DNA of 64,000 nt. Source: Janthinobacterium lividum (GTDB taxonomy: Bacteria > Pseudomonadota > Gammaproteobacteria > Burkholderiales > Burkholderiaceae_D). The notes under the pieces are model-generated. The model saw nothing but the letters and a program-made list of their open reading frames with translations. It did not search any database and was not told the origin of the DNA. The position numbers and the translations under genes are program-made. Numbering within the stretch: position 1 is the first letter of the stretch; every line of letters begins with the position of its first letter. The stretch is taken from NCBI RefSeq assembly GCF_034424625.1, contig NZ_CP139976.1, positions 2,356,001 through 2,420,000 of the forward strand. Reading direction: 5' to 3'. Of this stretch, positions 1 to 64,000 are shown in pieces.

Positions 1-1
1 C

Positions 2-631
2 AGCGCCGTGCTGGCCGCTGCCTTTCCCGGCCTCGGCATCGGCTTTGCCGGCGTAGCGCTGGCCTTTGGCCTGACGGTGCTGACCATGGCTTACGCCATC
101 GGCCACATCTCGGGCTGCCACCTGAATCCTGCCGTCTCGATCGGCCTGTGGGCCGGCGGCCGCTTCCCCGCCAATCAACTGTTGCCATACATCATTGCGC
201 AAGTGCTAGGCGCCATCGTGGCCGGCGGCGTGCTGTACGTGATCGCCAGCGGCCAGGCCGGTTTCGATGTCAGCAAGGGCTTTGCCTCGAACGGCTTCGG
301 CGCCCATTCGCCGGGCGGCTATTCGATGCTGTCGGCGCTGGTCATTGAAATCGTGCTGACGATGTTCTTCCTGATCGTCATCCTGGGCGCCACCGACAAG
401 CGCGCGCCGGCCGGCTTCGCCCCGCTGCCGATCGGCCTGGCGCTGACCCTGATCCACCTGATCAGCATTCCCGTCACCAATACCTCCGTCAATCCGGCCC
501 GCAGCACGGGCGTGGCCCTGTACGTGGGCGACTGGGCGACCAGCCAGTTGTGGCTGTTCTGGCTGGCACCGATTATCGGCGCCTTGCTGGGCGCGCTGGC
601 CTACCGCTTGATTGCGGGCGAAAAAGAGTAG
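2..631 (+). CDS. aqpZ: Aquaporin Z, 5' end cut by the window edge
   Basis: Inner-membrane water channel of the MIP family. The reading frame is open to the left edge, and its first residues ([17 protein letters not shown]) match the part of E. coli AqpZ that lies about 20 residues after its start, so the true start is outside the window. Both pore half-helix motifs are present: NPAVS in [12 protein letters not shown] and NPARS in NTSVNPARS. The His of LIHLISIPV and the Arg of NPAR, which form the selectivity filter in AqpZ, are kept. A cysteine precedes the first NPA motif where E. coli has glycine. The gene converges on the AraC-type regulator, with a shared terminator between them. Confidence 0.96.
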
Positions 632-643
632 GCTTCAACATGT

Positions 644-671
644 AAAAAAGCAGCCCGCGGGCTGCTTTTTT
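644..671. terminator. Bidirectional intrinsic terminator
   Basis: A perfect palindrome, A6-GCAGCCCGCGGGCTGC-T6, lies between the stop codons of aqpZ and the convergent AraC-family gene. The A-run and T-run on the two sides allow termination on both strands. Confidence 0.9.
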
Positions 672-674
672 CAT

Positions 675-1505
675 TTAATCGGCGCCGCGCCACTCGCTCA
701 GGTAATGCTGCGGCGTGCGGCCCAGGATGCGGCGGAACATGGCGCTGAAGGCGCTGGGGCTGGCGTAGCCCAGCGCATAGGCGATGGCCGCCACGCCTTC
801 ACCCCGGTCCAGGCGGCAGAAGGCCTCGGCCAGGTGGACTTGCTGCAGCCATTGGCGGTAGTGCAAGCCCGTTTCCTTGGGGAATAAACGGATCAGGGTG
901 CGCGCGCTGGCGCCCGCGTCCTGCGCCCAGTCCTCGATGCTGCGCCGGCTGCCGGGCGCGCTCATGATGGCCGAGCAGACGGCCACCAGGCGGCGGTCGC
1001 GCGGCCAGGGGATGGCGAGGGGGACGGTATCGGCCCCCGCCAATTCCGACAGGATCAAATGCGCCAGCCAGTCACCGCGTCCCGCCAGCGCATATTCGAT
1101 CGGTTCGGCCAGCAAGGCCAGGATCAGCTCGCGCAACAGCCGGCTCACTTCCAGTACCTTGCAATCGGCGCCATATTGGGCCGCTACCTGCGCATCGATG
1201 TACACGGTGCGCATGCTCAGTTCGCTCAAGATGTGAACTTCATGCACGACGCCCACGGGGATCAGCAGGGCGCGCCGCGGCGGCAGGATCCACACGCCGT
1301 GTCCGGTGGAGACGCGCATCACGCCTTCCGTCGCATACAGCAGTTGCGCCCGCACATGACTGTGCGGCGCCGTGTAGTCGCCCGCCACGTATTGCCTGGA
1401 CATGGCCGTCACGGGGCGCGGCACGTGCTGGTAATCGTGCGAGCTGGTGCTGCGGCTGAACGGCACGCCATCGGGGTGGGTCTGGGCGGGTTGGTGGGTG
1501 TACAT
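675..1505 (-). CDS. AraC-family transcriptional regulator
   Basis: DNA-binding regulator of 276 aa. The N-terminal half looks like an AraC-type cupin sensor (GDYTAPHSHVRAQLLYATEGVMRV). The C-terminal ~100 residues form the AraC double helix-turn-helix, with the characteristic second motif ending in GYASPSAFSAMFRRILGRTPQHYL. It is transcribed away from the fsr-type exporter and shares a 137-bp control region with it, so it is the likely local regulator of that exporter. The ATG at 1505 has no clear ribosome site; an internal start around residue 35 is possible. The ligand is unknown. Confidence 0.88.
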   Translation of the reverse strand: MYTHQPAQTHPDGVPFSRSTSSHDYQHVPRPVTAMSRQYVAGDYTAPHSHVRAQLLYATEGVMRVSTGHGVWILPPRRALLIPVGVVHEVHILSELSMRTVYIDAQVAAQYGADCKVLEVSRLLRELILALLAEPIEYALAGRGDWLAHLILSELAGADTVPLAIPWPRDRRLVAVCSAIMSAPGSRRSIEDWAQDAGASARTLIRLFPKETGLHYRQWLQQVHLAEAFCRLDRGEGVAAIAYALGYASPSAFSAMFRRILGRTPQHYLSEWRGAD

Positions 1506-1517
1506 GTGGGTCGTTGG

Positions 1518-1550
1518 ATTGTCACCTGATTGTCACTTAGTTGTCACTTG
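1518..1550. promoter_or_regulatory. Three 11-bp-phased TTGTCAC repeats, likely operator
   Basis: TTGTCAC occurs at 1519, 1530 and 1541, exactly one helical turn apart, in the divergent region between the AraC-type gene and fsr. A related TTGTCAG lies at 1569. Phased direct repeats are the usual kind of AraC-family site. Assignment to this regulator is inference from position. Confidence 0.6.
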
Positions 1551-1568
1551 GGCGACGATTATTGGAAG

Positions 1569-1595
1569 TTGTCAGTTCAGTGACCATACTATACT
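1569..1595 (+). promoter_or_regulatory. Possible promoter of the fsr-type gene
   Basis: A TTGTCA -35-like hexamer at 1569-1574 and a TATACT -10-like hexamer at 1590-1595 are separated by 15 bp, a short spacer consistent with a promoter that needs an activator. It lies about 50 bp before the ATG at 1643. Confidence 0.4.
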
Positions 1596-1642
1596 GGCTT
1601 CTTTGCCGGGCCGCAGCCGTGCCCGATTATTGCGGATGACAC

Positions 1643-2884
1643 ATGCACACAACCACACCTGCCCCAGCACTGGCCAAGCCCGTGCCGGCGGCTCCCTCGC
1701 TTCACAGTTCCCAACAACAATCCGGTCTGGCCATGCACATCCTGGGCGCCGTCGCCTTCGTGCATTTGCTCAATGACTTGATCCAGGCATTATTGCCGTC
1801 GATTTATCCGATGCTGAAAGCCGAGTTTTCACTCAGTTTTACCCAGGTCGGCCTTATAACCCTGACGTTCCAGTGCACGGCATCGTTGCTGCAACCCTGG
1901 ATCGGCTTGTACACGGACCGCCGTCCGCTGCCATTCTTGCTGCCCGTCGGCATGTGCTTTACCCTGGCGGGCGTGCTGATGCTGTCCATCGTCTCGACTT
2001 TCCCGACCCTGCTGATCGCCTCGGGCCTGATCGGCGTCGGCTCGTCGACCTTCCACCCGGAAGCGTCGCGCGTGGCCCGCATGGCGTCGGGCGGACGCTA
2101 CGGCTTTGCCCAGTCGCTGTTCCAGGTGGGCGGCAACGTCGGCTCCGCCCTGGGCCCGCTGCTGGCGGCGGCCGTCATCGTGAACCGTGGCCACGGTAAT
2201 GTCGCCTGGTTCAGCCTGCTCGCCGTGCTGGCCATCGGCGTGCTGTACAAGGTCAGCCACTGGTATAGCGGCCACCTTGCCAGCTTCAAGCCGAAGGCGG
2301 GCGGCCATGGACCTAACTTGTCGCGCAACAAGGTGATAGGTGCGCTGGGCGTGCTGGCCCTGCTGGTGTTTTCCAAATACATCTACATGGCCAGCCTGTC
2401 GAGCTACTACACGTTTTACCTGATCGACAAGTTCCACCTGTCGCTCGGCGATGCCCAGCTGTACCTGTTCCTGTTCCTCGCCGCCGTGGCGGCCGGCACC
2501 TTCATGGGCGGCCCCATCGGCGACCGCATCGGCCGTAAGCGCGTGATCTGGATTTCCATCCTGGGCGCCGCGCCATTTACCCTGCTGCTGCCATATGTCG
2601 ACCTGTTCTGGACGGCTGTATTGACGGTGATCATCGGTTTCGTGATTTCATCCGCGTTTTCCGCCATCGTCGTCTTCGCGCAGGAACTGGTGCCGGGCAA
2701 GGTGGGCATGATCGCGGGGATCTTCTTTGGCCTGATGTTTGGCGTGTCGGGCATCGCGGCCGCGGCGATGGGCCACCTGGCCGACGTGTCGGGCATCGCC
2801 TATGTGTATAAAATCTGCTCCTACCTGCCGCTGCTGGGCATATTGACGGTGCTGCTGCCGCATATCGAGCAGGCGAAAAAGTAG
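1643..2884 (+). CDS. fsr: MFS efflux transporter, fosmidomycin-resistance (Fsr) type
   Basis: Major facilitator superfamily exporter of 413 aa with about 12 hydrophobic segments in the inner membrane. It resembles E. coli Fsr closely along its length: HLLNDLIQALLPSIYPMLKAEFSLSFTQVGLITLTFQ near residue 35, GSSTFHPEASRVARMASGGR in the second third of the N-domain, and GPIGDRIGRKRVIW as the MFS loop motif of the C-domain. The family exports fosmidomycin and other compounds; the natural substrate here is unknown. The hydrophilic first ~30 residues are typical of Fsr. It is divergent from an AraC-type regulator and upstream of an unusual cysS. Confidence 0.9.
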   Translation: MHTTTPAPALAKPVPAAPSLHSSQQQSGLAMHILGAVAFVHLLNDLIQALLPSIYPMLKAEFSLSFTQVGLITLTFQCTASLLQPWIGLYTDRRPLPFLLPVGMCFTLAGVLMLSIVSTFPTLLIASGLIGVGSSTFHPEASRVARMASGGRYGFAQSLFQVGGNVGSALGPLLAAAVIVNRGHGNVAWFSLLAVLAIGVLYKVSHWYSGHLASFKPKAGGHGPNLSRNKVIGALGVLALLVFSKYIYMASLSSYYTFYLIDKFHLSLGDAQLYLFLFLAAVAAGTFMGGPIGDRIGRKRVIWISILGAAPFTLLLPYVDLFWTAVLTVIIGFVISSAFSAIVVFAQELVPGKVGMIAGIFFGLMFGVSGIAAAAMGHLADVSGIAYVYKICSYLPLLGILTVLLPHIEQAKK

Positions 2885-2903
2885 GCCAGCGTCGCGGGAG
2901 GGC

Positions 2904-2933
2904 TTGACGGCCCGCCCGCGCGCATGCGATATT
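2904..2933 (+). promoter_or_regulatory. Candidate sigma-70 promoter of the cysS leader
   Basis: TTGACG at 2904-2909 and GATATT at 2928-2933 are separated by 18 bp. The predicted start is near 2940, giving a leader of about 180 nt before cysS. It would let cysS be transcribed independently of fsr. Confidence 0.4.
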
Positions 2934-3058
2934 CTACTCATGAGCTCTTTCATCCTCCATCCAGTCCTTGCATACCGCGCCGCCGCTGCGCTGTGTCCAT
3001 GTACCTGGCTTCGCGAGGATGCGGCCCGGCGCCGTTAAACTTTTTACTCCTCATTCCG

Positions 3059-3099
3059 ATGGCCACAGTGTTGAAAAACCTGTGGCCATTTTCTTTTTC
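3059..3099 (+). terminator. Intrinsic terminator in the cysS leader
   Basis: A perfect 10-bp stem (ATGGCCACAG at 3059-3068 with CTGTGGCCAT at 3080-3089) has an 11-nt loop and is followed by TTTTCTTTTT. It lies 175 bp after the fsr stop and only about 25 bp before the cysS ATG. It may end fsr transcription or act as an attenuator for cysS. Confidence 0.75.
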
Positions 3100-3122
3100 C
3101 GCAACGCGCATGAAAGTCCCGC

Positions 3123-4499
3123 ATGACACTTCATTTGTACGACACGTATAGCCGCAGCCTGCGGCCCTTCGAGACCATCGTCCCTGGCCATGCCGGCCTG
3201 TATGCCTGCGGCCCCACCGTCTACGATTACGCGCACATCGGCAACCTGCGCACCTATCTGTTCGTCGACGGCTTGCGCCGCGCGCTTGAATTCAACGGCT
3301 TGCAGGTGCGCCACGTGATGAATATCACTGACGTGGGCCATCTGACGTCGGATGCGGACAGCGGCGACGACAAGATCGAGGCGCGCAGCGCCCGCAGCGG
3401 CAAGTCGGCCTGGGATATCGCCGCCGAATTCACGCGCGCGTTCGAGGGCGATCTGCGCGCGCTGAATATCCTGCCGCCCACCATCTGGTGCCGCGCCACG
3501 GACCACATCGCGGAGCAGATCGCATTCATCCTCGACCTGGAAGCGAAGGGCTATACCTACCGCACGGACGACGGCATCTATTTCGACACGACGCGCCAGG
3601 ACAGCTATGGAAAACTGGCGCGCCTGAACCGCGACGGCCTGCAGGCGGGGAAGAGGGTGGACCTGGGCGAGAAGCGCGACATCTGCGATTTCGCGCTGTG
3701 GAAGTTCAGCGGCGAGCCGGGCCAGCGGCAAATGGAGTGGGACAGTCCCTGGAGCCTGGGTTTCCCTGGCTGGCATATCGAGTGCTCGGCGATGGCGGAA
3801 AAACACCTGGGCGCGTATTTCGACATCCATTGCGGCGGTGAAGACCACGTGGCCGTCCACCACAGCAACGAGATCGCGCAAACGGAAGCGCGCCACGGCA
3901 CGCGCCTGGCCAATTTCTGGCTGCATGGCGCGTTCCTCAAGACCCAGGATGCGAAGATGTCGAAATCCACGGGCGACTTCTTGCGTTTGCAAAGCCTGGT
4001 GGAGCAGGGCGTCGATCCGCTGGCCTACCGCTACCTGTGCCTGGGCGCCCATTACCGCAGCAGCCTCAATTTCACGGACGACGCCTTGCGTGGTGCCGCC
4101 AGCGGCCTGGCGCGCCTGCGCGTGGCCGTGCATGGCCTGGGTGCTGCGGAAGGCGAGGCCGATCCTGCATGGCATGAGCGTTTCATGAGCTGCGTCAACG
4201 ATGACCTGAACTACCCGCGCGCGCTGGCCGTGGCCTGGGAGCTGCTGAAAAGCGAGCTGCCGGACGCCGTCAAAAAAGCCACCATGGCCCGCTTCGATGC
4301 GGCCCTGGGGCTCGATCTGCTGGCCTGGCAGCCGGCGCAGGTGGCAGTGCCGCAGCAGGTGCAGGCGTGGATGGCGGAACGGTCCATCGCCCGCGCGCAG
4401 CGCCAGTGGGCCGAGGCGGACCGCTTGCGCGACCTGGCGCGCGCGGCCGGTTATGACATCGACGATACGCCGCAGGGGCAACAGGCGCGGCCCCTGTGA
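3123..4499 (+). CDS. cysS: Cysteine--tRNA ligase, divergent type
   Basis: Class I aminoacyl-tRNA synthetase of 458 aa that charges tRNA-Cys with cysteine. The HIGH motif reads HIGN (residues 38-41) and the second signature is KMSKS (278-282). The zinc ligands of the family are present: Cys29 in YACGPTVYD, the Cys of HIECSAMA, and the His and Glu of VHHSNEIAQ. It differs from the usual proteobacterial enzyme: after NITD it has [14 protein letters not shown] instead of IDDKII, and the zinc region reads [11 protein letters not shown] remember this form from archaeal and candidate-phylum CysRS rather than from E. coli. It may be a second, horizontally acquired copy. It sits behind a terminator-bearing leader and next to an exporter gene. 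Confidence 0.93.
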
Positions 4500-4560
4500 G
4501 CGTGTGGCCGTATCTGCGGCAGCCATGCATAATGGCCGCCTGATAAACGCGGGAGATGCC

Positions 4561-5130
4561 GTGAAGCGTGGTGTGCTGTTATTGAGTTGCTGTTTTGTCT
4601 TTTCGTCCGCGCAGGCGTTCAGCGAGTGCCCCGGCTTTCCCGCACTGGCCACCTCCGGCGAGGCGCTGCTGGCGCAGGTGCGCGCGCTGCCGCCCGCCGC
4701 TGTGGACCGCGAACGGCAGGCGTGTGCGCCAGCGACGGTCATCGATTTCGCCTACAGCGGCGGAGTGCTGTGCAGTTTTGGCGGTGAAGTGGATGCCGCG
4801 ACGGCCGCCGTCACGCGCCTGGCCGATGGCGGTGAGCTGGTCGAGTACCTGTATCTGTTCCCGTATGCGCCGGCCTCGCATGCGCGCTTGCTGGCGCTGC
4901 TGGCCGCGCGGTTTGCGCCCGTCGACAAGGCGGCCTGGCCGGCCTTCCTGCAGGGCCCTAAGCCAGGCAAGGAAACCACGGCCCTGTTCACACATGACGG
5001 TTTTTATATCTCGCTGGGCAAGCCCACCGAAGGCGATCCTGCCGCATGGTACTCGAATGTGATCTTTGAAAAGATGGACAAGCCGGCGCTGGGCGTGCGC
5101 AAGGTGTGCCGGGAGGGGAGCGATGGCTGA
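4561..5130 (+). CDS. Secreted protein of unknown function
   Basis: Unrecognised 189-aa protein. The start is GTG at 4561, chosen because GGGAG lies 5 nt upstream and because it gives a clean signal peptide (MKRGVLLLSCCFVFSSAQA, cleavage likely before FSEC). The open frame extends further upstream, but that part overlaps cysS and has no ribosome site. Three Cys residues in the mature part (SECPGF, RQACAP, VLCSFGG) and one near the C-terminus could form disulfides in the periplasm. Its end overlaps the next gene by 8 bp, so the two are probably translated together. Confidence 0.75.
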   Translation: MKRGVLLLSCCFVFSSAQAFSECPGFPALATSGEALLAQVRALPPAAVDRERQACAPATVIDFAYSGGVLCSFGGEVDAATAAVTRLADGGELVEYLYLFPYAPASHARLLALLAARFAPVDKAAWPAFLQGPKPGKETTALFTHDGFYISLGKPTEGDPAAWYSNVIFEKMDKPALGVRKVCREGSDG

Positions 5131-5674
5131 AGCGGATGCCTTTCCGGCAGCGCTGGCCGGCACTGTGGCGCAGCTATTGCCTGCGCTGTCCAAAGGCCAG
5201 TTGCACGCGCTCTCGGCACCGTTTGACGTGCATCAGGATGGCAGGCTGCTGCGCATTCCCGCGCGCACGTATTACCACCGCGAGCAGTTGCTCACTTGTA
5301 CCCGGCTGCCCGGCGACGCGGGCGTGATCGCCCTGTGTCTGGGCACGCGCCACCATGACGGCCATCTGCGCGAAGCGTGTGTCAGGCAGCTGTTGCTGCA
5401 GGAGCGGGCGTGGACGGTGCCGTTCGTCGTGCACCTGTGCGGCGAATACGTGCTGGAGATCGTCGAGAGAATCGGGGCGGCGCTGCCGGCCTGGAATGCG
5501 CAGGCGCTGGCGCGCTACCTGCGGGAGAACCCCGCGTATGTGGATACGCTGCAGCGGCGCGCCGTCAGCTACTGGAACTGCTACTACCGCAGGCGCCACC
5601 CCGTGTGGAAAGACTATCCGGGACGCAGGACCATGGCGGCCCTGCGTGCATTGCAGCAGCTTACGCCTCGATAA
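5123..5674 (+). CDS. Conserved-looking cytoplasmic protein of unknown function
   Basis: Unrecognised 183-aa protein starting MAEADAFPAALAG. The ATG at 5123 was chosen because a strong GGGAGGGGAG ribosome site lies just upstream, and it overlaps the preceding stop by 8 bp. There is no signal peptide. The protein is rich in Tyr, Trp, His and Arg near the C-terminus (SYWNCYYRRRHPVWKDYPGRR). Its stop codon overlaps the convergent dbpA stop by 14 bp, so there is no room for a terminator between them. Confidence 0.72.
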   Translation: MAEADAFPAALAGTVAQLLPALSKGQLHALSAPFDVHQDGRLLRIPARTYYHREQLLTCTRLPGDAGVIALCLGTRHHDGHLREACVRQLLLQERAWTVPFVVHLCGEYVLEIVERIGAALPAWNAQALARYLRENPAYVDTLQRRAVSYWNCYYRRRHPVWKDYPGRRTMAALRALQQLTPR

Positions 5675-7088
5675 AGCGCATCTTGAAGCTGCGGCCCTTG
5701 ATGTTGCCGAAGTCGCGGCCCAGGGTATTGCCCGCGTTCAGGCGCTTGAAGGCCGCTTCGGCCACCTTGCGGTCCAGCGCCACGTAGGTCATGAACTCGA
5801 ACACGTTGATCTTGCCCACCTGTTCCTTGGTGAGGCCAGCGTCGCCCGTCAGCGCGCCCAGTAAGTCGCCCGGGCGCAGCTTGTCCTTCTTGCCGCCCAT
5901 GATGCACAGGGTGACCATCGGCGCCGGCAGCGCCTCCATCCCGTCATCTTCCGCCAGTTCCTTCAGGTCGTGCCATTCGGCGGCGCTGTTCTGGTACTGC
6001 TCGATCAACTTGACCCATTTTTTCTCGTTCGGCGCGCACAGCGACAGGGCCAGACCCTTCTTGCTGCCGCGGCCAGTGCGGCCGATGCGGTGGATGTGCA
6101 CTTCCGTGTCCTTCGACACGTCGACGTTGATCACGGCGCCCAGGTCGGAAATATCGAGGCCGCGCGCAGCCACGTCGGTGGCGACCAGCACGGAGCAGCT
6201 GCGGTTGGCGAACAGCACCAGGATTTCATCGCGCTCGCGCTGTTCCAGCTCGCCGTACAGGGCCAGCGCGGAAAAGCCTTGCTGGCGCAGTTCCTCGGCC
6301 AGTTCGCGGCAATGCACCTTGGTATTGCAGAAGGCCAGGGTCGATTCCGGCTTGAAGTGTTTCAATAGCTTGCCGACGGCGCTGTTGCGCTCGTCGAAGC
6401 CGATTTCATAGAAGCGCTGCTCGATCTTGTCGTTGTCGTGCTGCGCCTCGACCGTCACTTCCAGCGGATTGACGAGGAACGAGGCCGTGGCGCGGCGGAT
6501 GTCTTCCGGATACGTGGCCGAGAACAGCAGGGTCTGGCGGCGCGCCGGGCAGGCGCTGACGATGCCGGCGATTTCCTCGTAAAAGCCCATGTCCGTCATG
6601 CGGTCCGCTTCATCGAGCACCAGCGTCTGCACGTGATTCAGGTTGATGGTGCCGCGGCCCAGATGGTCGCGCAGGCGGCCCGGCGTGCCGACGACGATGT
6701 GGGCGCCGTGTTCCAGCGAAGCGATTTGCGGACGCATCGGCGCGCCGCCCGTCAGGGTCAGGATCTTGATGTTGCCAGCCGCGCGGGCCAGGCGGCGCAG
6801 CTCATTGGCCACCTGGTCGGCCAGTTCGCGCGTGGGGCACAGCACCAGTCCCTGCACGGCAAACCAGGCCGGATTGAGCTTGTGCAGGATGCCGATGCCG
6901 AAGGCGGCGGTCTTGCCGCTGCCCGTCTTGGCCTGGGCGATCAGGTCGCGGCCGTCGAGCACCGCCGGCAGGCTTTGCGCCTGGATGGTGGTCATCTCGT
7001 GGTAGCCGAGCGAGTCCAGGTTGGCCAGGAAGGCGGGCGTCAGCGGCAGGCTGGCAAAGGAAGTGGTGGTGTCAGTGGTGGTGTTCAT
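5661..7088 (-). CDS. dbpA: ATP-dependent RNA helicase DbpA
   Basis: DEAD-box helicase of 475 aa acting in 50S ribosomal subunit assembly. Helicase motifs are in order: Q-motif region MTTIQAQSLP, Walker A AKTGSGKT, PTRELADQV, VLDEADRM, SAT, ATDVAARGLD and HRIGRTGR. The C-terminal ~75 residues (GGKKDKLRPGDLLGALTGDAGL onward) match the DbpA RNA-binding domain that recognises 23S rRNA hairpin 92. Overall it aligns well with E. coli DbpA (457 aa). An alternative GTG start at 7124 would add 12 residues; neither start has a strong ribosome site, and 7088 (ATG) fits the family better. Confidence 0.95.
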   Translation of the reverse strand: MNTTTDTTTSFASLPLTPAFLANLDSLGYHEMTTIQAQSLPAVLDGRDLIAQAKTGSGKTAAFGIGILHKLNPAWFAVQGLVLCPTRELADQVANELRRLARAAGNIKILTLTGGAPMRPQIASLEHGAHIVVGTPGRLRDHLGRGTINLNHVQTLVLDEADRMTDMGFYEEIAGIVSACPARRQTLLFSATYPEDIRRATASFLVNPLEVTVEAQHDNDKIEQRFYEIGFDERNSAVGKLLKHFKPESTLAFCNTKVHCRELAEELRQQGFSALALYGELEQRERDEILVLFANRSCSVLVATDVAARGLDISDLGAVINVDVSKDTEVHIHRIGRTGRGSKKGLALSLCAPNEKKWVKLIEQYQNSAAEWHDLKELAEDDGMEALPAPMVTLCIMGGKKDKLRPGDLLGALTGDAGLTKEQVGKINVFEFMTYVALDRKVAEAAFKRLNAGNTLGRDFGNIKGRSFKMRFIEA

Positions 7089-7199
7089 AGGGGCGGAGCC
7101 GGTAAAAAGCGGGTGGATGGGCACAGTCTACAGGCGTTCTACGCCCTTGTGCGGATGGTGGTGTGGAAGCTGGCGGCAAACGGCCGCCCGCGTGTGGTA

Positions 7200-7436
7200 T
7201 TAATTGTCGGGCGCCCAGATGGGCAAGCCGGTGAGATCCAGGCCGGCGTCGCGCGTCCACACGGGCAGGCCCGTGGCGTCGGTCGGCTCCAGCAATTCGA
7301 GCTGCACTTGCTTCAGCGCCACCTTGCGCGGGCGCGCGCGGCGCTGTGGCTCCGGCGCCGGCTCTGGCGCATCGTGCGCTGGCGGCGGGCCGAAACCGGG
7401 CAAGTCGATGGTGGCGTTGTCTTTTTTATCTCTCAT
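7200..7436 (-). CDS. Small Pro/Ala-rich protein of unknown function
   Basis: Unrecognised 78-aa protein beginning MRDKKDNATIDLPGFGPPP. The ATG at 7436 has a GAGG element about 7 nt upstream; a longer version from 7484 lacks support. The N-terminal half is acidic and proline-rich, then a basic patch (RRARPRKVALKQ) and a Leu/Pro-rich tail follow. It lies upstream of dbpA on the same strand, about 110 bp away. Confidence 0.6.
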   Translation of the reverse strand: MRDKKDNATIDLPGFGPPPAHDAPEPAPEPQRRARPRKVALKQVQLELLEPTDATGLPVWTRDAGLDLTGLPIWAPDN

Positions 7437-7522
7437 TTGATAACCTCTGTCCCTGGCCTGCGAAGGCCAAGGGGCGGGCAGCATGCTGTCCGCCTATGTC
7501 CATACGCTTTAACTTCATCCAC

Positions 7523-7553
7523 AAAACAAAAGCCCGGCTACAGGAGTCGGGCT
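7523..7553 (-). terminator. Intrinsic terminator after the phosphoesterase gene
   Basis: Read on the minus strand, AGCCCGACT pairs with AGCCGGGCT (one wobble) across a short loop and is followed by TTTGTTTTG. It lies about 100 bp after the stop of the phospholipase C/acid phosphatase-type gene. Confidence 0.75.
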
Positions 7554-7653
7554 CATTGTGAATATCATCGGCAGGAAAAGCAGACCTGCGGATTAAAGTG
7601 CGGCACGCAGTGTATCACAGGCGTGCCGCATTGTGGGATGCGCTGTTGTTGTG

Positions 7654-9318
7654 TCAGCGGAAGCTCAGGGCGCCCGTCAGGTCGCCCGGCGGCAGCGCGC
7701 CGCGTGACGCAAAGGCGTCATTGCGCACTTTCAGGCCTTCGAGCAGCGGCAAGTCGTGCAGGCGCGTGATCAGGCGCAGGATCGACGTGGTGTCGTAGAA
7801 ACTGTGGTCGACGGCGCCTTTCTTCGCGTATGGCGAGACGACGATGGCGGGAATGCGCGTGCCAGGACCCCAGCGGTCGCCTTTCGGCGGTGCCACGTGG
7901 TCCCACCAGCCGCCGTTTTCATCGAACGTGATCACCACGATCATGTCTTTCCACTGCGGCGACTCCTTCAGATGCTGGATGACGTTGGCCACGTGCTGGT
8001 CGCCCGACTCGATGTCCGAATAGCCCGCGTGCAGGTTCAGGTTACCCTGCGGCTTGTAGAAGGTCACGGCCGGCAGCTTGCCCGCCACGGCGGCGGCGAG
8101 GAATTTGTTCGAAATCGGGCTGTCGCCCGTGCCGCCGTCGCGCAGGTGCTCGGCGCGCGCGGCGGTGCCGGGTGCGAATTGCTTGAAGTAGTTCAGCGGC
8201 TGGTGGTGGAACTGGAAATTCGGCTTGCTGCCGCCGCCCTTGTGGTCGAGCGCCGCTTGCCAGCCGCCGCCATACCAGGCCCAGCTGACCCCCTTGCGCG
8301 ACAGCAGGTCGCCGATGGTGTCGTAGGTTTGCGGCGGCAGGGTATTCGCATCGGCCGGATCGGCGTGCAGCGGGTCGCCGTCGAAGGCGGGGCGGATATA
8401 GCTTGGCTGGTATGGCGGCGCCATGGTGTTGACGGCATAGCCGTCCGGCGTGAGGGCGCCGTCATTGACGTATTTCGGCTTGCCATCGAGCGCGGAGGCG
8501 GGGCAGTCGGGCGAGATCGCCAGGCGCACGCCTTGCGGGCCGTCGGACAGCACGGCGATCTTTTTCTTTGCCGCCGTCTCGGCCGCGTTGAAGTATTCGT
8601 TGGCCCGGCCCGTGACGAGGAACTGGTGGTTCATGTAGGAGCCGCCGAAGGCCGCCATGAAGAAGTTGTCGCACAGTGTGTACTGTTCGGCGATCTGCCA
8701 CAGGTTCAGGTTTTTCGACGTTTCGCCGTAATGGCCCATCACCAGGCCGCCGCTGTCGGCCCACGCGGCAAAGCCGTCGTTCTTGCCGCCGTTGATCTGC
8801 ATCTGGTTGTTATAGAAGCGGTGTACGAGGTCGCGCGTGATGATGCTCTCGGGCAGGGGCTTGCCGGCCGCATCGCTCAATTTGTAGGGGGCGTTCGGCA
8901 GGCCGGAAATCTGGTCTTCCTTGATCAGGTAATCGATGCCGCCGATATTTTGCTGGTTCGGCACCAGGCCGCCCCAGATTTTCGGCAGGGTAGCCAGCGG
9001 CTTGCCGTCGCGGTCCAGCTGCTGCGCCTGTTCGGCCGTGACGGCGGACAGGGGGGCGCTGGTGCCGGGGAAGTTGGCGAACAGGTTGTTGAAGCTGCGG
9101 TTTTCCAGGTAGATCACGACCACGTTCTTGACGTGCGCCTTGAGTTTCGCGTCGAGCGAACCTTTGGCGATGGTCTTCCTGGCTGGCGCGGCGTCGGCCA
9201 ATGCCGGCAGGCTGGCGGCCAGGCCGACTGCGGAAGCAGCCTGGAAAATGCGCCGGCGCGAGGGATTGGCGGGTTGGTCGGCCGGATCGGCTGGCAGGGC
9301 GGGGGCGAGGTCCTTCAC
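7654..9318 (-). CDS. Tat-exported phosphoesterase (phospholipase C / acid phosphatase family)
   Basis: Enzyme of 554 aa in the phosphoesterase family that contains bacterial phospholipases C and AcpA-type acid phosphatases. The metal-binding N-terminal motif VIYLENRSFNNLFANFPG and the later motifs GGSYMNHQFL and VITFDENGGWWDHVAPP are clear. The GTG start at 9318 was chosen because AAGGAG lies just upstream; it puts a twin-arginine signal (SRRRIFQAASAVGLAASLPALADA) near residues 20-44, so the folded enzyme is likely exported through Tat. Substrate choice (phospholipid or phosphomonoester) cannot be decided from sequence. I see no Pho box in its promoter despite the phosphate-related function. 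Confidence 0.85.
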   Translation of the reverse strand: MKDLAPALPADPADQPANPSRRRIFQAASAVGLAASLPALADAAPARKTIAKGSLDAKLKAHVKNVVVIYLENRSFNNLFANFPGTSAPLSAVTAEQAQQLDRDGKPLATLPKIWGGLVPNQQNIGGIDYLIKEDQISGLPNAPYKLSDAAGKPLPESIITRDLVHRFYNNQMQINGGKNDGFAAWADSGGLVMGHYGETSKNLNLWQIAEQYTLCDNFFMAAFGGSYMNHQFLVTGRANEYFNAAETAAKKKIAVLSDGPQGVRLAISPDCPASALDGKPKYVNDGALTPDGYAVNTMAPPYQPSYIRPAFDGDPLHADPADANTLPPQTYDTIGDLLSRKGVSWAWYGGGWQAALDHKGGGSKPNFQFHHQPLNYFKQFAPGTAARAEHLRDGGTGDSPISNKFLAAAVAGKLPAVTFYKPQGNLNLHAGYSDIESGDQHVANVIQHLKESPQWKDMIVVITFDENGGWWDHVAPPKGDRWGPGTRIPAIVVSPYAKKGAVDHSFYDTTSILRLITRLHDLPLLEGLKVRNDAFASRGALPPGDLTGALSFR

Positions 9319-9344
9319 ACATTCTCCTTGGGTGTCTCTATGGG

Positions 9345-9380
9345 CACGGGCGTTGGCGGCAATCGCCGGCAACGCCCGTG
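9345..9380 (-). other. Strong hairpin at the 5' end of the phosphoesterase leader
   Basis: CACGGGCGTTG (9345-9355) pairs perfectly with CAACGCCCGTG (9370-9380), an 11-bp stem with a 14-nt GC-rich loop and no T-run. It lies directly downstream of the predicted transcription start of the phosphoesterase gene and also downstream of the TonB receptor stop, so it could protect the mRNA 5' end or weaken read-through. Confidence 0.55.
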
Positions 9381-9390
9381 AAGCGGGAAA

Positions 9391-9420
9391 ATTGTATCAC
9401 CGGCTCCGCGCCCCTGTGAA
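9391..9420 (-). promoter_or_regulatory. Candidate promoter of the phosphoesterase gene
   Basis: On the minus strand TTCACA (9420-9415) and TACAAT (9396-9391) are separated by 18 bp, each one or two mismatches from the sigma-70 consensus. The start site would fall just before the 11-bp hairpin. Confidence 0.45.
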
Positions 9421-9434
9421 CTATTCAGCCGCTC

Positions 9435-11939
9435 TTAGAACTGATAACGCACCTTCAGCGACACCTTGCGTGCCGGACCATACATGCCCGAGTACCACCA
9501 GTCCGACACGGAAGCCGTGTACTGCTTGTCGAACAGGTTGGCCACGTTCACGGTGGCAGAGAGCTTGTCGCTGACGTCGTAGCGCGCCATCAGGCTGGCC
9601 ACCGAGTACGCCTTCTGTTCCCAGTGCAGGGTACTGTTGATCTGCCACGCGTCGATGTCGGAATACACGCGGCTTTGCCAGTTCATGCCGCCGCCGATGG
9701 TCAGGCGATTCAGCTCGCCGGGCAGGCGGTACGTGGTCCACAGTTTCACCAGGTGGCGCGGGAAGGTGGTCTGGATCGCCTTGCCCTCCGCATTTTCCGT
9801 CTGGCTGTACGACCACGACGCGGCCACATTCCAGTTTGGCGTGAGGGCGCCCGTCGCTTCCAGGTCGATGCCCTTGGTATCTGCGCCCTTGATGGTGCGG
9901 AACGCCGGATCGTTGGAGCCGGGCAGGGTGTGGCCGGGGTCCGTTTCAGCCAGGTTTTTCTGGCGGATCAGATACAGCGCGGCGGACGTGTTCAGGCGGC
10001 CATCGAACCAGCCGCTCTTGACACCCGCTTCATAGGTCTTGCCTTCGCGCGGCGCCAGCAGCTTGCCGTAGCGGTCTTGCGAGGCTTGCGGCTGGTAGAT
10101 GGTGGAGTAGCTGGCGTAGGCGCTGTGCGTGGCGTCGATGTCGTACACCAGGCCGCCGTATGGTGTGAAGACGCTGCTGTCCGATGCCGGGGATGCGCTG
10201 AAAAATTGCGCCTCAGGCGCGTCCGAGATGTAATTTTCGTTGTAGCGCAGTACTTTTGCGCCGGCGATCAGTTTCAGGCGCTCGGAGAGGTTGAGACGGC
10301 TGGCCGCGTAGGCGCTGGCCTGGCGGCGCGTGCTGTCATAGGTGACGAAGGTATTGCCAAACACGGGCGTTGCCATGCGATTCCAGCGGTACAGGTTGAC
10401 GGGCGCGCCCTGGATGTCCTTGTCGCGGCGGCCATCCGTCGTGCTTTGGAATTCGTTGTAGTCCATGCCCAGCACCAGTTCGTGCTGGCGGCCGAACGCG
10501 TTGAACGGTCCGCGCACATTGACATCCACGCTGTTGACCTGCAACTGGTAATCGCGGTAGTCGGCGCTCATGCGCAGGCCATCGCCCGTGGCCTGGTCGG
10601 CAAAGGCGGTACTCACGTTCATGAACACGGAGCGCTCTTCCTGCGAAGATTGCACGCGGTTGGCCGAGATTTTCAGCTTCCAGTCGTTTGCCAGCGCGTG
10701 TTCCAGGGTGGCGAAGAGGTCGGTCGAATTGGTGCCGAAGCGATTCGACTTGGCCGCCGGGCTGAAGGAGCGGGGCAGCTTGGTCATCGCGCCATTGCTG
10801 TAGAACAGGGGGAAGCCCAGGTAGGACAAGGATCCGTTCGAGCGCTTGCGCTGGTGCGTGATGCCGGCCGTCAGCTTCGTATCGGCGGACAGGTCCGCTT
10901 CGATCACGCCATACACCACTTTCTTGTCGCGGCTGTAGCCGTCGATGATGCCGTCGCCTTCCTCGTACAGCGTCACCAGGCGGCCGCGCACGGTGCGCGC
11001 CTCGTTCAGCGGACCCGCGATGTCGGCCATGGCGCGCCGTTCATCGTAGGAGCCCAGCTCGCCCTCGACGGACGCCTGGAACTGCGCCGTGGGCTTCTTG
11101 CGCACCATGTTGATGGCGCCCGAGGCGTCGCCCGCACCCGTCATCAGGCCCGAGGCGCCGCGCAGTACTTCGATGCGGTCGTACAGCGCCATGTCGGCCA
11201 GGCTTTGCGACGGTATCGCATTGAGGCCCAGGTTTTCCGAATGCGTGCTGACGCCATCGAGCTGGTAGTTGGTAATCGCATAGCCGCGCGAAGTAAAGCC
11301 GGAGCGTTCGCTGCCCAGCGAGAACAGGGTGATGCCCGGCGTTTGCGCCATGACTTGCGCGATGGTGTTCAGGCCCTGGTCCTGCATGCGCTGCTGCGTG
11401 ATGACGCTGACCGACTGCGGCGTTTCCCGGATCGACAGGCCCAGTGGCGTGGCCGTGGCGATCGGCAGGGGGGAGACATACGCGCCCGAGCCTTCGGTGG
11501 CATCCTGCTGCGCCTTGACCGACACTTCCGGCATCATCGACAGCGCTTCGCCGCCCGCCGCCGCATCGGCCGGACGCAGGACAAAGCTGCCGTTGGCGCT
11601 GCGCTCGGCCTTCAGGCCCGTGCCGCGCAGCACGCCGTTCAGGGCGGCCAGCACGTCGTGGCGGCCGCTCAAGCCTGCGGACGTCTTGCCGCGCGTCTGT
11701 TCCGGCGTAAAACTGAGGATGACCCTGGACTGGCTGGCGACCTGGCGCAGCGCCGCCGCCAGGTCGCCGGCCGGCACCTGGAAATCCTGGATGTTCTGGC
11801 TGGCCGCTGGCGCTGCCGCGCTTTCCTGCGCCATGGCTGGCGCCCGGGCGTTCAGCAGCAGGGCCGAACCGATGAAGACGAGTTGGATGGCATACGCCAT
11901 GCGCTTGATGCGCGGCTTGGAATGAATGGCAGGAGACAT
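9435..11939 (-). CDS. TonB-dependent siderophore receptor with signalling domain
   Basis: Outer-membrane ferric-siderophore receptor of 834 aa. After a signal peptide (to about residue 37, PAMAQ) comes an STN secretin/TonB signalling domain (about 50-125), as in FecA and FpvA, which contacts an inner-membrane anti-sigma factor. The plug follows, with RETPQSVSVITQQRMQDQG typical of FpvA/FoxA-type receptors, then a 22-strand barrel ending in the terminal aromatic of KVSLKVRYQF. SD AAGG precedes ATG 11939. The adjacent fecR and fecI genes complete a cell-surface signalling cascade. The siderophore is not known; hydroxamate-type ligands are common for this subfamily. Confidence 0.92.
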   Translation of the reverse strand: MSPAIHSKPRIKRMAYAIQLVFIGSALLLNARAPAMAQESAAAPAASQNIQDFQVPAGDLAAALRQVASQSRVILSFTPEQTRGKTSAGLSGRHDVLAALNGVLRGTGLKAERSANGSFVLRPADAAAGGEALSMMPEVSVKAQQDATEGSGAYVSPLPIATATPLGLSIRETPQSVSVITQQRMQDQGLNTIAQVMAQTPGITLFSLGSERSGFTSRGYAITNYQLDGVSTHSENLGLNAIPSQSLADMALYDRIEVLRGASGLMTGAGDASGAINMVRKKPTAQFQASVEGELGSYDERRAMADIAGPLNEARTVRGRLVTLYEEGDGIIDGYSRDKKVVYGVIEADLSADTKLTAGITHQRKRSNGSLSYLGFPLFYSNGAMTKLPRSFSPAAKSNRFGTNSTDLFATLEHALANDWKLKISANRVQSSQEERSVFMNVSTAFADQATGDGLRMSADYRDYQLQVNSVDVNVRGPFNAFGRQHELVLGMDYNEFQSTTDGRRDKDIQGAPVNLYRWNRMATPVFGNTFVTYDSTRRQASAYAASRLNLSERLKLIAGAKVLRYNENYISDAPEAQFFSASPASDSSVFTPYGGLVYDIDATHSAYASYSTIYQPQASQDRYGKLLAPREGKTYEAGVKSGWFDGRLNTSAALYLIRQKNLAETDPGHTLPGSNDPAFRTIKGADTKGIDLEATGALTPNWNVAASWSYSQTENAEGKAIQTTFPRHLVKLWTTYRLPGELNRLTIGGGMNWQSRVYSDIDAWQINSTLHWEQKAYSVASLMARYDVSDKLSATVNVANLFDKQYTASVSDWWYSGMYGPARKVSLKVRYQF

Positions 11940-12039
11940 GGTTACCTTGTGGTGTAGTCGTCAAAAAGAACGTTGCCTACACAGGTCACGCGAGAATCGA
12001 AAGCGGGTACCTTTTTTTCGTTGGCGTCAAAATAAATAT

Positions 12040-13050
12040 TCAACGCTGCTGGCGCGCCTCGACCTGCACCCAGTAGCGCGTGCGCAGGCGGATATCGACG
12101 GGCAGGGAGTCGGGCAGCGACAGTAGCACGGCGTCCAGGTCGGCCAGCGGGAAGACGCCGGAAATGCGCAGGCCGGCGACGGCATCGTCGCAGCCCAGCA
12201 AGCCGTGGCGGTAGCGGCTCAGTTCATGCAGGAAGTCGCGCAGCGGCATGGCGTCGGCCAGCAGCAAGCCCTGGCGCCAGGCCCAGATGTCGGGCGAGAC
12301 GGCGTGCGCGGGCAAGAGCTGCCGCGCCGTCATGCCGCCGCCCTGGCCTGCACGGATGAGCAGATTGCCATCGCCATGGCGCGGCATCAGCCGGACGGCG
12401 CCTTCCTCGACAGACACGAGAGTGCTGCCGCCGGCCTGGCGCACCGAGTAGCGCGTGCCCAGCGCCTGCGCCTGGCCATGCGCGGTTTCGACGAGGAAGG
12501 GGCGGTAGGGCATGCCCGTTTCGCGGGCAGTGGCGATGAAGACTTCGCCCTGCACCAGTTGCAGCAGGCGCTGCGTGCCGCTAAAGCGGATATTCACGGC
12601 GCTGCCGCTGTTCAGGTGCAAACGGCTGCCGTCGGGCAGGGTCAGCTCGCGGCGCTCGCCCACGCCCGTGGCCATGTCGGCCAGCGCGGCGCGGGCCATG
12701 TCGGGTGCATATTCCGAGCGCGCGCCGAACCAGCCCGTGATGCCGATGGCCGATACCCACGCCAGCAGTTGCAGGCTGTTGCGGCGCGAGATCGGCGAGG
12801 CGAGGCGGGAGCGCTGTGTCAGCGCCTTGCGGCTGGCCTGCGCATCGAGTTCGCGCAAGCCGCCGCTGACGCTTTCGATGTGTTTCCATGCCCGCTCATG
12901 GTCGGGATGCGCCTGGCGCCACTGCTGCCAGGCCGTTTTTTCCGCCGGCGTGGTGGCGCCGCTCATCAGGGTGGCCAGCCATTCGGCCGCCTGCATGGCG
13001 ATCGCCAGGTCGATGGGCTGGCCCTGTGCGTAGACGGTGGCGCCGCGCAT
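12040..13050 (-). CDS. fecR: FecR-type anti-sigma factor / sigma regulator
   Basis: Inner-membrane signal transducer of 336 aa. The N-terminal cytoplasmic region has the FecR-N pattern (AAEWLATLMSGATTPAEKTAWQQWRQAHPDHERAWKHIE), then one hydrophobic segment (LLAWVSAIGITGWFG, about residues 95-109), then the periplasmic FecR domain (RRELTLPDGSRLHLNSGSAVNIRF) that meets the STN domain of the receptor. ATG 13050 starts 1 bp after the sigma-factor stop, so the two are translationally linked. A longer frame from a TTG at 13080 overlaps the sigma gene and is less likely. Confidence 0.9.
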   Translation of the reverse strand: MRGATVYAQGQPIDLAIAMQAAEWLATLMSGATTPAEKTAWQQWRQAHPDHERAWKHIESVSGGLRELDAQASRKALTQRSRLASPISRRNSLQLLAWVSAIGITGWFGARSEYAPDMARAALADMATGVGERRELTLPDGSRLHLNSGSAVNIRFSGTQRLLQLVQGEVFIATARETGMPYRPFLVETAHGQAQALGTRYSVRQAGGSTLVSVEEGAVRLMPRHGDGNLLIRAGQGGGMTARQLLPAHAVSPDIWAWRQGLLLADAMPLRDFLHELSRYRHGLLGCDDAVAGLRISGVFPLADLDAVLLSLPDSLPVDIRLRTRYWVQVEARQQR

Positions 13051-13051
13051 G

Positions 13052-13570
13052 TCAGGACGCGGCAAAATCGGGCACGGCAAAAAAGCACAGCAGATTGGCC
13101 TTGCTCAGGTATTTTTTGACGGAATGCGTGGTGGTGCCCAGTTCGGCGGCGATCTCGGCATAGGTCATGCCGTCCAGGTGCGCCAGCAGGAAGGCGGCCC
13201 TGGCCTTGGCGGAGACCTGGTCCAGCGCGCGGTCGACCCGTTGCAGCGATTCGAGCAGGATGGACATCGCTTCCGGCGAAGGCGTGCAGGCTTGCGGCTG
13301 GTGCAGCAGTGCGTCGAGGTAGGCCCGTTCGAGCTCTTCGCGCCGGCAGTGATTGGCCAGCAGGCGCTTGGCGATGGTGGCCAGGAAAGGGCGCGGCTGC
13401 GCGATCCCGGCACTGCTGCGCGCAACGAAGATCTTGATGAAGGTATCCTGCGCCAGGTCGCCCGCCAGCCCCGCATCGTGCAGGCGGCGTTTCAGCCAGT
13501 GCAGCAGCCAGGAGTGGTGCTCGGCATACAGGGCCTGGAAATCGGATGGCGGGGAAGGGGCGGACAGCAT
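13052..13570 (-). CDS. fecI: FecI-family ECF sigma factor
   Basis: Extracytoplasmic-function sigma factor of 172 aa. Region 2 is seen in FQALYAEHHSWLLHWLKRRL...AGDLAQDTFIKIF and region 4 in FLLAHLDGMTYAEIAAELGTTTHSVKKYLSKA, both typical of iron-starvation sigma factors. It probably directs transcription of the adjacent TonB receptor when its siderophore is bound. A palindromic Fur-type site lies 24 bp upstream of the start, so iron is expected to repress it. It heads the fecI-fecR-receptor cluster. Confidence 0.92.
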   Translation of the reverse strand: MLSAPSPPSDFQALYAEHHSWLLHWLKRRLHDAGLAGDLAQDTFIKIFVARSSAGIAQPRPFLATIAKRLLANHCRREELERAYLDALLHQPQACTPSPEAMSILLESLQRVDRALDQVSAKARAAFLLAHLDGMTYAEIAAELGTTTHSVKKYLSKANLLCFFAVPDFAAS

Positions 13571-13593
13571 GCGTACAGTCTGGTTTAATCTAA

Positions 13594-13610
13594 ATGAGAA
13601 TTGTTCTCAT
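13594..13610. promoter_or_regulatory. Fur box before fecI
   Basis: ATGAGAA-TTG-TTCTCAT is a perfect 7-3-7 inverted repeat and resembles proteobacterial Fur boxes (GATAATGATAATCATTATC and the GAGAAT/ATTCTC variants). It is placed to block the fecI promoter when iron is sufficient. Confidence 0.75.
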
Positions 13611-13793
13611 AATAGCGTAGCGGCGCGCACCCGGCAATCAGCAAAACGCGGCGTTGCTGAAATGCGACTGCGTGTCCGGACCGCGCGCGGCGGCGGATTT
13701 GCGCTGCCGCACGGCAGATGTAAAAGTTTCCTTGGCGCAAGCTTTCATGTGAGAAAATGCGGGCTGTCGATGTGGTGCGGAGCGGAGCGAAAA

Positions 13794-14468
13794 ATGATGT
13801 GGATGGTTGGCGGTGCCCTGGTTCTCCTGGTCGCCAGATTCTTATGGTTGGCCTACTTTCACCGGGTCAACGCGATGTCGCGCCAGGCGGAGTTGATGAA
13901 CTGGCTCGACATCGGCCGGGTGTCGAATGCCGATGGCGGCAAGGATATTTTGTTGGCGAGAAACGAGCGCGGCGCCAGGATCGACTGGCGCACGGGCGAG
14001 GTCTGGCTGATGAATCCCAAGGTGGCCGAGCCATTCGCCGATTTCCTTGCCGTCGAGCGCTGGTTGACTTTGCGCGACATGCCGGCGGCGGACAAGCCGG
14101 CCGCAGCTGCGCCTGCGCCTGCGCCCGCGGAGCCGGAACCGGAGGCGGCGCCGGATGCTGGCCCCGTGCGCGATACCTTGCCGGCCTTCCAGCAAAAGGT
14201 CGATGCTTGCCTGGCCAAGGCGGAGGGCGGCCAGGAGTTGCTGGAAACCAAGCAGGCTTTCGAGGCGGGCAGCGAGCCTTACCTCGAGGCGTCGACGGAA
14301 CTGAGCAAGACGGCGCTGGAGCTCGAAGTGTCGCCGGCGATGGTGGCCACGTTTCATATCAGCGCGTTTGCCGCCCTGGCCGAAACGGCGGGAGCCGACA
14401 AGCTGGAACGAGTGGCGGCCAGCCTGCACGCGGCGGCCAGGCAGATCAGGGCCAGCGTCACCGCGTAG
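13794..14468 (+). CDS. Membrane-anchored protein of unknown function with Pro/Ala linker
   Basis: Unrecognised 224-aa protein. The ATG at 13794 was chosen because a GGAG element lies about 6-9 nt upstream and it places a transmembrane segment (MVGGALVLLVARFLWLAYF) at the N-terminus; the frame is open further upstream without a ribosome site. A short domain follows (about 25-95, with IDWRTGEVWLMNPKVAEPFADFLAVERWLTL), then an Ala/Pro/Glu linker (about 100-122) and a helical C-terminal domain with one Cys. The second domain probably faces the cytoplasm or periplasm on the tether; the side cannot be decided. Confidence 0.7.
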   Translation: MMWMVGGALVLLVARFLWLAYFHRVNAMSRQAELMNWLDIGRVSNADGGKDILLARNERGARIDWRTGEVWLMNPKVAEPFADFLAVERWLTLRDMPAADKPAAAAPAPAPAEPEPEAAPDAGPVRDTLPAFQQKVDACLAKAEGGQELLETKQAFEAGSEPYLEASTELSKTALELEVSPAMVATFHISAFAALAETAGADKLERVAASLHAAARQIRASVTA

Positions 14469-14493
14469 AGGCGGGGCAGGGCAGGCATGAATG

Positions 14494-14533
14494 AAAAAAC
14501 CGCTGCATCCCTTGCAGGAGTCAGCGGTTTTTA
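14494..14533 (-). terminator. Terminator of the first initiator tRNA gene
   Basis: On the minus strand ACCGCTG and CAGCGGT form the stem and are followed by TTTTTT. It begins about 5 nt after the CCA end of the tRNA at 14539-14615. Confidence 0.85.
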
Positions 14534-14538
14534 TGTAT

Positions 14539-14615
14539 TGGTTGCGGGGACAGGATTTGAACCTGTGACCTTCGGGTTATGAGCCCGACGAGCTGCCAGA
14601 CTGCTCCACCCCGCA
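14539..14615 (-). tRNA. Initiator tRNA-fMet (CAU), copy 1
   Basis: 77-nt cloverleaf with encoded CCA. Anticodon CAU lies in GGGCTCATAACCC, giving the three G-C pairs of the anticodon stem that mark bacterial initiators, and the D-arm starts GTGGAGCAG as in E. coli tRNA-fMet. The first base is T and base 72 is A, so position 1-72 is a potential U-A pair rather than the usual C-A mismatch. An identical copy lies 738 bp away on the same strand. Confidence 0.95.
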
Positions 14616-14677
14616 GGCGAATTATATACGAGTTTGCTGCATTGCGGGAATGATCTTTGTCAGGCCTGCCGCATCGC

Positions 14678-15187
14678 TTATTGTTGCTTGAAAACCGTGG
14701 CCGTTCCCTGGCGTGTAAACGGCGTGTCCATATGGACTTCCTTGCCGCGCAGTTCGTATGGCAGAAAGGTGATGATTGAATAGCCATCGCGATGGTCGAG
14801 CGCTACGGCTATTGCATCTGATTGTTTGCCGGACGAGGGCAGGGGGACGGTGGCGTCATACACGAGGGCGGTTGTCTTGTATTCGCCGTCGACGGCGCCT
14901 TGCACCAGGGCTTCCTGTATCAGCTTGATGATGTCGGCCGGCAGTAGCGACATCGCAGCTGTGCTTGCGGGCATGAGGACGAATTTGTCGGCCTGCTTCA
15001 GGGCCGCGCCGAGCGGGAGGAAATGGCCTTGCCTCTCAAGTTGTCGCTTGGCCAAAGGAACGACGAACTCTTGCAGATATTCGGTATCCCGCTGCGCTTG
15101 GGACTGGGCTTGTGCCGTGGCGGAAAAGCACAGGACGGCAAGCAGGGTGGCAGTGCGGCAGGCTTTCAAGGCGTGGCCCTTGTACAT
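14678..15187 (-). CDS. Secreted protein of unknown function between two initiator tRNA genes
   Basis: Unrecognised 169-aa protein with a signal peptide (MYKGHALKACRTATLLAVLCFSATAQAQ, cleavage near residue 28). The mature part is a mix of helical and beta-like segments with no Cys, which suggests a periplasmic or secreted protein. The ATG at 15187 has a poor ribosome site. It is sandwiched between two near-identical tRNA-terminator units on the same strand, so it may be transcribed by read-through or from its own promoter in the AT-rich stretch near 15190-15225. No function can be assigned. Confidence 0.7.
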   Translation of the reverse strand: MYKGHALKACRTATLLAVLCFSATAQAQSQAQRDTEYLQEFVVPLAKRQLERQGHFLPLGAALKQADKFVLMPASTAAMSLLPADIIKLIQEALVQGAVDGEYKTTALVYDATVPLPSSGKQSDAIAVALDHRDGYSIITFLPYELRGKEVHMDTPFTRQGTATVFKQQ

Positions 15188-15233
15188 TTAAAGTTTCAAT
15201 TTAACATGATTGTACAAAATGGGCGAGAATGAA

Positions 15234-15269
15234 AAAGCCGCTGATCCCTTTGCAAGAATCAGCGGCTTT
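15234..15269 (-). terminator. Terminator of the second initiator tRNA gene
   Basis: AAAGCCGCTGAT and ATCAGCGGCTTT form a 12-bp stem around CCCTTTGCAAGA; on the minus strand it follows the CCA end of the tRNA at 15277-15353 by 7 nt. It resembles the terminator of copy 1 and is evidently part of the same duplication. Confidence 0.85.
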
Positions 15270-15276
15270 CATATAT

Positions 15277-15353
15277 TGGTTGCGGGGACAGGATTTGAAC
15301 CTGTGACCTTCGGGTTATGAGCCCGACGAGCTGCCAGACTGCTCCACCCCGCA
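15277..15353 (-). tRNA. Initiator tRNA-fMet (CAU), copy 2
   Basis: Identical in its 77 nt to the copy at 14539-14615, including encoded CCA, the GGG/CCC anticodon stem and the T1/A72 pair. The flanks are also similar, so the two arose by duplication of a roughly 155-bp unit. Confidence 0.95.
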
Positions 15354-15358
15354 GGCGA

Positions 15359-15387
15359 ATTATAGCGGGGTTTGCTGCAATGCGCAA
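15359..15387 (-). promoter_or_regulatory. Promoter of tRNA-fMet copy 2
   Basis: On the minus strand TTGCGC (15387-15382) and a perfect TATAAT (15364-15359) are separated by 17 bp. The -10 box ends only 5 nt before the mature tRNA 5' end. Copy 1 keeps the TATAAT but its -35 region is weaker. Confidence 0.7.
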
Positions 15388-15409
15388 TGGCCGGGTTTCA
15401 GACCCTGGA

Positions 15410-16588
15410 TTACGCCGCCGCCAGGCGCCACAGCGAGGTGATTTCCTTCGAGCGGGCCGCGTGCAGGCTGTCGGTGGCGTCCTGCGCGCGCGGGTGCGTG
15501 GGTTTCACGTCCAGGCGGTCGATGACTTTCAAGCCCGCCTGTTCTATCCACTCCAGCAATTGCGCGCGCGGGCGCAGGCCCAGGTGCTCGGCCAGGTCCG
15601 ATAAAATCAGCCAGCCTTCGCCGTTTGCTTCCAGGTGCCCGGCCAGGCCGGCGAGGAAACCGCGCAGCATGCGGCTGTCCGGATCGTAGACGGCGTATTC
15701 GATCGGCGAGCTTGGGCGCGCCGGCAGCCAGGGCGGATTGCACACGATGAGCGGCGCGCGGCCCGCAGGGAACAGGTCGGCCTGCTGCACGTCGACCTTG
15801 TCAAGCAAATCGAGGCGGGCCAGATTTTCGCGCGCGCAGGACAGGGCGCGCGGGTCCTGGTCGGTGGCGACGATGCGCTGAATGCCGCGCTGCGCCAGCA
15901 CGGCGGCCAGCACGCCCGTGCCGGTGCCGATATCGAAGGCCAGGCTGGCGCGCGCAGGCAGCGGCGCTTCCGCCACCAGGCCCACGTATTCGCCGCGGAT
16001 GGGCGCGAACACGCCGTAATGCGGGTGGATGCGCTGGCCCAGGGCTGGCAGTTCCACGCCCGTGCGGCGCCATTCGTGCGCGCCGATCAGGCCCAGCAAT
16101 TCGCGCAGCGAGGCGATAAACGGTTCTTCGCCGCGGCCATACGCTTCATTGCACGCCAGTTTCACGTCCGGCGCGCGGCGCAGCGGAATCGTGTAGTCGG
16201 CGTCGAAAGGCAGCAGCAGCATGGCCAGGGTACGGGCGCGTTGCGACTGGGCCTGGCGGTGCAAGTGGAAGGCTTCCGTGGCGGACGGTTCGGGTTTCGT
16301 CAGCTTGGCGGCCTTGGCCTTCTTGCTCGGTTTGTCGTTCTTGTGGTCGGCGCGCCGCGCCAGCGCCTGCAGCAGCTGGCGCGCGTTTTGGAAGTCGCCG
16401 CGCCACAGCATGGCCGTGCCTTCGCAGGCCAGGCGGTAAGCCTGGTCGGCCGTCGTGCGGTCATCGGCGATGACGACGCGCTTGGGCGGCGGCATGCCGC
16501 TTTCCGAGCGCCAGCGGGCCGAATGCTCGGCGCCGTTTTCGCTCCAGTGGATCTGCGGATGAACGGTAGGTGAAGAAGTGTCGGACAT
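15410..16588 (-). CDS. Class I SAM-dependent methyltransferase (PrmC/RlmG-like fold)
   Basis: Methyltransferase of 392 aa. The SAM-binding motif I is LAFDIGTGTGVLAAVLAQRG, followed by the acidic end of strand 2 (VATDQDPRALSCAREN) and the catalytic NPPW motif in PLIVCNPPWLPARPS, which is typical of enzymes that methylate amide or exocyclic amino groups in proteins, rRNA or DNA. The N-terminal ~150 residues are a helical, Lys-rich region (NDKPSKKAKAAKLTKPE) with no assignment. The ATG at 16588 was chosen as the plausible start; 16621 is an alternative. The target is unknown. Confidence 0.82.
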   Translation of the reverse strand: MSDTSSPTVHPQIHWSENGAEHSARWRSESGMPPPKRVVIADDRTTADQAYRLACEGTAMLWRGDFQNARQLLQALARRADHKNDKPSKKAKAAKLTKPEPSATEAFHLHRQAQSQRARTLAMLLLPFDADYTIPLRRAPDVKLACNEAYGRGEEPFIASLRELLGLIGAHEWRRTGVELPALGQRIHPHYGVFAPIRGEYVGLVAEAPLPARASLAFDIGTGTGVLAAVLAQRGIQRIVATDQDPRALSCARENLARLDLLDKVDVQQADLFPAGRAPLIVCNPPWLPARPSSPIEYAVYDPDSRMLRGFLAGLAGHLEANGEGWLILSDLAEHLGLRPRAQLLEWIEQAGLKVIDRLDVKPTHPRAQDATDSLHAARSKEITSLWRLAAA

Positions 16589-16646
16589 GGGATTCAATCG
16601 ATAGAAGGTGGCGCGCGGCATGGTCGCCTGCGCAGGCCGTCTTCCA

Positions 16647-17504
16647 TTATACGTTGCTGACCGTGCTGCTAGCGGTGTCCGTGCCGTAGGCGAGTGCCAG
16701 CGCGCGGGCGCGCGCCTGCTCTTCCGGCGTGGTTTCCACGGCTTTCCTGTCGGCTTTGGCGGTCTCGGTGGCATGGTCCGGCTGCACCAGCTTGAGCAAG
16801 CGCAAGCTCAGGCTGCCTGCCAGGCCGTCATCCTTGCCGCTGGCGCTGGCGCCATCGGACGTGCCCTGGTAGAGATTGCTTTGCAATTGCTGGCCCAGCA
16901 GCTTGAACAGGTCGTGCAGATTGCCGCCGAAGTGCGTGGCGGGCAACTCTTTCGCGGGCAGCTGTGCGTCATCGGCTGAGCCTGCTTCCTCGGTGGCATT
17001 CTGCGTTTGCTCAAGGACGCCCGCGCTGATGCTCGATTGATATTGCACTTCCACTTCGAAGTCGAAGGTCTGGCCATCGGCCGTCGTGATCTTGCCCTTG
17101 CCGATGAAATGCGCGTTTTCATTGAGGCTGAAGGCGGCCGCGCGGCTGCTGCCGCCGGCGCCCGAGACGCTGGCGCTGCCACTGCTGAAGCTGGAACCGG
17201 CCTGCAGGTCGACGGAATCGAAAGCGACCGTGGCACCGTCGCCGAACAGCTGGCGCGTCATGGTGGAGAGGAAATCCTGCGCCACGTCGACGGTGGCGTT
17301 GCCCAGCGCATCGGTCCGTTGCGACAATCCCTTGGCCGACAGGTCCAGGCCATTCTTTGACAGCGCCACCACGTCTTGCGCCGTGCGCTGCATCAGGGGC
17401 GAAGCGGCCAGGCCCGTGGCGCTGCTGCCCGTGCGGGACGGCTGCTGGCCAGCCAGCGTATTCGAGGCGGGTTGACGGCTGGCAAGGGCGGGGAGCTGGG
17501 ACAT
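16647..17504 (-). CDS. Protein of unknown function, possibly DUF5610-like
   Basis: 285-aa protein starting MSQLPALASRQPASNTLAGQQ. It is Ser/Ala/Gln-rich at the N-terminus and contains a segment (AQDFLSTMTRQLFGDGATVAFDSVDLQAGSSF) that I associate with DUF5610 proteins from memory, with low certainty. A predicted beta-rich middle (GKGKITTADGQTFDFEVEVQYQ) and a helical end follow. It has no signal peptide and no transmembrane segment. A conserved pattern of low-complexity N-terminus and such a core occurs in some surface- or flagellum-associated proteins, but nothing here proves that. Confidence 0.68.
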   Translation of the reverse strand: MSQLPALASRQPASNTLAGQQPSRTGSSATGLAASPLMQRTAQDVVALSKNGLDLSAKGLSQRTDALGNATVDVAQDFLSTMTRQLFGDGATVAFDSVDLQAGSSFSSGSASVSGAGGSSRAAAFSLNENAHFIGKGKITTADGQTFDFEVEVQYQSSISAGVLEQTQNATEEAGSADDAQLPAKELPATHFGGNLHDLFKLLGQQLQSNLYQGTSDGASASGKDDGLAGSLSLRLLKLVQPDHATETAKADRKAVETTPEEQARARALALAYGTDTASSTVSNV

Positions 17505-17564
17505 GGTCGGTTCAAATGGGGAGGATAGTCGAATTAACGGCAATATCGCCCCATTCTTTAACCA

Positions 17565-17774
17565 TCAGTGGTGGTGCGACCAGCTACCGTCTGCCGACTC
17601 CAGGTAGGACTTGACGGCATCGGCCTGGCCCGTGGCGTGACGCTTGAGTTCGCCGCATGCGCAAATGCCCTGGTACGGCTGGATATGCGAGCAGGCGGAG
17701 ACTTTTTGCAGGTAGACCTGCATGGATTTGTGACATTTTACGCACTTGAAGGTGAGGCTGCGGGCGGCTTTCAT
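17565..17774 (-). CDS. Small zinc-ribbon-like protein
   Basis: Unrecognised 69-aa protein. It has CVKCHK near residues 11-16, a Cys in SACSH, and CACG near residue 38-41, so four or more Cys plus several His could bind zinc. The N-terminal MKAARSLTFKCVKCHKSMQVYLQKV pattern looks like a nucleic-acid or protein-binding ribbon. The C-terminus ends in SHHH. It lies alone between two minus-strand unknowns and a divergent 55-codon gene. Confidence 0.55.
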   Translation of the reverse strand: MKAARSLTFKCVKCHKSMQVYLQKVSACSHIQPYQGICACGELKRHATGQADAVKSYLESADGSWSHHH

Positions 17775-17952
17775 GGGGTTCCTTGAACTGTTGCGGGGCG
17801 TAGAGTTCGTCTACGCGAAGGCGGCGATTTTAACGTACTCCGGCCATCGTTACACGTTGTTGCATCTGCGCCACGCGCACGTCAACTGAATCCGCGCCAT
17901 GACGTTGAGCGTATATAGGAGGTCGTCTGACCGCCATTGAAGAGGTAGCACC

Positions 17953-18120
17953 ATGGACAAGCATGACAAGGAAAAGCCTGTACAGCCCGCCAAGGAGCTG
18001 GTCAGGAAGTGGCTGAAAGCGGAGCTGGAACAGCGCCGGCCCCCGCCCGACCCCGAGCAGATCCGCCGCGAACTGGGCTGGGATATGCTCAGACTGTGCC
18101 GGGAGCCGGCCAGCCGCTAG
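17953..18120 (+). CDS. 55-residue basic/acidic helical protein, unknown
   Basis: Short gene with ATG at 17953 and AGAGG 7-11 nt upstream. The product begins MDKHDKEKPVQPAKELVRKW, continues with KAELEQRRPPPDPEQIRREL and ends CREPASR. It is strongly charged and mostly helical with a PPPDPEQ break, and has no signal. Its stop is 4 bp before the convergent sbcC stop. I do not recognise it. Confidence 0.55.
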   Translation: MDKHDKEKPVQPAKELVRKWLKAELEQRRPPPDPEQIRRELGWDMLRLCREPASR

Positions 18121-18124
18121 TGAC

Positions 18125-21100
18125 TCAGCGCACCGTCACCACGCTCTTGCCGCCGGACCCAGGCTGCACGAGGATGCGGGTGGCGATGCGCTCCGTCATT
18201 TCCTGTACGTGCGAGATGACGCCCACCTTGCGGCCCATCGCTTGCAAGCCGTCGAGCGCATCCATGGCCACGCGCAGGGTTTCCGTATCCAGGCTGCCGA
18301 AGCCCTCGTCGATGAACAGCGATTCCACGCGCACCCGGTTCGAGGACAGCGAGGCCAGGCCCAGCGCCAGGGCCAGCGAGACGAGGAACGATTCGCCGCC
18401 CGACAGCGAGTGCACGGAGCGCAGCTCGCCGCCCATGTCCTGGTCGCGCACCATCAGGCCCAGCGACGGATTGTTCGGGTTGTCGATGCGTTCGAGCTGG
18501 TAGCGGCGCGCCAGGTGGTTCAGGTGTGCATTGGCATAGCCCAGCAGCACTTCCAGCGTGAATTGCTGTGCATAGTTGCGGAATTTCTTGCCGTCGGCCG
18601 AGCCGATCAATTCATTCAGGCTGGCCCAGCGCCGCTCGATGACGGCTTGCGCCTCGATCTGCGCCAGCATAGCTTGCGCGCTGTGGCGCCGCGCGTCGTC
18701 CTGCGCGATGGCCAGGCGCAGGCGCGTCGCTTCCTGGTTGGCTGCCTGGCGTTCGGCGCCAAGCGCGTCGAGCGCCGCCTGCAGCACGGCCTCGTCCGTT
18801 TCCAGCGCTTCCGGTGGCCGTTCCAGATGGTCCGCATGCCGCTGCCGGCGTTCGGCCAGCACGGAAACGGCCGCCGTGTGGCGGTCGGCGATCATCTGCA
18901 GGGCGTCGCGTTCGGCGCGCATGGCGTCCGGCGCGATGGCCAGGCGCGCGCGCAGCTCGTCGAGCGTGGCGGGCGCATGGCCGGAGTGACGCTGCCGGAA
19001 CTGCTGCAGCCAGTCGTGCAGGGCGGCGGTGGCGCCGCGTTCCTGTTCATGCAGGGCGGCCAGGCGTTGCGACAACTGCACGCATGCTTCATCGAGGCGC
19101 GTGCGCTGCTGGCTGGCCGACTGCGCCGCCGTTTGCTGCTGTGCCAGCAGCTCCTTGGCCTGCGCGATGGCGCCAGCCAGGCTGTGTTCCACCTCGGCCA
19201 CGTTCTGGCCCTGCCATAGCGCGTTGCGCTCCGTTTGCAGTGCCGTGCGCCGTTTGTCGGCGGCGGCAAAGGCGGCGTGGGTTTCCTGCGCCGTGTGCTG
19301 TGCCTTGCCGGCGGCCAGCAACGCCGCTTCCAGCTGCGCGGCCAAGGTCGCTAGCGCGTGACCGCGATTGTCCTGGTCCGCCTGCTGTTTCAGCCATTGC
19401 CGGCTTTCCGTTTCGCGCGCCGCGCGGAAGGCGGCGGGGCCGGCGCGCCAGTTGTCCTTCCAGCCTTCGGCGCCTTCCACGTCGGCAAACGCGGTATCGA
19501 GCTGCGCCAGCAAGCCGTCAAGCGCGCTGCGCGACGTTTCCGCCTTGTCCACGCTGGCCGCCTGCTGCGCCTGCAACTGCGCCAGCCGTGTCTGCGTTTC
19601 GGCGACGGCGCTTGTGCAGCGCGCGTGTTCGGCGCCGGCCAGTTCGTGCGCCGCCTGCGCCTGCTCGCGCCGCGCGCTGGCCTGGCGCAGCGCCGCCTCC
19701 TGCTGCGCCAGCGCCTGCAGGGCTGCCGCATTGGCTGCTAGTTGCTGCGCGAACCAGTGCGCGCGCTGGTTTTCCGGCGGCAGATGCAGGGTATCGGCAT
19801 GCGGCTGCCATTGCGCGTGCAGGCTGGCGATGGCGGGCGGCAGGGCCGCCAGTTCGGCATCCGTCTGCGCCTGTTCGCGCGCAGTCGCGGCCAGCGCCGC
19901 CCTGTGCGTGGCCAGTTGCTCCAGATTGCCGCGCGCCTGTGCGCGGCAAGCCAGTACTTCATCCTGCAAGCTGGCCAGCATCGCCTGCAAAGCGTGATCG
20001 GCGTGGGTGTACGGGTGTTCCAGCGCGCCGCAGACGGGGCAGGGCTGCTCGTCCTGCAAGGTGGCGCGCAGTTGCTCGACGCTGGCCGCGCATGCCGCTT
20101 CCGCGCCTTTCAGGGACTTTTCCGCCTGCGCCAGGCTCGCTTCCAGCAGCGCTGTTTGTGCTGCTGCCGCGGCCAGCGCCGCGTTTTCCGTCTGCGCGGC
20201 CTGCGCCAGCTGGGCGGCCCTCGCTTGTCCGTGCGCCAGCGCCTGCTGCTGGCGCGCCAGCTCCGTCCACGTCTTTTCCGCCGCATTCAACTGGCGCGCA
20301 TGGTTTTCCAGCTGTCCGCGCTGTTCCTGCAGCAGCTGTCCGTCGATGGCTTGTACGGCGGACAGCGCTTCGCGCCGCTGCCCATCGTGCTCGGCGAGCG
20401 TGGCGGCGGCGGCCGTCAATGCGGCTTGCGCCGCGTGGCCCGCGTTGGTTGCCGCGCGCACCAGCTGCGCCGCTTCGGCTGCCTTGGCGTCGGCCGCATC
20501 GGCTTGCGCGGCAGCCTGGCCGGCCTGGGCGAACAGCTGGTCCGACAATTGCCACGACGTGGCCAGCGCTTGCCAATGCTGGTGCGATGCCAGCCACAGG
20601 CGTCCCGTTTCCTGCTCCGCCTGCATGGCGTGCTGGCCTTGCTGCAGATCGTGCAAGGTGGCGCGCGCCGTCTCGTTGGCCTGGTCTGCCGCCAGTGCCG
20701 CCTCCCTGGCCTGGCGGTGCGCGGGCAAGTGGGCGGCAATGCCGGCATCGAGCGCCTTGGCGGCATCGAGCTGCGGTGCCGCGTCGCGCTGCGCCGCTTC
20801 GCTGGCCAGCAAGGCCGCTGCCGCTTGCTGCACGCCGGCAGCCAGTTGCGTTTCGCTGGCCACGGCTTGCGCCGCCTGCGCGCGCGCCGTTTCCAGCGCG
20901 GCGCCGCTGCTGGCGATGTCGCTCGCCAGGCGCGCCACGTCATCGACGAAGGGGCGCGCCGGCTGCAGCAATTCCCACTGCGCCAGCGCCGTGCGGCGCT
21001 CTTCGGCAGCGGCCCGTTCGGCATCCGCGCTATCGAGCGCCTCCTGCGCCGCCGCGACCTGGCTTTGCAGTTTGTGCGTTTCCTGGTGCCAGCGCTGCTG

Positions 21101-21883
21101 CAGTTCCAGCACCGCCTTGCGCAAGTCGATGGTTTGCAGGGTGGTCTCGGCCGCGCTGCACAGGGCCTCGGTATCGGTACGTTCTTCCGGCGACAAGGGC
21201 CGCTGGTCGGCCAGTTTTTCGCCCAGGCGTTCGAGGACCTGCTTTTCCTTTTTTGCCCGCTCGAAGGCGCGCATGGAAATGTCGGTGTAGATGCTGCTGC
21301 CCGTCAGGGTTTCCAGCAACTCTCCCCGTTCATTGTCTTCCGTTTTGAGGAAGGTGGAAAACTCGTTTTGCGCCAGCAGCACGGCGCGCGTAAACTGGTC
21401 GAACGACAGGCCGATGCGCTTTTCGATCTCTTCCTTGACTTCCGTCTTGGTGCCGCCGATGGGCTGCAACGCTGGCAACTGGTGCAAGCTCATGGCCGTG
21501 GCCTGCAGCGCGCCTTCGGCTTTGGTGCGCGAACGGCGCACGCTCCAGCGCGCGCGGTAGCTGGCGCCATCGTTGCCGACGAAGTCCACTTGCGCGTAGC
21601 CGTCCGGCGTGCCGCGCCGCAGCAGGGTGCGCGTATCCTGGGCGTTGACGGTTTCCTTGCCCACGTCGGGCAGGGCGCTGCCCCGGCCCAGCACTTTCAG
21701 CAGGCGGGGCGTGGCGTCGTACAGGGCCAGGCACAGGGCATCGAGCAGGGTGCTCTTGCCCGCGCCCGTAGGCCCGCTGATGGCGAACAGGCCGGAAGAC
21801 GCCAGCGGCTCCTGCTGGAAGTCGACTTCAAATTCGCCGGCCAGCGAAGCCAGGTTCTTGCCACTGATTTTCAGTATTTTCAT
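18125..21883 (-). CDS. sbcC: Exonuclease SbcC (SMC/Rad50-like ATPase)
   Basis: ATPase subunit of the SbcCD nuclease, which cuts DNA hairpins and processes double-strand ends. Walker A GPTGAGKST lies at residues 37-45 and the ABC signature LSGGESFLVSLALALGLA with Walker B VESLFIDEGFGSLD at the far end. Between them are two long coiled-coil arms rich in Ala, Gln and Glu, meeting at a zinc-hook CPVC (Cys615-Cys618), close to the centre of the protein. At 1252 aa it is about 200 residues longer than E. coli SbcC, the extra length being coiled coil. It is downstream of sbcD with a 16-bp gap. Confidence 0.95.
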   Translation of the reverse strand: MKILKISGKNLASLAGEFEVDFQQEPLASSGLFAISGPTGAGKSTLLDALCLALYDATPRLLKVLGRGSALPDVGKETVNAQDTRTLLRRGTPDGYAQVDFVGNDGASYRARWSVRRSRTKAEGALQATAMSLHQLPALQPIGGTKTEVKEEIEKRIGLSFDQFTRAVLLAQNEFSTFLKTEDNERGELLETLTGSSIYTDISMRAFERAKKEKQVLERLGEKLADQRPLSPEERTDTEALCSAAETTLQTIDLRKAVLELQQRWHQETHKLQSQVAAAQEALDSADAERAAAEERRTALAQWELLQPARPFVDDVARLASDIASSGAALETARAQAAQAVASETQLAAGVQQAAAALLASEAAQRDAAPQLDAAKALDAGIAAHLPAHRQAREAALAADQANETARATLHDLQQGQHAMQAEQETGRLWLASHQHWQALATSWQLSDQLFAQAGQAAAQADAADAKAAEAAQLVRAATNAGHAAQAALTAAAATLAEHDGQRREALSAVQAIDGQLLQEQRGQLENHARQLNAAEKTWTELARQQQALAHGQARAAQLAQAAQTENAALAAAAAQTALLEASLAQAEKSLKGAEAACAASVEQLRATLQDEQPCPVCGALEHPYTHADHALQAMLASLQDEVLACRAQARGNLEQLATHRAALAATAREQAQTDAELAALPPAIASLHAQWQPHADTLHLPPENQRAHWFAQQLAANAAALQALAQQEAALRQASARREQAQAAHELAGAEHARCTSAVAETQTRLAQLQAQQAASVDKAETSRSALDGLLAQLDTAFADVEGAEGWKDNWRAGPAAFRAARETESRQWLKQQADQDNRGHALATLAAQLEAALLAAGKAQHTAQETHAAFAAADKRRTALQTERNALWQGQNVAEVEHSLAGAIAQAKELLAQQQTAAQSASQQRTRLDEACVQLSQRLAALHEQERGATAALHDWLQQFRQRHSGHAPATLDELRARLAIAPDAMRAERDALQMIADRHTAAVSVLAERRQRHADHLERPPEALETDEAVLQAALDALGAERQAANQEATRLRLAIAQDDARRHSAQAMLAQIEAQAVIERRWASLNELIGSADGKKFRNYAQQFTLEVLLGYANAHLNHLARRYQLERIDNPNNPSLGLMVRDQDMGGELRSVHSLSGGESFLVSLALALGLASLSSNRVRVESLFIDEGFGSLDTETLRVAMDALDGLQAMGRKVGVISHVQEMTERIATRILVQPGSGGKSVVTVR

Positions 21884-21899
21884 GGTTCTTCAGGTGTGC

Positions 21900-23126
21900 T
21901 CAAGCGCCAGGCAGCAGCAGTTCGGCCAGGGCCGACAGTTGTTCGGGCGGCGCGGGCTGGCCGTATTTTTGCAGGTACAGGCGGCGGAAGATGTCGTCGG
22001 GCTGCAGCTGGCCCAACTGGTCGAGCGTCATGTTCTCGGGCGCGCTGCTGCGCGCGGCGCTCGATGTTTCGATCTTCGCCAGGCGCACGTGCTTGCCGTC
22101 GAGCGCCGTTTCGATGCGCGTGCGCAGGCCCGGCTCCGGCGCATCGAGGCGCACGCGCACTTCCAGGAAAGGCTGTGCTTCCGGTGGCGCTGCGGGCACG
22201 TCGAGGGCGGCCAGCTGTTCCAGCACTTCGGCAATCGGCGCCGGCGTGGCGGGCACGCGCAGCAGCGGCACGGCGCGCGGCACCTCGATGGCGCGTACCT
22301 CGCGTAATTGCTCGCCGTCGATATCGAGGCACAGCACCTGATGGCGGTAATTCACTTCCGCGAAGGACAGGGGAATCGGGCTGCCGCAGTAGCGGATATG
22401 CTGCTGGCCGCCCACGGCCTGCGCCTTGTGCAAATGGCCCAGCGCCGCATACGCGATGGCGGTGTCGAAAATCCCCGACGGCAGCATCTCGGTGCCGCCG
22501 ATGACGATGCGGCGTTCGGAATCGTTCGACATTTCGCCGCCCACCATGTGGCAGTGGCCCAAGGCGATGATGGCTTGTCCGGGCTGGCGGCGCGCCAGCG
22601 CCAGGTCCGCCAGTTGGCGGTACAGCAGGGCGATGCCGCCCAGGTAGGCATCCTGGGTATCGCCGGCCGGTAGTTTCGGCACGTCGCCGGGGCGCAGGAA
22701 GGGCACGGCCAGGCACCAGGCCTGCACTTGCCCATCGCTGCCGGTGAGCGGCAGCAGCAGGCGTTCCAGGTCGATCTGGCCATCGTCGCCACGCAGCACA
22801 TGGCCGATCACGTGCGTGCCATGCGCGGCCAGCAGGGGGCCGGGCGCTTCCAGGCGGCCGGCCGAATCGTGGTTGCCGGCGACGACGACCAGATGCAGCG
22901 CCGGCAGGCGCGCGCGCGCCTGCTGCAGGAATACATATAGCTGCTTTTGCGAGGCGGCGGAAGGGTTGGCGTTGTCGAACACGTCGCCGGCCACTAGCAG
23001 CACGTCGACCTGTTCGGCCACGAGCGTGTCGAGCAGCCAGTCGAGGAAGCGCTGGTGTTCGTAGCCCCGCTCATAATTGTGCAGGGTCTGGCCCAGATGC
23101 CAGTCGGAAGTGTGCAGCAGGCGCAT
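21900..23126 (-). CDS. sbcD: Exonuclease subunit SbcD (Mre11-like)
   Basis: Metallophosphoesterase nuclease of 408 aa, partner of SbcC. Metal-binding motifs are visible in order: TSDWHLG (residues 6-12), VAGDVFDNANPS, VVAGNHDSAGRL, GHCHMVGG and ALGHLHKAQ. The C-terminal capping region follows. It starts the sbcD-sbcC operon. Confidence 0.95.
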   Translation of the reverse strand: MRLLHTSDWHLGQTLHNYERGYEHQRFLDWLLDTLVAEQVDVLLVAGDVFDNANPSAASQKQLYVFLQQARARLPALHLVVVAGNHDSAGRLEAPGPLLAAHGTHVIGHVLRGDDGQIDLERLLLPLTGSDGQVQAWCLAVPFLRPGDVPKLPAGDTQDAYLGGIALLYRQLADLALARRQPGQAIIALGHCHMVGGEMSNDSERRIVIGGTEMLPSGIFDTAIAYAALGHLHKAQAVGGQQHIRYCGSPIPLSFAEVNYRHQVLCLDIDGEQLREVRAIEVPRAVPLLRVPATPAPIAEVLEQLAALDVPAAPPEAQPFLEVRVRLDAPEPGLRTRIETALDGKHVRLAKIETSSAARSSAPENMTLDQLGQLQPDDIFRRLYLQKYGQPAPPEQLSALAELLLPGA

Positions 23127-23180
23127 GGTGGGGCAAGGGTAGGGAGGACAGGCGCCAATATAGCAGGAATGGCGCCTGTC

Positions 23181-26100
23181 TCACGCCGTCAGCACGCCTG
23201 CGCGATAAGTATTGCGCCCATCCTGTTTCGCCTGATACAGCAGCACGTCGGCCCGCTGCAGCAGCACGGCGGGGGAAATGTCTTCGTCGCGGTAGAAGGC
23301 CAGGCCGATGCTGGCGGAAATGCGCACGCTGATGCCATCGAGTTCGAACGGCTGCTGCATGGCGGCGACGATTTTTTCCGCCAGCACGGCCGCGTCGTCG
23401 GGCCGGGTGATCTGTTCCATGATGATGGTGAATTCGTCGCCGCCCAGGCGGGCGATGATATCGGTGGCGCGCATGGTCTGCGTCAGGCGCTGGGCGAAGG
23501 CGCGCAGCAGGGCGTCGCCGGTGCCGTGGCCATGCGTATCGTTGACGGGCTTGAAGCGGTCGATATCCATGTACATGACAGCCATCAGGTGCTGCTGCTG
23601 GCGGCTCGCGTGCATGGCGTCGCTGAGTTTTTGCTGGAAGCCGGCGCGGTTCGACAAGCCCGTCAGCGCATCGACCTGGGCCAGCTTCAGCAGCCGCTGT
23701 TTTTCGCGCTTTTGCACGGTGATATCCTGGCGCATCACGTGAAAACCCACCACCTGCAGCTTGTCTTCGCCGATCTGCGGGATGTAGATCACTTCCATGC
23801 AGCGCTCGATGCCTTCCTTGTCGTCTTCTTCCTCGAAGCTCAGGGTTTCGCCCGCCAGCACTCTTTCGATATACGGCGCCACCGTGCGGTAGCGCGCCTC
23901 GCCCACGGTGTCGCGCACGCTTTTGCCCAGCGTCTGCCGGCCTGTCAGGCCGAATTCGCGTTCATAGGCGATGTTCAGGAAGCGGTAGACCTGGTCGGCG
24001 TCGATGTACGCGATCATGGCCGGCAAGGTGTCTGCGATGGTGCGCAGGCGCGCTTCGCTTTCCAGCAGCGCCACTTCCGATTCGCGCAAGGTGGTGATGT
24101 CGTCCAGGGTCCCCACGTAGCCTTCGATCCGGTCGTCGATGAGGATGGGGGCAATTTTGACGGAGACCCAGACCAGCCTGCCGTCGCGCTGCAGGCAGCG
24201 CAGGGTGGACTGGAACGGCGCGTGGCTGCGCGTGAGCTGTTCCAGCGCCACGTGCATCAGCGGATAGTCGTCCGGGTGCAGGGCGCTGGTCCAGCCGGCG
24301 CCCAGGGCGGCGGCGCGCGGCAAGCCCGTGATCGATTCGAAGGTGCGGTTGACGTAGGTGCAGCGGCGCTGGCGGTCCAGGCGCACCAGCCCGAGCGGCG
24401 AGGCGTCGTTGACGGCGGCCAGCTCGGCCTGTTTCTGGCGCAGTTCCAGTTCCTGCTGGCGGCGCTGCGAGATATCTTCGGCGATGCACAGGATATGTTC
24501 GATCTGCTGGCGCTCGTCGAACACGGGCACGGAGACGGCGCGCAGGTAGCGCAGGCTGCCGTCAGCCAGGCGCAGCGGTTTTTCCGTATGGTCGATGACG
24601 CCGCGCTCGGCCAGGATGGCGCGGTCGTCCTCGGCGTCGTGCAGGCCGAAGTCGGGCGGGAAGGCCTGGCAATCGGTCTTGCCGATGACGTCGGTGGCCA
24701 GGTGGCCGGTGATGTCCTCGGCGGCCTTGTTCCACACTTCCATCTGGCCGAAATTTTCCGGGCGCGCGCTTTTCACGTAGACCAGCACGGGCAAATGGTC
24801 GATCAGCGACTGCAGGAAGCTGCGGTTGTCCTGCAGCGCCAGTTCGTCGTGCTTGCGCGCGCTGATGTCGCGCGAGGTGACGGCCACGCCGTCGGCAATC
24901 GGCACCACCTGGTGGCGCAGCCAGCGCGTGCCGCCCGAGGCCAGCGGCAGCTCGAATTCATCTTCCAGCGGCTGGCCCGTTTCCATCACCAGCACGAAGC
25001 GCTTGAAAAAACGCTCGCCGCGCAGCAGCGGCATCTGCTGCAGCACGCGCTGGCCCAGCAGTTCGGAGCGTGGCTTGCCCAGCATGTCGGCGGCCCGCTC
25101 GTTGATGTCGGCGAAGATGAAATCTTCCACCGGCTTGCCCGGCGCGGGGCGCCAGGCTTTCAGCAGCAGCACGGCATCAAGGCTGCCCTGGTGCGCCGCG
25201 CGCAGCAAGGCCTGCGTTTCCTTGGCCTGGCGGATGCTGCGGCGCAGGCGCGCGCTCTGGCGCATCAGCAGGGTTGTAAAGCCGGCAATGAGCACGCTGG
25301 CGGCAAGCAGCGCGCCGACATAGACCAGGCGGCGGTGTTCGAAGCGCGCCAGGGCGACGGCGCGGTTCACGCCCACCACGGCCAGCAGCGGGTAGCGCGG
25401 CAGCTCGTGGTAGCTGTAGATGCGTGACGTCGCGTCGACGGGCGGCTCGATCAGCAGTTCTTCGGGGGCGTGCTGCGGCGGTCCCGGCATGCGGAAGTCG
25501 ATGCGGTCGCTGAGGATCAATTGCTCGCCGATGCGTCCCACCGTCAGCCCGCTGTCGCGCGCCACCAGCATCAGCGCGCCCTGCTCATCGAGGTTCAGGC
25601 GGTCGTAGTCGTCGACAAAATACGTGGGGTCGACGAGGATCACGATGGCGCCGGCGAAGCGGCCTTGGGCATCGTTCAGGCGGCGCGCCAGGCGGATGGT
25701 CCAGCGCTTGCTCTCGGCGTCGAGCATGGGCGTGTCGACCAGGGCCGTGTCGGACGCATTCGCGGCCAGCGCCCTGAAAAATGCCTGCTTGGCCAGGTTT
25801 TCCGGCAGATAGGCGTGAGCGCTGTCGACCACATTGCCGTGCGCGTCGATGAGGGCGATCGGCAATTCGAGCTTCGATGGCAGCACGCTGTCGAGCAGAC
25901 CCTGGCGGCGCGTGAATTCATTCAGGCGCAGGCCGCCGTCCGTTTCCTCGTATTTGAGCTTGAACAGTTGGGTGGCGTGGTCCGTCTGGCGCAGGGTGAA
26001 ACTGGTATGGTCGGCCAGGGTGCGGGCCAGCGACTGGCTGACGGCCACGGCGTCGCGCACGGCGCTGGCCCGCTCCTGGCCAACCTGGTAAAAGACGGCC

Positions 26101-26201
26101 GCCCACAGCGCCAGCAGCAAGATGAGCGCGAACAGGGGTACCAGGCTGAGACGGTACAGGCGGCGGGCAAGGCGTTGCAGGGGTCTTGTTATCGCTATCA
26201 C
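23181..26201 (-). CDS. Membrane diguanylate cyclase with Cache and PAS sensors
   Basis: Sensor enzyme of 1006 aa that probably makes cyclic di-GMP. Two hydrophobic segments (about 15-38 and 285-308) frame a periplasmic Cache-type domain. Four PAS-like domains follow (about 335-445, 455-580, 585-705, 710-835), the later ones with PAC pieces such as RDISARK and DDITTLRES. The GGDEF domain is at the end: intact GGDEF at 920-924 in IIARLGGDEFTIIM, and RATD at 911-914 matches the RxxD product-inhibition site five residues before it. No EAL domain is present. The ligand is unknown. It stands alone on its strand. Confidence 0.92.
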   Translation of the reverse strand: MIAITRPLQRLARRLYRLSLVPLFALILLLALWAAVFYQVGQERASAVRDAVAVSQSLARTLADHTSFTLRQTDHATQLFKLKYEETDGGLRLNEFTRRQGLLDSVLPSKLELPIALIDAHGNVVDSAHAYLPENLAKQAFFRALAANASDTALVDTPMLDAESKRWTIRLARRLNDAQGRFAGAIVILVDPTYFVDDYDRLNLDEQGALMLVARDSGLTVGRIGEQLILSDRIDFRMPGPPQHAPEELLIEPPVDATSRIYSYHELPRYPLLAVVGVNRAVALARFEHRRLVYVGALLAASVLIAGFTTLLMRQSARLRRSIRQAKETQALLRAAHQGSLDAVLLLKAWRPAPGKPVEDFIFADINERAADMLGKPRSELLGQRVLQQMPLLRGERFFKRFVLVMETGQPLEDEFELPLASGGTRWLRHQVVPIADGVAVTSRDISARKHDELALQDNRSFLQSLIDHLPVLVYVKSARPENFGQMEVWNKAAEDITGHLATDVIGKTDCQAFPPDFGLHDAEDDRAILAERGVIDHTEKPLRLADGSLRYLRAVSVPVFDERQQIEHILCIAEDISQRRQQELELRQKQAELAAVNDASPLGLVRLDRQRRCTYVNRTFESITGLPRAAALGAGWTSALHPDDYPLMHVALEQLTRSHAPFQSTLRCLQRDGRLVWVSVKIAPILIDDRIEGYVGTLDDITTLRESEVALLESEARLRTIADTLPAMIAYIDADQVYRFLNIAYEREFGLTGRQTLGKSVRDTVGEARYRTVAPYIERVLAGETLSFEEEDDKEGIERCMEVIYIPQIGEDKLQVVGFHVMRQDITVQKREKQRLLKLAQVDALTGLSNRAGFQQKLSDAMHASRQQQHLMAVMYMDIDRFKPVNDTHGHGTGDALLRAFAQRLTQTMRATDIIARLGGDEFTIIMEQITRPDDAAVLAEKIVAAMQQPFELDGISVRISASIGLAFYRDEDISPAVLLQRADVLLYQAKQDGRNTYRAGVLTA

Positions 26202-26366
26202 GGGCGCTTGCAGGCTAGGGTCATGGAAAAGGGGAGGGGCGGCGTGGCGCGCATCATAGCCGAAATATGCTGACCTGCGCGCTGCCTGCGGCCCCAGCGT
26301 CTGTTCGTAGTCTGTCGCTGGCCTTATTTTGCGTTAAATCAAGTATCTGTGGTGCCGCGCACGCTA

Positions 26367-26404
26367 AAAAAAGCACGCCGGCGGCGACACGGGCTGGCGG
26401 CGTG
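26367..26404 (-). terminator. Terminator-like hairpin upstream of the GGDEF gene
   Basis: CACGCCG and CGGCGTG form a 7-bp GC stem. On the minus strand it is followed by CTTTTTTTAGC. It lies between the divergent GGDEF and yajD genes, so it would stop antisense transcription or act in the GGDEF leader. The rest of the 274-bp gap shows no gene. Confidence 0.45.
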
Positions 26405-26475
26405 GCAGAAAAAGTACAATTGCGCCCCCATCCTCATTAAAATGGGCGCTTCTACCTCCCATATCGAAAGTTGTC

Positions 26476-26847
26476 ATGCAGAGTAAAAAGCCCGACGCGG
26501 CAAGACTGGACAAGATCGTGGCCGAAGCGCGCCGCGCCGCCGACCAGCGCGAGAGCGGCTACCGCGAGCGCTCGCTGAAGATGTATCCGTGGGTATGCGG
26601 CCGCTGCATGCGCGAATTTACGCGCGCCAACGTGCAGCAGCTGACGGTGCACCACCGCGACCATAACCACGACAACAATCCGCCGGACGGCAGCAACTGG
26701 GAACTGCTGTGCCTGTATTGCCACGACAATGAGCACTCGCGCTACCTGGAAGCGGACCGTGGCGCCGGCCTGCTGTCGGCCGAGGTGGCGCCCGCCACGC
26801 ACAATCCGTTTGCCGCGCTGGCCGGCCTGATCAAGAAAAAGGACTGA
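26476..26847 (+). CDS. yajD: YajD-family HNH nuclease
   Basis: 123-aa protein matching E. coli YajD across its length. The zinc-binding CGRC and CLYC pairs frame the HNH core: YPWVCGRCMREF, LTVHHRDHNHDNNPPDGSNWELLCLYCHDNEHS. The family is annotated as HNH nuclease; its biological role is not established. The following response regulator starts 23 bp downstream, so the two may be co-transcribed. Confidence 0.93.
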   Translation: MQSKKPDAARLDKIVAEARRAADQRESGYRERSLKMYPWVCGRCMREFTRANVQQLTVHHRDHNHDNNPPDGSNWELLCLYCHDNEHSRYLEADRGAGLLSAEVAPATHNPFAALAGLIKKKD

Positions 26848-26870
26848 GCGGCCCGTCCGTTTCACACCCC

Positions 26871-27539
26871 ATGCGCATCTTGCTGACCGAAGACGACCCG
26901 CAGCTGGGTCGCGCCACGCAGATCGGCCTGGAACAGGGCGGCTATGCCGTCGACTGGGTCACGAGCGCCGAACACGCGCACACGGCCGTGCGCCTGCACG
27001 ACTATGGCTGTATTTTGCTCGACCTGGGCTTGCCGGGGCAGGATGGCATGCAGGCGCTGGGCGTGCTGCGTGACAATGGCTACAGCGGCGCCGTGCTGGT
27101 CGTCACGGCGCGCGACCAGGTGGGCGAGCGCATCGCCGGGCTCGACGCGGGGGCCGACGACTTTATCGTGAAACCGTTCGACCTCGACGAGCTGGCCGCG
27201 CGCATCCGCAGCGCCTGCCGCCGCGCGGCCGGCCGCCTGCGCGAGCACCTCGTGCATGGCGACCTGGTGCTCGATATCGCGGACCGGCAAGTGACGCAAG
27301 GGGGATTGCCCGTGACCTTGACGGTGAAGGAATTTCGCATCCTGCAACTGCTGCTGGAGCACGGCGGCCGGGTGCTGAGCCGGGAACAGCTGGAGAAAAA
27401 CCTGTACAGCTGGGGTGACGAAGTGGAAAGCAATGCCGTGCAAGTGCATATCCACCACCTGCGCAAGAAGCTGGGGCGGGACTTGATACGCACCGTGCAT
27501 GCGATCGGTTATTGCATCGACAAGCCCAAAGCGGCTTGA
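26871..27539 (+). CDS. OmpR-family response regulator (QseB/PmrA-like)
   Basis: Two-component regulator of 222 aa. The receiver domain has the acidic pair ED (7-9), the phosphorylation site Asp51 in ILLDLGLPG, and Lys in IVKPFDLDEL. The C-terminal winged helix (about 125-220; LTVKEFRILQLLLEHGGRVLSREQLEKNLYSW and VQVHIHHLRKKLG) is of the OmpR/PmrA class. The best match for a partner is the QseC-like kinase at 29838-31259, but a TonB receptor gene on the other strand lies between them, which is unusual for this pair. Confidence 0.92.
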   Translation: MRILLTEDDPQLGRATQIGLEQGGYAVDWVTSAEHAHTAVRLHDYGCILLDLGLPGQDGMQALGVLRDNGYSGAVLVVTARDQVGERIAGLDAGADDFIVKPFDLDELAARIRSACRRAAGRLREHLVHGDLVLDIADRQVTQGGLPVTLTVKEFRILQLLLEHGGRVLSREQLEKNLYSWGDEVESNAVQVHIHHLRKKLGRDLIRTVHAIGYCIDKPKAA

Positions 27540-27540
27540 C

Positions 27541-27571
27541 ACAAAAACGGGCTACCCTGCGGCAGCCCGTT
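27541..27571 (-). terminator. Terminator between the response regulator and the TonB receptor
   Basis: ACGGGCT and AGCCCGT form the stem; on the minus strand it is followed by TTTTTGTG. It ends the TonB receptor gene and may also serve the convergent response regulator. Confidence 0.75.
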
Positions 27572-27601
27572 CGATGTTGGCGCTGATGGCGCGTTACGGC
27601 A

Positions 27602-29746
27602 TCAGAAATCGACGGTGGCCGACAGCCACAGACGGCGGCCGTCCAGGCTGTTGACATAGCGGTTGGCGTAGGTCAATGCCGGTGCGCGGTATGGCTGGTA
27701 GTCGATGAAGTCCTTGTTGAGCAGGTTGTACACGGCCGCGTTCAGGGTGACGCGCTTGTTCAGCTGATAACTGCTGCCCAGGTGCAGCATGGTGTAACCC
27801 TGGTAGTCGCCCAGCGCGGCCTTGGCGGCGCGCGTGGAAGCCGATGTGCCCGGATCGCGGAAGCGCTCGCTGCGGTACTCGGCGCGCAGCCAGCCGTTCC
27901 ACTCGCGCGAGATATCCCACGACAGGCGCGCATTGACGGCGTGCTTGGGCGTGTCGCTCAGGGGCTTGCCGGCGTTGCTGCCGCTCTTTTGTTCGCTTTC
28001 CGTGTACGTGTAGTTGGCGCTGGCCGACAAGGTCTTGCTCAGCGGGAAGCGCGTGTTCAGCTCGACGCCGCGCGTGACGGCCTCATCCACATTGACCGAT
28101 TGGCCAAATGCGTCCACGTTGGGCCAGTTGCCGAAGCTGACGCAGCCGGGACGGTTCGGCGAGGGGCGGTAGTCGCAGTTGACGAGGCCCGTGCCCGTCG
28201 TGATCTTGTCCTTGAATGTATTGTTGAACAAAGTGCCGCTGGCGGTCCAGCCGGCCAGGTTGTCGAAGTACGCGCCGATTTCCGTCGTCGTGCTCGTTTC
28301 CGGCTTCAGGTCCGGGCTGCCGACGAGGGGGATCGTGCCCTGGCCGCCAAAACCGTTGATGCCTGGCGACAGTTGCTCCACGCGCGGCGTCTTGTAGCCC
28401 TTGCTGACGCCGCCCTTGACGGTCCAGCTTGGCGCTGCGTTCCACACGGCATAGGCGCGGGGGCTGGTCTGGCCGCCGAAGATGCTGTGATCGTCATAAC
28501 GGGCGCCGACGGTCAGCGCGACGTTGTCCAGCACCTGCCATTCGTCTTCCACGAACAGGGCTTTTTGCGTGAATTCGAATTTTTTCGGCGCCACGCCGTC
28601 CGTCATTTCCGCTTTCCACCATTGCGCGCCGATGGTAGCCATGTGTTTGCCCAAAGGCATGACCAGCTTGGTATCGAAGACCTGGCTTTCCACTTCCAGC
28701 GTGCGCGCGCTGCCGGTCACGGCGCCTGGCGTGCCTGGCGGAATCGTGCGGCCCAGGGTTTCCGTCTTGTTTACCATGTAGCTGCTGTCCAGCGTGCCGA
28801 AGCCGAAGCGGCCCGTGTGCGACAGGGTCCACTGGTCGCGCTTGTATTTCTGTTCCGGGCCGTAGCCGCCCTGTACGGTATTGGTGCCGAGCTGGCCCTT
28901 CGAATTGTCGTAGGTCTGGCGGCCCGCGTCCGCGTCGAGGATGACGGTGTGGTAGCGGTTCGGCGTGAAGGCCAGGCGCGCGCCAAAGTTCTCGATGTCC
29001 GAGCGCACGGGGTTGGCGCCCATGCTGGCGGGCACTTGCGCGCCGGCCGCGTTGGGGACGCGGATGTCGGCCGCATCGCGGCGCTGCTTGCTGCCGCGCA
29101 GGGACAGGCCCAGCAGGTCGGTGGCGATGGGGCCGCTCAGGTAGAAGCGGCCGCTTTTCACGTCGCCGAAATCGGACTCTTCCTGCAAGGTGTAGTCGGC
29201 CGAGACGGAGCCCATCCACTGCTTGCCCACCTTGCGCGTGATGATGTTGATCACGCCGCCCATGGCGTCCGAGCCGTACAGGGTCGACATGGGGCCGCGG
29301 ATGATCTCGATACGCTCGATGGCGGCCAGCGGCGGCATGAAGCTCGTCTGCGTGCCGCCGAAGCCGTTCGGCGTGACGTTGCCGGCCGCGTTCTGGCGGC
29401 GCCCGTCGATCAGCACCAGGGTGTAGTCGCTGGGCATGCCGCGGATGCTGATGTTCATGCCGCCCGTCTTGTCGCCCGCCGCGCCCACGTCGATGCCTTC
29501 CACGCTTTCCAGCGCCTGCGTCAGGTTGCCGAAGCGCTCCTTCGACAGCTCCTGGCGCGTCAGCACCGTGATCGAGGCCGGTGCCTGCTTGATATCCTGC
29601 TCGAAACCGGAGGCGGAGACCACCACTTCCGGCATGCTGGCAGGCGTGCCCGTCTGGGCGTGAGCCTGCAGGCAGGACAGGGCGGCCAAGGCCAGGGCCA
29701 GGGTGGTGGGACGCGGCAGGCGCGCGCTGCGGGTGCTGTTGGACAT
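27602..29746 (-). CDS. TonB-dependent receptor, FepA/CirA-like
   Basis: Outer-membrane receptor of 714 aa, probably for a ferric siderophore. Signal peptide to about residue 30 (LALAALSCLQAHAQ). The plug has VVVSASGFEQDIKQAPASITVLTRQEL and the conserved MNISIRGMPSDYTLVLIDGR and IEIIRGPMSTLYGSDAMGGVINIITRK, typical of catecholate-type receptors. The barrel ends with Phe in WLSATVDF. There is no STN signalling domain. AGGAG lies 5 nt before ATG 29746. A Fur-like site overlaps its promoter. It sits between the genes of a two-component pair. Confidence 0.9.
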   Translation of the reverse strand: MSNSTRSARLPRPTTLALALAALSCLQAHAQTGTPASMPEVVVSASGFEQDIKQAPASITVLTRQELSKERFGNLTQALESVEGIDVGAAGDKTGGMNISIRGMPSDYTLVLIDGRRQNAAGNVTPNGFGGTQTSFMPPLAAIERIEIIRGPMSTLYGSDAMGGVINIITRKVGKQWMGSVSADYTLQEESDFGDVKSGRFYLSGPIATDLLGLSLRGSKQRRDAADIRVPNAAGAQVPASMGANPVRSDIENFGARLAFTPNRYHTVILDADAGRQTYDNSKGQLGTNTVQGGYGPEQKYKRDQWTLSHTGRFGFGTLDSSYMVNKTETLGRTIPPGTPGAVTGSARTLEVESQVFDTKLVMPLGKHMATIGAQWWKAEMTDGVAPKKFEFTQKALFVEDEWQVLDNVALTVGARYDDHSIFGGQTSPRAYAVWNAAPSWTVKGGVSKGYKTPRVEQLSPGINGFGGQGTIPLVGSPDLKPETSTTTEIGAYFDNLAGWTASGTLFNNTFKDKITTGTGLVNCDYRPSPNRPGCVSFGNWPNVDAFGQSVNVDEAVTRGVELNTRFPLSKTLSASANYTYTESEQKSGSNAGKPLSDTPKHAVNARLSWDISREWNGWLRAEYRSERFRDPGTSASTRAAKAALGDYQGYTMLHLGSSYQLNKRVTLNAAVYNLLNKDFIDYQPYRAPALTYANRYVNSLDGRRLWLSATVDF

Positions 29747-29800
29747 GCAAACTCCTGATGGTGGATGAGTTATTGGTTTTGCTGGTGCAAGCTAATGGGA

Positions 29801-29829
29801 ATCATTGAGGCAATAAGAATCATTTACAA
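29801..29829 (-). promoter_or_regulatory. Promoter of the TonB receptor with Fur-like site
   Basis: On the minus strand TTGTAA (29829-29824) and AATGAT (29806-29801) are 17 bp apart. The spacer and flanks contain AATAAGAATCATTTAC, which matches the Fur consensus AATGATAATCATTATC at 12 of 16 positions, so iron would repress the receptor. Confidence 0.55.
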
Positions 29830-29837
29830 TTGCAGCC

Positions 29838-31259
29838 ATGGCTTCCCAAAAAATATTTCGCTCCGGATCTTGCGCAGAAGTTCTTAAGAGATTCTTAACG
29901 GCTGGCGGCGGCCTGAAAACCTGGTCGCTGCGGCGCACTTTGCTGGGCGTGCTGCTGGGCCTGACCCTGGCCCTGTGGGTGGGCAGCGCCGCCATCGTGT
30001 ACGTGGAAGCGCGCCGCGAAAGCCAGGAACTGTTCGACCAGTCGCTGATCGAGACGGGCCACCTGCTGCTGTCGCTGGTGGAAAAGGATGCGCGCCAACA
30101 CGGCTTGACGGGACCCATCGACGTGCCGCTGCGCGGCCATCCGAATCCCCATCAGTATTTGCTGTTCAAGGTGCGCGACGCGCAGCAGCGCGTGCTGTAC
30201 CGTAATGACGCGGCGTCCGATATCGCCCTGTCGCGCAGCGCGCCGGACGGCCTGTCCTGGACCCGCATCGGCGGCCAGCGCTGGCGTCTGTTTTCGTTGT
30301 GGGACCCGCAGCGCACCCTGCAGCTGCTGGTGGCCGAGCCGACCAGCCACCGCGACGATATCAGCCGCGGCTTCTTTTACCGCATCGCCGTGTTCGGCCT
30401 GTTGCTGGTGGCGCTGGCCACCATCGCCATCTGGTGGAGCATCCACCGCGTGTTTCGCGTGCTGCAGGCGTCCGCCGATGAAGTGTCGGCGCGCACGCCC
30501 GATGACCTGGCCGACGTCAGGCTGGCTGGCGCACCCACCGAGCTGCATCCGCTGTTGCTGGAAATTAACCGCCTGTTCGGCAGAGTGCGACAAAGCCGCG
30601 ACAACGAGCAGCGCTTCACGGCCGATGCCGCGCACGAATTGCGCACGCCGCTGGCCGCCATCAAGACCAATCTGCAAGTGCTGCAGCGGGCCCGTAGCGA
30701 GGCTGAACGCGAGGAATTCATTGCAGCCCTGGGCGTCAGCGTGGAGCGCGCCACGCGCCTCGTCAACCAGTTGCTGGCGCTGGCGCAGCTCGATCCGCAT
30801 TCGGGCGCGGCGGCCGACTTGCGCGCGGGGGACCTGTCCGACCTGCTGGCCGAGCAGGCCGCGCAGTGGCAGGCGCTGGCCGCGACGTACCGGCTGTCGC
30901 TGAGCGTGATCATGGCACCGGCGCCCTGCGCGCTGCATGCGGACAGCCTGCAGATGTTGTTGCGCAACCTGGTCGACAATGCGCTGCGCTATACGCCGGC
31001 GCCCGGCTGTGTCGTCATCAGCTGCGGCGTGGAAGCGGGGCGCAGCTATTTGCGCGTGGCCGATTCCGGTCCGGGCATCGCCGAGGAACTGCACGCGCGC
31101 GCGTTCGAGCGTTTTGTGCGCCTGGGCGGCGGGCAGCTGCCCGGCAGCGGCCTGGGCCTGTCCATCGTGCGCCGCATCGCCGAGCGGCATGGCGCGGACA
31201 TCATCCTCGGCGCCGGCTTGCAGGGCAGGGGGCTGGCGGTGACGGTCGTGTTTCCATGA
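29838..31259 (+). CDS. Sensor histidine kinase (QseC/PmrB-like)
   Basis: Inner-membrane kinase of up to 473 aa, likely partner of the response regulator at 26871-27539. Two transmembrane segments (about 35-57 and 180-200) flank a periplasmic domain. Cytoplasmic motifs are H-box AAHELRTPLAAI (His266), N-box RNLVDNALRY, G1 VADSGPGIA, F-box ERFVRL and G2 GSGLGLSIV. The ATG at 29838 lacks a ribosome site and a regulator-type direct repeat lies inside the first 20 codons, so the true start may be further in, for example a CTG at 29913 (LKTWSLRRTLLG) or a GTG near 29952. Confidence 0.88.
   Translation: MASQKIFRSGSCAEVLKRFLTAGGGLKTWSLRRTLLGVLLGLTLALWVGSAAIVYVEARRESQELFDQSLIETGHLLLSLVEKDARQHGLTGPIDVPLRGHPNPHQYLLFKVRDAQQRVLYRNDAASDIALSRSAPDGLSWTRIGGQRWRLFSLWDPQRTLQLLVAEPTSHRDDISRGFFYRIAVFGLLLVALATIAIWWSIHRVFRVLQASADEVSARTPDDLADVRLAGAPTELHPLLLEINRLFGRVRQSRDNEQRFTADAAHELRTPLAAIKTNLQVLQRARSEAEREEFIAALGVSVERATRLVNQLLALAQLDPHSGAAADLRAGDLSDLLAEQAAQWQALAATYRLSLSVIMAPAPCALHADSLQMLLRNLVDNALRYTPAPGCVVISCGVEAGRSYLRVADSGPGIAEELHARAFERFVRLGGGQLPGSGLGLSIVRRIAERHGADIILGAGLQGRGLAVTVVFP
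29881..29898. promoter_or_regulatory. OmpR-family direct repeat (PmrA/QseB-box type)
   Basis: TTCTTAAGAGATTCTTAA contains TTCTTAA twice, 11 bp apart, so CTTAA-N6-CTTAA. This matches the known PmrA box (YTTAAK-N5-YTTAAK) except for the last base. It lies about 96 bp upstream of the predicted start of the TonB receptor transcript and at the front of the kinase frame. It fits binding by the neighbouring response regulator. Confidence 0.6.
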
Positions 31260-31292
31260 CGGTCCCGCCAGGGCAAGGCGTTTAGGCCGACT

Positions 31293-34200
31293 TTACAGCG
31301 ACTTGAGGAACGCCAGCAGCGCGTCGCGGTCCGTCTTCGACAGGTTCTCGAAACGCTGGCGCGCTTTTGTCCCTTCGCCGCCGTGCCACAAGATCGCTTC
31401 CGTCAGGCTGCGCGCGCGGCCGTCATGCAGGTAGCCAGCCTTGCCGCCGCCATTGCCCATGACTTTTTCCGTGTAGCCGATGCCCCACAGCGGTGCCGTG
31501 CGCCACATGCTGCCTTGCGCCTGGCCTTCCGTGAAGGTATCGGCCAGCTCGGGACCCATGTCGTGCAGCAGCAGGTCGGTGTACGGACGGATGGTCTGGT
31601 TGCGCAATTCCGCAAACAGGTGGCCCGCGCCCGTCTTCATTTCCACCGTGTGGCAGGCAGCGCAGCGCATGCCCTGGAACAGCTTCGAGCCGGCGGAAAC
31701 CTGCTGCGGGTCGACCTTGAGCTCCTCGATCGGCGCCACGCCTTTCGGGAAACCGCTGGCGATGCTGCGCTGGGCCGGCACGGCCACCAGGGCCAGGTAT
31801 TGCGTGATCGATTGCAGGTCCGCTTCCGAGATGCCTGGCTGGGCGCCGCCCGCCGCGCAGGCTACCGGCCCCGCCATGCAGGCGCGGTTGCGGTACACGG
31901 GCGAGGTGACGGCCATGTCCAGCAGCAGCGCGTCGGCGGCCTGGTGGCGCAAGGTGGCTTTCGAGGCCTTCCAGCCGAAGCGGCCCAGGCGCACGGCGCC
32001 CGTCTCTGGTTCATATACATAGTTGGGCAGGCCCTTGACGCCGTCGGCATCCGGCGTGCTGCGGGCGCGCGCCAGGATGTCGGCTTCCGGCACGGCTTCC
32101 AGCAAGCCCGCGCCGATCATGGGCGGCGCCGCGCGCAGCGAAACGACTTGCGGCACGGGGCCTTCGAAGGCCAGCGTCGGCTTGCGCAGTTCGACCTGCG
32201 TGCCGTCGGCCAGGGTGGTCTTGCTCGTCGTGAAACCGCCCACGCTGACGCCGTTGCCCCAGTTTTGCGGCACGCCGGAAGGCGAGACGGCATTCATCTG
32301 GATCGCCGTGCCGTATTGCGGGTGCGGCACCTGCTGCCCTGCCGCATTGATGCTGGCGACGCGCACGGCCATCGTGTCGAGGCGCTGGTTCAGGGCCATC
32401 GGCGCGGGGCTGCGGCCATTGTTGACGTGGCAGGCGATGCAGGCCGACTGCCCGTAGCGCTGTCCCTGCAGGCCGACGGCGGGCGCGTAACGGTCGTTGC
32501 CGCCTTCGTTATGCTCGCCGGTGGTGAAGTTGGTATGCACCAGGCGCCGGCCTTCGACGAAGCGCTGCATGTTCTGCATGCCGATATTGTTGTGCGGCTG
32601 CTGGAACATGAACAGGGCGTTGTCCGAGTAGTTATACGACACGGAACCGAGGCCGCCGGAGAGCGTTTCCTCCGGCAGTGGCACGGAATTGAGGCGCGGC
32701 TGCACGCCATACCAGGGCCGCAGTCCTGCGCCCACCACATACGTCCATTCGTACGAGTAGTAGCGGATGCCGCCAGCATCGCCTTTCGACGCCATTGAGG
32801 CGGTGGTGGAAAACATCGATGGCGACACTTCGATGATGTCGCCCGCCGTCAGCGCGCGGGCCTTGACGTCCGTGCCATTCGGCATGCCGCCGGCATCGAG
32901 GCCGCCATGGCCCGGGTACTCCTTGATCAGCAGTGTGCAGGCGCCATTGATGCCGTTGGCGTTCGTCAGCCTGTCGCTGGCCGGGTAGGCCATCGGCTTG
33001 CAGACGGGGACATTGCGGTCCACCAGTTCGCCGGGCGACATCCAGCCGTAACCCGTCACGCCGGGACGGTCGAAGCCGCGGAAGAAGGCCACGCCGCCGG
33101 ACAGAAAATCGACGGTGGTGTACTGGTTGACGATCAGCGTGGGCTTGGTAACGCCGCGTACCTTGCTGTTGTCGATGATTTCCACGCCCCAGGTGCGGTT
33201 CTTGAAGTATTGCGGTACGAAAGTGAGGTAATTGCCCGGCCCCTTGTCTTGCGGCAGGCCCGTGACGGGATCGACCGTTTCATTCGGGCCGTAGCCGATT
33301 TCATTCCATTCCTCGCCCCGTTCGCGGCCATGGCGCGCCAGGCCGCGCGCGCCGAAGCGCGTCACCAGGGTACCGTCTGCCAGGGTGAATTGCAGGCTTT
33401 CCAGCGGCTGGGCGGCGGCCGGCAGCGGTGTCCAGCCGGTGCCGTTGGCGGGGAATTTCAGGGCCGATGTCGCAGTCGACGGCAGGCTGTTGTCACTGCC
33501 CGGCGTCTTGAAGCTCACTTCCAGCAGCGAGTAGCCATACTGCGTGGCGCGCGCCACGCCCTTCAGGCGGATGTAGCGGGCATTGATGCCCAGGTTGAAG
33601 AATTCCTCGGTGCCGCCGTGGCCATTCGTCACGTAGCGCACTTGCGACCATTTCTGGCCATCGTCGGAGACCTGCAGCGCGTACTGCTTGCCGTATGCGT
33701 TTTCCCACTGCAGTTTCATGTAGCCGACGGGCGTCTTCGCGCCGAAGTCGAACTGGATCCAGGCGCCGTCCTCGAACTTGCTGGCCCAGCGTGTGCCCGT
33801 CTTGCCGTCGATCGCCATGGCGGCCGACATGCCGTTGTTTTCCACGGGCGAGGAAGTGGCGGCCACGGGGCGGATATCCACGCCCGGCTGGCCCGGATCG
33901 ATGGTGACCGGGGGCGGTTCGGTGACGGGCGGCGTCACCGGCGGCAGCACGGGCGTACCCGCAAATGCCTGGATTTCAAAGATGGAGTAGCCGTACTGGC
34001 CCGCGCGTTTGACGCCCTGCATGCGCAGGTAGCGGCCTTGCGCGTCGAACCCCGTGATGTCCTCGATGCCGCCCTTGCTGTCGCTGACGTTCTGGATGGT
34101 GGTCCAGTGCGTATTGTCGTCCGATATCTGCAGCAGGTAGGCGCTGGCGTGCGCGTTTTCCCAGGCGATATGCACGCGGGTAATGCGCTGCGAGGTGCCG

Positions 34201-34511
34201 AAATCGAGGGTCAGATATTCGTTGTCCGTAAAGCCGCTGCCCCAGCGCGTGCTGTCGTTGCGGTCGATGGCGGCGCTGGCCGACAGGTCGCCCCGTTCCG
34301 CCGAGCTGGCCGTGGCGGCGACGGGCGTCAGCGCCGTTTCCGCCGACGTTTGCGCCAGCAGCCGCTGCGCCGTGGCGGGCGTGGCCGGGTTGTCGCCGCC
34401 ACCGCCGCCGCACGCGGCCAGCAGCAGGGCCAGGGCCAGCGGCAAGCGCCGCCTGGAAAAGTGGATAAAGCCGGCCGGGTACTGCCGGGGCCGAAGCAGG
34501 GATGTGTGCAT
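31293..34511 (-). CDS. Di-heme oxidoreductase lipoprotein with two discoidin-like domains
   Basis: 1072-aa lipoprotein: the lipobox LLAAC puts the lipidated Cys at residue 34. Two F5/8 type C (discoidin, carbohydrate-binding-like) domains follow at about 60-185 and 215-345, each with paired signatures (RWGSGFTDNEYLTLDFG, RWASKFEDGAWIQFDFG, and KGVARATQYGYSLLEV). The C-terminal ~700 residues match the di-heme oxidoreductase family (DUF1111/DHOR), with CxxCH heme sites at Cys691-His695 and Cys950-His954. It is likely a periplasmic or outer-membrane peroxidase- or dehydrogenase-like protein held at a glycan. ATG 34511 has AAGGA 6-10 nt upstream, so the upstream open frame is not used. Confidence 0.85.
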   Translation of the reverse strand: MHTSLLRPRQYPAGFIHFSRRRLPLALALLLAACGGGGGDNPATPATAQRLLAQTSAETALTPVAATASSAERGDLSASAAIDRNDSTRWGSGFTDNEYLTLDFGTSQRITRVHIAWENAHASAYLLQISDDNTHWTTIQNVSDSKGGIEDITGFDAQGRYLRMQGVKRAGQYGYSIFEIQAFAGTPVLPPVTPPVTEPPPVTIDPGQPGVDIRPVAATSSPVENNGMSAAMAIDGKTGTRWASKFEDGAWIQFDFGAKTPVGYMKLQWENAYGKQYALQVSDDGQKWSQVRYVTNGHGGTEEFFNLGINARYIRLKGVARATQYGYSLLEVSFKTPGSDNSLPSTATSALKFPANGTGWTPLPAAAQPLESLQFTLADGTLVTRFGARGLARHGRERGEEWNEIGYGPNETVDPVTGLPQDKGPGNYLTFVPQYFKNRTWGVEIIDNSKVRGVTKPTLIVNQYTTVDFLSGGVAFFRGFDRPGVTGYGWMSPGELVDRNVPVCKPMAYPASDRLTNANGINGACTLLIKEYPGHGGLDAGGMPNGTDVKARALTAGDIIEVSPSMFSTTASMASKGDAGGIRYYSYEWTYVVGAGLRPWYGVQPRLNSVPLPEETLSGGLGSVSYNYSDNALFMFQQPHNNIGMQNMQRFVEGRRLVHTNFTTGEHNEGGNDRYAPAVGLQGQRYGQSACIACHVNNGRSPAPMALNQRLDTMAVRVASINAAGQQVPHPQYGTAIQMNAVSPSGVPQNWGNGVSVGGFTTSKTTLADGTQVELRKPTLAFEGPVPQVVSLRAAPPMIGAGLLEAVPEADILARARSTPDADGVKGLPNYVYEPETGAVRLGRFGWKASKATLRHQAADALLLDMAVTSPVYRNRACMAGPVACAAGGAQPGISEADLQSITQYLALVAVPAQRSIASGFPKGVAPIEELKVDPQQVSAGSKLFQGMRCAACHTVEMKTGAGHLFAELRNQTIRPYTDLLLHDMGPELADTFTEGQAQGSMWRTAPLWGIGYTEKVMGNGGGKAGYLHDGRARSLTEAILWHGGEGTKARQRFENLSKTDRDALLAFLKSL

Positions 34512-34672
34512 GCTATCTTCCTTGTTTTTATTGATTATGCAAGATTGGTCAGACTGGACGTCTCCGCATCCCCGTCGATGGTGTTGTGCATGCTCCACCG
34601 TCACGGCAGCGCCTTGCGGCCAGGGGGCGGCAAGGAAGGACATGGCGGGCAAAGATGGGGGGAGCAGTTTTA

Positions 34673-34726
34673 ATTGCCGTATGGCAATAATTTTCTTAAG
34701 TTATAGAAGCGCATGAGGCATGTCAA
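34673..34726 (-). promoter_or_regulatory. Promoter and operator of the di-heme lipoprotein gene
   Basis: On the minus strand TTGACA (34726-34721) and TAACTT (34703-34698) are 17 bp apart. ATTGCC-GTAT-GGCAAT (34673-34688) is a 6-4-6 palindrome that overlaps the predicted start site, the expected place for a repressor. The protein that binds is unknown. Confidence 0.5.
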
Positions 34727-34773
34727 GCGGTCTCGTGGACTTGTCATCAACTGTTCATGTCGCCCGGGTTTTT

Positions 34774-34790
34774 TGCACTATGCTGGTGCG
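34774..34790. promoter_or_regulatory. NtrC-like binding site
   Basis: TGCACTATGCTGGTGCG agrees with the NtrC consensus TGCACY-N5-GGTGCA at all but the last fixed base. I found no sigma-54 -24/-12 promoter near it on either strand, so its use is uncertain. Confidence 0.35.
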
Positions 34791-34919
34791 CAAGATGAAT
34801 AATAATGGGCGATAGCATGAATAAAATTCAGCAAGAAATGCGTGGCGCGCGACGGGAATGCGGTATCTTCCTGAAATGCCTGCCGACTGCGCGTCCCCTT
34901 TTTTGAGGAAGAACTGACC

Positions 34920-36197
34920 TTGCCGATTCCACCCGCCATACCGATACTCCCGCCGCTCTCGCTGCCCGCCGCGCGCGCCTTGCACCTGGCCGCGCAGGGC
35001 TTGCTGCAGGCGCGCCGCAGGAAAGCCGTCAAGGCCGATGTGCTGGCCGCCGTGCGGCAGATGGGCGTGCTGCAGATCGACACCATCCACGTGGTGGCGC
35101 GCAGCCCGTATCTGGTGTTGTGGAGCCGGCTGGGCGACTATCCGCAGCCGTGGCTGGAGCAATTGCTGGCCGAGGGCGCGCTGTTCGAATACTGGGCGCA
35201 TGAAGCCTGCTTCGTGCCCATCGAAGACTATGGCCTGTACCGCCACCGCATGCTGGACCCGGCCGCCATGGGCTGGAAATACTCCGTCAAATGGATGGCC
35301 GAGCAGGGCGAGGCCGTGGCCTCGGTGCTCGAACATATCCGCGCCAACGGCGCCGCGCGCTCCGCCGATTTCGAGCGCACGGATGGCCAGGCGGGCGGCT
35401 GGTGGAGCTGGAAGCCGGAAAAGCGCTCGCTCGAAGTGCTGTTTACCTCGGGCGTGCTGATGATCGCCAAGCGCCACAATTTCCAGCGCTATTACGACCT
35501 GGCCGAACGCGTTTTGCCGGGCTGGCACGATGGCTTGCTGCCGCCCGAAGAGCAGGTGCGCCGGCGCCTGCTGCTGGCCAGCGTGAAGGCGCTGGGCCTG
35601 GCGCGGGCCAGCTGGATCAGCGACTACTTCCGCACCAAACAATCGCGTGCCAGCCTGGCGCACGATCTGCAGGCGCTGGTGGACGAGGGCGCGCTGCTGC
35701 GCTGCACGGTCGATGGCTGGAGTGACGCCGTGTACGTGCATGCCGAGCATGGGGACTTGCTGCGCGCAGCGGCTGCGGGCAAGCTGGCGCCCACCCTGAC
35801 GACGATCCTGTCGCCGTTCGACCCCGTCGTGTGGGACCGGCGCCGCGCGCTGGAATTGTTCGGCTTTGACTACCGGCTCGAATGCTACACGCCCGCCGAG
35901 AAGCGCCGGTATGGCTACTTCACCCTGCCGATCTTGCGGCGCGGCGCGCTGGTGGGGCGCCTGGACGCCAAGGCGCACCGCGTCCAGGGGCGCTTCGAGA
36001 TCAAGTCGCTGGTGCTGGAAGAGGGCGTGCGCCTCAGCTCCCGCCTGGTGCAGGACGTGGCTGGCGCCGTGCAGCGGCTGGCGCTCTGGCATGCCTGCCC
36101 GCAGGTCGAGATAGCCCAGGCGCAGCCGGCGGCTTTCGGTGTGCAGCTGGCCGAGGCCCTGCACGACGGCGGCGCTGCCGCAAGGCAGGCCGCATGA
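34920..36197 (+). CDS. ycaQ: YcaQ/AlkZ-family DNA glycosylase
   Basis: 425-aa winged-helix protein of the HTH_42 family. Members YcaQ and AlkZ are DNA glycosylases; YcaQ unhooks interstrand crosslinks. The YcaQ-type catalytic motif Q-phi-D is present as QID in MGVLQIDTIHVVARSPYLVLWSRLG (about residues 49-72). Later motifs, EYWAHEACFVP and ILSPFDPVVWDRRRALELFGFDYRLECYTP, fit the family. The start is TTG at 34920, with GAGGAAG about 9 nt upstream; no ATG is available before residue 40. The stop overlaps the next ATG by 4 bp (ATGA). Confidence 0.88.
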   Translation: MPIPPAIPILPPLSLPAARALHLAAQGLLQARRRKAVKADVLAAVRQMGVLQIDTIHVVARSPYLVLWSRLGDYPQPWLEQLLAEGALFEYWAHEACFVPIEDYGLYRHRMLDPAAMGWKYSVKWMAEQGEAVASVLEHIRANGAARSADFERTDGQAGGWWSWKPEKRSLEVLFTSGVLMIAKRHNFQRYYDLAERVLPGWHDGLLPPEEQVRRRLLLASVKALGLARASWISDYFRTKQSRASLAHDLQALVDEGALLRCTVDGWSDAVYVHAEHGDLLRAAAAGKLAPTLTTILSPFDPVVWDRRRALELFGFDYRLECYTPAEKRRYGYFTLPILRRGALVGRLDAKAHRVQGRFEIKSLVLEEGVRLSSRLVQDVAGAVQRLALWHACPQVEIAQAQPAAFGVQLAEALHDGGAAARQAA

Positions 36198-37186
36198 TGC
36201 TGCCGCCGGCTCCTTCCCAGCTGCTCGACGCGGATGGCGTGCCTTGTTTTGGCCGCTACACGGGACAGCTGGATGCCTTCGACTGGGTGGCGCTGGCGCC
36301 GCCGCATGCGCGCGGCGCCCTCTGGCGCCTGTTCCACCACAAGCGCTGGCACTACGTGGCCCTGTCCACGCCCACGCTGTTCTGCGGCGTGGCCATCGTC
36401 GACCTGGGCTGGACCAGCACGGCCTTCGCGTATGCCTTCGACCGCCACAAGGGCAAGATCGTGGCAAGCTTTTCGCAGGATGGCATTCCCGGCCTGTGCG
36501 CGTCCGTGGCGCCGCATGCGGGTGCCAGCAGCCGTTTCCGGTTTTTCTCGCAAAAAATCAGCATCGAAGCCCAGCCGCAGCAGCGCTACCGATTGCGGCT
36601 CGATTGCGGCCATTTCGGCATCGATGCGGAATTCGGCCCGCCCGTGGCCCCCACCTTGCTGGCCGTGGGACCCGTGGGCGAGGGCGGCAGCGTGCACGCC
36701 ACGCAAAAGTCGGGCGGCTTGCCCTTGTGGGGCACGGTGCGTTGCGGCGCCATGGGCTACAGCTTGGACGACGGCGTGGCCAGCTTCGATTATTCGAACG
36801 GCTTGCTGGCGCGCGAGACGGAATGGCGCTGGGCCTCGGCGCACAGCCTGGACCTGGGTTTCAACCTGCAAGCGGGTTATTTCGGCGCGCATGAAAACGC
36901 GCTGTGGCTCGATGGCCAGCTGTATCCGCTGGGCCGCGCGCATTTCGACTTCAATCCCGACAATCCGCTGGCGCCGTGGCATGTGTGGACGGACGACGAT
37001 CTGCTGGACCTGCACTTCAAGCCGGAAGGCGCGCGGCGCGAGGATAAAAACCTGTGGATCGCCGCCAGCCGCTACATCCAGCCGATCGGCACTTTCAGCG
37101 GCTGGGTGCGCACCAGCGCGGAGTCTCCCAAGCGCATCGTGGCGCAGCTGGCCGGGGTAACGGAAAGCCACCGCTCGCGCTGGTAG
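36194..37186 (+). CDS. DUF2804 family protein
   Basis: 330-aa protein of the DUF2804 family (function unknown). It has blocks such as GRYTGQLDAFDW, KRWHYVALSTPTLFCGVAIVDLGW, NGLLARETEWRWASA and a C-terminal RYIQPIGTFSGWV; the pattern is of a beta-rich, lipocalin/AttH-like protein, an inference. There is no signal peptide. ATG 36194 overlaps the ycaQ stop by 4 bp, so the two are translated from one mRNA and may act in one process, yet a link of DUF2804 to DNA repair is not known to me. Confidence 0.85.
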   Translation: MMLPPAPSQLLDADGVPCFGRYTGQLDAFDWVALAPPHARGALWRLFHHKRWHYVALSTPTLFCGVAIVDLGWTSTAFAYAFDRHKGKIVASFSQDGIPGLCASVAPHAGASSRFRFFSQKISIEAQPQQRYRLRLDCGHFGIDAEFGPPVAPTLLAVGPVGEGGSVHATQKSGGLPLWGTVRCGAMGYSLDDGVASFDYSNGLLARETEWRWASAHSLDLGFNLQAGYFGAHENALWLDGQLYPLGRAHFDFNPDNPLAPWHVWTDDDLLDLHFKPEGARREDKNLWIAASRYIQPIGTFSGWVRTSAESPKRIVAQLAGVTESHRSRW

Positions 37187-37296
37187 GCGCACTGTTTTTT
37201 GCGAAACGCGCGACAAGGTCAAGTTTTTTTGGCAAGGCATCCTATACACTGGGGCGTTACCAAGTAAGCCATTCCGGCAATCCATGAGGCCAGAAC

Positions 37297-39963
37297 ATGA
37301 GTATCCGTAATCTCGACAAGCTGTTCAAGCCGGCCTCGGTGGCCCTGATCGGCGCCACGGCGCGCGAGCGCAAACTGGGCGCCATCGCCCTGTACAACCT
37401 GCTGGGCGGCGGCTACCGGGGAGAGATTTGGCCCGTCAATCCCAAGTACGACGAGCTGATGGGCCTGAAATGCTACCGCAGGCTGGCACACTTGCCCAAG
37501 GCGCCGGACCTGGCCATCATCTGCACGCCGCCCGCCACCATCACGGCACTGATCCGCGAACTGGGCGCGCTGGGCACGCGCGCGGCCATCGTCATGACGT
37601 CGGGCCTCGACCCCGTGCGCGAGCAGTCGCTGCGCCTGGCCATGCTGAAGGCGGCCAAGCCGCACCTGCTGCGCATCCTGGGCCCCAACAGCATGGGCCT
37701 GCTCGTGCCGAAACTGGGCTTGAACGCCAGCTTCGCCCATGTCGGCGCCACCAGCGGCAAGATCGCCTTCGTGTCGCAGTCGGGTGCGCTGGTGTCGGGC
37801 GTGCTCGATTGGGCCAACGCGCACGGCGTGGGCTTTTCCAAGTTCATTTCGCTGGGCGCCAGCTACGATATCGATTTCGGCGATTTGCTCGACTACCTGG
37901 CCGGCGACATCGACACGGCCGCCATCCTGCTGTACATGGAAGATATCCAGGCGGCGCGCAAATTCATGTCGGCGGCGCGGGCGGCCGCGCGCAGCAAGCC
38001 CGTCATCGTCCTGAAAGCGGGGCGCGAGGCGGAAGGCGCTGCCATGGCGGCCTGGCATACGGGTGCGCTGGCCGGTTCCGACGCCGTGTACGACGCGGCC
38101 ATCCGCCGCGCCGGCATGCTGCGCGTGTATTCGGCCGAAGAGCTCTTCGATGCCGTGGAAACGCTCACGCATATCCGTTCCCAGCGCGGCGAGCGCCTGG
38201 CGATTTTGTGCAATGGCGGCGGCCTGGGCGTGATGGCCACCGATGCGCTGGTGAGCAGCGGCGGCAAGCTGGCCGAACTGTCGCCCGATACCGTGATCGC
38301 GCTGGAAAAGGCGCTGCCACGGGGCTGGTCGCACGACAACCCCGTGGGCTTGCCCGGCGACGCGGCCGTGCAGCGTTATGCCGACGCCATCAAGCCGCTG
38401 CTCGACGAGCCGCAGGCGGACGCCTTGCTGCTGCTGCACGCGCCCACGGCCATGGTCTCGTCGATCGACATCGCCGAAGCCGTCACGCCGCTGATCAAGG
38501 CCACCTCGCGCACGGTGCTGTCGTGCCTGCTTGGCGGCACCACCGTGGCGCCCGCGCGCCAGGTGTTCAACCGGGCCGGCATTCCCACCTACGACACGCC
38601 GGAAAAAGCAGTGCATGGCTTCATGCAGATCGTGCAATACCGGCGCAACCAGGAAACCCTGATGCAGGTGCCGGCGCAGCTGCCCATGTCGGCCACGCCG
38701 CGCCGCGCGCGCGTGCGCGAAATCGTCGCCGCCGCGCTGGCGGCCGGCCAGACGGTGCTGGGCGAATGCCGCTCGAAAGAGATTTTGGCCGCCTACGGCA
38801 TTCCCGTCGCCACCACGCGCATGGCGGCCGACGTGGAAGAGGCGCTGGCCGTGGCGGCCGACATCGGCTACCCCGTCGCGCTGAAAATCCACTCGCCCGA
38901 CATCGCCCACAAATCCGACGTGGGCGGCGTGGCGCTCGACCTCGATACGCCCGACATCCTGCGCACGGCCGCCGCCGCCATGCTCAAGCGCGTGCGCCGC
39001 ATGCGTCCCGACGCGCTGATCGACGGTTTTACCGTGCAGCAGATGGCGCGCCGGCCGCAGTCGCATGAATTGATCGTCGGCGTCACCACGGACGCCGCCT
39101 TCGGCCCCGTGATATTGGTGGGGCAGGGCGGCATCGCCGTGGAAGTGACGGCCGACCACGCCATCGGCCTGCCGCCGCTGAACATGGTGCTGGCGCGCGA
39201 CATGCTGGCGCGCACGCGCGTGTCGAAACTGCTGGCCGGCTACCGCAACCAGCCGCCGGCCGACATCGACGCCATCTGCTACACCCTGATCCAGGTGGCC
39301 GAACTGGTGGCCGACATCGGCGAGCTGGCCGAACTCGACATCAACCCGCTGGTGGCCGATGCGGATGGCGTGATCGCCCTCGACGCGCGCATCCGCCTGC
39401 AGCCGGGCCAGCAGCGCGACCGCCTGGCCATCCGCCCGTATCCGCAGGAGCTGGAAGAGCAGGTGACGTGGATGGATCAATCCATCCTGCTGCGCCCCAT
39501 CCGCCCCGAGGACGCGCCGCAGCACATGGACCTGTTCCACGCGCTGGACCCGGACGACGTGCGCCTGCGCTTTTTCACGTCCATGCGCGAATTGCCCGTG
39601 TCGCAGCTGGCGCGCCTGACGCAGATCGATTACGACCGCGCCATGGCCTTCATCGCCACGCACACGGGACCGGACGGCAAGCCGGAAACCCTGGGCGTGG
39701 TGCGCGCCGTGGCCGACCCGGACAATATCCACGCCGATTTCGCCATCGCCGTGCGCTCGGCACTGAAGGGCAAGGGACTGGGACACATCCTGTTTGAAAA
39801 GCTCGTCGACTACTTCCGCAGCCGGGGCACGGAGGCGCTGGTGGGCGAGGCGATGGCGCGCAACAAGGGCATGCAGCGGCTGGTGAAAAGCTTTGGCGGC
39901 GAAGTCACGCCGTCGGAAGAGCCCGGCGTCGTCAATCTGCATATCGGCCTGCGCGCGCCGTAA
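37297..39963 (+). CDS. PatZ/Pat-type protein acetyltransferase (acyl-CoA synthetase-like + GNAT)
   Basis: 888-aa protein aligned along its length with E. coli PatZ (YfiQ; 886 aa), a lysine acetyltransferase that inactivates acetyl-CoA synthetase. Order of domains: CoA-binding and succinyl-CoA-ligase-like (about 1-460), ATP-grasp (about 480-700), GNAT (about 725-888; DPDNIHADFAIAVRSALKGKGLGHILFEKLV). In E. coli PatZ and Salmonella Pat the phosphohistidine of the ADP-forming acyl-CoA synthetases is lost, but here it is kept as His254 in AAWHTGALAGSDAVYD. The protein may therefore retain acyl-CoA synthetase chemistry as well as the acetyltransferase activity. Confidence 0.9.
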   Translation: MSIRNLDKLFKPASVALIGATARERKLGAIALYNLLGGGYRGEIWPVNPKYDELMGLKCYRRLAHLPKAPDLAIICTPPATITALIRELGALGTRAAIVMTSGLDPVREQSLRLAMLKAAKPHLLRILGPNSMGLLVPKLGLNASFAHVGATSGKIAFVSQSGALVSGVLDWANAHGVGFSKFISLGASYDIDFGDLLDYLAGDIDTAAILLYMEDIQAARKFMSAARAAARSKPVIVLKAGREAEGAAMAAWHTGALAGSDAVYDAAIRRAGMLRVYSAEELFDAVETLTHIRSQRGERLAILCNGGGLGVMATDALVSSGGKLAELSPDTVIALEKALPRGWSHDNPVGLPGDAAVQRYADAIKPLLDEPQADALLLLHAPTAMVSSIDIAEAVTPLIKATSRTVLSCLLGGTTVAPARQVFNRAGIPTYDTPEKAVHGFMQIVQYRRNQETLMQVPAQLPMSATPRRARVREIVAAALAAGQTVLGECRSKEILAAYGIPVATTRMAADVEEALAVAADIGYPVALKIHSPDIAHKSDVGGVALDLDTPDILRTAAAAMLKRVRRMRPDALIDGFTVQQMARRPQSHELIVGVTTDAAFGPVILVGQGGIAVEVTADHAIGLPPLNMVLARDMLARTRVSKLLAGYRNQPPADIDAICYTLIQVAELVADIGELAELDINPLVADADGVIALDARIRLQPGQQRDRLAIRPYPQELEEQVTWMDQSILLRPIRPEDAPQHMDLFHALDPDDVRLRFFTSMRELPVSQLARLTQIDYDRAMAFIATHTGPDGKPETLGVVRAVADPDNIHADFAIAVRSALKGKGLGHILFEKLVDYFRSRGTEALVGEAMARNKGMQRLVKSFGGEVTPSEEPGVVNLHIGLRAP

Positions 39964-39969
39964 AAGAAA

Positions 39970-40010
39970 GCGCGGCTGGCCAGCCGCGGGTTTGTGCAGG
40001 ATCAAACCCG
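39970..40010 (+). terminator. Two overlapping hairpins after the PatZ-type gene
   Basis: GCGGCTGGCCAGCCGC (39972-39987) is a perfect 8-bp inverted repeat with GGGTTTG after it. The trailing CGGGTTTG (39987-39994) also pairs perfectly with CAAACCCG at 40003-40010. The first is a likely terminator; the second could compete with it. Confidence 0.5.
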
Positions 40011-40079
40011 TCCCTGTCGGTAGTCTTTACACTTTCACTTCCAGGATGACATATCCAGCGCGTTTTCGGGAGTGAGTGC

Positions 40080-40742
40080 ATGCTTACGGCAACATATATA
40101 TTGGTTTCCCTGTCGGTGGAACAGGCCAGCATCCGCATGAGTTTGTTGGCTTTTCAGAAATGCATGCATGTGCAGCTGCGCCACCAGAGACAGCTCAGCC
40201 TGGCGCAGCTGCAGTACGCGGGCGACTGGCTGAACCGGCTGTACCAGGGGGGCTACTGGCGCAAGGTGGAGATGTATCTGATCCCCGCCATCCGCCAGGC
40301 TGCACCGCATGCCGATGGTTTGTTGAATGAAATCAATGGTTTGAACCACGCGGCGCTGGAAAGCATCAATGTCGTGCAGCAGCGCGCGGGCGCCGCCATC
40401 GACCATTCCGAATTGCAGGCCGAGCAGCTGTGCGCGGCCATCGACGCCTTTTGCGCAGCCTTGCTGCAGCGCCTGGAAAAAGAAGAGCGCGAACTGTTCG
40501 CGCTGGCGCGCAAGGTCATCGTCGGCGAAGCGTGGTTTGCCATCGCCTACCAGTTCCTCGCCCACGATGCGCGCGCGCAGGAAGCGCGCCGTGGCAGGGC
40601 GCAAGTGCTGCCCTTTGTTTTGCCTATGCCTTTGCCTGCGCCGGGTATGCCTGACGGCGCCGCCGACACCAGCGACAATGCGGCCGGTGCCCCTGCGGAC
40701 GCCGCGCCTGCCATGCCACCGCCGCTGCGCGCGCAGGCTTGA
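40080..40742 (+). CDS. Helical protein of unknown function
   Basis: Unrecognised 220-aa protein. The first ~165 residues are predicted helical, with a Gln/His-rich segment (CMHVQLRHQRQLSLAQLQYAGDWLNRLYQGGYW) and ALLQRLEKEERELFALARKV, which recalls hemerythrin-like four-helix proteins; the usual iron-ligand His pattern is not clear, so I do not assign that function. The C-terminal ~50 residues are an Ala/Pro/Asp-rich tail. No signal peptide. A terminator follows. Confidence 0.65.
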   Translation: MLTATYILVSLSVEQASIRMSLLAFQKCMHVQLRHQRQLSLAQLQYAGDWLNRLYQGGYWRKVEMYLIPAIRQAAPHADGLLNEINGLNHAALESINVVQQRAGAAIDHSELQAEQLCAAIDAFCAALLQRLEKEERELFALARKVIVGEAWFAIAYQFLAHDARAQEARRGRAQVLPFVLPMPLPAPGMPDGAADTSDNAAGAPADAAPAMPPPLRAQA

Positions 40743-40759
40743 ACGGGTAGCGAGCGCAC

Positions 40760-40796
40760 ACCCCGCCGGGCGGCGTCCGCAGGAGGGGCGTTTTTG
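40760..40796 (+). terminator. Terminator after the helical protein gene
   Basis: A GC-rich foldback (CCCCGCC...GGGG with the inner CGCC-GGG-CGGCG hairpin) is followed by CGTTTTTG. The stem is imperfect. Confidence 0.45.
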
Positions 40797-40936
40797 TGAT
40801 GCTGACTGGCGCGCCGCCATAGGGGAAAATCCAGGGAAAAGATTCGCTTTATTCATTTGATAACTTGTTCAGCCCTGTCCGATGCAATACCCCGGGCTTT
40901 GTTATGATGGTGGTTTTGATCCACGCGAAACCCGTC

Positions 40937-43516
40937 ATGTTCGAATTTCTCTTCAAGCGTTCTGCCAGCAAGACTGCCGTCCCCGATCCTGTCGTGGCAG
41001 AACAGGCCGCCGCCTCGGCGCAGAGCGCATCGCGCCGCGCCGAACAGGTTGCGCGTGCCCATGCCGTGGCCGGCGACGAAGCCGCCGCCTTAGAATTCAT
41101 CCTGTCCAGCGAATTTGCCGATGCCCGATTGATCGCGGCCGAACACGTCCATGCCTTGCCCCTGCTGGAAAAAGTCCACCAGGCCATGCGCAACACGGAC
41201 CGCCGCGTGGCCAAGCTGATGCAGGGTCGCATCGACCTGATCCGCCACCAGGCCGCCGAGACGCAGCGCGCCCAGGCCAGCATCGACACGGCCCAGCGCC
41301 TGTTGAACGATGACAAGCTGAGCCCGAACCAGGTCGCCGAGCTGGATCGCCAATGGCAAGTCATCAAGGCCACGCCGGAACTGGCGACCGCCTTCACCGG
41401 CGCGCGCGCCGCCCTGGCCGCCCGCCTGGAAGCGCAAGTGGTACTGCAGCGCGCCGTGATCGATGCCGTCGCCGCCGCGCGCGCGCTGGCCAGCAATGGC
41501 CAGTCCGCCGGTGACCTGGCGCAGGCGCTGGCCCGCCTGGATGCGGAACATGCGCAGCATGCGCAATCGCCCGAGCGCGCTTCCTTGCCGAAACACCTGG
41601 AAAACGATTTCAGCCAGGCGCGCGAACAGGCGCAATCCGCCTTGCAAGCCCTGCAGCAGCACCAGGCCGTGTTCGATGCGCGCCAGGCCGCACTGGCCGA
41701 ATGGCAGGCGCAGGACGCCGCCACGCTCGATGCAGACACCTTGAAACGCGCGTGGCAAGCCCTGCCGCGCCTGCCCGAGTCGCCCTTGTCCGACAGCCTG
41801 CAGCAGCAATTTGCGGCCGTGCTGGCCAGCGCGCCGGCGCCCGTGCAGGCGGCAACGCCAGAGGCCGCAGCGGCCCATGCCGACCCAGCGCCGCGCAAGC
41901 CGCGCCAGGAACACGCGCCCGTGTCGAAAGAAGCGACGGAGCAATTCTTTAAAGTACTCGACGCCATGGAAGCAGCCCTGCAGGATGGCTTGTTGCATGT
42001 GGCTTCCGAGCATGACAAGACCTTGCGCGATAGCAAGCACGGCCGGCTGACGCCTGCGCAAGCGGACCGCCTGGCCCATGTGCGCGGGCAATTCAAGCAA
42101 CTGGCCGACTGGGCGCGCTGGGGCGGCAACGTCTCGCGCGAGGAGCTGGTCAAGGCGGGCGAGGAATTGCCGGCGCAAGAACTCCCAATGGCCGAGCTGG
42201 CCAAGAAAGTGGGCAGCCTGCGCGAGCGCTGGAAGTCGCTCGACACCCTGTCCGGCCCGGCTCCGAAATCCCTGTGGGAACGTTTTGACGCGGCCTGCAG
42301 CCTCGCGTACGCGCCGGCGGCCCAGCATTTCAAGCAATTGGCCGAAGAGCGCCACGGCAATGCGGCCAAAGCCCAGGAACTGATCGCGGAAACGGCGGCC
42401 CTGGCTGCCGAAGAGAGTACCGACTGGAAACACGTCGCTTCCGCCTCGCAGCGCCTGCGCCAGGCGTGGACGCGCCTGGGCACCATCGACCGCAAGGAAA
42501 AGAAACGCCTGGATACGGAGTTCGGCGCCGCGCTGGACGCCCTGTCGAAGCCGCTGGACACCCAGCGCCAGATCGAGACGGCGCGCCGCGAACAATTGAT
42601 CGTCGAAGTGGGCTTGCTCAAGCCATCGGAGCGCAATACGGTCGACATGCTGAAAGCCTTGCAGGATAAATGGCAGGAACTGGCGAAGGCCCTGCCGCTG
42701 GAACGCCGCGCGGAACAGGCGCTGTGGCAGCGTTTCCGCGCCGCCTGCGACGATATCTTCGCCAAGCGCAAGGAAACGGCCCACGCGGCCGACCACGAGC
42801 GCCGCGAACACCTGCATGCGCGCGAAGCGCTGTGCGCCGCGTTGGAAACGGCCGTCGTGCCGGATGGCGACGACAAGTCCCGCACGGCCTTCATCAACCA
42901 CTTGCTGCGCGACACGCGCGCCGCCTGGAACGCTACCGGTCCCGTGCCGCGCGCCAGCGAAGCGAAGATCGAGCAGCGCTACCACGCGGCCGTGGCTGGC
43001 GTGCAAGCGCAAGCGGACGCCATCGCCGAGCGCGCCGGCGCGGCGCAGGCCAACGCCTTGCGCGACAAGCTGCGCCTGGTGCAGGCGCTGGAAGCTACGC
43101 TGGCCGAGGGCGATGCCGGCGCCGATGCGGCTGCCTGGACCGAACGCTGGAGCGCCTTGCCGCCGCTCGACACGCAATACGAACGCAGCCTGCAGCAGCG
43201 CTTTGCCGCCGCCCAGACCGCGCTGGGCGAGGGCGCTGACGCCTACGTGCAGCAATTGCAGGCCAACGAGGCCCGCTTGCTCGAGGAAGTCTTGCGCCTG
43301 GAAATCGTCGCCGGCGTCGACAGCGGCGCCGAATTTGCCCGCGACCGCCTGAAGATGCAGGTGGAAGTGCTGCAATCGTCGCTGAAATCGGGCCAGAAGC
43401 CGCTCACGCAAGTGTCGCAGCTGATGCAGCTGTGCGCGATTCCCGCCGCCACCGATGCGCGCACGGCCAGCCGCATCGAAATCCTGCTGCGCCGCATCGG
43501 AGGGCATGCCAAATGA
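40937..43516 (+). CDS. DUF349 domain protein, long coiled coil
   Basis: 859-aa protein starting MFEFLFKRSASK (ATG 40937; a longer version from 40865 has no support). Helical throughout, Ala/Gln/Glu-rich, with repeated blocks of the DUF349 type (for example LAEWQAQD, LRERWKSLDTLSGPAPKSLWERFDAAC, LRQAWTRLGTIDRKEKKRLDTEFGAAL, KWQELAKALPLERRAEQALWQRFRAACDDIFAKRK, TRAAWNATGPVPRA). The family's function is unknown to me beyond a general association with RNA or nucleoid. It overlaps moaE by 4 bp (ATGA). Confidence 0.85.
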   Translation: MFEFLFKRSASKTAVPDPVVAEQAAASAQSASRRAEQVARAHAVAGDEAAALEFILSSEFADARLIAAEHVHALPLLEKVHQAMRNTDRRVAKLMQGRIDLIRHQAAETQRAQASIDTAQRLLNDDKLSPNQVAELDRQWQVIKATPELATAFTGARAALAARLEAQVVLQRAVIDAVAAARALASNGQSAGDLAQALARLDAEHAQHAQSPERASLPKHLENDFSQAREQAQSALQALQQHQAVFDARQAALAEWQAQDAATLDADTLKRAWQALPRLPESPLSDSLQQQFAAVLASAPAPVQAATPEAAAAHADPAPRKPRQEHAPVSKEATEQFFKVLDAMEAALQDGLLHVASEHDKTLRDSKHGRLTPAQADRLAHVRGQFKQLADWARWGGNVSREELVKAGEELPAQELPMAELAKKVGSLRERWKSLDTLSGPAPKSLWERFDAACSLAYAPAAQHFKQLAEERHGNAAKAQELIAETAALAAEESTDWKHVASASQRLRQAWTRLGTIDRKEKKRLDTEFGAALDALSKPLDTQRQIETARREQLIVEVGLLKPSERNTVDMLKALQDKWQELAKALPLERRAEQALWQRFRAACDDIFAKRKETAHAADHERREHLHAREALCAALETAVVPDGDDKSRTAFINHLLRDTRAAWNATGPVPRASEAKIEQRYHAAVAGVQAQADAIAERAGAAQANALRDKLRLVQALEATLAEGDAGADAAAWTERWSALPPLDTQYERSLQQRFAAAQTALGEGADAYVQQLQANEARLLEEVLRLEIVAGVDSGAEFARDRLKMQVEVLQSSLKSGQKPLTQVSQLMQLCAIPAATDARTASRIEILLRRIGGHAK

Positions 43517-43986
43517 GTACCAGTGTCCGCGTCCAGCACGCCGATTTTGACTTGAGTCAAGAAATCGCACAATTGCGTGCAGGCAACCCCAAGGTGGGCG
43601 CCGTCGTCGGCTTTGTCGGCACGGTGCGCGACATGAACGAGGGGCTGGACGTGGCCGCCATGGAGCTCGAACACTATCCGGGCATGACGGAGAAATCCAT
43701 CGAGGCTATCGTCGAGCAGGCGCGCGGCCGCTGGCCCTTGTCCGGTGCGCTGGTGATCCACCGCGTGGGGCCGTTGCTGCCGCAGGAGCAGATCGTGCTG
43801 GTGGCGGTCTCGTCCGCCCACCGGGGCGAAGCCTTTGCCGCCTGCGAGTTCATCATCGACTACCTGAAGACGGAAGCGCCGTTCTGGAAGAAGGAAGACA
43901 CGCCCGAAGGGGCGCGCTGGGTCGATGCGCGCGACAGCGACGAGACGGCGCTGGACAAGTGGACGGTAAAAGCAAGCACCATTTGA
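43513..43986 (+). CDS. moaE: Molybdopterin synthase catalytic subunit MoaE
   Basis: 157-aa large subunit of molybdopterin synthase, which adds sulfur to precursor Z in molybdenum cofactor synthesis. The family motifs are present: GAVVGFVGTVRDMNEG, LEHYPGMTEKS, HRVGPLLPQEQIVLVAVSSAHRGEAFAACEFIIDYLKTEAPFWKKE, the last including the active-site lysines. The start overlaps the preceding DUF349 stop by 4 bp. MoaD, its partner, is not in the window, so it must be encoded elsewhere. clpB follows. Confidence 0.95.
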   Translation: MSTSVRVQHADFDLSQEIAQLRAGNPKVGAVVGFVGTVRDMNEGLDVAAMELEHYPGMTEKSIEAIVEQARGRWPLSGALVIHRVGPLLPQEQIVLVAVSSAHRGEAFAACEFIIDYLKTEAPFWKKEDTPEGARWVDARDSDETALDKWTVKASTI

Positions 43987-44047
43987 ATCGTATCTGTCGC
44001 GCACGCTAGCATTTGCCCAAATGCAGCGGTTTTCTGCTTTGTGTATG

Positions 44048-44073
44048 CTTGAAAAGTACTGCCTCACCCCAAT
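44048..44073 (+). promoter_or_regulatory. RpoH (sigma-32) heat-shock promoter of clpB
   Basis: CTTGAAA (44048-44054) and CCCCAAT (44067-44073) are 12 bp apart, an excellent match to the sigma-32 consensus CTTGAAA-N11-16-CCCCATNT. It lies 35 bp before the clpB ATG. Confidence 0.85.
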
Positions 44074-44107
44074 TTGGTTAACAACTAATTAACCGGGAGC
44101 GCTTTTC

Positions 44108-46714
<2,607 letters not shown>

Positions 46715-46821
46715 TGTTGGCAGGTCAGTTCCTGCGGGATTGGAAGCTCCCCCCATCGGGCTAGCTTCCCCCCGTCGGGTCTGTCCTCAGTTTCACGGCA
46801 TTTGCAGTGAGGAAGATTTAC
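46715..46821. other. Gap after clpB before the repeat element
   Basis: No gene is supported. The stretch holds a 7-bp inverted repeat (GGAAGCT at 46742-46748 with AGCTTCC at 46763-46769) and two copies of CCCCCCRTCGGG. It may be part of the clpB 3' untranslated region. Confidence 0.4.
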
Positions 46822-46941
46822 GACGTCTAACAAAACCGTAGCGAGCGGCAGTGATTTGTGGCTGAGAAGCGCAACCGTACTTTAGTACGGTGAGCATCGC
46901 AGGCCGCAAAGCGCAACGCGCAGTAGGTTTTGATAGACGTC
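46822..46941 (+). repeat. Structured dispersed repeat, copy A (120 bp)
   Basis: An imperfect palindrome. Its ends pair as GACGTCTA(ac)AAAACC with GGTTTT(ga)TAGACGTC; inside are the stem TTTGTGGC/GCCGCAAA and the hairpin ACCGTAC-TTTA-GTACGGT (46874-46891). The same design occurs at 61548-61667 (plus) and 52425-52528 (minus). There is no open frame and no coding role is seen. Confidence 0.85.
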
Positions 46942-46949
46942 CTCAGGCA

Positions 46950-46985
46950 GGGCGCGATCAGGCTAGACCTGATCGCGCCCTTCTT
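46950..46985 (+). terminator. Strong intrinsic terminator before the polyamine-binding gene
   Basis: GGGCGCGATCAGG (46950-46962) pairs perfectly with CCTGATCGCGCCC (46968-46980), a 13-bp stem with a 5-nt loop, followed by TTCTT. It most likely ends clpB transcription after the repeat element. Confidence 0.8.
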
Positions 46986-47029
46986 GCTATCATCGGCACT
47001 ATTTTCTGACTAATTCCGGAGGCGGTACG

Positions 47030-48145
47030 ATGGCAAACACATGGCAAGCAGGGCGGCGAATTGGAGTGGGATTGACCTTGGCGGCAGCCGTGCTGGCATT
47101 GCCTGCGCACGCCCAGGAAGAAAAAGTCCTGAACATCTATAACTGGTCGGACTATATCGGCGACGATACGATCAAGAATTTTGAGAAGGAAACGGGCATC
47201 AAGGTACGCTACGACGTTTTCGACAATAACGAAATCCTCAATGCGAAACTGGTGGCGGGCAAGTCCGGCTACGACATCGTCGTGCCGACGGCCCAGTGGG
47301 CGCGCCTGCAGATCGATGCGGGCTTGCTGCGCAAGCTCGACAAGAGCAAGCTGACGAACCTGGGCAACCTGGACCCGAACCTGCAGGCCAAGCTGTCGAA
47401 GATCGACCCGAACAACGATTACCTGGTCGACTGGCTGTGGGGCTACACGACGGTGGGCATCAACGTCAACAAGGTCAAGGCCGCGCTGGGCGGCATGCCC
47501 CTGCCGGACAACGCCTGGGACCTGATCTTCGACCCGAAATACGCGGCGAAGCTGAAATCCTGCGGCGTGTCCTTCCTCGACTCGCCGTCGGAAGTGCTGC
47601 CGGCCGCCCTGCAATACCTAGGCAAGCCCGCCTATTCGAAAGCGGCCGCCGACTATCAGGAAGCGGGCAAGGTGCTGCAGGCCATCCGCCCCTACGTTAC
47701 CCTGTTCAGCTCGTCTGGCTACATCAATGACATGGCCAACGGCTCCGTCTGCGTGGCGCTGGGCTGGTCGGGCGACATCAATATCGCGCGTCAGCGCGCC
47801 ATCGATGCGAAGAACGGCAATGTGATCCAGGTGCTGGTGCCGAAGACGGCCGCCCTGATGTTCGACACCATGGCCATCCCGGCCGACGCGCCCCATCCGA
47901 ACAATGCCCACCTGTTCATCAACTACATTTTGCGCCCGCAAGTGCATGCCAGCCTGAGCAACAAGGTGTTTTACGCGAATCCGAATCCGGCCAGCATCAA
48001 GTATGTACGCAAGGACATCGGTGAAAACAAGGCCATCTTCCTGTCGGACGCCGACAAGCAGCGCATGGCCGCACCGGAAGCGACTACGGCCGATATCCGC
48101 CGCTTGATGACGCGTATCTATACAAAGTTCAAGACGGGAGTTTAA
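47030..48145 (+). CDS. Periplasmic polyamine-binding protein (PotF/SpuD-like)
   Basis: 371-aa substrate-binding protein of a polyamine ABC transporter. Signal peptide to about residue 28 (LTLAAAVLALPAHAQ). Family motifs include LNIYNWSDYIGDDTIKNFEKETGIKVRYDVFDNNEILNAKL, GYDIVVPTAQW, WLWGYTTVGIN and ALGWSGDINIA. The permease and ATPase genes are not adjacent, so it is an orphan binding protein. ATG 47030 is preceded by CGGAGG. Confidence 0.93.
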   Translation: MANTWQAGRRIGVGLTLAAAVLALPAHAQEEKVLNIYNWSDYIGDDTIKNFEKETGIKVRYDVFDNNEILNAKLVAGKSGYDIVVPTAQWARLQIDAGLLRKLDKSKLTNLGNLDPNLQAKLSKIDPNNDYLVDWLWGYTTVGINVNKVKAALGGMPLPDNAWDLIFDPKYAAKLKSCGVSFLDSPSEVLPAALQYLGKPAYSKAAADYQEAGKVLQAIRPYVTLFSSSGYINDMANGSVCVALGWSGDINIARQRAIDAKNGNVIQVLVPKTAALMFDTMAIPADAPHPNNAHLFINYILRPQVHASLSNKVFYANPNPASIKYVRKDIGENKAIFLSDADKQRMAAPEATTADIRRLMTRIYTKFKTGV

Positions 48146-48166
48146 AGTACGAGCGTAAAAACAAGG

Positions 48167-48207
48167 ATGGCGCGAGGGACGGGCCTGTAGGCCGTCGCTG
48201 GCGCCAT
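48167..48207 (+). terminator. Hairpin after the polyamine-binding gene
   Basis: ATGGCGC (48167-48173) and GCGCCAT (48201-48207) close a stem that continues inside as GACG(G)GCC-TGTA-GGCCGTC. It lacks a T-run, so it is a terminator-like or 3'-protecting hairpin. Confidence 0.5.
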
Positions 48208-48228
48208 GCGATATTGCCGAGGTGAACA

Positions 48229-48354
48229 CTACTCGTGGTAGCGGTCCATCAGCTTGTGGTGACTGCCGCGCATTTCTTCGATCAGTTCAAAGGCGACGAA
48301 GCCGATGATGGCGGCGAAGATGGCGATGAAGAGAAAAACGAGGAAGGTTAACAT
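48229..48354 (-). CDS. 41-residue membrane protein
   Basis: Short gene, start ATG at 48354, stop TAG at 48231-48229. The product begins MLTFLVFLFIAIFAAIIGFV, a single transmembrane segment, and ends with a charged tail (LIEEMRGSHHKLMDRYHE). The upstream GAAAG is a weak ribosome site. The clean hydrophobic-then-charged layout argues for a real protein, but no homologue is known to me. Confidence 0.5.
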   Translation of the reverse strand: MLTFLVFLFIAIFAAIIGFVAFELIEEMRGSHHKLMDRYHE

Positions 48355-48526
48355 GGTCTTTCAGCCGCCGTTGGACGGCTGTCCGCTGGGTTGCTCAATG
48401 TGCCAGAGCTGTGCTCCAACACGTAGTTGATGCAATTAAACTCTAGCAGATCGGCAGCGCTTTACAAGGCTGCCGAGTTGTAATTCCTGCTAGTATTTGT
48501 CCCAGCGCACTTTTTGCGCATTTCCT

Positions 48527-48985
48527 TCATTTCACTACCAGGTCATGCGCCATCACGGCTTTCAAATAGACGCTGATCGGATCTCCCGGTTCGCGCTGGG
48601 AAAACCACCATGCGCTGGCCTTGCGCAGTTCCCATTCCTGTTCTTCTCCCGTCAGCAGCAGGGCGGCCGCCTGGCCCAGGGTGGGCTGGTGGCCGACGAT
48701 GAGCACGGTTTCCTTGCCGCCGGGCCAGTTGGCCGCCTTGAGGATATCTTCCGCCTCGGCGCCGGGTGCCAGTTCCGGCATCAGCTTGAACTTGCGGCCC
48801 AGCGCTTCGGCCGTTTGCAGGGTGCGCAGGGCGGGGCTGACGAGGATGCGGCAGTTTTCCGGCAATTGCGAAGCGAGCCATTCGCCCATGCGGCGCGCCT
48901 GTTTCTGCCCTTTGACGGTCAGGGCGCGTTCGAGATCGGGAACGCCCGGCTCGGCTTCTGCGTGTCGCCACAAGATGAGATCCAT
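48527..48985 (-). CDS. sixA: Phosphohistidine phosphatase SixA
   Basis: 152-aa histidine phosphatase of the phosphoglycerate-mutase branch. The catalytic RHAEA motif (LWRHAEAE, His8) is at the N-terminus and SPALRTLQTAEAL and VGHQPTLG follow. The ATG at 48985 has AGAGGAG 6 nt upstream; the longer upstream frame lacks a site. It lies 26 bp after the ppk1 stop, so a ppk1-sixA operon is likely. Confidence 0.92.
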   Translation of the reverse strand: MDLILWRHAEAEPGVPDLERALTVKGQKQARRMGEWLASQLPENCRILVSPALRTLQTAEALGRKFKLMPELAPGAEAEDILKAANWPGGKETVLIVGHQPTLGQAAALLLTGEEQEWELRKASAWWFSQREPGDPISVYLKAVMAHDLVVK

Positions 48986-49011
48986 GTTGTGCTCCTCTGT
49001 GTTGAAATTGC

Positions 49012-51105
49012 CTATTCGCCGACCTCCGCGCCCGGCGTGCCCAGTGTGTGCATCAGGTATTGCTGGGCGCTGAACGGCGTTTGCTTGCCGCGTGGCTTGC
49101 GGCGCGCATAGTGGCCCGTCGGCTCCAGTTCCCATGCATTTGTATTATCCTTCAAATATGGATTCAGGCCCTCGGCGATCACGCGCCGCTTCAGCGCCCG
49201 GTCCAGTACGGGGAAGGCCACTTCCACGCGGCGGAACAGGTTGCGGCTCATCCAGTCGGCGCTGGCCAGGTAGACATCGTGCGCCAGGTCGTTGCGGAAG
49301 TAGTAGATGCGGCTGTGTTCGAGGAAGCGGCCGATCACGGAGCGCACCTTGATGTTTTCCGACAGGCCGGGCACGCCCGGCTTCAGGGTGCAGGCGCCGC
49401 GCACGATCAGGTCGATCTTCACGCCATCGGTCGAGGCCGCATACAGGGCGCGGATCACGGATTCGTCGACCAGTGCGTTGACTTTCACGATGATGCGCCC
49501 GCGCCGGCCCGAACGGGCAATCTTCGCCTCGTTGCGGATGGCCTTGATGATCTCGCTTTGCAGGCCGAACGGCGCCAGCCACAAATGGTTCAGGTTGTGC
49601 GGCTTGGTCAGGCTGGTCAGGTGGATGAAGACTTCGTTCACTTCCACGGCCAGGTCCTGGTTCGCCGTCAGCAAACCAAAATCCGTGTACAGCTTGGTGG
49701 TCGTGGGGTGGTAGTTGCCGGTGCCCAGGTGGGCGTAGAAGCGCAAGGAGCCTTCTTCGCGGCGGATGACGAGCGCCACCTTGGCATGGGTCTTCAGTCC
49801 CACGACGCCGTACACGACTTGCGCGCCGGCCTGTTCCAGCTTGTCGGCCCAGTTGATATTGGCTTCTTCGTCGAAGCGCGCCATCAATTCCACGATGACG
49901 GTCACCTCCTTGCCCATCTTCGCCGCCGTGATCAAGGATTCCATCAGGTCCGAATTCATGCCCGTGCGGTAGATCGTCTGCTTGATGGCCACGACGGAGG
50001 GATCGTAGGCGGCGCTGCGGATGAAGTCGATCACCGTCTGGAACGATTGATAGGGGTGGTGCAGCAGGATGTCGTGCTTGGTCAGCGCGGCAAAGATGTC
50101 GTTGCCGATGGCTTTATGGGCCAGACCGGGGAAAAACGGCGGAAAGCGCAGCTCCGGCTGCTTGACGTGGTCGATCATTTCCGACAGGCGCACCAGGTTC
50201 ACGGGGCCGTTGACACGGTACAAACGGCTTTGATCCAGGCTGAACTGGTCGAGCAGGAATTGCGACAATTCTGGCGGGCAATTGCGCGCCACTTCCAGGC
50301 GCACGGAGGTGCCGAACTGGCGGCCCACCAGCTCGCCTTTCAAGGCCTGGCGCAGGTTCTTGACTTCGTCTTCATCGACCCACAGGTCGCTGTCGCGCGT
50401 GACGCGGAATTGCGAATAGGCGATCACTTCGCGTCCGGCGAACAGGTCCGAGATATGCGCGTGGATGACGGACGATAATAAACAGAAGGACACGCCATCG
50501 CCGGAAATCTCGTCCGGCAGCTTGATGACGCGTGGCAAGACGCGGGGCGCCTTGACGATGGCGATCGCCGTGCCGCGGCCGAACGCATCCTTGCCGCTCA
50601 GCGAGACGATGAAATTGAGACTTTTATTGACCACTTGCGGGAATGGGTGGGCCGGGTCGAGGCCGATCGGCGTCAGCAGGGGGCGCACTTCGCGGTCGAA
50701 GTATTGCTTGACCCACGCGCGCTGCGCCTCGTTGCGGTCGCTGTCGCGCAGCAAATGCACGCCCGCTTCGCGCAGGGCCGGCAAGACGTCGTTATTCAAT
50801 ATCTCGTACTGGCGTTCCACCAGCGCATGGCATTCCTTGCCGATACGCTCCAGGTTGGCAGCCAGGGCAGGGTGGCCCGCCAGCGAACCGCCGATGCTGC
50901 CGGCCGCCAGCAGGCTGGCCACGCGCACCTCGAAGAACTCATCCATGTTACTGCTGACGATGCACAGGTAGCGCAGGCGCTCGAGCAGCGGAATGTTCGG
51001 ATCTTCCGCCTGGGCCATCACGCGCCGGTTGAAAGTCAGTTGCGACAGCTCGCGGTCAAGCAGGATGCCCGATTTGGTCACTTCCGTGTGCAGTTCAGGT
51101 TTCAT
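49012..51105 (-). CDS. ppk1: Polyphosphate kinase Ppk1
   Basis: 697-aa enzyme that makes inorganic polyphosphate from ATP. The N-terminal domain opens with LDRELSQLTFNRRVMAQAEDPNIPLLERLRYLCIVSSNMDEFFEVRV. The two catalytic histidines are His440 in LKTHAKVALVIRRE and His597 in LEHSRIYYFRND, close to E. coli His435 and His592. It is divergent from pstS and shares a 271-bp region with it, which contains Pho-box half-sites. Confidence 0.97.
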   Translation of the reverse strand: MKPELHTEVTKSGILLDRELSQLTFNRRVMAQAEDPNIPLLERLRYLCIVSSNMDEFFEVRVASLLAAGSIGGSLAGHPALAANLERIGKECHALVERQYEILNNDVLPALREAGVHLLRDSDRNEAQRAWVKQYFDREVRPLLTPIGLDPAHPFPQVVNKSLNFIVSLSGKDAFGRGTAIAIVKAPRVLPRVIKLPDEISGDGVSFCLLSSVIHAHISDLFAGREVIAYSQFRVTRDSDLWVDEDEVKNLRQALKGELVGRQFGTSVRLEVARNCPPELSQFLLDQFSLDQSRLYRVNGPVNLVRLSEMIDHVKQPELRFPPFFPGLAHKAIGNDIFAALTKHDILLHHPYQSFQTVIDFIRSAAYDPSVVAIKQTIYRTGMNSDLMESLITAAKMGKEVTVIVELMARFDEEANINWADKLEQAGAQVVYGVVGLKTHAKVALVIRREEGSLRFYAHLGTGNYHPTTTKLYTDFGLLTANQDLAVEVNEVFIHLTSLTKPHNLNHLWLAPFGLQSEIIKAIRNEAKIARSGRRGRIIVKVNALVDESVIRALYAASTDGVKIDLIVRGACTLKPGVPGLSENIKVRSVIGRFLEHSRIYYFRNDLAHDVYLASADWMSRNLFRRVEVAFPVLDRALKRRVIAEGLNPYLKDNTNAWELEPTGHYARRKPRGKQTPFSAQQYLMHTLGTPGAEVGE

Positions 51106-51182
51106 ATTCTTTTGTCTTTGCAGATAGTTAATTCTAGCCGTATTTCATCATGTATGACGCGTTGTGAGTGTAATCATGAAAT

Positions 51183-51211
51183 ATGACGTAAGCGTGACAT
51201 AAGCTGTCATA
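51183..51211. promoter_or_regulatory. Upstream cluster of Pho-box half-sites
   Basis: ATGACGT (51183), GTGACAT (51194) and CTGTCAT (51204) follow at 11 and 10 bp. Another CTGTCAT lies at 51226. They resemble the 7-bp PhoB repeat CTGTCAT. They lie between ppk1 and pstS and could serve either. Confidence 0.55.
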
Positions 51212-51292
51212 AAGCGTCGCCCGCGCTGTCATTTTTCACGCCGAAAATGGCATTTCCCGGGGCGTAGCCAATTATTTCAGGAATTTTTACCC

Positions 51293-51326
51293 ATGTCATA
51301 AAGCTGTCATATTCGCTTGCTAGACT
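51293..51326 (+). promoter_or_regulatory. PhoB-dependent promoter of pstS
   Basis: ATGTCATAAAGCTGTCATA (51293-51311) is a near-perfect Pho box, two CTGTCAT-like repeats 11 bp apart. A -10 element TAGACT follows at 51321-51326, 9 bp after the box, as in PhoB-activated promoters where the box replaces the -35. Confidence 0.9.
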
Positions 51327-51376
51327 GCGCAGCATTCAACCGGGACTTTGAGCCCTAACAACCCTGAGGACTTGAT

Positions 51377-52426
51377 ATGCAAATGAAGCAAATGTTCAAA
51401 TTTATCGTCGTGGGTGCTTCGGCAGCGATGGCATTTTCTTCCGCTTCCGTCATGGCGGCAGATATGACAGGTGCTGGCGCAACCTTCCCGTACCCGATCT
51501 ACGCCAAATGGGCTGAGACGTACAAAGCTAACACGGGCAACGGCCTGAACTACCAGTCCGTCGGTTCCGGCGCTGGCATCAAGCAAATCAAGGCCAAGAC
51601 TGTTGAATTCGGCGCCTCGGACATGCCTTTGAAGGCAGAAGAGCTGGAAGAAGCGGGCTTGATGCAGTTCCCGGCCATCATGGGCGGCGTGGTCACCATC
51701 GTCAACCTGGACGGTGTGACCCCAGGCCAGCTGAAAATGACGGGTAAAGTCGTTGGCGACATCTACCTGGGCAAGATCACCAAGTGGAGCGCTCCTGAAA
51801 TCGCCGCGCTGAACAGTGGCGTCAAGCTGCCGGACACGGAAATCACCGTGGTGCACCGCGCCGACGGTTCGGGCACCTCGTTCCTGTTCACCGACTTCCT
51901 GTCGAAAACCAACCCGGAATTCAAATCGAAAATCGGCGCTGGCTCGGCTGTGAAATGGGCCGTGGGCGTGGGCGGCAAGGGTAACGAAGGCGTCGCCGCC
52001 AACGTACAGCGTATCAAGGGTTCGATCGGCTACGTCGAGTGGGCTTACGCCAAGAAAAACAAGATGTCGCACACCCAGCTGCAAAACAAGGATGGCAACT
52101 TCCTGCAACCTGACGACGAAAACTTCAAGGCAGCAGCCGCTTCGGCACCTTGGACGCAAACCCCAGGCTTCGGCGTGGTCCTGACCGACCAGGCTGGCAA
52201 GAACAGCTGGCCTATCACCGGCGTGTCGTTCATCCTGATGCACAAAGTCCAGGCTGACGCAGGCAAGGCAAAAGAAGTCCTGAAATTCTTCGACTGGGCC
52301 TACAAGAACGGCGGCCCTGCTGCCGTCGAACTGGACTACGTGCCGATGCCTGCATCGGTCGTGAAACTGGTGCAAGAGTCGTGGAAAGCTAACCTGAAAG
52401 ATGCTTCCGGCAAGTCGATCTACTAA
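51377..52426 (+). CDS. pstS: Periplasmic phosphate-binding protein PstS
   Basis: 349-aa binding protein of the PstSCAB high-affinity phosphate transporter. Signal peptide to about residue 26 (VVGASAAMAFSSASVMAA). Phosphate-site motifs: MTGAGATFPYPIYAKW, SVGSGAGIKQI, FGASDMPL, VVHRADGSGTSFLFTDFL. It begins the pst-pho operon. Its stop codon lies within the dispersed repeat that separates it from pstC by 260 bp, and its codon use has fewer GC-ending codons than its neighbours, as often seen in highly expressed genes. Confidence 0.97.
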   Translation: MQMKQMFKFIVVGASAAMAFSSASVMAADMTGAGATFPYPIYAKWAETYKANTGNGLNYQSVGSGAGIKQIKAKTVEFGASDMPLKAEELEEAGLMQFPAIMGGVVTIVNLDGVTPGQLKMTGKVVGDIYLGKITKWSAPEIAALNSGVKLPDTEITVVHRADGSGTSFLFTDFLSKTNPEFKSKIGAGSAVKWAVGVGGKGNEGVAANVQRIKGSIGYVEWAYAKKNKMSHTQLQNKDGNFLQPDDENFKAAAASAPWTQTPGFGVVLTDQAGKNSWPITGVSFILMHKVQADAGKAKEVLKFFDWAYKNGGPAAVELDYVPMPASVVKLVQESWKANLKDASGKSIY

Positions 52427-52528
52427 TAAACCTACTGCGCGGCGCTATTTGCGGCCTGCGATGCTCACTGTGCTAAAGCACAGCTCCGCTTCTCAGCCAC
52501 AACTAGTTGCCGCTCGCTACGGTTTATT
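52425..52528 (-). repeat. Structured dispersed repeat, copy B (104 bp), between pstS and pstC
   Basis: On the minus strand it matches copies at 46822 and 61548: ends AATAAACC/GGTTTATT pair, then GTAGCGAGCGGC, GTTGTGGC, the hairpin CTGTGC-TTTA-GCACAG (plus strand 52468-52483) and GAGCATCGCAGGCCGCAAA. It overlaps the pstS stop codon. In the operon transcript its complement would fold the same way. Confidence 0.85.
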
Positions 52529-52576
52529 CAAGCAAGAATGTCCTTGCCCCCGCCAGCAGTACGGCGGGGCAGGGAG

Positions 52577-52620
52577 TTAGCCAGGACCGCCCGCAAGCCC
52601 TTGCAGACGGTCCTGGCTAA
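52577..52620 (+). terminator. Perfect 13-bp hairpin in the pstS-pstC gap
   Basis: TTAGCCAGGACCG (52577-52589) pairs with CGGTCCTGGCTAA (52608-52620) over an 18-nt loop. No T-run follows, so it is more likely a partial terminator or mRNA-stability hairpin than a full stop. A second GC-rich foldback lies just before it (about 52541-52572). Confidence 0.55.
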
Positions 52621-52686
52621 AGAAGCAACAATAAAACAAGAGTTCAAAATAGCGACACCGGCAGTACCACCCACATCTGGCACAAT

Positions 52687-53706
52687 ATGAGCGCACAATC
52701 TACCTCCTCCACGATCCCCATGCCAGGCGGCACCATGACCGATTCCATCAGTCACGCGCAAATGCTTTCCACCATGCGCAAGCAGCGCTTCCAGGATTTC
52801 ATGTTCCACAAGGTGACGATGCTGTTCGCCCTGTCGGTGCTGATCGTCCTGGTCGGCATCATCATTTCGCTGATCATGGAATCGATACCGGCCTTCAAGA
52901 CCTTCGGCCTGCATTTCATCGTGTCCGCGGAATGGGACCCCGTCAATGACCAGTACGGCGCCCTGATCCCCATCATCGGCACCCTGGTGACCTCGGTTAT
53001 CGCCTTGCTGATCGCCTTTCCCGTCAGCTTCGGCATTGCTTTGTTCCTCACGGAAATCTGCCCGGCCTGGCTGCGCCGCCCGCTGGGCACGGCTGTCGAA
53101 TTGCTGGCCGGCGTGCCATCGATCATCTACGGCATCTGGGGCCTGTTCGTGTTTGCGCCCCTGTTTGCTGACCACGTCCAGCCTATCCTGAAAGCCACCC
53201 TCGGCAACGTGCCCGTCATCGGCCAGCTGTTCAGCGGCCCCATGATGGGCATCGGCTTGCTGACGGCCGGCCTGGTGCTGGCCATCATGATCATCCCCTT
53301 CATCGCTTCCGTGATGCGCGACGTGTTCGAGATCGTCCCTGCCGTGCTGAAGGAATCCGCATACGGCCTGGGCTGCACGCGCTGGGAAGTCGTACGCAAG
53401 ATCGTCTTGCCATACACCAAGACCGGCGTCGTCGGCGGCGTCATGCTGGGCCTGGGCCGCGCACTGGGCGAGACCATGGCCGTCACCTTCGTCATCGGCA
53501 ACGCGAATAAACTGTCGTGGTCGCTGTTTGCCGCCGGTAACAGCATCACCTCCTTGCTGGCCAATGAATTCGGCGAAGCGCAATCCGAGCTGCACGTGGC
53601 CTCGCTGTTCTCGCTGGCCCTGATCCTGTTTGTCATCACCTTTATCGTCTTATCCGCCGCCAAGCTGATGCTGGCTGGCATGTCCCGCAAGGAAGGCACG
53701 AAATGA
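52687..53706 (+). CDS. pstC: Phosphate ABC transporter permease PstC
   Basis: 339-aa inner-membrane subunit with about six transmembrane segments. Family motifs: GIAVFLTEICP-like stretch ([43 protein letters not shown]), and the EAA-type loop [43 protein letters not shown]. The ATG at 52687 lacks a clear ribosome site; ATG at 52735 (MTDSISHAQ) is an alternative. The stop overlaps pstA by 4 bp. Confidence 0.95.
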
Positions 53707-54599
53707 GCCAGCTCAGCCAAGTTAGCACCCACGAAGCTCCGGTCAAGCCGGCCATGAACCCTGTCTACCGCAAGCGCCTGCTGATGCACCGCATCGGCAT
53801 CGCCCTGTCGGTGGCCGCCATGGCCCTGGGCCTGGCCGTGCTCGTGTGGATCCTGTTCACCCTGGTGATCAAGGGTTTCGGCGCCTTGTCCGTCGACCTG
53901 TTCACGCAAACGACGCCGGCTCCCGGCAGCGAAGGCGGCGGCCTGATCAATGCCATCGTCGGCAGCGCCCTGATGGTGGGCCTGGCCACCGTGGTCAGCA
54001 CCCCGATCGGCATCCTGGCCGGCATCTACCTGGCCGAATACGGCGAAGAAAACAAGCTGGCGCAAGTGACGCGTTTTGTGACGGACATCATGCTGTCGGC
54101 GCCATCGATCGTCATCGGCCTGTTCGTGTATGCGCTGTATGTGGCCCACGTCAAACACTTCTCCGGCTATGCGGGCGCCATCGCGCTGTCCCTGATCGCC
54201 GTGCCGGTGGTCGTGCGCACGACGGACAATATGCTGCGTCTGGTGCCGAACAGCCTGCTGGAAGCCGCGTTTGCCCTCGGCGCGCCGCGCTGGAAGGTCG
54301 CTACCCTGGTGCGCTTGCGCGCCGTCAAGGCGGGCGTCATCACCGGCGTGCTGCTGGCATTGGCCCGCATCGCCGGCGAAACGGCGCCGCTGCTGTTCAC
54401 GGCCCTGAATAACCAGTTCCAAAGCTTCAACATGAATGCGCCGATGGCCAACTTGCCGTCCGTCATCGCATCGTTTGCGATGAGCCCGTACGACAACTGG
54501 CGTTCGCTGGCATGGGGCGGCGCACTGCTGATCACCTTCAGCGTGCTGGCCTTGAATATCCTGTCGCGCACCGTGTTCAGCCAAAAAGTCCCTAATTAA
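53703..54599 (+). CDS. pstA: Phosphate ABC transporter permease PstA
   Basis: 298-aa partner permease of PstC with about six transmembrane segments. Family motifs: [37 protein letters not shown], and the cytoplasmic loop [49 protein letters not shown]. The ATGA start overlaps the pstC stop by 4 bp, so the two are made in equal amounts. Confidence 0.96.
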
Positions 54600-54625
54600 A
54601 CAGATATCGAGCGAAGCGAACCCAT

Positions 54626-55420
54626 ATGAATACGCAAATGAATCCAGCCCAAGACCTGGCGCCAAAGAAGAAAACCATCGAGATTTCGGGCCTGAACTTT
54701 TTTTACGGCAAAACGCAAAGCTTGCATAACGTCAACCTGGACATCCACGAAAAGAAAGTCACGGCTTTCATCGGCCCGTCCGGTTGCGGCAAGTCGACCC
54801 TGCTGCGCACCCTGAACCGCATGTATGACCTGTATCCGGGCCAGCGCGCGGAAGGCTCGATCCTGTACCGCGGCCGCAACGTGCTCGACGCCGACCAGGA
54901 CGTCAACATGCTGCGCGCCAAGGTCGGCATGGTGTTCCAGAAGCCGACGCCGTTCCCCATGTCCGTGTACGACAACATCGCCTTCGGCGTGCGCCTGTAT
55001 GAAGACCTGTCGAAGGGCGAGATGGACGAACGCGTCGAGTGGGCCCTGAAAAAGGCCGCGCTGTGGGGCGAAGTCAAGGATAAGCTGAGCAAGAGCGGCC
55101 TGTCGCTGTCGGGCGGCCAGCAGCAGCGTTTGTGCATCGCGCGCGGCGTGGCCGTGAAACCGGACGTCTTGCTGCTCGATGAGCCGACCTCGGCGCTGGA
55201 CCCGATCTCGACCTCGAAAGTGGAAGAGCTGATCAGCGAACTGAAACAGGATTACACGATCGCCATCGTGACGCACAATATGCAGCAGGCGGCGCGCTGC
55301 TCCGATTACACGGCCTATATGTACCTGGGCGAGCTGGTGGAATTCGGCGAAACGGACCAGATCTTCATGAATCCGGCCCGCAAGGAAACGCAGGATTACA
55401 TCACGGGCCGCTTCGGCTGA
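54626..55420 (+). CDS. pstB: Phosphate ABC transporter ATPase PstB
   Basis: 264-aa ATP-binding subunit. Walker [11 protein letters not shown]-loop [18 protein letters not shown] signature [16 protein letters not shown], Walker [15 protein letters not shown] and the His switch IVTHN are all present. The protein ends with the typical [25 protein letters not shown]. It lies 26 bp after pstA and 47 bp before phoU. Confidence 0.97.
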
Positions 55421-55467
55421 TCCATCCCGCATAGCGACTACAAGACAACTGAATACGGAGAGACAGC

Positions 55468-56178
55468 ATGATAGGCGAACATTCATCCAAGCAATACGAC
55501 AACGAACTCGAAGCGATCCGCTCGAAAGTGCTCCTGATGGGCGGCATCGTTGAAACCCAGTTCCTCGACGCGATGACGTGCTTTCGCATCGGCAACCCGG
55601 AACGCGCCGACCGCGTGATGCGCGAAGACGACGTCGTCAATCAGCTGGAAGTGTCGCTGGACGACGCCTGCAGCCACCTGATCGTGCGCCGCCAGCCGGT
55701 CGCCAACGACTTGCGCACCATCATGGCCACCATCAAGGTGATTACCGACCTCGAGCGAGTAGGCGACGAAGCGACGAAAATCGCCCGCGTGGCGAAGAAT
55801 CTGCACAAGCGCGGCAACGGCGTCGTCAACCATTACGAGATGGTGCGCGGCATCGCCAACACGGCCACCGACATGCTGCACGACGCCCTGGACGCATTCG
55901 CGCGCAACGATGGCAAGCAGGCTTTACAATTAATTGCACAAGATGCCATCATCGACCATGAGTTTCGGTCTATCATGCGCAACTTGATCACCTTTATGAT
56001 GGAAGACCCGCGCACGATTTCGGCGGCGCTCGATACCCTGTGGGTGGCCAAGGCCATCGAACGGATCGGCGACCATGCGAAAAACATCGCCGAATACGTG
56101 ATTTACGTGGTTGAAGGCAAGGACATCCGCCACACCAAGGTGGCTGCTCCCGCCATTTCCGAGGAGCTCCCTGAGTAA
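55468..56178 (+). CDS. phoU: Phosphate signalling protein PhoU
   Basis: 236-aa helical protein with the PhoU duplicated three-helix bundle. Motifs EHSSKQYDNELEAIRSKVLLMGGIVETQFLDAM and RQPVANDLRTIMATIKVITDLERVGDEATKIA are characteristic; the second repeat has AKAIERIGDHAKNIAEYVIYVVEGKDIRH. It restrains PhoR kinase activity when phosphate is plentiful. AGAGA precedes the ATG. Confidence 0.96.
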   Translation: MIGEHSSKQYDNELEAIRSKVLLMGGIVETQFLDAMTCFRIGNPERADRVMREDDVVNQLEVSLDDACSHLIVRRQPVANDLRTIMATIKVITDLERVGDEATKIARVAKNLHKRGNGVVNHYEMVRGIANTATDMLHDALDAFARNDGKQALQLIAQDAIIDHEFRSIMRNLITFMMEDPRTISAALDTLWVAKAIERIGDHAKNIAEYVIYVVEGKDIRHTKVAAPAISEELPE

Positions 56179-56183
56179 GCTTT

Positions 56184-56873
56184 ATGGCATCTGATAAAAC
56201 CACGGTATTGATTGTTGAAGATGAGCCGGCCATCGTTGAACTGGTTACCTATTCGCTGCGCGAATCCGGCTGGAATTGCTGTTCTGTACAAAACGTTGCT
56301 GATGCCTGGGAATTCATCCAGCACCGCACGCCGCATCTGATCCTGCTGGACTGGATGCTGCCGGACCAGACGGGCTTGCGCCTGCTGTCGCGCATCCGCG
56401 CCGACCGCAATTTCGCCGCCATCCCCGTCATCATGCTCACCGCCAAGAGCATGGAAGAAGACAAGCTGGCCGGCTTGAACAGCGGGGCCGACGATTACGT
56501 CACCAAGCCGTTCTCGCCGCGCGAGCTGCTGGCCCGTGCCAAGGCGCTGTTGCGACGCAAGAGCCCGGAACACGCGCAGGCGCCCATGCGCGCCGGCAAC
56601 GTGGCACTGGACCCCGTCAGCTGCACGGTGATGATGGATGAACAGAAGATCGATATCGGCCATGCCGAATACAAGCTGCTGAAATTCCTGCTGGCCCATC
56701 CGGAGCGCGTGTTTTCGCGCAGCCAGCTGCTCGACAAGGTGTGGGGCGACCATGTGGTGATCGAGGAACGCACGGTCGATGTCCACGTATTGCGCTTGCG
56801 CAAAGCCTTGAAGGAGGCGGAAAGCCTGATCAAGACGGTGCGCAGCGTCGGCTACATGTTGTCTGAAAAGTAA
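56184..56873 (+). CDS. phoB: Phosphate regulon response regulator PhoB
   Basis: 229-aa OmpR-family regulator that binds Pho boxes. Receiver: VEDEPAI, phosphorylated Asp56 in LLDWMLPDQTG, KPFSPREL. The winged helix (about 130-229) ends VWGDHVVIEERTVDVHVLRLRKAL. It starts 5 bp after phoU, so the genes are co-transcribed. It is the expected binder of the boxes at 51183-51311. Confidence 0.97.
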   Translation: MASDKTTVLIVEDEPAIVELVTYSLRESGWNCCSVQNVADAWEFIQHRTPHLILLDWMLPDQTGLRLLSRIRADRNFAAIPVIMLTAKSMEEDKLAGLNSGADDYVTKPFSPRELLARAKALLRRKSPEHAQAPMRAGNVALDPVSCTVMMDEQKIDIGHAEYKLLKFLLAHPERVFSRSQLLDKVWGDHVVIEERTVDVHVLRLRKALKEAESLIKTVRSVGYMLSEK

Positions 56874-56884
56874 AGCTGGCCTCT

Positions 56885-58201
56885 ATGAATCCGAAATTGC
56901 TGTTCTGGGTACCGGCCGCCTTGCGCATGGTGCTGGCGCTGCTGGGCGTAGCCGTCGTCTGGTATCTGTTTGGCGCCACGTATGCGCTGGGCATCGCCTT
57001 CGTGCTGATGGCCATGATGGTGTTCGTGCAGCTGTCGTATCTGTTCCAGCTGAGTAATTGGCTGGACAATCCGCAAAGCGCCAAGCTGCCCGACGGCTGG
57101 GGCGCCTGGACCAGCATCTTCGCGCGCCTGTACCGCATGCGCCGCGACGACGAGAAAAACCAGGCCGAGCTGACGGAATGGCTGGCGCGTTTCCGCCAGG
57201 CCATGCACCTGTTGCCGGACGGCGTCGTCATCATGGATGACGTGCTGTTCCTCGAATGGTGCAACCCGGCCGCCGAGAAGCATCTGGGCCTCACGCACGA
57301 GCGCGACAAGGGCATGCGCGTGACTAACCTGATCCGCAGCCCCGAGTTCATGGATTACATCATCCTGGGCCGCTACGACCAGCCGCTGACGATCACTTTC
57401 CGCAACCGCAAGCTGATCGTGCAGATCATTCCGTTTGAAAACCGCCGCCAGATCCTCGTCACGCACGATGTGACGGAGACGGAACGCATCGAAATGATGC
57501 GCCGCGACTTCATCGCCAACGCCTCGCACGAACTGCGCACGCCGCTGACGGTCATCGTGGGCTTCCTGGAAATCGCTTCCGCCGAGCTGGACCTGGACGC
57601 CGCCACGCGCGCCGCCCACCTCAAGCTGATGACGGAGCAGGGCCACCGCATGCAGCATCTGATCGAGGACATGCTGACCCTGTCGCGCCTGGAATCGGTC
57701 GATTACCCGCTGCGCCCCGAGCCCGTGGATATCAAAAAGCTCATGCAGCAAGTCTTGCGCGACGCCAAGGGCTTGTCGGCGGGCAAGCATGAAGTGACCA
57801 TGGAATGCAACGGTCCCGATGTGCTGGGCAGCTACGACGAGCTGTACAGCGCGTTTGGCAACCTGGCTTCGAACGCCGTGCGCTACACGCCGGCCGGCGG
57901 CACCATCACCCTGCGCTGGCAGGATGGCCCGGCCGGACCGCAATTCATCGCGCAAGATACGGGCATCGGCATCAGCCAGGAACATATCTCGCGTTTGACG
58001 GAACGTTTCTACCGCGTCGACAAGAGCCGTTCGCGCGAAACCCAGGGCACGGGCCTGGGCCTGGCCATCGTCAAGCACGTGCTGCTGCGCCATGGCGGCA
58101 CCTTGGCCATCCAGTCCGTGGCCGACAAGGGCAGCAGCTTTATCGTCAGCATGCCCAAATCCGTCGTCACGCCGCTGCAGGGCGAGTTGCTGGTCAAGTA
58201 G
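56885..58201 (+). CDS. phoR: Phosphate regulon sensor kinase PhoR
   Basis: 438-aa inner-membrane kinase. Two N-terminal transmembrane segments (about 8-30 and 33-52) with no large periplasmic domain, then a PAS domain (about 100-200; LLPDGVVIMDDVLFLEWCNPAAEKHLGL), HisKA with His215 in ANASHELRTPLTVIVGFLE, and the ATPase domain with ASNAVRYTP, DTGIGIS and GTGLGLAIVKHVL. This layout is that of PhoR, which senses phosphate through PstSCAB-PhoU. It ends the operon. Confidence 0.97.
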   Translation: MNPKLLFWVPAALRMVLALLGVAVVWYLFGATYALGIAFVLMAMMVFVQLSYLFQLSNWLDNPQSAKLPDGWGAWTSIFARLYRMRRDDEKNQAELTEWLARFRQAMHLLPDGVVIMDDVLFLEWCNPAAEKHLGLTHERDKGMRVTNLIRSPEFMDYIILGRYDQPLTITFRNRKLIVQIIPFENRRQILVTHDVTETERIEMMRRDFIANASHELRTPLTVIVGFLEIASAELDLDAATRAAHLKLMTEQGHRMQHLIEDMLTLSRLESVDYPLRPEPVDIKKLMQQVLRDAKGLSAGKHEVTMECNGPDVLGSYDELYSAFGNLASNAVRYTPAGGTITLRWQDGPAGPQFIAQDTGIGISQEHISRLTERFYRVDKSRSRETQGTGLGLAIVKHVLLRHGGTLAIQSVADKGSSFIVSMPKSVVTPLQGELLVK

Positions 58202-58205
58202 GCCG

Positions 58206-58227
58206 GGGGAGGGAAGCATCCCTCCCC
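58206..58227 (+). terminator. Hairpin at the end of the pst-pho operon
   Basis: GGGGAGGGA-AGCA-TCCCTCCCC is a perfect 9-bp stem 5 bp after the phoR stop. The T-run after it is short (GTTA), so termination may be partial. Confidence 0.6.
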
Positions 58228-58277
58228 GTTACCCGTGCGACTAGTGCAAGGATGGCATAAGTCGTTACAATCAGGCC

Positions 58278-59474
58278 ATGACTTTAATCAACGCCTCTTT
58301 TCGCCACGCCGGCGCGCAGCAACTGGCCCAGTCGCTGCAGGCCGCGCGCCAGGATACTCTTTCCCTGTTCGATTGTTACGTCACGGCCGGACTGGACGTG
58401 GTGGCCGGCCTGCCCCGGCATCCGCGCCTCACGCCACCCTTGTGGCAACTTGCGCACATCGCCTGGTTTGCCGAGTGGTTCATCCTGCGCGAAGCCGCTT
58501 CCAGCCATCCGGCCGACGCCATTTATAACTCCCTGCTGACGCGCGGCGACGACTTGTTCGACGCCAACATGGTGGAGCATCGCGCGCGCTGGAAGCTGGA
58601 ACTGCCCAGCTCGGGCGCCGTGAAAACGTATTGCCACGAGGTGCTCGACAGGGTTTTGGATAAACTCTCGCGCGAAGCCAATGTCGACAGCGCCCTGGCG
58701 CCGTACCGGCTGGCGCTGGCGCATGAAGACTTGTGCGGCGAGGAAATGCTGGCCGGCTTGCAATGGATGGGCCTGGAAGCACCGGAATCCCTGTCGGCCA
58801 GCCCGGCCTTGCCGCCAGGGGCGGGCGAGATCGCTTTTCCAGGCGGCACCATTGAACTGGGCTCGCCGCGCGGCGCCGGGTTTGCCTTCGACAATGAATC
58901 GCCGCCCTACAGTTGCTACGTGGCGCCGTTTTCCATCGATGCCTGCGCCGTATCCAACGCCCAGTTTGCCGATTTTGTCGCCGATGGCGGCTACCAGAAC
59001 CGCCAGTTCTGGAGCGCGGCCGGCAGTGCCTGGCTGATGCAGCAGGAACGCTCGTCGCCCCTGTACTGGCTGCGCGAAGCAACGCAGTGGCGCACCATGC
59101 GTTTCGGCCAGCGCACGACCTTGCCGCCGAACGAAGCCGTGCGCCACATCAACCTGTATGAGGCGCAGGCGTATTGCGCCTGGGCGGGGCGCCGCCTGGC
59201 GACCGAGGCGGAATGGGAGTATGCTGCGCTGTCCGGCCATCCGCGTTTCCATTGGGGCCAGGTGTGGGAGTGGACGGCGACGCCGTTCGAGCCGTATCCG
59301 GGCTTTGCGGTGGATGCCTGGCGCGAATATTCCGCGCCATATTTCATGCAGCACCAGGTGCTGCGCGGCGCCGCCTTCGCCACGCCGCCGCGGCTGCATT
59401 CGGCCCGCATGCGCGCCTTCCACGCGCCCGAACGGGGCGACATCTTTGCCGGCCTGCGCACCTGCGCCTGGTAG
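58278..59474 (+). CDS. SenA/EgtB-like nonheme-iron C-S or C-Se bond-forming enzyme
   Basis: 398-aa protein with the two domains of EgtB-type sulfoxide synthases: a DinB-like helical domain (about 1-180) and a C-terminal FGE/SUMF1 domain (about 195-398; GQVWEWTATPFEPYPGF, VLRGAAFATPPRLHSARMRAFHAPERGDIFAGLRTCAW). The latter motif is close to SenA, the selenoneine synthase found in Burkholderiales. The first iron ligand is His60 in LAHIAWFAEWF. The usual HxxxH pair reads His149-E-D-L-Cys153, so the third histidine is replaced by Cys. senB, senC or egtD are not near. The substrate is not known, and activity is uncertain. Confidence 0.85.
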   Translation: MTLINASFRHAGAQQLAQSLQAARQDTLSLFDCYVTAGLDVVAGLPRHPRLTPPLWQLAHIAWFAEWFILREAASSHPADAIYNSLLTRGDDLFDANMVEHRARWKLELPSSGAVKTYCHEVLDRVLDKLSREANVDSALAPYRLALAHEDLCGEEMLAGLQWMGLEAPESLSASPALPPGAGEIAFPGGTIELGSPRGAGFAFDNESPPYSCYVAPFSIDACAVSNAQFADFVADGGYQNRQFWSAAGSAWLMQQERSSPLYWLREATQWRTMRFGQRTTLPPNEAVRHINLYEAQAYCAWAGRRLATEAEWEYAALSGHPRFHWGQVWEWTATPFEPYPGFAVDAWREYSAPYFMQHQVLRGAAFATPPRLHSARMRAFHAPERGDIFAGLRTCAW

Positions 59475-59507
59475 CGCGCCGAGAACAGACATCATTTCAG
59501 GATACCC

Positions 59508-61454
59508 TTGAGTACAGATAACGCCCCGCAGTTCATTCCCAAACGCATCACGCCCACGCCGGAACAGGTCGCCATCCAGACGGCGCAAAAGAAAGTGGTG
59601 CTGATCGACGCCAATGCTGGCGCGGCCAAGACGACGACCCTGGCCCTGCGGCTGGCCGAAGCGCTGCACCGGGGCCGCGCGCCCGAGCGCATGCTGGCCC
59701 TCGTGTTTACGGAGGCGGCGCGCGTGGCCCTGCGCCAGCGCCTGCTGGAAGTGGGTGTGCCGCTGGGCGTCGTCAAGCGCCTGACCGTCGACACTTTCGA
59801 TGCCTTTGCCGCCAAGGTGCTGCGGCAGCTGGAAAACATGCAGGTGGCATCCATGCGCAGCGATGAAGAGTTGCGCCCGGTAGCCTGGGAAGCGCTGGAA
59901 GTGGTATCGGAGAAATACGCCCACCGCTACCCGCTGGAAATCAATACGACGAACGGGGCGATCGCCGAATTCTTGAAATTGCAGCTGCGCACCAAGGCGC
60001 GCCTGGATTTTCAAAATCCTGACTTCGAGAGCAATTCCCTGGACGACAATCTGGAAATGCTGGGCATGTCGCGCACGCATTATCTGTGGCTGCGCGAATA
60101 CGAAGGCTTGCGCGGCGCCGACACGGGCGACATCCAGTTCCGCGCGCCCTTCGACGCCACCTACGACCTGGTGCGCATGCTCGACGGCGACGAGCCGCTG
60201 CGCCAGCAATTGCCGGCCTTCCAGATCATCGTGGCCGATGAATTGCACGATTTGAACGAAGCGTCGTTCCGCCTGCTGACCATGCTGATACGCCGCGGTA
60301 ACGCGTTTTTCTGCGGCGCCGGCGACAAGGATCAAGTCATCTATACGTGGTCGGGCGCCGACCACCGCTTCCTGCGCCAGCGCTTCGAGCAGGAATTCCC
60401 CACCTTGCAGCGCCTGCCGTTGACGGCGTCCTACCGCTACGGCCCGCAATTGGCACACGCCGTGGGCGTGCTGAAAAACAAGGCCAGCGTGTCGGCCCTG
60501 TCGCGCGCCACGCACATCGAAGTGCTGCAATACGAGCATGCGCAGCCGCAGGCCTGCAGTGCCCAGCTGATCGCCGCGCTCGAACACGCGCATGCGGGCA
60601 CGACGGCCATTTTGCTGCGCGACCGCGACCAGGCCATCCGCGTGGAAACGGCACTGTTCCAGAGCGGCATCGCGTATGGCCTGGTGGACATGAACAGCTA
60701 TCTGCTGAGCCTGGAAGTGCTGATGCTGCGCGGCATGGTCGCCATCGCCCGCAAGGATTTACATACGATCAAGAGCGGCCCGCGCCGCGGCGAAATCCTC
60801 GAAGCGCTGGTGGCGTTCGCGGAAATCCCGTTTACACGCGGTGAGCTCCAGCAAGCCAAGGCCGATGTGGCCAACTATCCCGACTTGCTGGAAGGCTTCT
60901 TGACGAACCAGCTGGCCAAGTCGCACAACCAGGACAAGGCGGCGTTGACTCTGGCCGCTGTCGATTACCTGCGCGCGCTGCCCCCCGACGCCTTGGCGGG
61001 CGACGCCCTGCAGCACATCTTTGGCCTGATGCAGCTGGAACAGACGGCGCGCCGCATCTATGTCGACCCGGCCCAGGCGCGGGTCGTCGCCCGTTCCCTG
61101 CACGGTTTTATTGCCGTGTGCCGCGAAGCGGGCGTGGCGCTGGGCGGCTTTGCCGGCTGGCTGGGCGAGATGGAAGAAGCCGTGACGGTCTCGACCGGCA
61201 AGGCCAAACTCGTCATCGCCTGCATCGACCAGATCAAGGGCCTCGAATACAACCACGTCATCTTGCCCTACCTGGCCGTCGATGAATTCCCGCGCAGCAA
61301 GACCGACCCGCTGGAAGAGGAAAACCGCTTCTATGTGGCCGCCACCCGCGCGCGCGACAGGCTCACCCTGCTGACGCCGGAAGACCCCGCCTATCAGAGC
61401 CGCTACATCGCCGCCTTGCAGCTCAAGCAGAAGATTGTTGCGCCGAAGTCATAG
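59508..61454 (+). CDS. UvrD/Rep-like ATP-dependent helicase
   Basis: 648-aa superfamily 1 helicase-like protein. Q-motif TPEQVAIQTA, Walker A DANAGAAKTTTL (Lys41) in which the usual GSGKT is GAAKT, motif Ia VFTEAARVALRQRL, motif II VADELHDLNEA (DELH instead of DEAQ), motif III GDKDQVIYTWSGA, motif IV TASYRYG, motif V QIKGLEYNHVILP and motif VI RFYVAATRARDRLTLL. It is shorter than UvrD and Rep. The start is TTG 59508 with AGGAT upstream. It is 33 bp after the SenA-like gene. The DNA substrate is unknown. Confidence 0.85.
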   Translation: MSTDNAPQFIPKRITPTPEQVAIQTAQKKVVLIDANAGAAKTTTLALRLAEALHRGRAPERMLALVFTEAARVALRQRLLEVGVPLGVVKRLTVDTFDAFAAKVLRQLENMQVASMRSDEELRPVAWEALEVVSEKYAHRYPLEINTTNGAIAEFLKLQLRTKARLDFQNPDFESNSLDDNLEMLGMSRTHYLWLREYEGLRGADTGDIQFRAPFDATYDLVRMLDGDEPLRQQLPAFQIIVADELHDLNEASFRLLTMLIRRGNAFFCGAGDKDQVIYTWSGADHRFLRQRFEQEFPTLQRLPLTASYRYGPQLAHAVGVLKNKASVSALSRATHIEVLQYEHAQPQACSAQLIAALEHAHAGTTAILLRDRDQAIRVETALFQSGIAYGLVDMNSYLLSLEVLMLRGMVAIARKDLHTIKSGPRRGEILEALVAFAEIPFTRGELQQAKADVANYPDLLEGFLTNQLAKSHNQDKAALTLAAVDYLRALPPDALAGDALQHIFGLMQLEQTARRIYVDPAQARVVARSLHGFIAVCREAGVALGGFAGWLGEMEEAVTVSTGKAKLVIACIDQIKGLEYNHVILPYLAVDEFPRSKTDPLEEENRFYVAATRARDRLTLLTPEDPAYQSRYIAALQLKQKIVAPKS

Positions 61455-61547
61455 ATCTTTTGCTGTGCGGCTGCTTTTTGCGAAGGCGGAAACGGCGCAT
61501 ACTTTGTCGGACTGATCACAATCGATCTGAACTTACAAAGGAGGAAC

Positions 61548-61667
61548 GACGCCTAACAAAACCGTAGCGAGCGGCGATGATTTGTGGCTAAGAAGCGCAA
61601 CCGTGCTAGAGCACGGTGAGCATCGCAGGCCGCAAAGCGCGACGCGCAGTAGGTTTTGTTTGGCGTC
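61548..61667 (+). repeat. Structured dispersed repeat, copy C (120 bp), just before an epimerase gene
   Basis: Same length and layout as the copy at 46822. Ends GACGCCTA(ac)AAAACC and GGTTTTGTTTGGCGTC pair; the inner hairpin is ACCGTGC-TAGA-GCACGGT (61600-61617). Relative to the first copy the paired bases change together (GACGTC to GACGCC with GACGTC to GGCGTC; GTAC to GTGC with GTAC to GCAC). It ends 6 nt before the ATG at 61674, so it fills the mRNA leader. Confidence 0.85.
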
Positions 61668-61673
61668 CACGGC

Positions 61674-62588
61674 ATGAAAGTGTTTTTGACAGGCGCAGCG
61701 GGTTTTATCGGCAGTTCCATCGCGGCGGGCCTCGTGCGCGCCGGCCATCAGGTGACGGGCCTCGTGCGCAAACCCGAGCAGGTGGCCGAGCTGGCCAGCA
61801 TCGGCGTGCACGGTATCGTCGGCACCTTGAACGATCGCGCATTGCTCATCGAGCAGGCGAAGGCAGCCGATGCCGTCATCAATGCGGCCAGCAGCGACCA
61901 CCGCGCCGCCGTCGAAGCGATCCTCGAAGCGCTGGCCGGCACGAACAAAGTGTTCCTGCATACAAGCGGCTCGTCCATCGTGGGCGACGCGTCGGGCGGC
62001 GAGGGCACGGAACAGATCTATTACGAAGACAAGCTGCCGGCGCCGACGGCAGACAAGGCGGCCCGTGTCGCCATCGATGACCTGATATTGGCCAGCGCAA
62101 GCCAGGGCGTGCGCGCCAGCGTGTTGTGCAATACCCTGATCTACGGCCACGGCGCCTTGCCGCGCGACAGCGTGCAGTTGCCGCGCCTGCTGAAACAGGC
62201 GCGCAAGAGCGGCATCGTGCGTCACGTGGGGCCGGGCCGCAACATCTGGTCCAACGTGCATATCGACGATGTCGTCAGCCTGTATTTGCTGGCGCTGGAA
62301 AAGTCGCCGGCCGGCACGTTTTACTTCGTCGAGTCGGGCGAAGCAGCTTTCCATGACATGACGGCCGCCATCGCCGAGGCACTGGACCTGGGGCCCGCGC
62401 AGGATTGGCCGTTGCCCGAGGCGATAGCCGAATGGGGTTACGAGATGGCTTCCTACGGCCTTGGCTCCAACAGCCGCGTGCGCGGCGAGCGGGCGCGCAA
62501 GCTGCTGGGCTGGCAGCCGCAGGGCCCGTCCGTGCTGGCATGGATCGGGAACGACATGCTGCATCCGCCGCACGCCATCGCTGTTTGA
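61674..62588 (+). CDS. NAD(P)-dependent epimerase/dehydratase-family protein
   Basis: 304-aa extended short-chain dehydrogenase. The Rossmann motif is FLTGAAGFIGSSIAAGLVRAGH (residues 4-25). The usual catalytic Tyr-x-x-x-Lys is not obvious; an atypical SDR-type core with HTSGSSIVGD is seen instead. C-terminal substrate region includes NVHIDDVVSLYLLALEKSPAGTFYFVESGE. The ATG at 61674 is preceded by the repeat, with no clear ribosome site; the frame can be extended 6 codons upstream into the repeat. The substrate is unknown. Confidence 0.85.
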   Translation: MKVFLTGAAGFIGSSIAAGLVRAGHQVTGLVRKPEQVAELASIGVHGIVGTLNDRALLIEQAKAADAVINAASSDHRAAVEAILEALAGTNKVFLHTSGSSIVGDASGGEGTEQIYYEDKLPAPTADKAARVAIDDLILASASQGVRASVLCNTLIYGHGALPRDSVQLPRLLKQARKSGIVRHVGPGRNIWSNVHIDDVVSLYLLALEKSPAGTFYFVESGEAAFHDMTAAIAEALDLGPAQDWPLPEAIAEWGYEMASYGLGSNSRVRGERARKLLGWQPQGPSVLAWIGNDMLHPPHAIAV

Positions 62589-62972
62589 TGTAGCTCAGCA
62601 AAACCCCATCAGTGTGCGCTAGCGAACGGTGCTGTATGGCGATCGGGAGTATGATGGCTCTGCTTGGTTGAGACGCACTGCCGTGAAGTTGGCGGCATGT
62701 TCGATCTTCCAGCAGGTCAGCCGGTCGCCTCAAGGATCGGCACCAGATTTCTGTTCGCGTTGGCGCCCTGCGCCACGCGGCTGTGCACTGCAACTCCAGG
62801 TCGCGGTGTGTACTGCGAACCCCTTCAAGGCCGGCCTAGCCGGTCTTTTTTTTTGCCTGTTGTTTCCGCCGCTGCGCCATTCACCGCCACCTGTCCGCCA
62901 TTCGCCGAAGCGGTGTTTTCCCATCACCGAAATCCGCGTATCTTTACGATCAACCAACTTCAAGGGGTGACC
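62589..62972. other. Gene-free stretch with a possible noncoding RNA
   Basis: No coding gene is supported in 384 bp; the open frames that cross it have no ribosome sites. A TATGAT -10-like element lies at 62650-62655. Downstream, GTTCGC near 62753 can pair with GCGAAC near 62815, and an intrinsic terminator follows at 62827-62854. Together these would allow a transcript of about 195 nt. Confidence 0.35.
62827..62854 (+). terminator. Intrinsic terminator
   Basis: AAGGCCGGC-CTA-GCCGGTCTT forms a 9-bp stem with one G-T pair, followed by nine T. It would end read-through from the epimerase gene or a small RNA made in the preceding gap. Confidence 0.85.
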
Positions 62973-63356
62973 GTGAAACCTGAACCAGCTTATTGCCGCC
63001 GTACCCAGCTGCTGTGGGGCGTGCTGCTGATCGCCATCGGCGCCATCATCTTGCTGGACCGGCTCGATGTGATCTATCTCCACGATTATTATTCACTATG
63101 GCATTATTGGCCGGTGATACTGGTCGTCTTCGGCTTGAACAAGCTGCTCACGCCCGTGTCCGCCAAACAGGTGCTGAGCGGTCTGTGGCTGATCTTTTTC
63201 GCCGCCTGGTGGTATGTGTCGTATGAAGAACTGTGGAACCTGAGTTTTTATAACAGCTGGCCCGCCTTGCTGATCGCCTGGGGCGTGGGTCTCGTGCTGG
63301 AGCCGCTGTTGAACAAACATTTTATTGCCTACCGGGAGTCCGAGCATGAAAAATAA
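62973..63356 (+). CDS. Membrane protein with LiaI/LiaF-like segment
   Basis: 127-aa protein, start GTG 62973 with AAGGGG 5 nt upstream; longer versions have no ribosome site. It has about four transmembrane segments in two pairs (LLWGVLLIAIGAIILLDRLD, WPVILVVFGLNKLLTP, QVLSGLWLIFFAAWWYV, WPALLIAWGVGLVLEPLL), typical of the DUF5668/LiaI-LiaF membrane region. The next gene starts 11 bp before its stop, and its first domain resembles this protein, so the pair arose by duplication and probably works as a membrane-stress sensor component. Confidence 0.75.
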   Translation: MKPEPAYCRRTQLLWGVLLIAIGAIILLDRLDVIYLHDYYSLWHYWPVILVVFGLNKLLTPVSAKQVLSGLWLIFFAAWWYVSYEELWNLSFYNSWPALLIAWGVGLVLEPLLNKHFIAYRESEHEK

Positions 63357-64000
63357 ACCGCCGCTGCACTCGCCATCGCAGATCGTGCTGGGCGTCATCG
63401 TCATCGGCCTGGGGCTGCTGTTCCTGCTCGATAACCTCGGTTTCATCAACGTGCGCTATACCTTCCGCTTCTGGCCCACGGCGCTGATCGTGTTTGGCCT
63501 GCTGAAACTGTCGCAAAGCCGCAGCGCGAACGGCTATCTGGTGGGCGGCATGCTGGTGCTGCTGGGCGTGGCCTGGACCCTCAAGCACATGGGCATCTTC
63601 TACATGAACTGGGACTTGCTGTGGCCCTTGCTGATCATCGGCCTGGGTGTGGCCGTGGTGTCGAAGTCCCTGCCCGGCGCGCAGCAGCGCCAGCGCCGCC
63701 GGCGCTTTGCCGCGCAGCAAGACGGTACCGCCGCGCCTGACTCGTTCGGCCAGGCCAGGAATGGCGCCGTGTCGCTCGACAAGGACACGGCAGCACCCGG
63801 CGCCAGCGGGCAGGCGGACGATGACAGCATCATCGAAGTGACGGCCATCCTCGGCGGCTATGTGCGGCGCGTGTCGTCGCAGCGCTTCAAGGGCGGCGAT
63901 ATCAATGTCATCATGGCCGGCTGCGAGATCGACTTGCGTCAGGCGTCGATCGAAGGCGAAGCCGTGCTCAACGTATTTGCCCTGTGCGGCGGCGTCACCA
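63346..64000 (+). CDS. LiaF-like membrane-stress protein, 3' end beyond window
   Basis: Start ATG 63346 with GGGAG upstream; 218 codons lie in the window and the frame remains open. The N-terminal four-segment membrane region (VLGVIVIGLGLLFLLDNLG, FWPTALIVFGLLKL, GYLVGGMLVLLGVAWTL, LWPLLIIGLGVAVVS) repeats the layout of the preceding protein. A charged linker follows, then the cell-wall-active-antibiotics-response (LiaF C-terminal) type domain, starting VTAILGGYVRRVSSQRFKGGDINVIMAGCEIDLRQASIEGEAVLNV. Such proteins repress two-component systems that react to envelope damage. A regulator or kinase gene probably follows outside. Confidence 0.8.
   Translation, partial: MKNKPPLHSPSQIVLGVIVIGLGLLFLLDNLGFINVRYTFRFWPTALIVFGLLKLSQSRSANGYLVGGMLVLLGVAWTLKHMGIFYMNWDLLWPLLIIGLGVAVVSKSLPGAQQRQRRRRFAAQQDGTAAPDSFGQARNGAVSLDKDTAAPGASGQADDDSIIEVTAILGGYVRRVSSQRFKGGDINVIMAGCEIDLRQASIEGEAVLNVFALCGGVT

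Follow-up and report, generated by a model that had tools for sequence, protein, structure and literature searches.

A MITE-like hairpin family with strand-specific structure and a preference for stop codons in Janthinobacterium

Introduction

MITEPsy1 of Pseudomonas syringae was trapped while transposing and, according to the available text of its report, duplicates CTAG or YTAA and has ends like those of the IS5-family element ISPsy2 (PMC3189936). The YPAL/RU-2 and ERIC elements of enterobacteria are intergenic mobile hairpins of 127-168 bp with TA duplications (PMC2759123). In P. fluorescens SBW25, the R0 and R2 repeats (89 and 110 bp) have inverted repeats that are those of resident insertion sequences, and the intergenic repeats of this strain are described as biased to tail-to-tail gene pairs (PMC2718517).

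The hairpin family that we describe here, from Janthinobacterium lividum, can be compared with each of these systems. It resembles MITEPsy1 in being short and non-coding with terminal inverted repeats, and elements similar to ours have duplications like those of MITEPsy1 (PMC3189936). MITEPsy1 is, however, 100 nt long and, in the description with which we compared it (rather than its full sequence), comes without a covarying fold or a stop-codon preference (PMC3189936). YPAL/RU-2 and ERIC are likewise intergenic mobile hairpins of similar size, but their duplications are TA (PMC2759123; ERIC was compared by description alone). R0 and R2, compared by description and not by sequence, differ in that their inverted repeats flank a loop-forming core (PMC2718517). 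REP/REPIN sequences are also dispersed hairpins with GTAG, which the available text describes as recognized in single-stranded form, but their units measure 20-40 bp (PMC3733652), against ~126 bp in our family, where GTAG is internal. They also differ in their association with RAYT transposases, which we did not meet in this family.

High-copy hairpin MITEs adjoin many genes, and their clustering at stop codons and the preservation of their folds are seldom testable. Here, one genus combines strand-specific covariation with sites that are filled, empty, or decayed across dozens of species, and another genome has a resident element of the IS5 family with ends matching those of a similar hairpin. 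Thus, target choice, transposase, and the role of the fold each become testable.

Results

The window, that is, the whole stretch of 64,000 nucleotides that was analyzed, contains three copies of the element (Table 1). The first-pass annotation had claimed three copies with shared sequence blocks and helix variants, and each was recovered at its claimed position with those blocks and variants. A search for GAGCATCGCAGGCCGCAAA that allowed up to three mismatches gave three matches, all of them exact, where 0.09 were expected. On both strands, every copy folds better than its dinucleotide shuffles (z -4.5 to -7.7); one of 200 shuffles folds as well as the top strand of copy 2, and none of 200 does so in the other five tests of copy and strand. 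Copies 1 and 3 represent the minority type, placed 5' of a gene (for copy 1, the reading frame that starts at 47030), while copy 2 is of the majority type, its 3' end overlapping the TAA stop of the convergent frame.

Table 1. Positions of the hairpin copies and adjoining features in the window
Feature	Position	Strand	Remarks
Copy 1	46819..46944	+	Covariance-model ends; stem ends 46822-46941; flanked by two + strand genes
GAGCATCGCAGGCCGCAAA block of copy 1	46892..46910	+	Includes part of the conserved GA/GCA internal loops
Reading frame, 349 aa	51377..52426	+	Stop codon abutted by copy 2
Copy 2	52416..52539	-	Covariance-model ends; short outer stem AATAAACC/GGTTTATT
Copy 3	61545..61670	+	Covariance-model ends; AGGAGG (61539-61544) on 5' side, ATG at 61674 of next gene on 3' side

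Copy 3 puts 129 nt between AGGAGG and the ATG that follows (window 61525-61700). With the hairpin closed, this gap shrinks to about 9 unpaired nt, compared with 7 nt at the empty site of a relative (G018), and the downstream gene may thus be translated across the closed hairpin. In the predicted fold, the AGGAGG itself lies within a weak local hairpin.

The same annotation had made its reading depend on further copies in the genome being recovered with a covariance model. A model built from 31 copies finds at least 83 strong ones (~58 bits or more), all on the 6.32-Mb contig, along with shorter or weaker remnants; the count is a lower bound because 150 of 4820 candidates were scored. The element is an imperfect hairpin of 126 nt with paired ends and the outer stem sequence RACGCCTGACAAAACC. 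Its core, from AAACC to GGTTT, measures exactly 98 nt in every one of the first 31 aligned copies. Among the 75 of the 83 copies whose flanks were read, 54 have the exact 126-position span and eight carry an insert of 13-14 nt. Judged from the hairpin and its placement between genes, the element has no coding capacity. It thus has features by which bacterial MITEs are recognized (70-300 bp, non-coding, terminal inverted repeats, many dispersed copies), including insertion relative to empty orthologous sites, found at 25 of 25 sites.

The annotation would also have been refuted by a known mobile element with the same ends, a point addressed by database searches: at gathering scores, Rfam matched two tRNAs only in the whole window and none of the hairpin copies, and the element had no BLAST match in plasmid and phage collections (which may leave out records near this genome). 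Furthermore, no description of the family was found in the literature library searched with the terms used. Our verdict is that the family is new and MITE-like, with a structure specific to one strand and a preference for stop codons. The two tRNAs are tRNA-Met genes of equal score on the same strand, 0.7 kb apart (window 14539-14615 and 15277-15353).

The family is widespread within the genus. With 57 candidates scored per genome, 33 of 36 same-genus genomes have matches, from one to at least 57 each; the covariance-model survey found none in the other three, namely G027 and two genomes that are 82-83% complete (G014 and G034). In other families, 5 of 24 genomes have a match, including two single, weak matches that may be due to chance (E 6e-4 in G048, 4e-4 in G051). 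A core-pattern scan of named genomes returned at least 120 stretches, with Janthinobacterium, Massilia, Telluria, Herbaspirillum sp. SJZ107, Undibacterium, Collimonas, Pseudoduganella, Ralstonia sp. A12, and Chitinimonas sp. BJB300 (G056, placed by NCBI in Neisseriales) among the matches listed.

Copies of the element are mobile. When 25 sites were compared across nine relatives (160 loci, classed by alignment score), the element was present at 20, partial at 5, and absent at 135. Each of the 25 sites is empty in at least one relative, and 12 are filled in at least one. The site of copy 2 is occupied in the genome of the window and in G007 but empty in the 18 further relatives read, while that of copy 3 is empty in all four relatives read (G018, G009, G013, and G003). 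Small remnants persist at some loci scored as empty (L309, at site L043; site L051 in G010 and G017), and the outer stem is the main part kept in remnants (L194 and L322). At some sites, the outer stem agrees between related species but the inner subfamily differs (L042, and L041 in part), which indicates gene conversion or re-insertion.

We find that the element tends to adjoin stop codons, mostly in one orientation. Orientation was taken from the folding strand, and genes were called from open frames and codon-position composition without annotation; a few calls are doubtful, and L043 was called differently in another run. The right-hand gene is convergent in 59 of 75 copies, and in 52 of these 59 its stop codon falls between -17 and +7 nt of the 3' model end, a range chosen after inspection of the data. 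Left-hand convergent stops are scattered, with 5 of 38 inside the same range. Within 6 nt of the model end, the counts are 43 of 59 on the right and 3 of 38 on the left, the 43 comprising 16 TGA, 15 TAA, and 12 TAG. Computed with minimum intergenic lengths, uniform placement predicts 21.3 of 59 (sd 2.4), and placement limited to CTNA/TNAG predicts 34.4 (sd 2.8). Thus, adjacency to stop codons exceeds what motif and survival predict, and it is bound to orientation in this genome. At the empty sites compared by eye (among them L033, L035, L038, L040, and L059), the stop codon is in the same place, so the element is not its source, although L046 and L047 may be exceptions.

The preference extends beyond the genus, with a weaker one-sidedness elsewhere. 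In the named scan, 80 of the stretches (at least 120) were searched with the model, giving 84 strong matches, of which 76 could be scored and 8 lay at locus edges. Convergent stops within 6 nt number 15 of 29 on the right and 6 of 28 on the left for the 61 copies from other genera, compared with 5 of 5 and 2 of 9 for the 15 Janthinobacterium copies.

Paired changes, which the first-pass annotation had read as a sign of selection on a fold, persist in a larger alignment and support constraint on a folded strand. The gap-free alignment holds 69 copies of exactly 126 nt (66 distinct), 50 from this genome's 54 exact-length copies and 19 from other species. Changes on both sides occur in 33 of 41 base pairs, compared with 17.2 in shuffles, and none of 500 shuffles reaches 33. 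Of all cells, 95.0% are paired, whereas shuffles give 85.2% and slid partners 28-45%, and the covariation score is 0.337, against 0.151 in shuffles (0 of 500 as high) and 0.05-0.07 with slid partners. Kinship among copies inflates the shuffle test; the slid-partner control retains that kinship. Within the GA/GCA motifs, several bases of the internal loops do not vary. L082 and L083, a seemingly orthologous pair in two low-copy species, have outer stems set apart by several paired changes. L083 also has, at ~1440-1480 of the reverse complement, a second outer stem in truncated form immediately 5' of its single strong copy, which precedes a gene resembling a sulfate-binding protein gene.

The fold is preserved on one strand. 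The alignment contains 175 G·T cells and 27 A·C cells, a 6.5-fold excess of G·T, and among pairs whose commonest form is Watson-Crick the counts are 86 and 27. Since a G·T in one strand is an A·C in its reverse complement, the strand under constraint is the one that carries GAGCATCGC; the top strand is the strand that folds. In most copies this is the antisense strand of the adjoining gene. The loops show no excess of C>T over G>A (4 of 345 and 22 of 828), so that C-to-T damage to an exposed strand was rejected as the source of the G·T excess.

Similar elements in other genomes vary in how closely they relate to the Janthinobacterium type. Those of genome G055 align with it better than all 300 shuffles. 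The Janthinobacterium model scores G055 elements at up to 46 bits, a copy in G059 (L086) at 58, and one Chitinimonas copy (L084) at 68. It gives the bulk of the G056 copies 26-40 bits. Homology of this bulk to the Janthinobacterium type is not established, because with this model the reverse complement of a true copy can score 44 bits and because 61 of 300 shuffles equal the direct alignment. Copies on Pseudomonas and Halomonas plasmids are 74-81% alike to the Chitinimonas type; these and the Chitinimonas bulk have the layout of the Janthinobacterium type, to which their homology is likewise not established. The P. veronii plasmid copy combines G055-like ends with a Chitinimonas-like core, and ends and cores therefore seem to have been exchanged between types. 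YPAL elements are said to lie near stop codons; similarity to YPAL (RU-2) was rejected, its score of 19 being matched or exceeded by 39 of 300 shuffles, as was similarity of the P. veronii copy to RU-3, whose score 19 of 300 shuffles reached.

Those similar elements that seem to have moved lately have short target duplications. Read by eye, the G056 loci, where elements were found by their ends, have a CTAA or CTTA duplication in 10 of 11 cases (3 bp if the outer C is counted with the repeat); six of eight distinct G055 elements have TTAG or CTAA, with two cases of one mismatch; and the single P. veronii plasmid copy has TTAA. Two G055 loci (L503 and L516) hold longer versions of 206 nt, which have an additional inner stretch, ends of the same type, and flanking CTAA duplications. 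In Janthinobacterium, CTNA stands at the right junction of 22 of 54 copies, compared with 4 of 54 in a control window. The permutation test for a duplication there gives p 0.09 for 4-mers and 0.13 for 3-mers, and none of the scanned offsets is convincing (best p 0.007 before correction for 99 offsets). The Janthinobacterium copies may be older, or their mechanism may differ.

Genome G055 also carries two insertion sequences of 1.32 kb with the ends CAGGCCGTTGAAAAA and TTTTTCAGCGGCCTG. Their left end equals that of most G055 hairpins over 15 nt, and their right ends lie 0-2 nt from those of the hairpins in most copies. A 270-aa fragment of the encoded protein matches the NCBIfam IS5 transposase at 251 bits (cut-off 140), with further matches to Pfam DDE_Tnp_1 and DUF772. 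The copy that was read has a broken reading frame. Of the two insertion sequences, one has a duplication with one mismatch (TTAA/CTAA), and the other has none. Short of a whole-genome search, no insertion sequence with the ends of the Janthinobacterium copies, and no transposase for them, was found.

Discussion

In its behavior the family is like a MITE: its members are short, have paired ends, seem to be moved in trans, and rest where harm is small. The explanation that we judge best, and hold with moderate confidence, is that each copy would be a non-autonomous mobile element (MITE) of ~126 bp, forming one long imperfect hairpin and resting at stop codons. A transposase would move it in trans, most likely one of the IS5 family because of the similar elements elsewhere; a YTAR/CTWA target is likewise suggested by elements in other genomes only. 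Most of the places where the element settles would coincide with stop codons, which would leave the host gene its reading frame and stop. In the Janthinobacterium genome it lies mostly in one orientation, its 3' end meeting the stop codon of a convergent gene. The top strand would need the hairpin, as single-stranded DNA or RNA, during amplification or for a function of the inner core. We know of no need for a single-strand fold in DDE cut-and-paste, which thus leaves the strand bias unexplained. Also counting against this account are the excess of stop-codon adjacency over motif and survival, the lack of a significant duplication in the Janthinobacterium copies, the broken frame and poor duplications of the G055 insertion sequences, the weaker one-sidedness in other genera, and the minority type of two of the three copies in the window.

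A more specific account, which we consider unlikely, is that the hairpin seeks the ends of genes, inserting in one orientation behind any of the three stop codons and depending on its top strand, the antisense strand of the gene, to fold as single-stranded DNA or RNA. If true, transposition would be coupled to translation termination or to transcription ends, and hairpins would have a route by which to arrive 3' of open reading frames.

We are just as doubtful of a REP/REPIN-like identity, in which the copies would be single-strand hairpins mobilized by a Y1 tyrosine transposase (RAYT or TIR-associated), which would recognize GTAG and the mispaired bases of the folded strand. One strand does fold preferentially, with GTAG at an inner loop rather than at the end, and all 37 same-genus genomes, that of the window included (two matches), have a match to PF01797. 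RAYT is described as cutting single-stranded REP at GTAG, and GTAG REPs as giving flanking genes TAG stops (PMC3733652). However, the 21 same-genus PF01797 loci that were examined (the two of this genome and 19 others, out of a larger number found) have no copy within 1.5 kb, and G027 has four matches without any element copy found. Nor was a PF01797 match found in G055 or G056, both rich in similar elements (G056 is a draft of 370 contigs). RAYT is thus disfavored as the mobilizer. The first-pass reading holds for the constraint on a folded strand and for the likeness of layout to ERIC-type elements, but a RAYT-like transposase, for which it proposed a search, is not supported. The best PF01797 match of this genome (L031, 1501-1830) has an in-frame TGA.

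The copies could instead be cis-acting RNA elements at mRNA 3' ends, serving decay control or termination and selected site by site, which we think quite improbable. Such a role would suit the placement immediately 3' of stop codons and the 12 of 25 sites that are also filled in at least one relative, and MITE folding in bacteria is described as stabilizing or destabilizing mRNA (PMC3733652). Against it are the turnover of sites, with the element absent from 135 of 160 orthologous loci, and the preservation of the fold on the antisense strand of the abutted gene. Moreover, the left gene is directed away from the element in 33 of 59 copies, which leaves the folding strand there with no obvious transcript.

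It is decidedly improbable that the paired changes arose without selection, through template switching within a cruciform (quasipalindrome correction). Imperfect palindromes are prone to this process, and deletion remnants at several sites show that the hairpin is unstable. Yet the internal mismatches have stayed uncorrected, with A47, G53, A55, G74, A75, and A78 invariant in all 69 copies, and correction should erase G·T as readily as A·C, contrary to the excess of G·T. An integron attC-like identity deserves almost no credence: attC sites do lie 3' of stop codons and recombine as a hairpin formed by the gene's antisense strand, but the outer stem here is one continuous helix, unlike the R-spacer-L plan of attC, with the boxes RYYYAAC and GTTRRRY in 6 and 4 of 69 copies and both together in only one.

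Some stop-adjacent sites that lack the element (L124, L118, L319, and L321) hold another inverted repeat, GGGGTCNGACC...GGTCNGACCCC or GGGGTCGTACCC, which is possibly the REP of the resident PF01797 genes.
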